A stretch of DNA of 33,788 nt from assembly GCA_903909465.1 (NCBI GenBank), contig CAIVVQ010000176.1, positions 1-33,788 on the forward strand, given 5' to 3'. The notes beneath the pieces were generated by a model that searched no databases, had not been told where the DNA came from, and was given only the letters and a program-made list of their open reading frames with translations. This DNA comes from an uncultured Opitutia bacterium (GTDB lineage Bacteria > Verrucomicrobiota > Verrucomicrobiia > Opitutales > UBA953). Below, piece after piece: positions 1 to 33,788 of this stretch. Numbering within the stretch: the first letter of the stretch is position 1; the number at the start of each line of letters is the position of its first letter. The translations under genes and the position numbers were made by a program.

Positions 1-1496
1 CCAATTTCAAAAACACCGACGAGGCTCAGTCCGAGTGTGATCATGAGAATGCATGTCAGCAGGACGAAGCCAGGTGACTGCATTTGGAAACCCCAGCCGA
101 GAGAATTGCCGCTGGATTTTAAGGCGACGATGAGCAGGGCGAGTGATAAGAAACTTATAATCACACCCAAGGTGTAAAGTAACCCGTGGATGATGACGGT
201 GCGTCGGGCGGCGCCGGATTCTTGGGTGAAGCCAAGAACTTTAAGTCCAAGCATCGGGAAGACGCAGGGCATTAAATTTAAGAGCACGCCACCACCGAAA
301 GCGAAGATGAGCCAGACGAGGTAGGAATGGGTGGTAGAAGAAGGGCTGGAGTTAGGGGGGTTGGTGGAATGGATGGCGTTAACGATTTCAGTTCCCGTAA
401 GTAACTCGGAGAAAATAATTGGCGACTGATTCGGTTTTAAGAGAACATTGAAGGGGATACCTTCACGTCCGTATTTTTTGAGCTCTTGGGCGATAACTGG
501 ATCCTTCTTGGTCCAATCGGCGTGTAATAGTACGATGTTATTTTGCTGAAGGGCGGCGATGACGTCGGATTGATGGTAGACGCGTTTGTTTACCTGACAC
601 GTCGCACACCAGCGGGCGGTGAAGTCGAGGTAGACGGTTTTACCAGCTGCAATCGCAGCGGCTTGGGCGTCGGGTGACCAGGTGCCCCAATTTAATTCGG
701 TGGATGAGGTGCTCGAGTTGGAAAGCGTGGAACTGATAGCTTTGTTTTCTAACTCGACATGGATACGGCGAAACCTGCCGATGCTATCGGTGGTGACAAA
801 ATAAAGGGAGTCGGATGTTGGCGGCTCAGTCGCGTCAGCTAACGAGAATTTTTTTGTTCCGGCGGAGGATGGTTGTTTAGCGGTAGCCGTTGGACTAATG
901 AAATTCTTTTCGGGAAACCAGACCTGCTGGTATTCGTCGGTCGATTTAACCGTAAGGGTTTGATTACTAACGCGTCCGTTTAAATTAATGATGGGCTGCA
1001 GCTCGGCGTAGAGTTTAGGGTTAAAAGAAACGGCGTTAGCGTCCTCGCCGAGTTTAAGGGTAAGGCTTACGTCTTTTTCCTGCGGGTAGCAGCCGCCTTC
1101 ATTGCATTCTAGCCATTCGGCATGGCCCTTGAGGGTGATGGAAGGTGGAGAGTCTTTAGGGACGGTCGCTTCAAAGATGAGCAAGGTTTCGCCGCTATGA
1201 ACAAAATTAATAACACCACTGAGGTCGAGCAGCTCAGGGCCTGGCCAGACTATTGGGCCGGGTGCAGTGCCCGCTTTATCGGTCCATTTAATAATTGGGG
1301 GTGTGCCGGCGTCGCCGGGATTCTTCCAATAAATGTGATAGTGTGGATCGCACTTAAACCGAAGGGCTAACTTAATTTTTTCTCCCGCAATAATTCTCGG
1401 AGATAAGTTTACTAAATCGACCTCTGAGTGAACGGCTGCGTGCGCAGGTTTTACTAATCCCAAGAGACCAATCAAGATGAGCGAAAGATAGCGCAT
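1..1496 (-). CDS. dsbD: Protein-disulfide reductase, DsbD/ScsB family (partial; C-terminus runs off the window)
   Basis: Not in the ORF track because it is open at the window edge. Manual minus-strand translation from ATG at 1496 gives MRYLSLILIGLLGLVKPAHAAVHSEVDLVNL..., an N-terminal ScsB-like domain (DPHYHIYWKNPGDAGTPP...WLECNEGGCYPQ), a Trx motif (VYLDFTARWCATCQVNK) and the TM motif (GGGVLLNLMPCVFPMLGLKVLGF). Frame checked between the CxxC and the TM motif. Confidence 0.9.
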   Translation of the reverse strand, partial: MRYLSLILIGLLGLVKPAHAAVHSEVDLVNLSPRIIAGEKIKLALRFKCDPHYHIYWKNPGDAGTPPIIKWTDKAGTAPGPIVWPGPELLDLSGVINFVHSGETLLIFEATVPKDSPPSITLKGHAEWLECNEGGCYPQEKDVSLTLKLGEDANAVSFNPKLYAELQPIINLNGRVSNQTLTVKSTDEYQQVWFPEKNFISPTATAKQPSSAGTKKFSLADATEPPTSDSLYFVTTDSIGRFRRIHVELENKAISSTLSNSSTSSTELNWGTWSPDAQAAAIAAGKTVYLDFTARWCATCQVNKRVYHQSDVIAALQQNNIVLLHADWTKKDPVIAQELKKYGREGIPFNVLLKPNQSPIIFSELLTGTEIVNAIHSTNPPNSSPSSTTHSYLVWLIFAFGGGVLLNLMPCVFPMLGLKVLGFTQESGAARRTVIIHGLLYTLGVIISFLSLALLIVALKSSGNSLGWGFQMQSPGFVLLTCILMITLGLSLVGVFEI

Positions 1497-1517
1497 GCGG
1501 TAAAAGCTTACGGAAAA

Positions 1518-1985
1518 CTAGCAACAGCCGCCACCCGGAGTGCATTTTTTGGGAATACAAACATCGGGAGCTAAGCAGTCGGCTTTAATCGTTCCAAGAA
1601 GCACTACGACGTTACCATCTTCAATCACTCTACCAAGGACTGGAAAGGCAGTGAGGAAGGGTAAGTCGCATTCGACTTCCAGGGGGAGGTCGGTTGAGCC
1701 AAGTAAATCGGTGCCGCGATTAAGAATCTCTAAGCACTTAGTGACGTTGACTCGGTGATCGGTGTCATCGGCTGCCCAGAGTTGAAGGCGTGCAGAAACT
1801 TGGGTACGAATGGTACCGCCACAATCGATTAACTTTTTTTCGACACGTGCGACCTCAGTCAAGTGTAGGTGAATAGGGGTGAGACTGCCGGTGGGAAGTT
1901 TGAAGCGCAGTCCGAGCATTGGATAAACTCCGAGCTGACGGCGGAAATCGGCAAAGGTGAGGACAAGGGGTTTATCGAAGCTCAT
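1518..1985 (-). CDS. DUF6428-like protein with Cys-rich C-terminus
   Basis: 155 aa ORF; core FKLPTGSLTPIHLHLTEVARVEKKLIDCGGTIR resembles the remembered DUF6428 signature; tail CLAPDVCIPKKCTPGGGCC. Ends 21 nt upstream of the dsbD start. Confidence 0.75.
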   Translation of the reverse strand: MSFDKPLVLTFADFRRQLGVYPMLGLRFKLPTGSLTPIHLHLTEVARVEKKLIDCGGTIRTQVSARLQLWAADDTDHRVNVTKCLEILNRGTDLLGSTDLPLEVECDLPFLTAFPVLGRVIEDGNVVVLLGTIKADCLAPDVCIPKKCTPGGGCC

Positions 1986-2083
1986 TTAATAATTATGGGG
2001 CATAGTTGGCAGTTGGGCAAGGGGCATGGCTAGGAAAGGTGCAAAAGTGGAAATCATCCCCATGTCACCGTGCCCACCTGTCC

Positions 2084-3472
2084 CTAACCCTTCAACTGAC
2101 AGGGCAGGAGGGCGGCGTCTTTCATACCGTGGATAATTTTCTTATCCGCTGGGCAGAAGGTTGAGAGGATGCCGGAGATTTCAACGGTGTCGCCATCGAC
2201 AAAGAAATAGGGGCAGAGTCGCACGCGACCTTCGGCGCTGTGAATGCTGCCATCGTTAGCGTAGACTGGATGCGAGATGCGTGAGGGCTTGTGGTACTCT
2301 TGCAGAATGTGGAACGTTTCGTTTTCAGGATCCAGTGCGCGTTCGATCGCCTCGAGCCATTCTTCGCGTGAGACATCGCTGCCGAGGGTGACACTGCGAG
2401 CGCCCCAAGCGGTTTCGTGGAAGCCACTGGCTTTGATGATGAAGTTGCGTTCGCGTTGAGAAGCTTCGGCCAGTTCGGTCCACTCGCGGATGGGTCGACC
2501 GTTGACTTGTGGGGCATGTAAAACTGCCGTGGGTGGAAGGTCGGTGCGTTCGATGATCCAAGTCTTAGGAACGATGCGGAAGAGGGCTTCGAGGTGATTT
2601 TCAGGAAGGTTTTCTTTCCAGAACTCGGCGAGCATCGGGTGATGCAGTAAGGCTAGGCCTAATTTCTCTTCCTGGTAGGCCTTCATCGGTGGCGTCAGAA
2701 TAACTTTACCTGATTCGACCCCATTGAAAATGCCGTCGGCGCCTTTGACATTCGCGAGGTCGAAGAGCTCGAAGAAGCGATAGATGAGGTCGACTTTTCG
2801 TGGAGCACCATCAACCGGAATGAAAGACTCTTCACCCATCTGCATGATTTGTGTGGGATCGACGACGTGGACGTCGTGTCCGAGCGAGCGAAGTTTTTCG
2901 CCGAGCCAATCGAACTCAGGACGATAAGTGGCGGACTCTTCGCTGACAACAATGGCGACGAGTGGGAAGCGATGTTCTGGCGTTAATCGTTTGAGTGCAC
3001 CAAAAAATCTTTCGGGCATGGCGGTGGCGCCGATGAGATTGGGGAAATCCTCAGCGTAGACCTCGTTGAGGTAAGCGGTCAGTCCGATGCCGCCTGGGAC
3101 GCTGTCGAGTTCGGTCATTGTGAAGCCTTGATCCGTGATTAAGAGGTCGGGGCGAAGGACGACAGGGCATTGGCCTTTAACGGAACGGTGACGTCCGTGT
3201 TCGATGAGGCCGGCTGGCTTATAACGATCGAGGTATTCGGAAACCCACTTTGCGTGGACATCGCGATTGCGGAGAATTTTCTTATCGGTGAAGGACCGAA
3301 CGTAGAGTCGTTCGAGCGCGCGGTGGTAACTGAGGCAAGCGGCACCGATAACTTTAAGGTCTTTGAGTTGGGCTTCGGAGATCGGCCAAGGCTCCGGCGA
3401 AAGTTTCCAGATTTTCTCAGCGAACAGGGGCGGCTCGAGTAGCTTGCGACGGAGAACTTCTTGGGAGGGCAT
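2084..3472 (-). CDS. Conserved hypothetical protein, possible circularly permuted ATP-grasp / glutathionylspermidine-synthase-like fold
   Basis: 462 aa ORF beginning 4 nt after the prfB stop; segments TELDSVPGGIGLTAYLNEVY, KVILTPPMKAYQEEKLGLALLHHP and FIIKASGFHETAWGARSV...FHILQEYHKPSRISHP resemble ATP-grasp-type elements. Confidence 0.6.
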   Translation of the reverse strand: MPSQEVLRRKLLEPPLFAEKIWKLSPEPWPISEAQLKDLKVIGAACLSYHRALERLYVRSFTDKKILRNRDVHAKWVSEYLDRYKPAGLIEHGRHRSVKGQCPVVLRPDLLITDQGFTMTELDSVPGGIGLTAYLNEVYAEDFPNLIGATAMPERFFGALKRLTPEHRFPLVAIVVSEESATYRPEFDWLGEKLRSLGHDVHVVDPTQIMQMGEESFIPVDGAPRKVDLIYRFFELFDLANVKGADGIFNGVESGKVILTPPMKAYQEEKLGLALLHHPMLAEFWKENLPENHLEALFRIVPKTWIIERTDLPPTAVLHAPQVNGRPIREWTELAEASQRERNFIIKASGFHETAWGARSVTLGSDVSREEWLEAIERALDPENETFHILQEYHKPSRISHPVYANDGSIHSAEGRVRLCPYFFVDGDTVEISGILSTFCPADKKIIHGMKDAALLPCQLKG

Positions 3473-3476
3473 CGGG

Positions 3477-4622
3477 TTAGTCCTCGATTTTTATATCTTT
3501 ATTACGGGTGCGGGGTCCGCCGGCACGGAGCCAACCGTTGATGAACGCATCGATATCGCCATCCATGACCGCTTGGATATTGCCCGTTTCCACGCCGGTA
3601 CGAAGGTCTTTCACCATCTGGTAAGGTTGGAAGACGTAGGAGCGGATTTGATTGCCCCAACCGATGTCGCCCTTTTCGCCGTAATACTTCTCCATTTCAG
3701 TGCGTTTATCGTCGATGGCTTTTTCGTAAATGCGGGCGCGGAGGATTTTCATCGCGAGGGCACGGTTTTTAACCTGGGAACGTTCGCGTTGGCAGGCCAC
3801 AACGAGCCCTGTAGGGATGTGAGTCAACCGTACCGCGGATTCGGTTTTATTCACGTGTTGGCCGCCTTTACCGCTGGAGCGGTAGACGTCGACGCGGAGA
3901 TCTGCCTCATTAATTTCGATTTCAATATCGTCATCGATTTCAGCTACGACGTCGACTGAGGCAAAGGATGTGTGACGGCGTGCATTAGCATCGAATGGCG
4001 AAATGCGGACGAGTCGGTGGACGCCGCGTTCGGCTTTAATATAACCGTAGGCGTTGGGTCCTTCGATGCGGAAGGTCGCTTGGCTAATGCCCGCACCGTC
4101 GCCTTCGGCGACATCTTCGATTTCAACTTTGAAACCGCGGCGCTCTGCCCATCGGGTGTACATGCGGAAGAGGAGGTCGGCCCAATCATTGGACTCGGTG
4201 CCGCCAGCGCCCGCTTTCACGGTGACGATGGCGTTGGATTTATCGTGGAGGCCGGAGAGGAAGGAGGCGATTTCGAGATCGGCCACTTCGAGAATGAGGT
4301 CGGCTGCGGATTTCCTTAACTCTTCCATCTCCGCATCGGCCGAACCATCGGGCGATTCGGCAATGATTTCCGCTAGGGTTTTAGCATCTTCGAGTTTACG
4401 ACGGAAGGCGACGTGAGGGGCAACGACAGTTTTATAACTATTACATTCTGAAATTACTTTCTGGGCAGACTTTTGGCTGTCCCAGAAATTCGCCGCCGTC
4501 ATCTGGTTTTCGAGCTGTGCAATTTGAGCCTGTTTGCCGGTGACATCTAGGAATTTCCAAAGGTGACCCGAACGACGTTCGACCTCATCGAGTTGGCTGC
4601 GGATTTCAGGCTGAATGTACAT
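3477..4622 (-). CDS. prfB: Peptide chain release factor 2
   Basis: 381 aa; GGQ motif ([24 protein letters not shown]) and SPF tripeptide ([21 protein letters not shown]). Confidence 0.96.
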
Positions 4623-4745
4623 GTAGCGTTAAGTAAATGGGTGAGACGAAAGGTGGAATGATAGATACCGAGGGTTAAGCGTTTATTCAATGGCATTATG
4701 GCGTGTGGGGTGTGCTTAATTTAATCGTTATACGTATGATTTATT

Positions 4746-7346
4746 ATGGTCGCACTTGCACCGTGGGCGATGTGGGGCATACCTTCTGGCATGTCGTACC
4801 TTGAAGGGTTGAGTTTCGCTCAAATAGCTGGACCTACGCCGGAGCGCTGGGTTTTGGCGAACGGCCTCGAGGTGTTATACACTCAAAGACCTGGCATTGG
4901 GCTGTGTACGGTGCAGGCATGGGTTAGAACCGGCAGTGCGCATGAAGGCAAGTGGGAGGGCTCGGGCATTTCACATTACCTGGAGCACATGGTATTTAAG
5001 GGTACGGGCCGATTCACCAATCGCGAGCTGACGGAATCCATTCACCGATCGGGTGGTAATTCGAACGCCTACACCACTTTTGATCGAACGGTTTATTATG
5101 TGGATGCACCTGCGGAAGGATTTGAAATCGCGATGGAGGCAATTTCGGAAATGGTATTTGATCCACTCATCACCGATGCCGATGCGAAGATGGAACGTGA
5201 AGTGATTTTGCGTGAGATCGCCATGCGCGATGATGAGCACGATAGTGTCTTAGCAGAAAATGTACTGTTGGAGACTTTTCGTAATCACCCCATGCGTCAC
5301 CCGATTATTGGGCATAAAGAATTATTTGTACGGATTGCACCGGATGATTTGCGGGCTTACCATGCGGGTCGATACGCCCCGAGTAATGTTGTCTTAGCCA
5401 TTGGTGGCTCGATGGATGTTGAAGCCGTCATGGCGTCGTCGGAACGATGGTTTGGCCGCTTTAATCGTCGACCCGTACTCGAGCATGTCCCTGCCTTTGA
5501 GCCGCCGCAGGGCGGCGTGAGACGAGTCGAATTAGCCCGTGATGTGGCGACGACTAAGGGTGTAGCGGCATGGCGTATTCCAGGGTTTTTTGCAAAGCAC
5601 CGCATGGAACTCGATTTGTTTCTGGGCGTGTTGGGCAGCGGTAATAGTTCGCGACTTTGGGATGAGTTAAGAGAAAAGCGTCGACTGGTTGATTCCATCG
5701 ATGCACAGGCGATGGGGCTTTCCGATGTGGGCGTGGCCTGGCTGGGTTGGATTGGGAATGAACAGGTGGATGCCACGGCGGTGGAAGCTGCGATGATGGA
5801 AGTCATCGATGATTTACTTCAAAAAGGAGTCAGTGATGCCCAATTTGAAAAAGTCCGTCGACAGAGTGTCGTGGCGATGGTCAACGGACAAAAAAGTATC
5901 CATTCGGCGACCAGTCGTTTTGGTTATGCCTCATGTGTCGGGTATGACATCGGTTGGCCGATGCGCAGCGTGGAGCAATTAGCCAAGGTTGACGTCAGGG
6001 GTCTGACGAAAGTGGCACGCGATTGGCTTAAGCCTAACTCAGTTACGCTGGCGACGATGCACAAGAAAAAGGCGGCAGTGGCTAATGCAGCGGTCGCGGT
6101 AAAGCAGCCGTCAGAAGCATTTGAAGTGGTGAAGCTCGATAATGGAATTCGTGTGATTCTCCAGGCAGATGATTCGATCCCGAAAGTCGGCTTTGGTTTG
6201 TTTGTTGAAGCCGGAACGGCTTATGAGCCAGCGGATAAACGAGGGCTGACTGGTTTACTTTCAACGATGTTTGCGCGTGATACGATTCAGCACACGCGAC
6301 AAGAGGTCGCCGAAACGGTCGATCGGCTGGGTGCAACTTTTAATGACATGAGCTCACAGTTAACCTGTGGTTTATGGGGCGAGGCGTTGAGTTCGGATTT
6401 TGCAACGATTGCTGAATTGGTGAAGAATGGTGTGTTATACCCGAAATTATTGCCGGATTGTTTCACGCAAGAAAAAGCAGCAGCGCTCACGGGCTGTCGT
6501 GAATCTTTAGACGACATTGTGGAGAAGGCGCGGGTTAAGCTCTTGGAACAATTCTTTGGCGATCACCCCTTGGCGGTGGATCCAATGGGAACTCCCGAGA
6601 CCTTGTCAGCGCTGACCGTTGGCGATGTCGCTGCCTTGCACCGTCGGATTGTGGTTCCCGATAATATGGTTATCGGTATCAGCGGTAATTTTGATCGGAA
6701 GGTTGTGATGGATTTCGTGAATCAGCATTTTGCGGTTTTACCCAAGCAACTCTTTCATGCCAGCGTGCTGCCGGCGCATGCGCCTAAGCCAGCTAACCGC
6801 GAAAAAATGGAAGCAACGGGTGAGCAGGCGGTCGTGTGCCTAGCGTTTCCGCATAGTGGATTCGGCCCCGAGGCAGTCACCGCTGCTAATGTCACCGAAG
6901 AGCTACTGAGTGGCATGGCCAGCGGCTTATTCCATCGTGTGCGGGAGGAGAAGGGCCTGGCTTATTTCGTGGGTGCTACCCGAGTGGAGACCCGAGACCT
7001 GGGAATGTTTTACCTTTATGCCGGCACAGCTTCAGAGGCAACGGAGCAGGTAGTGGTCGAGATGAAGGGCGAGTTGGAGCGTCTGCGTAATGGGGAATTT
7101 AAACCTAATGAAATTGAAGATGCCAAACGACGCATGCGCGTGGCCCGTAGACAAGGTCGACAATCTGCAGGGAGTCGCATGCAAGGTGCCATCACGCGAG
7201 AGCTGGTGGGCATGGGCGCTAATTTTGATAGCGAATGGGAACGTCGCATGAACTTGACCAATGCTAAAGAAGTGCAGTCGTACGTGGTGAAGTACCTTCA
7301 CTCCCGATTTGCCCAAGAGTTGATTGTGACCCCGAAGAAAGTTTAG
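4746..7346 (+). CDS. M16 family zinc metallopeptidase, two-domain
   Basis: 866 aa; HxxEH in SHYLEHMVFKGT with downstream ENVLLETFRNHPMRHPIIG; a second M16-like half from about KLDNGIRVILQADDSIPKVGFGLFVEAGTAYE. An alternative ATG lies at 4791. Confidence 0.93.
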   Translation: MVALAPWAMWGIPSGMSYLEGLSFAQIAGPTPERWVLANGLEVLYTQRPGIGLCTVQAWVRTGSAHEGKWEGSGISHYLEHMVFKGTGRFTNRELTESIHRSGGNSNAYTTFDRTVYYVDAPAEGFEIAMEAISEMVFDPLITDADAKMEREVILREIAMRDDEHDSVLAENVLLETFRNHPMRHPIIGHKELFVRIAPDDLRAYHAGRYAPSNVVLAIGGSMDVEAVMASSERWFGRFNRRPVLEHVPAFEPPQGGVRRVELARDVATTKGVAAWRIPGFFAKHRMELDLFLGVLGSGNSSRLWDELREKRRLVDSIDAQAMGLSDVGVAWLGWIGNEQVDATAVEAAMMEVIDDLLQKGVSDAQFEKVRRQSVVAMVNGQKSIHSATSRFGYASCVGYDIGWPMRSVEQLAKVDVRGLTKVARDWLKPNSVTLATMHKKKAAVANAAVAVKQPSEAFEVVKLDNGIRVILQADDSIPKVGFGLFVEAGTAYEPADKRGLTGLLSTMFARDTIQHTRQEVAETVDRLGATFNDMSSQLTCGLWGEALSSDFATIAELVKNGVLYPKLLPDCFTQEKAAALTGCRESLDDIVEKARVKLLEQFFGDHPLAVDPMGTPETLSALTVGDVAALHRRIVVPDNMVIGISGNFDRKVVMDFVNQHFAVLPKQLFHASVLPAHAPKPANREKMEATGEQAVVCLAFPHSGFGPEAVTAANVTEELLSGMASGLFHRVREEKGLAYFVGATRVETRDLGMFYLYAGTASEATEQVVVEMKGELERLRNGEFKPNEIEDAKRRMRVARRQGRQSAGSRMQGAITRELVGMGANFDSEWERRMNLTNAKEVQSYVVKYLHSRFAQELIVTPKKV

Positions 7347-8623
7347 CGCACTTTCAGTTTCTCTTGCGCAATGTAGGCTGAAATCAGTCCGGGTATCGCG
7401 AGGAAAAGTGTAAGTATAAAATACTTCGGGTAGCCGAGTTGATCGCTGAGTGAGCCGGCCCACAAACCAGGAATATAAACTGAGAGAATGGCGATGGTGG
7501 AGAGCAGGGCGTAGCGTACAGCCGCATGCGCACCTTTAGCCACTTGCATCATGGCCAGGATGAGGGCGCAGATGCCGGCACCGAAAGCAATGTATTCAAC
7601 CAAGAAGATTGAACTCACGGTGACGATGGATTGCACAGGGTTAAATGCGAGCCAGGTTACGCCGATGAGTGGGAGGTGCATGGTGAAACCCAAGGGTAGG
7701 ATTGATCGCTCCAGTCCACGCTTGGAAATAATCCAGGAGCCAATCAGGCCGCCGATGGCTAGTCCGAGGATAGCGGTGGTGAGTCGCATGACGGCGTACT
7801 GCTCATTGTTTAGTTCCAGTCCGCCGTGGGTATGACTGTCTAAGGAGAAAAGTGGGACGATGCGAATGAGGTGCACTTCGCTCAAACGGTAGAAGATGAT
7901 GAGTCCGATGAGTGCGGGCGTGCGTTTATCGCGAACAAGATCAGAAAGTGACGAAAAGATTTCGGATAAGGTCTGGCGCGGGGTTGAAAGCTTGGGTGGC
8001 TCAATGGCTTCATGCTTGAAACCAAAAACCATGAGGCCACCCACAATTAATGTTATGATCGCTGCCACGTTGAGCGAAATGCTCCAGGCATTGTTAATGG
8101 AATGACTGCTTGTGAGTGCGTGGCCCGCAAGCCAGATGACGCCCGGTCCGGCAAGTACTTGCCCCAGTTTAGAGGAAAAGCTTAGCAGGCCTGAGTGATT
8201 GGCACGCTGCTTGTCATTCAGTGATGACACGTAGTAACCATCGAGAAGGAAATCATAGGCTGCGGAGCACAGGCTGAGTAGGGCGAGGGTGAGGGCGATT
8301 GCCAGTGTGCTGTAATCTGAGGGCGAAATAAAATAGGCTAAACTAAAAAGTAGGGCAGTGATTGCGGTTTGAAAAATAACAATCGTAGTACGTGTGCGAC
8401 CCCAGAGCGTGAGGACGGGTGCCCAAAATATTTTTAGTGCAACGATGAAGCCGAGAAGGCTGACTGTCTGCGTGATGGTGTGGTTAGTGAGGCCGGCGTT
8501 CTTGAGTGCGACCGGAAGGGCCTCGTCCCTGATTGCGGCAGGTATGGTTTGAAATAGGAAGCCGGCAAAGACCCAGAGCCAAACTTTACGTTGGCTGTGT
8601 CCGTTGATTGCCCCTTCGTGCAT
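7343..8623 (-). CDS. MFS transporter, AmpG-like
   Basis: 426 aa, many hydrophobic segments; KVWLWVFAGFLFQTIPAAIRDEALPVALKNAGLT...LKIFWAPVLTLWGRTR resembles AmpG/PAT-type MFS proteins. Confidence 0.8.
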   Translation of the reverse strand: MHEGAINGHSQRKVWLWVFAGFLFQTIPAAIRDEALPVALKNAGLTNHTITQTVSLLGFIVALKIFWAPVLTLWGRTRTTIVIFQTAITALLFSLAYFISPSDYSTLAIALTLALLSLCSAAYDFLLDGYYVSSLNDKQRANHSGLLSFSSKLGQVLAGPGVIWLAGHALTSSHSINNAWSISLNVAAIITLIVGGLMVFGFKHEAIEPPKLSTPRQTLSEIFSSLSDLVRDKRTPALIGLIIFYRLSEVHLIRIVPLFSLDSHTHGGLELNNEQYAVMRLTTAILGLAIGGLIGSWIISKRGLERSILPLGFTMHLPLIGVTWLAFNPVQSIVTVSSIFLVEYIAFGAGICALILAMMQVAKGAHAAVRYALLSTIAILSVYIPGLWAGSLSDQLGYPKYFILTLFLAIPGLISAYIAQEKLKVR

Positions 8624-8631
8624 TGAGGGAA

Positions 8632-9432
8632 TTAGGCTTTGCCGCCTAATTGCTCGCGACCGTAGGCATCAATCGAGCGAAATAGTCCGTCAAAGAATTT
8701 GGCGACCGTAATATTTAAACCGAGCAGTTCTTCGTCGGTGAGCTCAAGTACTTCACCGGGTTTAAAGGTGCGGTAACTATCGGCGAGCTTGGTGGTTTTA
8801 GCGGGGACGCCCGAATTTTTGGTTACACCTGAGGCAGAGGGTTCGACGGGGGGGCCATCGATCTCTTTCATCGCTTTAAATTCAAGGGTAAGTGAGCCGT
8901 CGGGTGAAATATCATCGTTGGTGACCAAACCACCGCGAACCAGAACGCGAAGGGCAGCAGCGATGCTGAAGACACTGTCTTCAAGGTCGCTGATGATATC
9001 AAAAGTCTCTTCCATCGCGTTGAACTTATCTTGTAAATTCATCCGCGCGAATTCTGCATGCTTTTCGCCGACCACACGATCGTTGTCGGGTGTGCTCGCG
9101 GTGTTACGTCCGCGAGTTTTGATCAGTAAGCAAAGCAAGTGGCATTGATTGAGGCATTCGGATGACAGGGCGAGAAGGTCATTCATGCTGGTGCGCAGGA
9201 GGAGTCCGCGCGAATAGGCGACCATTTGGTCGTGTGGTAAATGTACGGATGGCGCGGGCATGACGCGCGACACATTGGAGAAGTATTCATATGCCTTGGG
9301 GTCGGCTGAGCGAATGCCCGACAAGGTGAAGGCCAACATGTCGTGTTGGCGTTGGAGTGCGGTTAAGAAATTACGATTAATATTCTGAAGGGAGATGACG
9401 TTTTCTTCAGAGTCGGATTCAGGCTGTGACAT
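8632..9432 (-). CDS. Hypothetical protein
   Basis: 266 aa ORF, co-directional and tightly spaced with neighbours (8 nt to the MFS gene, 11 nt from the SpoU-like gene). No family recognised. Confidence 0.75.
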   Translation of the reverse strand: MSQPESDSEENVISLQNINRNFLTALQRQHDMLAFTLSGIRSADPKAYEYFSNVSRVMPAPSVHLPHDQMVAYSRGLLLRTSMNDLLALSSECLNQCHLLCLLIKTRGRNTASTPDNDRVVGEKHAEFARMNLQDKFNAMEETFDIISDLEDSVFSIAAALRVLVRGGLVTNDDISPDGSLTLEFKAMKEIDGPPVEPSASGVTKNSGVPAKTTKLADSYRTFKPGEVLELTDEELLGLNITVAKFFDGLFRSIDAYGREQLGGKA

Positions 9433-9443
9433 GTGGAAATGCG

Positions 9444-10277
9444 TTAAGCGTTAGCGGGTGGAGTAGGGTCGTCAGATTTTGCGTGGCGGGCACGTTTGCG
9501 AGCGAGAAATCCATCTACACGCGGTTTAGGCGTAGAGGCAATCCAGGCAATTGCGATGGGCGCAGCCGTGGCAAGGTCGAGGGCGGGGCGGGTGGTGAGA
9601 CCCGGGAAGCGGTAGCAGTGCTCAATGCGAGGAATCAAATCGGCGTCGATTTCACTACCTGATACCAGGAGCGCGATGTGTCTTCCGGGAACGCGTACGG
9701 GTGTGCCCAAATCAATTTTACGTCCCACGGCTGGAGACAGGCCGACCACGCAGCATTTTTCACTAACCAATTTAAGGAGCCCGCCGAGGGCGGCCGCGTG
9801 CATGATGCGAACATGTTCCATGGCGCCGCCAGCGAGGTGCCAGACGTCGGGATTGAAAGACAATTGAGTGGTGGTCGAAGACAGTAAGAGGCGTTGGATG
9901 CCGAAGGCACTCATGGCACGGGCGATGGCAGCCAGGTCGGCGGGGCGGGTGACGCGATCGGCGATGACTACGGTCTCATGAGTTTCGCGCCACTCTGTAA
10001 AATCGGCTACGCGTACATGTCCGGGGTCAGGTCGGAAGGTGAGGGCGCAGACATCATCGCAGTGTGCTTCGGCGAAGTGTGAAAGGTCGTCGACGGATGA
10101 GGTACGAAATTTTACACCCAGCGCTTCGAGTTTTATAATGTGCGGTGAGAGCGCAGGCACATGGGCAGGCGCCGCATGAATCTCACGAAGGGATTTCGGA
10201 TGATGTTCGATACAAGCCAGGACGGCTGCGAGTCCGCGGAGGACAAGTCGATTGGGATTGGCTTCAGAGTGGCTCAC
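9444..10277 (-). CDS. SpoU/TrmH-like RNA 2'-O-methyltransferase, divergent
   Basis: 277 aa; N-terminal SpoU substrate-binding-like region (LRGLAAVLACIEHHPKSLREIHAA), RPADLAAIARAMSAFGIQRLLLS, HLAGGAMEHVRI, ALLVSGSEIDADLI. Confidence 0.75.
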   Translation of the reverse strand: MSHSEANPNRLVLRGLAAVLACIEHHPKSLREIHAAPAHVPALSPHIIKLEALGVKFRTSSVDDLSHFAEAHCDDVCALTFRPDPGHVRVADFTEWRETHETVVIADRVTRPADLAAIARAMSAFGIQRLLLSSTTTQLSFNPDVWHLAGGAMEHVRIMHAAALGGLLKLVSEKCCVVGLSPAVGRKIDLGTPVRVPGRHIALLVSGSEIDADLIPRIEHCYRFPGLTTRPALDLATAAPIAIAWIASTPKPRVDGFLARKRARHAKSDDPTPPANA

Positions 10278-10747
10278 GGGATTCGGCCTTCATCAAAGTC
10301 GATCATGTCGGCAAAGGAAAGGACATCTGTACGATCGAGTGCGCCCATTTTACGTTTAGCATCATTTAGAGCCTCGCGACCCATCTCACTCATGCCTTTT
10401 TGGACCAATTCGCGATTCCAGACGTGGACCCGGCGATCAGTGGGGAAAAGTTTGAGGAGGCGTGCATCGAGATCGGCTTCATCGGTGGCTTCTTTGACAC
10501 AGGTAATGACCTGCTCAGGGTCGACACTGAGGTGTAAGCAGAGGAAACGATCAAAGCCCTTACAGAAATTCCGTTGATAGGATTTCGGGAGCTCACCGCG
10601 TAAGTGTTTACGAATTTTTGCAATGAAGCGCGGCAGGTAAAGCAGACCAGTGGAAGGGTCGGGGATGTATGCTGAAGGTAAATCGTAGCAAATCTCCCCA
10701 GTGGCTTCGCTGAAGCCGTTGGGTCGAGTTGATGGAGTGTCGCTCAT
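10274..10747 (-). CDS. DUF5069-like protein
   Basis: 157 aa; LYLPRFIAKIRKHLRGELPKSYQRNFCKGFDRFLCLHLSVDPEQV resembles DUF5069 proteins. 4 nt overlap with both neighbours. Confidence 0.65.
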   Translation of the reverse strand: MSDTPSTRPNGFSEATGEICYDLPSAYIPDPSTGLLYLPRFIAKIRKHLRGELPKSYQRNFCKGFDRFLCLHLSVDPEQVITCVKEATDEADLDARLLKLFPTDRRVHVWNRELVQKGMSEMGREALNDAKRKMGALDRTDVLSFADMIDFDEGRIP

Positions 10748-11319
10748 GGCAAAGTTTTGGAGAGGGCTTGGAGTAAGGCTTGGCTTATTTCGGCGGAAGC
10801 CAAACTAAGGTTAGTCGATTGTTGTTCGACAAATGCCTTAGGCGAGCTGGCGCGTTTACTGCGCCAAGTGCCTTGACCCTGAGTTAGGGTATCACCAGCG
10901 GAAGTTTCAATCCGGTAATTAATTTGAAGTATAGTTGCATCGTCATTAACACCAAACTGCATCACATCGAGCATTAGGACGACATGTGCGTCGGAGGGGG
11001 CGGAGGTGCTATAGGGCAGGCCCGTAATTTGTGTCAGGTTATGGCCGACGACATCGCTGATGGCACGATCGAGGCTATAAAGCCATCGCTGAGAATCATC
11101 GATGGCGGTTTTACCTCTGATCTCGTTGATGACAAGGGTGGGGCGTCGGACAGCGGCAGGAATTGAAGCACGTGGAATGAAAACGACAGGCGAAGCTTTG
11201 GACGCGGCAACGGTCGGGGTGTTGAATTGGTGAAAAGTAACTGCGGTGCTTTTCTTATCAAAAACAATACAGCCAGATAGCGTTAGAGCGACTGATGTTA
11301 AATATATAAATTTTCTCAC
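10744..11319 (-). CDS. ABC-type transport auxiliary lipoprotein, PqiC-like
   Basis: 191 aa; signal peptide with lipobox LSGC; RPTLVINEIRGKTAIDDSQRWLYSLDRAISDVVGHNL pattern; directly downstream of an MCE gene. Confidence 0.8.
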   Translation of the reverse strand: MRKFIYLTSVALTLSGCIVFDKKSTAVTFHQFNTPTVAASKASPVVFIPRASIPAAVRRPTLVINEIRGKTAIDDSQRWLYSLDRAISDVVGHNLTQITGLPYSTSAPSDAHVVLMLDVMQFGVNDDATILQINYRIETSAGDTLTQGQGTWRSKRASSPKAFVEQQSTNLSLASAEISQALLQALSKTLP

Positions 11320-12344
11320 GGGTTAGCTTTCTCAGTTTTGATTTCAGTAGATTCTTTGGTGCCGCGACCCTGAATGATGGTTTCAGGATTACGCTCTAAG
11401 AAGTCGGCCAACGAACGAATACCCGCGGCGGCCTCGGAGACATCGGCCAGGGCGGCATCGAGTTCACGGCGAGTGGGCGAACCAGCTTTGGTGAGGGCAC
11501 GAACATTTTCAGCGGCCTCATTGAGACGGTCGAGGGCTTTGCGGCCTGAGGTGGCCATCGCTTTAATGTCATCGGCAACAGGATCGACCTTGGTGTTAAA
11601 ACGTTTCACTAATTCATCGACCGACTGCATGGCGGTTGAAAAATCGGTGATGGCTTTATTAATGGCTGGATCGCTGGTGATGCGCGCAATGTTATCAGAC
11701 GCGGTGACGAGGTTGTTATTAATTTTAGTAAACTCGATTTGCGAGGCACCTTGATCAATGCGTGTGAGGATAGAGTCGACCTTCTTGGTGATGCTTACGA
11801 AATCGACACGGCTGAGTTGTTCCAAGGTTTGAGAGACCGCCTTGGTGAGGGCGCCTAGGTTAGATGGGAGGGTAGGGATTTCAGGTTGTTCGCCACGCAG
11901 GTCGTGCAGCTTGAAGGCGGTGTCGGGGAAATAATCCAGCTCAACGTAAAGCACCCCGGTGATGACGGATTGCTGTTGGAGTTTTGCACGTAGCCCTTTT
12001 TCAATGGAGGTACGTAGGCCGGATTTATCAACCAGTGCTTGGTCGAGTCCGCGACGCGTTAAGAGGTCGGGCGTAAATTCCATGACGACGGGGATGGAAT
12101 AATCGGAAGGTGCTTGATTAGCGGTACGTAGGAGGACTTGGGAAACTTTTCCGATGGTGACACCGCGAAACTTAACGGGCGCGCCGATGTCGAGTCCGCT
12201 AACGGAATCTTGAAAGTAAGCGAGGGCGCTTGGTTTAACTCCCGAGAACGAACCGGCACCCAGCAGGATGAATGCGAGGGTGAAGAGGATGATACCTCCG
12301 ACCACGAAGGCGCCGATTAAGGATTTATTGGCGGAGCGTCGCAT
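11316..12344 (-). CDS. MCE (MlaD/PqiB-like) family protein
   Basis: 342 aa; N-terminal TM then YFQDSVSGLDIGAPVKFRGVTIGKVSQVLL...SVITGVLYVELDYFPD MCE domain. Confidence 0.92.
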   Translation of the reverse strand: MRRSANKSLIGAFVVGGIILFTLAFILLGAGSFSGVKPSALAYFQDSVSGLDIGAPVKFRGVTIGKVSQVLLRTANQAPSDYSIPVVMEFTPDLLTRRGLDQALVDKSGLRTSIEKGLRAKLQQQSVITGVLYVELDYFPDTAFKLHDLRGEQPEIPTLPSNLGALTKAVSQTLEQLSRVDFVSITKKVDSILTRIDQGASQIEFTKINNNLVTASDNIARITSDPAINKAITDFSTAMQSVDELVKRFNTKVDPVADDIKAMATSGRKALDRLNEAAENVRALTKAGSPTRRELDAALADVSEAAAGIRSLADFLERNPETIIQGRGTKESTEIKTEKANP

Positions 12345-12346
12345 GC

Positions 12347-13102
12347 TTAGGAGATTTTAATTTGGCTGAAGAAAGCGGAGGCTTTCGGGTGGGAGCCGGG
12401 TTGGAGGAAATCTTTGGGTGGTGCGTAGGCGCCCATCGTGCCCGTGTCGGAGTCGAGGTAAACGCAGAAGTCGGCGGTACGCAGGATACTCGGGACCTCG
12501 TGGCTCACTAGGACAATAGTAGTACCGAATGATTCGCGAACTTTGAGGATAAGTTCGTCCAGTCGGGCTGAGCTGATGGGGTCGAGTCCGGCACTGGGTT
12601 CATCGAGGAAAATAATTTCAGGATCAAGGGCCATGGCGCGGGCGATACCTGCACGCTTGGCCATACCACCACTGACTTCAGAAGGTAATTTATCCATGGC
12701 TTCGGCCAAGCCGACGAGGGCTAATTTATATTCAGCGAGCTGTCGGATTTGCAGATTACTGACACCGAGAAATTCACGCATCGGCATTTCCACATTTTCC
12801 CTTAAGGTAAGTGAGGAGAAAAGTGCGGAGCCTTGGAAGAGGAAGCCAGATCGTCGCAAGGTCATCTCGCGTTGTCTTACTTGTGCTTCGGTTACCTTGA
12901 TGCCAAGTAATTCGCATTCTCCGGAGAGCGGTTCGTCGAGGCCGCCAAGCACACGCATGAGTGTGCTTTTACCGCAACCGCTGGGCCCAACAATCGCTAG
13001 AATTTTTCCTGCTTCCAAAGAAAAATTGATATCACTCATGACCGCTTTGTCATTATAGCCGACGCATAAATTGCGACTGATGAGAATGGAGGAATTCATC
13101 AT
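12347..13102 (-). CDS. ABC transporter ATP-binding protein, MlaF-like
   Basis: 251 aa; Walker A GPSGCGKST, signature SGGMAKRAGIARAMALDP, Walker B EIIFLDEPSAGLDP. Confidence 0.95.
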   Translation of the reverse strand: MMNSSILISRNLCVGYNDKAVMSDINFSLEAGKILAIVGPSGCGKSTLMRVLGGLDEPLSGECELLGIKVTEAQVRQREMTLRRSGFLFQGSALFSSLTLRENVEMPMREFLGVSNLQIRQLAEYKLALVGLAEAMDKLPSEVSGGMAKRAGIARAMALDPEIIFLDEPSAGLDPISSARLDELILKVRESFGTTIVLVSHEVPSILRTADFCVYLDSDTGTMGAYAPPKDFLQPGSHPKASAFFSQIKIS

Positions 13103-13103
13103 C

Positions 13104-14198
13104 TTAGAAATTATAGAGGTTAAAGATGACCGCGAAGATTGCGTCAGCGATAACGATGAGCGTGATGCCTAGGACGGCGGCCGAGGTGGCGGCGTTACCG
13201 ACACCCAGGGCGGAGCGTTGGGCAACATAGCCACGGTAGCAACCCGCCCAGGCGGCGATAAAGGCGAAGGCGAATGATTTGATAAACCCAACCAGGAAGC
13301 TCTTAAACGTAATGGCGCGAATCGCCTGAGTGAGGTATTGTTCGATGCTTAAGTCGCCTGCACAGGCCACTATCATGCCCCCAAATACGCCCACGAAGGT
13401 CGCGAAGAGGCTGAGCAATGGCACCATCAGGGTGACGGCCAAAATGCGAGGTACGGCAAGGTATTCTACAGGACTAATGCCGAGGGCTCGAAGGGCGTCG
13501 GATTCTTGACTCACATTCATGCTGCCGAGTTGTGATGCGAATGAGGTAGACGTGCGACCGCACGCGATGATGCCGGTCATGAGTGCGCCCATCTCACGGG
13601 TCATAGCGAGGGCGACGAGGTTAGCGACGTAGACCGTGGCTCCGACTTGACGGAGTTGGATTAGGCCGACGTAGGCCATGATTAATCCGGTCAGGAAGCC
13701 GAGCAGCATGACGATGGGCAATGCATCGACGCCGGAGGTTTGAAGCTGTAGGGCGAAGTCGTTCCAATTGACACGGCCGCGTCCAATGAGTGTGCGAAAT
13801 AAGCCGACGGCGGTTTGTCCAATGTGATCCATGGCACGTTGCCACGAAGAGAAACTTTCGATGCCCCAAACTCCAAAGCGCTCGATAAATCCCGGGGGAG
13901 AGGTCGGCGATTCCCAGATGGTTGATTTCTCGGCGAGGTTGTAAAGTGATTGAAGGCGCGGGGGGAGTCGACTGATGTCGATCTGTCGGACGTTTTTAAA
14001 ATTCTGAAAAAGCCAAGCAGGCAGGGAAGAGTCGAAATCGCCCAAGTTGTCAGGCACGAGGCAGACTTTATCGCCTTTGAATATGAGATTAGGTACCGCA
14101 GACTCGATGCTCCAATTTCCACTAATCGTCACCCTTGTGGTTCCGTCAGAGAGTATTTCTGCCAGGGCACTAGAGCGTGAATTGGGATCGTGCGACAT
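13104..14198 (-). CDS. MlaE-family permease with N-terminal STAS-like (MlaB-like) domain
   Basis: Start chosen at MSHDPNSRS (14198) rather than the ORF-track start 14279; C-terminal MlaE permease (VMLLGFLTGLIMAYVGLIQLRQVGATVYVANLVALAMTREMGALMTGIIACGRT). Confidence 0.9.
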   Translation of the reverse strand: MSHDPNSRSSALAEILSDGTTRVTISGNWSIESAVPNLIFKGDKVCLVPDNLGDFDSSLPAWLFQNFKNVRQIDISRLPPRLQSLYNLAEKSTIWESPTSPPGFIERFGVWGIESFSSWQRAMDHIGQTAVGLFRTLIGRGRVNWNDFALQLQTSGVDALPIVMLLGFLTGLIMAYVGLIQLRQVGATVYVANLVALAMTREMGALMTGIIACGRTSTSFASQLGSMNVSQESDALRALGISPVEYLAVPRILAVTLMVPLLSLFATFVGVFGGMIVACAGDLSIEQYLTQAIRAITFKSFLVGFIKSFAFAFIAAWAGCYRGYVAQRSALGVGNAATSAAVLGITLIVIADAIFAVIFNLYNF

Positions 14199-14289
14199 CC
14201 TGATAGTCAGATACTTGGGGAATCGATAGTTCACAAGCAGAAAGGCATTGTCCCCTTTGCCGAACCGTTGTTTGCTCAACCCTCTTTTG

Positions 14290-15246
14290 ATGCGTAAATT
14301 CTTACTTACATTGTTGGCGGCGAAAGCCGTGGCGCAATCGGGGTTAGATTTGCCGATGGAGACAGCGGAACCACATGGTGCGGTGATTTCGTTGATTGAG
14401 GAAAACGATAAATTCGGGGCCTTTAAATCGGATCGGTATTACACGCAGGGCTTACGCTTGGCGGTGCAAATGGATCCACACGCTTATTTTGCGGTTACCC
14501 AGGAAATTAATACACCCTTTGATACCAGTAATCCGAATCCGCCTGACACCGATTTGCCTTATTCGGGCGTTTTATATTTTTCATACGGTTACGGTAAGGT
14601 GTTGGAGCGCGAAGGCAGGCGTGACTGTTTATTCTCTGTGGAAGGTCAGCTGGGAGTGACTGGCCCAGACTCAGGCGCGGAAACGGTACAAAATCGTTTC
14701 CACCAGTTGATTGGGACGGACCAAGTTAAGGGCTGGGGCACACAGATTCCGAGTGAGCCGGTCGCGAATGTGAACGTTGAGTTTCGTCGTCGCTTTTCAA
14801 TTAGTCCGGTGGAGTACCCAATACGGGATTTGATTTTACGTGGCGCCTTTCAGGCTGGGACTATCAGGACCGAAGCAATTCTTGGATCACAAATCCGTTG
14901 GGGCTGGAATTTAGACCAATCCTGGGGGCAGGGGACAATTCGCCACTCGAATGCCTATAACCCCGACTTCGATGGTAAGGGTGTTTACCCTGCTAATTTC
15001 TCATCTTGGTTCTTTGCCGACACGCAGCTCGAAGTCGTACTTCGTAACTATGCGACAAATGGTACGAATTTCCGCGAGTCCCGCCAGGTAACCAATCGCC
15101 CGGTGGTTTTGCAGTTCATGGTGGGCGCCACGGTTAATATTTACCGCATGACGGTCGCGTATTACATGGCCTACCGAACCAAAGAATTTGAGACCCAAGC
15201 TAAAGCTCAAAGCTTCGGCGGATTCAAAGCTGATATTAAATTCTAA
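14290..15246 (+). CDS. lpxR: Lipid A deacylase LpxR family (DUF2219) outer-membrane protein
   Basis: Start chosen at MRKFLLTLLAAKAVAQ (signal peptide); EENDKFGAFKSDRYYTQGLRLA and VQNRFHQLIGTDQVKGWGTQIPSEP match LpxR-type motifs. Confidence 0.88.
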   Translation: MRKFLLTLLAAKAVAQSGLDLPMETAEPHGAVISLIEENDKFGAFKSDRYYTQGLRLAVQMDPHAYFAVTQEINTPFDTSNPNPPDTDLPYSGVLYFSYGYGKVLEREGRRDCLFSVEGQLGVTGPDSGAETVQNRFHQLIGTDQVKGWGTQIPSEPVANVNVEFRRRFSISPVEYPIRDLILRGAFQAGTIRTEAILGSQIRWGWNLDQSWGQGTIRHSNAYNPDFDGKGVYPANFSSWFFADTQLEVVLRNYATNGTNFRESRQVTNRPVVLQFMVGATVNIYRMTVAYYMAYRTKEFETQAKAQSFGGFKADIKF

Positions 15247-15247
15247 A

Positions 15248-16171
15248 ATGAGAAATATTGCTGTAGTTGATTTAGGTTCGAATTCCTTTAAGGTGTCAGT
15301 GGTGGATGTGGTGCAACAGAAAGAGTTGGGGCGTCTCACGGAGTCGATTCGCATCTTTCCGGAAAATGAGGCGCAAACCACTTTGTCGCCGGAAAAGATA
15401 AAATTAGCGACCGAGGCAGTGGGTCGTCTGGTGGCTTTTGCCCGTGAAAAAGCAGCGGATAAAATCGTCCTTCTGGGTACGAGTGCCTTGCGTGAGTGTA
15501 CTAATCGGGAAGATTTCTCACGGGCACTACAATCGACTACTGGGCTATCCTTGTTAACGGTTTCTGGTGAAGTCGAGGCGCGCTTGGCGTCGGAAGGCGT
15601 ACGTTCGGACCCTGATTACGCTGGGTATGATCGCATTATTGGATTCGATTTAGGCGGTGGTAGTTTAGAAATTTTTGAATTACGCGGCCCACGTTGTATG
15701 TTGGCTAAGAGCCTCCCCTTGGGTTCTGTTCGTCTGACACATAGTTTACTGCATGGTGCGAAATCGATTATCACCCAGGAGCAGCAAGAATATTTTCAAA
15801 AAGAAATTTTAAACTCACTGCAAGAAGTCATCCCAATCAATGCAGCCGAGAACGCCTTAATTATTGGTGCGGGTGGCGCATTCGTAGTGATTGCCATGTA
15901 CCTGGAAGCAATTGGAGAAAAGCCCGTGGGTGGTCGACTCCCCGTCTTACGCATCCGTGAACTTAAGGACAAAATTTGCAAACTCACGCCCGAGGAACGT
16001 CGAGACCTTCCAGGAATTCCCGCGGATCGATGCGATATTATGCCTGCGGCACTTTTGACGATATGTGTTTTGGCCGACTTATGTAAGGCGGAGTGCTTCT
16101 ATTTATCGCACCGCGGGGTGCGACACGGTATGATCCAGGTTTTAATGCGCGATAATGGGGGGCTAATCTAA
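15248..16171 (+). CDS. Ppx/GppA family phosphatase
   Basis: Start chosen at MRNIAVVDLGSNSFKVSVVD; GTSALREC and GFDLGGGSLEIFEL motifs. The ORF-track start at 15188 overlaps lpxR. Confidence 0.92.
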   Translation: MRNIAVVDLGSNSFKVSVVDVVQQKELGRLTESIRIFPENEAQTTLSPEKIKLATEAVGRLVAFAREKAADKIVLLGTSALRECTNREDFSRALQSTTGLSLLTVSGEVEARLASEGVRSDPDYAGYDRIIGFDLGGGSLEIFELRGPRCMLAKSLPLGSVRLTHSLLHGAKSIITQEQQEYFQKEILNSLQEVIPINAAENALIIGAGGAFVVIAMYLEAIGEKPVGGRLPVLRIRELKDKICKLTPEERRDLPGIPADRCDIMPAALLTICVLADLCKAECFYLSHRGVRHGMIQVLMRDNGGLI

Positions 16172-17029
16172 ATGAGCCGTTTATTTGTTTTAAGCGCGTT
16201 TTGCCTAGGACATATTTTATTAGCGGTAGAGTCTAGTCCGAGGGTAGAGGGTTATTTATCTAAATTAGACACTGCCTCTTTATCGGCTGAGTTTAACGCG
16301 ACGGCCAGTGGTGTGGACGGTAAGGTGGTACGGCTTTCGGCGGGTGATGTGGCGATTGGTTGGCAGGGGCGTCGAATCAGTTGTAGCTTACTAGAGTCCG
16401 ACGGAAAAGTTTGGGCGGAGAAAGTATTTCCGGCTGACCCAGATGAACTGCGACAGGCAACCGAGGTTACGGAGTCGCTCAAGCGCGATACGTTTGAGCG
16501 CGGGCGAATTGTCACCCGCGGGGCTAACGAATTGATGCCTATTATGGCGCTTTGGGGTCAGGACGGGAAACTTTACCTAAAGAAGGATTTTCTGGGCACA
16601 CCGTTGGTGGTGAATTTTATTTTCACGCGCTGCGGTAATCCCAAAATGTGTCCTGCCTCAACCCAGTGTATGAAAAAGTTAGGGGATGCACTGGATGCGA
16701 ATCCCAAACTCGGTGCCGTTAAGTTAATCACCATCACATTTGACCCTACCTACGACTCGCCGGGGGTTTTGAGAATGTATGCCGATGGTTATAAGATTAA
16801 CCCACAGCGGCACCGTTTCTTAACCGGAGATAAAAATCAGGTAAAAGATCTGATGCGTCATTATGGCATTTTAACCACCGAAGCGGACGGAACCATTGTC
16901 CACAACTCCGCCGTGATCATCGTCAGCCCAGAGGGACGAATTTTACAACGTCGTGAGGGCTCAACCTTTGATGTGGATGATATGGTCACTGCCCTGGAGA
17001 CCATTGTAAGTACACCCACGAACCCATGA
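16172..17029 (+). CDS. SCO1/SenC family protein
   Basis: 285 aa; NFIFTRCGNPKMCPASTQCMKKL, ITFDPTYDSPGVLRMYADGY and conserved His in IVHNSAVIIVSPEGRI; N-terminal signal-like segment. Confidence 0.88.
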   Translation: MSRLFVLSAFCLGHILLAVESSPRVEGYLSKLDTASLSAEFNATASGVDGKVVRLSAGDVAIGWQGRRISCSLLESDGKVWAEKVFPADPDELRQATEVTESLKRDTFERGRIVTRGANELMPIMALWGQDGKLYLKKDFLGTPLVVNFIFTRCGNPKMCPASTQCMKKLGDALDANPKLGAVKLITITFDPTYDSPGVLRMYADGYKINPQRHRFLTGDKNQVKDLMRHYGILTTEADGTIVHNSAVIIVSPEGRILQRREGSTFDVDDMVTALETIVSTPTNP

Positions 17030-17889
17030 GCGTTAGGGCCTACATTATTAGCCTCAGTCTAGGTGCTGTTTTGCTCTTTGTGGGCTTACGTTCTCTGCCC
17101 GACACCCATTGCGCCTTCCTGCATGCCGATCATCAACCTGTCTACAGTAACGGTGTCGAGTTCTGCGGCCTGAATGAAGAGGCGAATTTTTATCAGCCAA
17201 GCGCTCTGAAGTTTCCAGTGAAGTTGGACCTAGCCTTAAACGGCAAAGGGGGAACGCTACGTTTAATCAAAGAAGACGGTCAGCCCTACTTGGATTACGA
17301 AGTCGCAGTATCCCATACGCAGAAAGTGCATTTACACCTGAGGCAATTGAATGGCCGTAGTGACTACGTTCACTTTCACCCAGTGCCATCTGAAAGTGGC
17401 ACTTGGAGTTTTGATTTCCCGCAAGAATTTTTAACCGATAATCCTGGCGGTGACTTGCAGGCCTACGTCGACTTCGTGCCCGTGCGATCGGGGCGGGTGA
17501 TGTTGGCGGAAGGCACTGCACCCCTGCCTGCCCAATCGGCCATCGCTCAGTCACACCCACGACGTAATCAGATTATATCCTCATCCCTCAGCACGCATAA
17601 AGCAGGGGAGTCGGCCGTCATTAAGGTGCAAGTTGATAGCCTTACGGGGACTGGTTTAAAATTAAAGCCCATCATGGGTGCACTTGGGCATGCGGTATTG
17701 TTTGCCGATTCAAAAGCTCAGACCGGTTACGCTCACATGCATCCGTCGCTCGAGGGTGGCGAGTATGACCTGAAGCCAACATTAACCTTTAAGCTCCGTT
17801 TGCCGAAAGCGGGTCGTTACGATTTCTGGCTCAACATCAATGACGGTCGAGACGACTACCTCTGCGTACCGATTGAAGTTACGCCTTAA
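17026..17889 (+). CDS. Membrane-anchored His-rich protein with two related HxHP-type segments; putative metal-related partner of SCO
   Basis: 287 aa; N-terminal TM; DYVHFHPVPSESGTWSFDFP and GYAHMHPSLEGGEYDLKPTLTFKLRLPKAGRYDFWLNI; ATGA overlap with the SCO gene. Confidence 0.75.
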   Translation: MSVRAYIISLSLGAVLLFVGLRSLPDTHCAFLHADHQPVYSNGVEFCGLNEEANFYQPSALKFPVKLDLALNGKGGTLRLIKEDGQPYLDYEVAVSHTQKVHLHLRQLNGRSDYVHFHPVPSESGTWSFDFPQEFLTDNPGGDLQAYVDFVPVRSGRVMLAEGTAPLPAQSAIAQSHPRRNQIISSSLSTHKAGESAVIKVQVDSLTGTGLKLKPIMGALGHAVLFADSKAQTGYAHMHPSLEGGEYDLKPTLTFKLRLPKAGRYDFWLNINDGRDDYLCVPIEVTP

Positions 17890-18799
17890 GCCCGGTAAAG
17901 TAGTCGACTGTTTTTTCCATTCCACTGGCGAAGGTGTACTGTGGCTTCCAGCCCGCATTCAGTAATTTAGTATTACTCGCCAGCGAGTGTTTGACGTCCC
18001 CGAGTCGGGCCGGGTGATAGACGATGCGTGAGCGCGAACGGGTCAACTGAATGATGAGTTGTGCCAAATCCTTAATCGAAATTTTCTGTCCATAGCCGAC
18101 ATTAAAAGTGCCGTGCATCTGGGTCTCATTCGCAACAAAGGTAAGTGCACTTACAATATCACCAACGTAAATAAAATCGCGGGTTTGTTCACCATCGCCG
18201 TAGATATTAATGTCATCACCTTTGATCGCTTGGGCGATGAAGATGGGGACTGCGGCAGCGTAGGCCGATTGTGGATTTTGACGTGGACCGAAGACATTAA
18301 AGAAGCGCAAACTGGTCGTGGCAATGCCATGATCGAGTCGGAAGCGTTCAAGTAAGTTTTCGCCTTCGAGCTTGGTGCTGGCGTACGGAGACTGTGGCTC
18401 AGGCGGCATGGATTCAACCTTAGGTACGGTTGGGTTATTGCCGTAAATGGCAGCAGAAGAAGCGAGGACGACCTTTTGAACCTTGGTGGCCACGGCCATC
18501 TCGAGAACCTTACGTGTACCTTCGCGGTTGAGTGTTTCGCATTCCTGCGGCTTGAGCACAGATTCCATGACTGAAATCATTGCGGCCAAATGAAAAACTT
18601 GGTCAACGCCCTGCATCGCTTCGCGAAGTTTGGCGTCATCGAGGATCGAGCCTTCGATGAGTTTATGGTTAAGCCCAATTAAATTCTTACGTTCCCCACT
18701 GCGAAAATCGTCTAAGATAACGACTTCGGCTTTGCCTTGGAATGACTCAGCGATGTGTGAGCCAATAAAGCCGGCGCCGCCAGTGATAAGGATACGCAT
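17879..18799 (-). CDS. NAD-dependent epimerase/dehydratase (UDP-glucose 4-epimerase-like, extended SDR)
   Basis: 306 aa; MRILITGGAGFIGSHIAE, ASSAAIYGN and SPYASTKLEGE (YxxxK). Confidence 0.93.
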   Translation of the reverse strand: MRILITGGAGFIGSHIAESFQGKAEVVILDDFRSGERKNLIGLNHKLIEGSILDDAKLREAMQGVDQVFHLAAMISVMESVLKPQECETLNREGTRKVLEMAVATKVQKVVLASSAAIYGNNPTVPKVESMPPEPQSPYASTKLEGENLLERFRLDHGIATTSLRFFNVFGPRQNPQSAYAAAVPIFIAQAIKGDDINIYGDGEQTRDFIYVGDIVSALTFVANETQMHGTFNVGYGQKISIKDLAQLIIQLTRSRSRIVYHPARLGDVKHSLASNTKLLNAGWKPQYTFASGMEKTVDYFTGLKA

Positions 18800-18810
18800 G
18801 GTGTTTTAGA

Positions 18811-19716
18811 TCAGCCCCACAAATTCGGAGGGTAGGCGCCTTGTTGGACGAGCTGATTGATGCTCGCCTGGACAATGGGTTTATCTTCGCGGTAGGTGAC
18901 ACCAAACCAGGTGGAATCAGTACGGAGCACCGCGCAGTCGGCTATGCCTTCTTTAACAATTTCGCCTAAGCTTAGTGGGATGTAACACTCGCTCTTCATT
19001 TCCTGTCCCTTGGTGTTAAGGAATTGTTTAAATAATTTTTCGAGCTGCGGGAAGATGCTCGGGGTGAAGCCCCACATATTCATCGAGACTGGCTCATCGC
19101 CCGTTAGTTTCGTCAACGCACCGTCATCCGCTTTATTTTCTGCGCCTTGCGCTGTCTTGGCGATTTTTAGCAGCTCTTGGATGTCGGTAAGGAATCCTTT
19201 ATCATTCGTACGACATACCCCACGTGCGACCGTGCCGTGATCCGAGAGCGTATTCTTCAAGGTAAAGCCCACCATGCAGTAGTGGTGTTCGTTATTCGCA
19301 GTCGACTGGAGTTTCTTCGAGAGCACCGCGTACGAATCTTGGCCATAGAAATCATCAGCGTTAATAACGGCGAAGGGCGTTTGAATGGAGTCGCGGGCAC
19401 AAAGGATAGCGTGCGTGGTACCCCAGGGTTTTTCTCGTCCGGCGGGGACGGTGAAACCAGCAGGAAGTTTGTCGAGGGTCTGAAACGCGTAGGCTACTTC
19501 GATTTTGCCGCTAAATTTATTACCAATGCGCTCACGGAAATCGTCCGCGAAATCAGGACGGATGATGAAGACGACTTTACCGAAGCCCGCACGGATGGCG
19601 TCGAACACAGAGTAATCAAGGATGGTCTCGCCCGATGGACCCATGGCATCAATTTGTTTCAGACCGCCATAGCGACTGCCCATGCCGGCAGCCATGACGA
19701 GGAGGGTAGGTTTCAT
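18811..19716 (-). CDS. Sugar nucleotidyltransferase family protein
   Basis: 301 aa; MKPTLLVMAAGMGSRYGGLKQIDAMGPSGETILDYSVFDA; INADDFYG. Confidence 0.85.
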   Translation of the reverse strand: MKPTLLVMAAGMGSRYGGLKQIDAMGPSGETILDYSVFDAIRAGFGKVVFIIRPDFADDFRERIGNKFSGKIEVAYAFQTLDKLPAGFTVPAGREKPWGTTHAILCARDSIQTPFAVINADDFYGQDSYAVLSKKLQSTANNEHHYCMVGFTLKNTLSDHGTVARGVCRTNDKGFLTDIQELLKIAKTAQGAENKADDGALTKLTGDEPVSMNMWGFTPSIFPQLEKLFKQFLNTKGQEMKSECYIPLSLGEIVKEGIADCAVLRTDSTWFGVTYREDKPIVQASINQLVQQGAYPPNLWG

Positions 19717-19729
19717 TGTTGGGGTGGGA

Positions 19730-22453
19730 TTAGTTAAGCGTTTTCAGCATCCGCACGATTTCATCGCGTTTAGCGGTGGCTTCAGCGAGCTGTTTACGGG
19801 CGCCGTCTAAAATGTTCGCTGGCGCCTTAGAAACGAAAGTCTCATTGGAAAGTTTGGCTTCACCAGCGATGACTACCTTTTCGATTTTCTCGAGTTCTTT
19901 GGTGAGACGAATTTTTTCAGCTGCCACATCAATAACACCGCTTTGTTCGAGGATGACGGTGCCGAGTTGGCAAACGGTGCCGGGACGATCTCCAGGGCTA
20001 TCGGAGAATTGCATATCCGCCAGGCCAGCGAGACGTGACAGCTTTTCTTGGTTATGACTTAAGAGTGCTTTGGCCTTGTTGTCTTTAGCGACGACGGTGA
20101 TGACGCTGTCACGCTTAGTGGCTTGGTTGGCTTGCGATTTAGCCGCACGAACTTCGGCAACGAATTCACGCAGGAGGCCGACGTCAGAGACTTTAGTGAC
20201 ATCAATCTTAATGCCAGAAGCTTTTAAAGCCTCGGTCATCTGTGAACCATCACCTGGATTCTGATTCTGCAGGTATTCACTTTCTTTTCCGTAACCCAAG
20301 AGGTGCCACAGCTCTTCGGTAATAAACGGAGCCACGGGGTGGAGCAGGAGGAGGAATTGACGGAGGGCTAAATCTTGAACCGCGAGACAATGGTCGCGCA
20401 GCGCGGGGTCGGCCAAGCGCACCTTGGAGGCCTCCACATACCAATCGCAGAAATCGCCCCAGAAGTAGGAATACAACCCTTGGACGTACGCAGTGAACTC
20501 ATGCTCAGTCAGGTTTTGAGCCGTCGATTTAGCTAAATCTATAATGCCATGGAGAATGGCGGAATCATCATCGTCGATTAGCGCTGGGTTGATGCGCTTA
20601 ATGATCGATGCGATTGATGAATTATCGGACATCGGGCCCGACATCTGACGGAAGCGAGCGGCGTTCCAAATTTTATTACAGAAGTTGCGGCCTTGTGAAA
20701 CCCGATCCTCATCGAACAAGATGTCGTGTCCCTTAGGGGCGATGGAAAGCAGTCCAAAGCGAAGGCCATCGGCACCGAACTTCGCAATCAGATCGAGTGG
20801 CTCGGGGGAATTGCCGAGCGACTTAGACATTTTCCGTCCAAGTTTATCGCGAATAATACCGTTAAAGTAAACATGCTTAAAAGGAATGCGGGCACGGATT
20901 TCATCATCGGTGAGCGTTTTCTTTTCGGGTCCGTGGAGTTCGAGCCCCGCAATAATCATGCGTGCCACCCAGAGGAAAATAATATCAGGACCCGTCGCCA
21001 GGGCGCCGGTTGGGTACCAATGCTTCAGCTCTTCGGTGGTTTCACCAGGTTTGCGCCAGCCGATGGTGGCAAGGCACCAGAGCCATGAGGATGCCCAGGT
21101 ATCTAGCACGTCGTTGTCTTGCTCCCAGTTGGCAGTGTCGGAAGGCGGCTGAAGTGAAACATGACGGTTCTTAGCGTCGTTGCGATCTTGGCCCTTACGG
21201 TACCAAACGGGAATACGGTGACCCCACCAGAGCTGACGACTCACGCACCAATCTTGAATATTATCAAGCCAGTGCAGATAGGTCTTTGTCCATCGTTCGG
21301 GGTAGAATTTTATCATCCCAGATGTGACGGCACGTTTCGCTTCTTCGATTTTCGGATAATGGATAAACCATTGTTCGCTCAAGCGAGGTTCGATGGGAAC
21401 ATCGGCGCGTTCAGAGTAACCAACGGTGTTTTCGTAGGGTTCAATTTTAACTAAGGCACCAAGTTCTTCGAGAAGTTTGGCGGCCGCGGTGCGGGCCTTG
21501 AAGCGTTCCAAGCCAGCGAGCGGGCCCGCATCGGCATTCATCGTGCCATCCGGATTCATCACGTCGAGCACGGCGAGGTTGTGGCGTTTACCGATTTCGA
21601 AGTCGGTACGATCGTGCGCAGGGGTGACCTTTAAAACGCCAGTGCCGAAATCTTTTTCAACCGCAGTGTCGCCGACAATAGGAATTTGAGCGCGAGGGAA
21701 GGGTCGCCATACGTGTTTACCGATGAGCTTTTGGTAACGGGTATCCTCGGGATTAACCGCGACGGCAACGTCTCCAGGGATGGTCTCGGGGCGAGTGGTT
21801 GAAATCTCTAAAAATGTTCCTGGTTGCTCAACGATTTCATAGCGCATCTTAAACAGGGAGCCCTGCGTGGGCTTCATAATCACTTCTTCGTCGGACAAAC
21901 CCGTTTGTGAAACGGGGCACCAGTTGACCATGCGTTTACCGCGGTAAACATAACCTCGTTCGTAAAGGGTGACGAACGCCTGGAGGACGGCTTGCGAATA
22001 ACCCTCGTCGAGCGTGTGAACTTTACGATCCCAGTCGCACGAGGCTCCGAGTTTTTGTAACTGAGATAAAATAATGCCGCCGTGTTTGTCGCGCCACTCT
22101 GAGGCGACCTTAATGAATTTTTCACGGCCTAAGTCGTGACGTGTTTTACCTTCTTTTTGACGCAGTTCTTTTTCAACACGTGATTGCGTGGCGATACCGG
22201 CGTGATCAGTGCCGGGCAGCCAGAGGGCGGACTTACCTTCTTGGCGAGCGCGCCGAATCATGATGTCTTGCAGCGTGTTGTTCAGCAAGTGACCCATGTG
22301 TAGGACGCCTGTGACATTGGGTGGTGGAATCATCACCGCAAAAGATTCACGAGAGGGATCGACCTTTCCTTTAAAACATCCGGCGGCCAGCCATTCAGCG
22401 TACCAGCGTTGTTCTACCCCTTGTGGGTCGTAGGATTTAGGGATCTCAGCCAT
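19730..22453 (-). CDS. valS: Valine--tRNA ligase
   Basis: 907 aa; PPPNVTGVLHMGHLLNNT (HIGH-like), GRKMSKSLGNSPEP (KMSKS), C-terminal coiled-coil region. Confidence 0.97.
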   Translation of the reverse strand: MAEIPKSYDPQGVEQRWYAEWLAAGCFKGKVDPSRESFAVMIPPPNVTGVLHMGHLLNNTLQDIMIRRARQEGKSALWLPGTDHAGIATQSRVEKELRQKEGKTRHDLGREKFIKVASEWRDKHGGIILSQLQKLGASCDWDRKVHTLDEGYSQAVLQAFVTLYERGYVYRGKRMVNWCPVSQTGLSDEEVIMKPTQGSLFKMRYEIVEQPGTFLEISTTRPETIPGDVAVAVNPEDTRYQKLIGKHVWRPFPRAQIPIVGDTAVEKDFGTGVLKVTPAHDRTDFEIGKRHNLAVLDVMNPDGTMNADAGPLAGLERFKARTAAAKLLEELGALVKIEPYENTVGYSERADVPIEPRLSEQWFIHYPKIEEAKRAVTSGMIKFYPERWTKTYLHWLDNIQDWCVSRQLWWGHRIPVWYRKGQDRNDAKNRHVSLQPPSDTANWEQDNDVLDTWASSWLWCLATIGWRKPGETTEELKHWYPTGALATGPDIIFLWVARMIIAGLELHGPEKKTLTDDEIRARIPFKHVYFNGIIRDKLGRKMSKSLGNSPEPLDLIAKFGADGLRFGLLSIAPKGHDILFDEDRVSQGRNFCNKIWNAARFRQMSGPMSDNSSIASIIKRINPALIDDDDSAILHGIIDLAKSTAQNLTEHEFTAYVQGLYSYFWGDFCDWYVEASKVRLADPALRDHCLAVQDLALRQFLLLLHPVAPFITEELWHLLGYGKESEYLQNQNPGDGSQMTEALKASGIKIDVTKVSDVGLLREFVAEVRAAKSQANQATKRDSVITVVAKDNKAKALLSHNQEKLSRLAGLADMQFSDSPGDRPGTVCQLGTVILEQSGVIDVAAEKIRLTKELEKIEKVVIAGEAKLSNETFVSKAPANILDGARKQLAEATAKRDEIVRMLKTLN

Positions 22454-22516
22454 CGGAAGGAAAGGTGTAGGGGGTAAGATGGAGGTTGAAAAGCGCTAAT
22501 GAATTGGCCACTCTTA

Positions 22517-22622
22517 AAGGTAAGCTAGGCCCCATGCAATGGGTGCCGACGAACCCCGCCAGGTCCGGAAGGAAGCAACGGCAGTCTGGTTCCCCGTGTG
22601 CCGTGGTCAGCCTAGCCCCTTA
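22517..22622 (+). ncRNA. ffs: Small bacterial signal recognition particle RNA (4.5S-type)
   Basis: Contains CCAGGTCCGGAAGGAAGCAACGG (conserved SRP domain with GGAA loop); closing stem AAGG..GCTAGGC (22517-22530) with GCCTAGC.CCTT (22610-22621). Ends approximate. Confidence 0.93.
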
Positions 22623-22648
22623 ACTTTTATATCAGCCTCTAGCAAAGA

Positions 22649-24049
22649 TTAGAGCGAGTGAATGCTCATCTTGCTGACCGCCATCGCCGCTTCCTTGAAG
22701 GACTCGCTAACGGTTGGGTGAGCGAAGCAGGTGCGGGCCACGTCTTCGGCGCTACCACCGTACTCCATGTGAGCACAGGCGGCGGCAATCATTTCGGAAC
22801 CGCCACGGGCAACAATTTGGACGCCGAGAAGTTTGTCGGTCTTCGCACAGGCGATGACCTTATAAAAACCGGTAGTGGCATCGGCCGCGATGGCGCGTCC
22901 GTTGCCGGCGAGTTGGAATTTACCAATCTTCACTTCAATGCCTTTGGCTTTGGCTTCGGATTCAGTCATGCCAACGCCAGCCACTTCGGGATCAGTGTAA
23001 ATGACACCTGGTATGATACCGTAGTTAACGTGACCGGACTTGCCGGCTATGATTTCGGCGCAGGCCACACCTTCTTCTTCGGCTTTGTGGGCGAGCATGG
23101 GGCCGACGACAACGTCGCCGATGGCGTAGACGCCTGGGAGATTGGTGCGGAAGTGGTCGTCGGTGACGATGCGTTGACGCTCATCGAGTTTGAGTCCGGC
23201 TTCTTGGGCACCGAGACCGACCGTGTTGGGCTTGCGGCCTACGGCGACAAGGATCTTATCGGCAGGGAATTCAAGGGGCTTGCCATCGCGTTCAGCGGTC
23301 AAGGAGAGTCCAGCGGGTGTTTTCTTCGAGCCAGTTACTTTAGCACCGAGTTCAAATTTAATACCCTGTTTCTCAAAGGCGGTTTGAGCGACCTTGGCCA
23401 CGTCGCTATCGTACGATGGACCGCCGATCGAAGTCATCATTTCAACCACGGTGACTTGGCTGCCGAGGCGAGCCCAGACGGAGCCAAGTTCGAGTCCGAT
23501 AGCACCGGCGCCGACGACCACCATCTTAGCTGGAACTTCTTTGAGAGCGATGCCGTGGTCGGACGAGATGATTGCTTCACCATCAAACTTCATGAAAGGC
23601 AATTCGACCACGGAAGATCCGGTGGCGATGATGATGTTCTTGGTTTCGATGATTCGCTCGCCGCTGCTGCTGCGAACTAAAACTTCACCGGCTTTGCCGA
23701 GGCGACCGAGGCCGCGTACGATTTCGATGCCACGTTTGGAAACGAGGTATTCGACACCCTTATTGAGTTGAGCGACCACCTTTTCCTTATTGGACATCAT
23801 CGCACTCACATCGAAGGTGACCTTTTCGGAGCCCACGAGGCCGTGCTTTTTACCATGTAAGGTTTGTTGAAAAACTTCGGTCGAATGCAGGAGGGCCTTC
23901 GAGGGGATGCAGCCAATGTTGAGGCAGGTGCCGCCGAGGGCGGGCTCTTTCTCGACGAGCGCAACCTTCAGTCCGAGCTGGGCCGCTTTGATGGCAGCCA
24001 CGTAGCCGCCGGGTCCGGCACCAATAACAACAAGATCTAATTGTGACAT
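22649..24049 (-). CDS. lpdA: Dihydrolipoyl dehydrogenase
   Basis: 466 aa; VVIGAGPGGYVAAIKAAQLG, GGTCLNIGCIPSKALLHS, C-terminal HPTVSESFKEAAM. Confidence 0.97.
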   Translation of the reverse strand: MSQLDLVVIGAGPGGYVAAIKAAQLGLKVALVEKEPALGGTCLNIGCIPSKALLHSTEVFQQTLHGKKHGLVGSEKVTFDVSAMMSNKEKVVAQLNKGVEYLVSKRGIEIVRGLGRLGKAGEVLVRSSSGERIIETKNIIIATGSSVVELPFMKFDGEAIISSDHGIALKEVPAKMVVVGAGAIGLELGSVWARLGSQVTVVEMMTSIGGPSYDSDVAKVAQTAFEKQGIKFELGAKVTGSKKTPAGLSLTAERDGKPLEFPADKILVAVGRKPNTVGLGAQEAGLKLDERQRIVTDDHFRTNLPGVYAIGDVVVGPMLAHKAEEEGVACAEIIAGKSGHVNYGIIPGVIYTDPEVAGVGMTESEAKAKGIEVKIGKFQLAGNGRAIAADATTGFYKVIACAKTDKLLGVQIVARGGSEMIAAACAHMEYGGSAEDVARTCFAHPTVSESFKEAAMAVSKMSIHSL

Positions 24050-24066
24050 AATTTTAGTATAAAAGA

Positions 24067-25344
24067 TTAAACTCCGAAGAGGAGGGTTTGGGGTTCTTCA
24101 ATGTATTGGCGAACTTTCACTAGGAAGGTGACCGCTTCTTTGCCATCGATGATTCGGTGATCGTAGGAGAGGGCAAGGTACATAATCGGGCGGATGACAA
24201 TCTGACCTTTTTCAACGACGGCGCGTTCGACGATGTTGTGCAGGCCCATGATGGCGGCTTGCGGGTGATTGAGAATAGGCGTCGAGAGCATGGAGCCGTA
24301 AATGCCTCCGTTGGAAATCGTGAAGACACCACCTTGTAATTCGGGCAGTTGAATCTTTCCATCGCGGGCACGCTTACCGAAATCGGTAATCGCTTTTTCG
24401 ATGCCAGCAAAAGTGAGCTGGTCGCAATCGCGAACGACGGGAACCATGAGGCCCTTGTCGGTACCCACGGCGACGCCAATGTCGTAGAAATTATTTTCCA
24501 CAATCTCTTCACCGTCGAGTTGCGCATTCACAGCGCGTACTTCTTTGAGGGCCTGGACGGCTGCTTTAACGAAGAAGGACATGAAGCCGAGTTTGATACC
24601 GTATTTCTTGAGGAATTCTTCGCCGTGACGCTTGCGGAGTTCCATGATGGGCGCCATGTTGACCTCGTTGAACGTGGTAAGCATCGCGGTTTCCGACTTC
24701 GCCTGCACGAGGCGCTCGGCAATTTTACGACGCAGTGGGGACATCTTCTTGCGCGTGGTGCGACCTTCACGTGAAGGGATCTCAACAACTGCAGGCTTAG
24801 CAACTGGTGCGGCGATTGTGGCTTGAGCAACGGGTGCCGCAGGCGTGGCGACTGCAACAATGGGAGTCTGACCATCGAGCGCGGCTAACATATCACCTTT
24901 GGTAACACGTCCGCCTTTTCCTGAGCCAGGAATGGAGGCAGGGTTTAGGCCGGTCTCGGCGGCAATCCGTCTAACCGCAGGAGAAATTTCGGCGGCACTG
25001 CCTGATTTTATAAGTGTCGCTGCTGACGATTTTATAATTGGCTGAGGTTCGGCGGTAACTGTTTTTACGGCAACCGGAGCGTGTGCGCTCGGTGCAGCAG
25101 CTGAAGTGATCGAACTGTCGATACTCGCAACTACCTGGCCAACGAGGACTTCGGTTCCAGCGGGGACCTTAATATTAATTTGTCCATCGGCTTCAGCGTT
25201 GGCGTCAGAAGTGATTTTATCAGTCTCAAAAGAGAAAAGTGGCTGACCCTTTTTAACGGAGTCGCCCGACTTAACTGCCCAAGAAGCAAGCAGGCCGCCG
25301 GTGATTGATTCTCCCATTGCGGGAATTTTTACTTCTAAAACCAT
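24067..25344 (-). CDS. sucB: 2-oxoglutarate dehydrogenase E2, dihydrolipoyllysine-residue succinyltransferase
   Basis: Start chosen at [17 protein letters not shown]; lipoyl site FETDKI, peripheral subunit-binding domain [33 protein letters not shown], catalytic [13 protein letters not shown]. Confidence 0.95.
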
Positions 25345-25378
25345 AATAAAGAGGTGGTTAACCTTGGTAGCCCTCGAG

Positions 25379-25456
25379 CACGGTTTCAACGGGGAAATCG
25401 CCCCGATTTGAGGGTTTGTTGAGTCCGGTCGGGGTAGTAGTAAACCCTTTGCCGTG
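25379..25456 (-). other. Candidate structured RNA element between sucA and sucB
   Basis: Exact complementary segments: ccgtg/cacgg (25452-25456 with 25379-25383), aaaccct/agggttt (25442-25448 with 25411-25417), and competing hairpins AAATCG/CGATTT (25395-25400 with 25404-25409) versus CGGGG/CCCCG (25390-25394 with 25401-25405). No covariation evidence available. Confidence 0.3.
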
Positions 25457-25480
25457 TTTAAAAGTAACTACTGACAGGGA

Positions 25481-28210
25481 TTAGGCCGTAAATGCTTGGC
25501 GAATGACGTCGGCTTGCTCGAGCTTATGAACGGAAAGGGCTCCAACGGCGGGCGAGGCGGCACTGTCGCGGCCAGCATAGGTTGGCTTAATGCCAAGGGC
25601 GGATTCGATCAGGGGAGCAATGAATGACCATCCTCCCATATTTTGTGCCTCGTCTTGCACCCAGACTACTTTTTGAGGTGAACCATATTGTTGGTGAATC
25701 TTTTTCAGTGCGGTGGCGTCAAAAGGATAGAACTGTTCGACGCGCACAATGGTAGTCGACGTATCTTTTCGTTGAGTGCGTTCGGTATCTAATTCGTAGA
25801 AGACTTTGCCAGAGCAAAGAATTAGTCGCTCGGTTTTAGCTGCCGGCTTGTTATCCACTAAGATTGCTTCAAAGCGTCCGTCAGTAAAATCTTTGAGTTC
25901 GCTGACGCAGGCCTTGAGTCGAAGGAGACTCTTAGGTGTCATCACTACGAGTGGTTTACGGTGCTCGGCTTTAACTTGTCGACGGAGCGCGTGGAAGAGT
26001 TGGGCCGGCGTCGAAGGTTGGATGACTTGCAAATTATTTTCGGCACTGAGTTGCAAGAAGCGTTCGATGCGAGCGGAAGAGTGTTCGGGGCCTTGCCCTT
26101 CGTAACCGTGAGGCAGGAGCATCACGAGTCCATTGACCTGTCCCCACTTGGATTCAGCAGAAGCGATGAACTGATCGATGACAATCTGGGCGCCATTCGA
26201 GAAGTCGCCAAACTGCGCTTCCCAGATTACAAGTGAATCAGGTGCTTCGAGCGCGTAGCCGTAATCAAAGCCAAGGACGGCGTATTCTGATAGTATGGAA
26301 TTAACGATTTCAATGCTCTCACCGCCAGCAACGGCATTCAGCGGCGTGTATTCCGCATCGTTCGAAGGATCGTGTAAGACTGCGTGTCGGTGTGAAAATG
26401 TGCCGCGTTCGCAGTCCTGGCCGGAGAGTCGAATCGGGTAACCTTCGGCCAAGAGTGAGGCGAACGCGAGTGATTCGCCTAAGCTCCAGTCAATGTTACT
26501 TCCGGAATTAAAGGCTTCGGCTTTAGCATCGAGTAAGCGTTTAATTTTTGGGTTAGGTGCGAAGTCAGGCGGCATTTGCCAAAGTGCCGGTGCCACCTTT
26601 TCAAGTAGTTCAGCGGTTGCACGTGTATCGGGTTGACCGTCGTACGGGGACTGAAAGGGGCGAAGGGTATTGATGGTGGGCTTCGGGGTTTCTTCACCCT
26701 TTTCATTCAAGGATGCCTTGGCGCGTTCTTGAGCGGCGTTTAATAAAATATCGAATTCTGTCCGCAGCGCTTGGAGTTCGCCACCAGGCGCCGAGCCAGA
26801 TTCAGTAAGGCGTGACGCGTACAGTTCGGCCACACTGGGGTGGGCGGTAATATTCTTATAAAGAATCGGCTGCGTGAACGCCGGCTCGTCCGTTTCGTTA
26901 TGTCCGTAGCGACGGTAGCAGACGATATCGACGACGATGTCGGTGGCGAATTTCTGGCGGTACTCCAGGGCAATCTCGGTTGCGAGTACCACCGCATCAG
27001 GATCGTCGCCATTGACGTGTAAAATCGGGGCTTCGACGAACTTGGCGATTTCAGTACAGTGGTAACCCGTACGTCCTTCATCAGGGTTAGTGGTGAAGCC
27101 CACTTGGTTGTTGGTGACGAGGTGAACCGTGCCGCCGACTTCATAACCTTTAACTCCAGATAAATTAAATGTCTCCATGACGACACCTTGTCCGGAGAAT
27201 GCCGCATCACCGTGAATCAAGATCGGCAGAACATTGGCTCGCTGCGCCTGATTTTGTAAGTCAGCACGCGCGCGCGCACGGCCGAGGATAATCGGATTAA
27301 CTGCTTCAAGGTGGCTAGGATTATAAGCGAGTGTGAGGGCAATATTTTTCCCTGCGACCGTTCGACTGCCCTCATGGCCAAGGTGGTATTTCACATCGCC
27401 GTCACCGGTGGAGGTATCGGGGATATAGTTTTCGGAGAACGCACGGAAAAGTTGATCAGGCTTTTTGCCGATGGTATTGACGAGGACATTGAGTCGACCG
27501 CGGTGCGCCATGCCGATGATGATATCGGAAATATTAAGACCAGGGGCATGTTGAATGATGCGCTCTAGGGCCACTAAAAGGGTTTCGCCGCCTTCAACCG
27601 AGAAGCGTTTAGCCCCAACAAACGTGCGGTGAAGGAAGCGTTCAAACTGTTCCGCTTGGACGATAGTGCGCAGGAAACTGCGACGTGCGTCGGCATCATA
27701 GTTGGCACGCAGTCCGCAGCCTTCGACGCGCTCTTGGACCCAGCGACGGCGGGCACCGTCTTGAATATGGGTGAACTCAACGCCGATGGTACCACCGTAA
27801 ATAACTTTTAATTTAGCGAGGATTTCAGAGAGGGGCATCATCACGCCGCCGAGGAAATCGCCCGTATGGAAAATTTGATTAGGTGGAATAGCGTCGAGCC
27901 CGAGTGCTTTATCCGAAAGCTCGTGATGAGGAATCGGGTCGTGCAACGGATTGATGCGAGCCTGAGTATGAGCGAGTGTGCGGTAAGCGTGGATCGCAGC
28001 GAGTACCTTAGACTGCGCCGCCGCGTCGACTCCGCCCGCAGTGACACCCGTTACTTTGCTGGGCTTAGGGGGCAGGGAGAGGCCAAGCTCAAAACCCTCA
28101 AAGAAATTACGCCAATCTTGGTCGACAGACTGTGGGTCCTGTTTCCATTTTTCATGGTACTGGGCAACGAGGTCGGCATTCCAGCGTGTTCCTACACTTA
28201 AGTGTTTCAT
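25481..28210 (-). CDS. sucA: 2-oxoglutarate dehydrogenase E1 component
   Basis: 909 aa; N-terminal YHEKWKQDPQSVDQDWRNFFEGFELG, GMAHRGRLNVLVN, GDAAFSGQGVVMETFNLS, LLPHGYEGQGPEHSSARIERFLQL. Confidence 0.97.
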   Translation of the reverse strand: MKHLSVGTRWNADLVAQYHEKWKQDPQSVDQDWRNFFEGFELGLSLPPKPSKVTGVTAGGVDAAAQSKVLAAIHAYRTLAHTQARINPLHDPIPHHELSDKALGLDAIPPNQIFHTGDFLGGVMMPLSEILAKLKVIYGGTIGVEFTHIQDGARRRWVQERVEGCGLRANYDADARRSFLRTIVQAEQFERFLHRTFVGAKRFSVEGGETLLVALERIIQHAPGLNISDIIIGMAHRGRLNVLVNTIGKKPDQLFRAFSENYIPDTSTGDGDVKYHLGHEGSRTVAGKNIALTLAYNPSHLEAVNPIILGRARARADLQNQAQRANVLPILIHGDAAFSGQGVVMETFNLSGVKGYEVGGTVHLVTNNQVGFTTNPDEGRTGYHCTEIAKFVEAPILHVNGDDPDAVVLATEIALEYRQKFATDIVVDIVCYRRYGHNETDEPAFTQPILYKNITAHPSVAELYASRLTESGSAPGGELQALRTEFDILLNAAQERAKASLNEKGEETPKPTINTLRPFQSPYDGQPDTRATAELLEKVAPALWQMPPDFAPNPKIKRLLDAKAEAFNSGSNIDWSLGESLAFASLLAEGYPIRLSGQDCERGTFSHRHAVLHDPSNDAEYTPLNAVAGGESIEIVNSILSEYAVLGFDYGYALEAPDSLVIWEAQFGDFSNGAQIVIDQFIASAESKWGQVNGLVMLLPHGYEGQGPEHSSARIERFLQLSAENNLQVIQPSTPAQLFHALRRQVKAEHRKPLVVMTPKSLLRLKACVSELKDFTDGRFEAILVDNKPAAKTERLILCSGKVFYELDTERTQRKDTSTTIVRVEQFYPFDATALKKIHQQYGSPQKVVWVQDEAQNMGGWSFIAPLIESALGIKPTYAGRDSAASPAVGALSVHKLEQADVIRQAFTA

Positions 28211-28326
28211 TTACGTGACGGTAAAAAGTTTGATTAAGAAATAACATCCAAGGGTGATTAAACAAGTCCAGACCCTCCTGAAATTAGCCGACTTGGGTAT
28301 TGTATCAGTCAACAGGACCAACTTTA

Positions 28327-30858
28327 ATGCGGCTTCGCCTAATGTCTAACCCCAGACCGGCTAATCGTTCATACTCCACGGAAGCTCTCGAGCATTGGTT
28401 CGAAGCACTGCCGGAGGAGTGGGAACGCATGTTTAAAGCCAAAGACCTAACCGCGGGTCGCAAACTCTACACCGAAGGCTTGGTTCGCTCGATTGAATTG
28501 AAGCCATCGACGGCCGAGGTCCAAATTAAGTCGGAAATGTTAAGCGTGCGCGCGGTGATCGAGTTGCGTACGGGGAAGTTGGAATGGCGGAGTTCTTTGC
28601 CGGACTCGGAAAATGGCGCGCCATATGCTATTGCCGCCATGTATGAGGTGGAAGAATTACTGGCCGATGAAATTAAGGCCATTGATGACTCGGTGGTTCC
28701 AGTGGATGTGGTGGTACCGGTGGCACCCGAGCCACGTGAAACCAATCACAAGAACACTTTAAAACTTCAGGTAACCTTTGCCCTTACATCGGAAGGCTTA
28801 ACCACTTCCGCCGCATGGGTAGGCCGCGGTGGCCATGCCCATAATTGCTTCGGACCAGGATCCATTCCTGGCGATGAGCTATCGGACGAACAACGTCAGA
28901 CCCTTTTTCGATTTAGCAACGTCGCCCACCGCGCCGGTTTCACCTACAGTAAGACCTCGGGCATGTGGGCGCTTGATAACATCGGACGCATCGAACGATT
29001 CGTTCGCGAAGAATTAAACGAATGGAGAAAGCGTTTTAAGTTACAGGGTGAAGATGCGCTAACAATTTTCCGCAACGAACAACTCCAGGTAGCGGTTGAT
29101 GCCGATGCGGAAGCAGGGCAGGATGGGAAATCGTTCCGCCTCAACTGGCGCCTCAAAGCAGGTACGCACCAACTATTACCTGACGAGCAAAAACTTTTAC
29201 TGAAGGCCGGAGGTCGACCGGTGATATTACCCGGCAAGGGTGTAGTGGCATACAACGCTTCGGTTGCAGACTTTTCTGAAGACTGGAAGGTGAAGGACGG
29301 AGAGGTTCCACGTTATTTACTCTTATCGCTTTTCGATCACGTCGCCGTGGGCAGTTTGAGGTTAAACAATGACTTAAAAGAGTGGAAGGATCGCCTCCTG
29401 CAAGAACCCGCCGCTCCTGAGGGCCTGCCAGCTCACCTGCGCCCATATCAAGCCAAAGGCGTCGCCTGGCTCAGTCGATTATGCGACCTCGGATCACACC
29501 CCTTATTGGCCGATGAAATGGGCCTGGGTAAGACTGTACAGGTTTTAGCTCTTCTCGCTTCACGTCCTGCAGGTGAGCGTTCGCTCATTGTCTGCCCGGC
29601 GAGTGTCATTCCCGTTTGGTTGGGGGAAATTCGAAAATTCCATCCCGAGCTTCAGGCATCGGTGTTAACGACTGACGATGATTTCAATAAATCACCGCAG
29701 GCCAAATTATGGATTTCGAGTTACACGCAGCTGCGCCGACATTCCGATCAATTGGTAAATATTAAATTTGGGTATGTCGTATTAGACGAAGCACAGGCGA
29801 TTAAAAATCCGGAGGCGAAGACAACTCAGACTTGTTTATCGGTTCAGGCCGATCACCGCATTGCGATCACTGGAACGCCACTGGAGAATCGACCGACGGA
29901 CCTTTGGACTATTTTCCGATTCCTCATGCCCGGTCTCTTGGGCAAGCGTGCGCAATTTGAACGCGTGATGCAGCGCGATGCGGCAGTGGCCCTCGCTAAA
30001 GTTCGTCGGCAGGTTTCACCGTTTATTCTTCGACGCCTAAAACGTCACGTGGCATCGGATATTCCACCCAAGATGGAAGTCGTCTTGCCTTGTCCTCTGA
30101 CTCTCGAGCAGCGCGCCCTGTATCAACATTTGACGCAGGGTAGTGGTCTATCGGGTGAATTGGCAGGCTTGCTCTCGAAGGACGCCACCTCGGTCTTGAC
30201 GCTCTTAATGCGACTGCGACAAGTCTGCTGTGACCCCGGATTGCTACCGGATAATTCGGACTGCCCAAGTTTACACTCAGGTAAGGTGACCTTATTGATT
30301 TCAAAACTTTCGGAAATTTCAGCGAACGGTTCGAAGGCAGTCGTTTTCTCACAATTTGTTTCCTTACTCGAACGGGTAAAGTCGGCCCTCGCACGCGACT
30401 TGCCGCATTTACCTATTTTTGAATTAACCGGCGAAACCAAAGATCGCTCTAAGCCAGTGGAGGAATTTAAGAACACTAACGGACCAGCATTATTCCTGGC
30501 CTCACTCAAGGCAGGCGGCACGGGCATAACTTTAAATACGGCAGAATATGTATTCTTAATGGACCCCTGGTGGAACCCCGCCGTGGAAGCTCAAGCCGTG
30601 GATCGCGTGCACCGTATCGGACAAAAGAATCCGGTTTTGATTTATCGCATGATTGCGCCCGGCACGGTGGAGGAGCGCATTGAAGAACTAAAGCAAGAGA
30701 AGCGCGAATTATTCTCGGCTGTGGTCGGCGATATTCCGGATATGACGGATTGGACGCGACACTTCACATCGCTCGATGCCCTGATACGCTTGAGTGATTC
30801 GCCCGCTGCCGCGGCCTCTGCCGAGCCCGTGCGAGAGAATGGCGATAACGACCACTGA
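28327..30858 (+). CDS. SNF2-family DEAD/DEAH-box helicase with degenerate SWIM-like N-terminus
   Basis: About 843 aa from ATG 28327 (28342 also possible; ORF track uses TTG 28300); LADEMGLGKTVQVLALL, VVLDEAQAIKNP, FLASLKAGGTGITLNTAEYVFLMDPWWNPAVEAQAVDRVHRIGQ. Confidence 0.94.
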   Translation: MRLRLMSNPRPANRSYSTEALEHWFEALPEEWERMFKAKDLTAGRKLYTEGLVRSIELKPSTAEVQIKSEMLSVRAVIELRTGKLEWRSSLPDSENGAPYAIAAMYEVEELLADEIKAIDDSVVPVDVVVPVAPEPRETNHKNTLKLQVTFALTSEGLTTSAAWVGRGGHAHNCFGPGSIPGDELSDEQRQTLFRFSNVAHRAGFTYSKTSGMWALDNIGRIERFVREELNEWRKRFKLQGEDALTIFRNEQLQVAVDADAEAGQDGKSFRLNWRLKAGTHQLLPDEQKLLLKAGGRPVILPGKGVVAYNASVADFSEDWKVKDGEVPRYLLLSLFDHVAVGSLRLNNDLKEWKDRLLQEPAAPEGLPAHLRPYQAKGVAWLSRLCDLGSHPLLADEMGLGKTVQVLALLASRPAGERSLIVCPASVIPVWLGEIRKFHPELQASVLTTDDDFNKSPQAKLWISSYTQLRRHSDQLVNIKFGYVVLDEAQAIKNPEAKTTQTCLSVQADHRIAITGTPLENRPTDLWTIFRFLMPGLLGKRAQFERVMQRDAAVALAKVRRQVSPFILRRLKRHVASDIPPKMEVVLPCPLTLEQRALYQHLTQGSGLSGELAGLLSKDATSVLTLLMRLRQVCCDPGLLPDNSDCPSLHSGKVTLLISKLSEISANGSKAVVFSQFVSLLERVKSALARDLPHLPIFELTGETKDRSKPVEEFKNTNGPALFLASLKAGGTGITLNTAEYVFLMDPWWNPAVEAQAVDRVHRIGQKNPVLIYRMIAPGTVEERIEELKQEKRELFSAVVGDIPDMTDWTRHFTSLDALIRLSDSPAAAASAEPVRENGDNDH

Positions 30859-30859
30859 G

Positions 30860-32239
30860 TTACTTAGCGATCAAGTCGTACTCTTCGGCGCCCGTCACCG
30901 TGACTTCAGCGAATTCGCCCACGGAAAGTTTCTTGGGTACCTTGACGATACCGTCGATGTCCATCGCGTCACCTTGGCTACGGCCGACGCCTGGGCTCTC
31001 GATGAGCACGCGAATCTTGCGCCCGATAAAACGTTCTCCGCGCTCTTTAGAGAGTCGTTGCAGGAGTAACATCGCGCGCTCATAGCGCTCGAGTTTAACT
31101 TCATCGGAGAGGTGACCCTCCATCTTCGCAGCCTTAGTGCCTTCTTCTTTAGAATATTTAAAGATGCCAACGCGATCAAAGCGGGTGGCCTCGAGGAATT
31201 GCAGGAGTTCGGTAAAGTCGGCTTCGGTTTCGCCAGGGAAGCCGACGATGAAAGTTGTGCGAATAGCCATATCAGGCGCACCCATGCGCATACGTTGTAT
31301 GAGGTCACGAATGTAATCACCGCTGGTTTCACGCTGCATCGTGGTCAGCATCTTATCAGAAATGTGCTGCAGTGGGATATCGACGTAACGGGCGACGTGA
31401 CGGGACTTCGCAATCGTCTCAATTAACTCATCGCTCCAATGCGCCGGGTGGGTGTAGAGGAGGCGAATCCAAAAATCACCTTCGATGGTATCGAGCTCAC
31501 GAAGCAGGGAAGCAAGGGATTCACCTTTGGATGAATCGACTTTGCTGCGTGGGTTGGGTCGCTCTTCCGTCCAGCGATCCATGCCAAAGTAAGTCGTATC
31601 TTGCGAAATCAAGTTAAGCTCTTTGACGCCTTCTTTTACCAATTGATGGGCTTCCTTGACGACCGATTCAATCGTGCGGCTGCGGTGACGGCCGCGAATG
31701 CGCGGAATGATGCAGAACGTACAAGGGTGATTACAGCCTTCGGCGATTTTAATATAAGCGGAATGCTTCGGGGTGAGGCGGAAGCGAGGCGTGTCGAAAT
31801 CCGGAATAAAGGTCGTGATTTTGGAAACGAACTCAGTGCGACCTGCGGCACCACCCATGACCTTTTCGATAACCGGAACAATGTTAGTGACTTGATCGAG
31901 TCCGATAAAGGCATCGACGTGCGGAAGCTCAACGCGTCCCTTGGCACCTTCAACAACGGGGAGCGCACCTTGGTAACGTTGGGCCATACAGCCCGCGACA
32001 ATCAGCTTCTGGTCTTTGCGTCGGGCGGTGGCTTTGCCATCGCTCATCTCATAGATCGCTTCGAGGGCTTCGTGCTTGGAGGCGTCGATAAAGGAGCAGG
32101 TATTGACGATGATGACGTCGGCTTCCGCGGGATTACCGGTCATGGACATGCCAGCCTTGGCCAAGTGGCCAATCATGATTTCAGAATCGATGAGGTTCTT
32201 GGCACAACCAAGCGAGATTAGGCCTACTTTTACGGACAT
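30860..32239 (-). CDS. rimO: Ribosomal protein S12 methylthiotransferase RimO
   Basis: 459 aa; VGLISLGCAKNLIDSEIMIG, IIVNTCSFIDASKHEA, radical SAM EGCNHPCTFCIIPRIRGRHRSR. Confidence 0.95.
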   Translation of the reverse strand: MSVKVGLISLGCAKNLIDSEIMIGHLAKAGMSMTGNPAEADVIIVNTCSFIDASKHEALEAIYEMSDGKATARRKDQKLIVAGCMAQRYQGALPVVEGAKGRVELPHVDAFIGLDQVTNIVPVIEKVMGGAAGRTEFVSKITTFIPDFDTPRFRLTPKHSAYIKIAEGCNHPCTFCIIPRIRGRHRSRTIESVVKEAHQLVKEGVKELNLISQDTTYFGMDRWTEERPNPRSKVDSSKGESLASLLRELDTIEGDFWIRLLYTHPAHWSDELIETIAKSRHVARYVDIPLQHISDKMLTTMQRETSGDYIRDLIQRMRMGAPDMAIRTTFIVGFPGETEADFTELLQFLEATRFDRVGIFKYSKEEGTKAAKMEGHLSDEVKLERYERAMLLLQRLSKERGERFIGRKIRVLIESPGVGRSQGDAMDIDGIVKVPKKLSVGEFAEVTVTGAEEYDLIAK

Positions 32240-32293
32240 GGCTTCACAAAGAGCAGACTTTACGCGGAATGCAACCTTGCAGGCGGCTTTCGC

Positions 32294-33127
32294 TTAGAGC
32301 GTTAACCACGCTTTGGCTGGAATCGCTTCGGGACGGGCCAGCGGAGTGAGCCCGTAATTGCTGAGGCTCGCAAGCCAAGCGGTCACGTCGGAGGCGCCAG
32401 GGAAAAGTTTCTTGGCGGATGAGCCGACTTGTTTGCGGCGTTGCGTGAAGAGGGCGCGTGCGACTTCGCGAGCGCGTGGACTGAAGCGTTGGGCGTCGGA
32501 GCGCCGTTTCAAAACAAGCAAACAGGAATCCACTTTGGGCGGCGGACTAAAAGACTGACTAGGTACGGGGTGGATACGGATTTTTTCGAAAGCTAAATCC
32601 ACCTGGGCGGTGACAGCGGACCAGTGTTTCGTGCCCACATCGGCAGTCAGGCGCTCGGCGGCTTCGCGCTGCAACATTAAGACCATCATCGCTGGATGAG
32701 GTCCGGCGCAAATCGCATCCATCCACGGCGTGGAAATGGCGTAAGGTAAATTCGCGATGACCTTGAATGAACCCTCGGCCGGATTTTTTAAATCCGCCAG
32801 TGGCAGATCAACCGCGTCACCTTCAATCAGGAAAAAGTTTTGAGGCCAGCGAGGTAAAAGCGATTCGCGTAGGTGATGCACCATGGTGCGGTCGGCTTCG
32901 ACGGCGTGGAGGTGTACGCCGGCACCGAGCAGGGTGCGACTCAAAGTTCCTAATCCGGGTCCGATTTCCAGAATCGTATCACCCGCTTTTACTTCACCGA
33001 GCTCAAGGGATTTGCGGACAATGTTACCGTCGATCAAGAAATTCTGTCCGAGCCACTTTCTCGGCATATGCGATAGTCGCGCGAGGAGATCGCGCGTTTC
33101 CGACTGAGAAAGCGGGCCGTCGTTCAT
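32294..33127 (-). CDS. rsmA: 16S rRNA (adenine(1518)-N(6)/adenine(1519)-N(6))-dimethyltransferase
   Basis: 277 aa; RKWLGQNFLIDGNIVRK, ILEIGPGLGTLSRTLL, ANLPYAISTP. Confidence 0.95.
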   Translation of the reverse strand: MNDGPLSQSETRDLLARLSHMPRKWLGQNFLIDGNIVRKSLELGEVKAGDTILEIGPGLGTLSRTLLGAGVHLHAVEADRTMVHHLRESLLPRWPQNFFLIEGDAVDLPLADLKNPAEGSFKVIANLPYAISTPWMDAICAGPHPAMMVLMLQREAAERLTADVGTKHWSAVTAQVDLAFEKIRIHPVPSQSFSPPPKVDSCLLVLKRRSDAQRFSPRAREVARALFTQRRKQVGSSAKKLFPGASDVTAWLASLSNYGLTPLARPEAIPAKAWLTL

Positions 33128-33788
33128 TTGCCGCGGAAGGAATCGAGCAAGGCACGTGGGTTGGCGGCTCGCATGAGGGATTCGCCGACCAGTAAGGCGT
33201 GGGCACCGGCGGCTCGCATCCGCGCCGCGTCTTCGGCCGTTTTAATGCCGCTCTCTGCCACTTTTAAAATGTGCTTAGGCATTTGCGGGATAACCCGCTC
33301 GGCGAAGGATAAATCAATTTGAAAAGTAGAGAGGTTACGATTGTTCACGCCAATCATGTCAGGATTATGTGCGAGTGCGCGTTCGAGTTCAGCTTCATCG
33401 TGCACTTCGAAGAGTGCATCCAGTCCAGCTACTTTGGCAGCGTGATGAATTGGGCGAATTTCATCGTCCGACAGTCCTCGCACAATAATTAGGATACAGC
33501 GTGCGCCCACTTGTGCGGCTTCAAGCACTTGGTAGGGGTGTACCATGAAATCCTTGCGGATGCACGGGAGGGGCTTGGGACGAAGGGATTGATCTTTGAC
33601 CACGTCGATGAGGTCTTGAAGTTGCCCTTTGAAATATTGGCTCTCAGTGAGAACGGAGAGGCAATCAGCACCCGCATCGGCATAGAGTCGTGCTTGGTCA
33701 ACTGCGTTTACATCATCCTTGATGGTACCCACGCTCGGGGAGGCACGTTTAACTTCAGCAATAACGGTCAGTCGGCCGGGGGTGTTCA
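33124..33788 (-). CDS. trpC: Indole-3-glycerol-phosphate synthase (partial; N-terminus runs off the window)
   Basis: The same frame is open to the window edge: NTPGRLTVIAEVKRASPSVGTIKDDVNAVDQARLYADAGADCLSVLTE...LPCIRKDFMVHPYQVLEA...VAESGIKTAEDAARMRAAGAHALLVGESLM. The ORF-track start at 33732 is an internal GTG codon. Confidence 0.95.
   Translation of the reverse strand, partial: NTPGRLTVIAEVKRASPSVGTIKDDVNAVDQARLYADAGADCLSVLTESQYFKGQLQDLIDVVKDQSLRPKPLPCIRKDFMVHPYQVLEAAQVGARCILIIVRGLSDDEIRPIHHAAKVAGLDALFEVHDEAELERALAHNPDMIGVNNRNLSTFQIDLSFAERVIPQMPKHILKVAESGIKTAEDAARMRAAGAHALLVGESLMRAANPRALLDSFRGK

Follow-up and report, generated by a model that had tools for sequence, protein, structure and literature searches.

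Rotated domain orders among DsbD/ScsB-type proteins of the Opitutales

A gene divided between two contigs

The window, by which we mean the whole 33,788-nucleotide stretch analyzed here (contig C176, 1–33788, from an assembly of 190 contigs totaling 1.45 Mb), begins inside a gene of the DsbD/ScsB type. The contig ends at position 1 and cuts the gene: its 5' 498 codons occupy 3..1496 on the minus strand, where the ORF reading of the window gives a single open frame from 1496 to 3 with no stop, and the rest lies on another contig of the same genome. A probable signal peptide (MRYLSLILIGLLGLVKPAH; 1440..1496, recognized by eye) precedes an ScsB-type alpha domain (DsbD_N, Pfam PF11412, 57.8 bits; 1059..1388) that carries the redox motif CNEGGCYP (C-x4-C; 1083..1106), both cysteines of which are invariant in our alignment (A3). 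The gamma domain (Thioredoxin_7, PF13899, 62.2 bits; 432..689) follows ahead of the TM domain, with its active site WCATC at exactly 597..611, and the first helices of the beta domain (TM1 to about TM3-4, PF02683 on the truncated part) fill 3..317. The first TM stretch spans 228–329, with the first intramembrane cysteine motif, PCVFP, at 255..269; the second, PCTAP, sits on the other contig, and orthologues have both. All of these features are on the minus strand.

The first-pass annotation had read from these motifs an order of alpha-gamma-beta in place of alpha-beta-gamma, and that order is borne out: the motifs share one frame, Pfam places DsbD_N at residues 37–146, Thioredoxin_7 at 270–355 and DsbD_TM from 394, and the same order is conserved across the lineage. 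DsbD_TM scores 22.1 bits on the window protein, where the contig end shortens it, and 74.6 bits on the full-length sister L028 (64–75 bits in L002 and L028).

A profile made from complete relatives located the remainder of the gene at one end of contig C47 (L094; 3223 bp), the first 151 bp of which match the window's end (1–151) at 96% identity. The frame there runs on to ...GYLLTSLP* and stops right after TM8; there is therefore no C-terminal thioredoxin, and the second such domain that had been thought possible beyond the window is absent from every orthologue as well. Downstream on C47 are an OmpA-like lipoprotein, a ThiF-rhodanese and a YqgF/RuvX-like gene, in the same order as in L028, the closest relative (83%). 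The 4% mismatch in the overlap suggests a strain mixture in the assembly, so the C47 half may come from a sister strain; window and C47 were kept apart in every analysis.

Two neighbors upstream, both on the minus strand, lie outside the system. A DUF6428 gene whose product has a cysteine-rich tail (CIPKKCTPGGGCC; 1518..1985) lies about 20 bp before dsbD, an insertion confined to the window and the 83%-identical L028. Other relatives have directly upstream of dsbD a gene for a 462-aa protein, which in the window lies at 2084..3472; it precedes rotated dsbD genes both in the genus of the window and in genus g3, is strongly conserved there (about 69–99% identity), and its product matched no Pfam family.

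Rotations of one ring of segments

Three arrangements can be named by what follows alpha: the canonical one is [TM1-6, TM7-8, gamma], rot1, the form in the window, is [gamma, TM1-6, TM7-8], and rot2 is [TM7-8, gamma, TM1-6]. Rotated forms belong to two families, f1 (that of the window) and f2, the latter including rot2. With TM1-6 and TM7-8 modeled separately, segment models assigned 58 loci to alpha-trx-TM16-TM78, 58 to alpha-TM16-TM78-trx and 12 to alpha-TM78-trx-TM16; a wider typing set adds more loci as well as further truncated or alpha-less forms. Every arrangement is a rotation of one ring behind alpha, and no scrambled (noncyclic) order was found among the typed loci. By sequence comparison, then, the segments are homologous, their cyclic order is kept and only the starting point differs, which is circular permutation.

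A survey of bacterial genomes found alpha-gamma-beta at about 45 independent Opitutae loci and alpha-beta-gamma at about 30 more distant ones (other Verrucomicrobiota, Pseudomonadota, Acidobacteriota and others). Within f1 the match from gamma into beta is uninterrupted in 60 genomes and split, as canonical order demands, in 7; in the window itself the match is cut by the contig end. For most f2 proteins the match ran from gamma to the end of TM6 and no further, because the TM7-8 hairpin sits between alpha and gamma; even a TM7-8 model from which rot2 proteins were absent recovers the hairpin ahead of the thioredoxin (E 5e-16 to 5e-6). The linker from TM8 to gamma has a median of 8 aa in canonical and rot2 proteins alike, and rot2 proteins end 2–4 residues past the TM6 model. 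By genus, f2 comprises rot1 (g247), rot2 (g5 and g46) and rot2 lacking alpha (g69).

Some individual loci show further variation. The g69 proteins (L112, L162, L163 and L164) are rot2 forms of about 461 aa without alpha, and stand-alone DsbD_N proteins of about 300 aa are encoded elsewhere in G590 and G131, likewise in other f2 genomes. At L110 (2471–4622) a rot2 gene lies in two frames, alpha-TM78 and gamma-TM16, through either fission or a sequencing frameshift. The apparently short gamma of L044/L167 reflects masked or unknown bases within the gene; no real deletion is present.

The redox cysteine pairs are kept in all three forms. Loops TM1-2 and TM7-8, the two examined that are expected to be cytoplasmic, have a net charge of about +2.6 to +3.1 in each, which is consistent with an unchanged topology; the predicted helices in a model of moderate confidence and these basic loops likewise agree with eight TM segments and two periplasmic ends. 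AlphaFold models were moderate overall (pLDDT 76.7 with pTM 0.52, and 70.6 with 0.39) and too uncertain for domain packing. Structure matches for single domains were 6c29 (ScsB) and 3pfu (DsbD alpha) for alpha, taken from the model of an orthologue, and 2fwe/2fwh and 4ip1 (DsbD-gamma) for gamma.

Outside f1 and f2, the rotated junction was not matched in Pseudomonadota (strong matches in 94 of 349 genomes), in Acidobacteriota (38 of 247) or in the Verrucomicrobiota sample; these surveys are samples of genomes, and rotations could escape in families with weak matches. Many of the genomes are metagenome assembled, and the rotation pattern repeats on many contigs. Loci are assigned here to Opitutae, Opitutales or Verrucomicrobiota by their record titles. 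Three loci titled Polynucleobacter, Akkermansia and Bacteroidetes (L004, L036 and L068) encode proteins that group with Opitutae or Methylacidiphilales and probably come from mislabeled MAGs.

History of the rotations and competing accounts

Trees of gamma, of the TM domain, of the concatenated dsbD segments and of rpoB all keep f1 and f2 separate, with canonical families between them, and nest the canonical proteins of genera g2 and g4 inside the f1 clade. In the gamma tree, the middle thioredoxin of rotated f1 proteins clusters, on starred branches (96 and 98), with the one that canonical f1 proteins carry at the C-terminus; it is therefore the moved gamma and not a new domain. On the concatenated tree, the starred branches require the rot1 label to have changed four times or more. 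The AU test, which presumes a group named before the tree was seen, rejects a single clade of all rotated proteins (p 4e-5) and a single clade of f1 rot1 proteins (p 2e-42). Within f1, rotation may have been gained several times, or have reverted.

A P-II gene lies 3' of both rot1 and rot2 genes in f2, within 9–78 bp and on the opposite strand, with Amt behind it; in g2, a TatA gene stands just upstream of canonical L097, L098, L119 and L120 and of rotated L043/L165. These common neighbors indicate that the switches happened in place. In two groups, then, one gene position holds one rotation in one genome and another in its sister.

We consider it very probable that these genes encode a thiol-reductant transporter of the DsbD/ScsB type in which the beta-gamma portion has been circularly permuted more than once, with topology and electron path unchanged. 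An artefact of frameshift, chimeric contig or assembly could be suspected at a gene cut by a contig end with a continuation only 96% identical in its overlap, but the same order recurs in complete orthologues of about 680–720 aa on independent contigs of up to 660 kb, and about 60 independent family genomes, many on long contigs, have the unbroken gamma-into-beta match; for the lineage, this account is refuted, and we give it next to no credence. It is also very unlikely that domain shuffling produced the order, through loss of the C-terminal gamma and insertion of an unrelated thioredoxin before the TM domain. Movement of one soluble domain would look identical if the window's form were the only one considered, but the sister position of the f1 middle thioredoxin to canonical f1 gamma largely refutes this, and in rot2 the TM7-8 pair moves together with gamma on the same 8-residue linker as in canonical proteins. 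Nor is the middle thioredoxin an accessory duplicate, as each protein has a single gamma, which falls with the canonical ones in the tree.

Two further accounts, each improbable though not negligible, touch the number of events and the job of the protein. A single ancient rotation, or canonical and rotated gene copies side by side in the Opitutales ancestor, might have been followed by reversion or differential loss; rot1 does occur in both f1 and f2, and parsimony by itself leaves room for a chain of losses. The canonical families that lie between f1 and f2 in gene and rpoB trees speak against it, as do the rejection of one rotated clade and the single-copy state of strong hits, which holds in almost all f1 and f2 genomes. 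The other account keeps the architecture and changes the task, for example to a dedicated transporter for metal or arsenic tolerance, and draws on the structure of alpha, which matches best to ScsB, a protein with a metal resistance annotation, on a weak ArsG similarity in the TM part and on the adjoining DUF6428 gene. Yet no locus besides the window and L028 has DUF6428 beside dsbD; at the others the flanking genes are housekeeping ones, TatA or P-II/Amt. The ArsG model reaches 29 against a cut-off of 200, and most of these genomes have no other strong DsbD. Function as a working reductant relay is the most likely reading, one drawn from these comparisons.

Repeated permutation would have arisen when the beta-gamma cassette was duplicated in tandem and in frame and parts of the two copies were then deleted, at the native locus and at least twice in Opitutales. 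In a sample of about 190 typed DsbD ORFs the beta-gamma-beta intermediate expected from this model was not seen, and very long frames (810–1270 aa) taken up as candidates proved canonical, some with alpha twice. Tandem alpha domains, in the order alpha-alpha-beta-gamma, characterize class-level relatives with frames of about 1090–1160 aa: L208 (75–3548), L209 (1988–5269; f29, g84) and L210 (1964–5224). More tentatively, and with somewhat less than even confidence, we suggest that permutation has occurred repeatedly in place and possibly reverted, the canonical order of g2 and g4 being re-derived, that in f2 one rotation passed to the next by transfer of a TM helix pair, and that chain order is neutral and reversible. 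If so, this would be a folded machine indifferent to where its chain starts.

A relay possibly indifferent to chain order, and its known relatives

Electrons would take the route known for E. coli DsbD, from cytoplasmic thioredoxin to the TM cysteine pair, then to gamma, to alpha and on to envelope substrates. In the E. coli protein, alpha and gamma are periplasmic, beta has eight TM segments, and electrons flow from thioredoxin through beta and gamma to alpha (PMC4460558). All three domains have homologues in the rotated proteins, with like cysteine pairs; the differences are that gamma lies between alpha and beta in the window protein and that TM7-8 and gamma precede TM1-6 in rot2. With both ends of the TM domain predicted to face the periplasm, a gamma shifted from its C- to its N-terminal end should leave all three modules in place. 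Gamma would thus attach on the periplasmic side at either end of beta, and helices would move only as a pair (TM7-8); since the breakpoints fall in linkers presumed to be periplasmic and helices change place in even numbers, each rotation should be topologically permissible. On this reading only the start of the chain has moved, and the order alpha-gamma-beta found in the window would mirror the electron path. The "rearranged electron relay" of the first-pass annotation accordingly goes too far: what is shown to change is the covalent connectivity, all cysteine pairs are kept, and the modules would stay where they were.

Judged by homology of its parts (alpha, TM core and gamma with CxxC), the protein belongs to the DsbD/ScsB superfamily and departs from the canonical architecture in domain order. 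ScsB of Proteus mirabilis (PDB 6c29), which shares the longer N-terminal alpha region, is the best match in both structure and sequence; it differs in gamma/beta order, and no scs neighbors were seen here. CcdA consists of the TM domain alone (PMC4460558). It and stand-alone DsbD_TM proteins share the homologous TM core, whereas here alpha and gamma are fused to it and the TM7-8 pair is present, which sets the rotated proteins apart from CcdA. The top NCBIfam score, for the rhodanese/DsbD-fusion selenoprotein TsoB, comes through DsbD_TM and stays at 119 bits against a cut-off of 805; no rhodanese domain was among the Pfam hits of the rotated protein.

The nearest precedent is VKOR and DsbB, membrane disulfide enzymes related by circular permutation, for which duplication and deletion of helix pairs was proposed (PMC4555120). 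That pair was presented as the first circular permutation of helical membrane proteins, and its direction could not be worked out (PMC4555120). VKOR and DsbB are two ancient, distant families; the Opitutales case is closer in time, involves close relatives with common gene neighbors and has three states, and a soluble domain takes part in its rotations, unlike theirs. No description of a permuted DsbD was found in the literature searched. With orthologues at one locus in related bacteria that differ by rotation, outgroups at hand, and both a TM helix pair and a soluble domain on the move, direct tests become possible of the duplication-deletion model, of whether helix pairs act as modules, and of how far a redox relay tolerates changes in chain order.

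Current annotation is likely to conceal such cases: the Pfam DsbD_TM model matches TM1-6 only, so the label "DsbD" from profile annotation hides the rearrangement. The NCBIfam DsbD model (NF001419) gives the rotated protein 109 bits in two stretches, below its cut-off of 330, and canonical L097 also falls below, at 100 bits.
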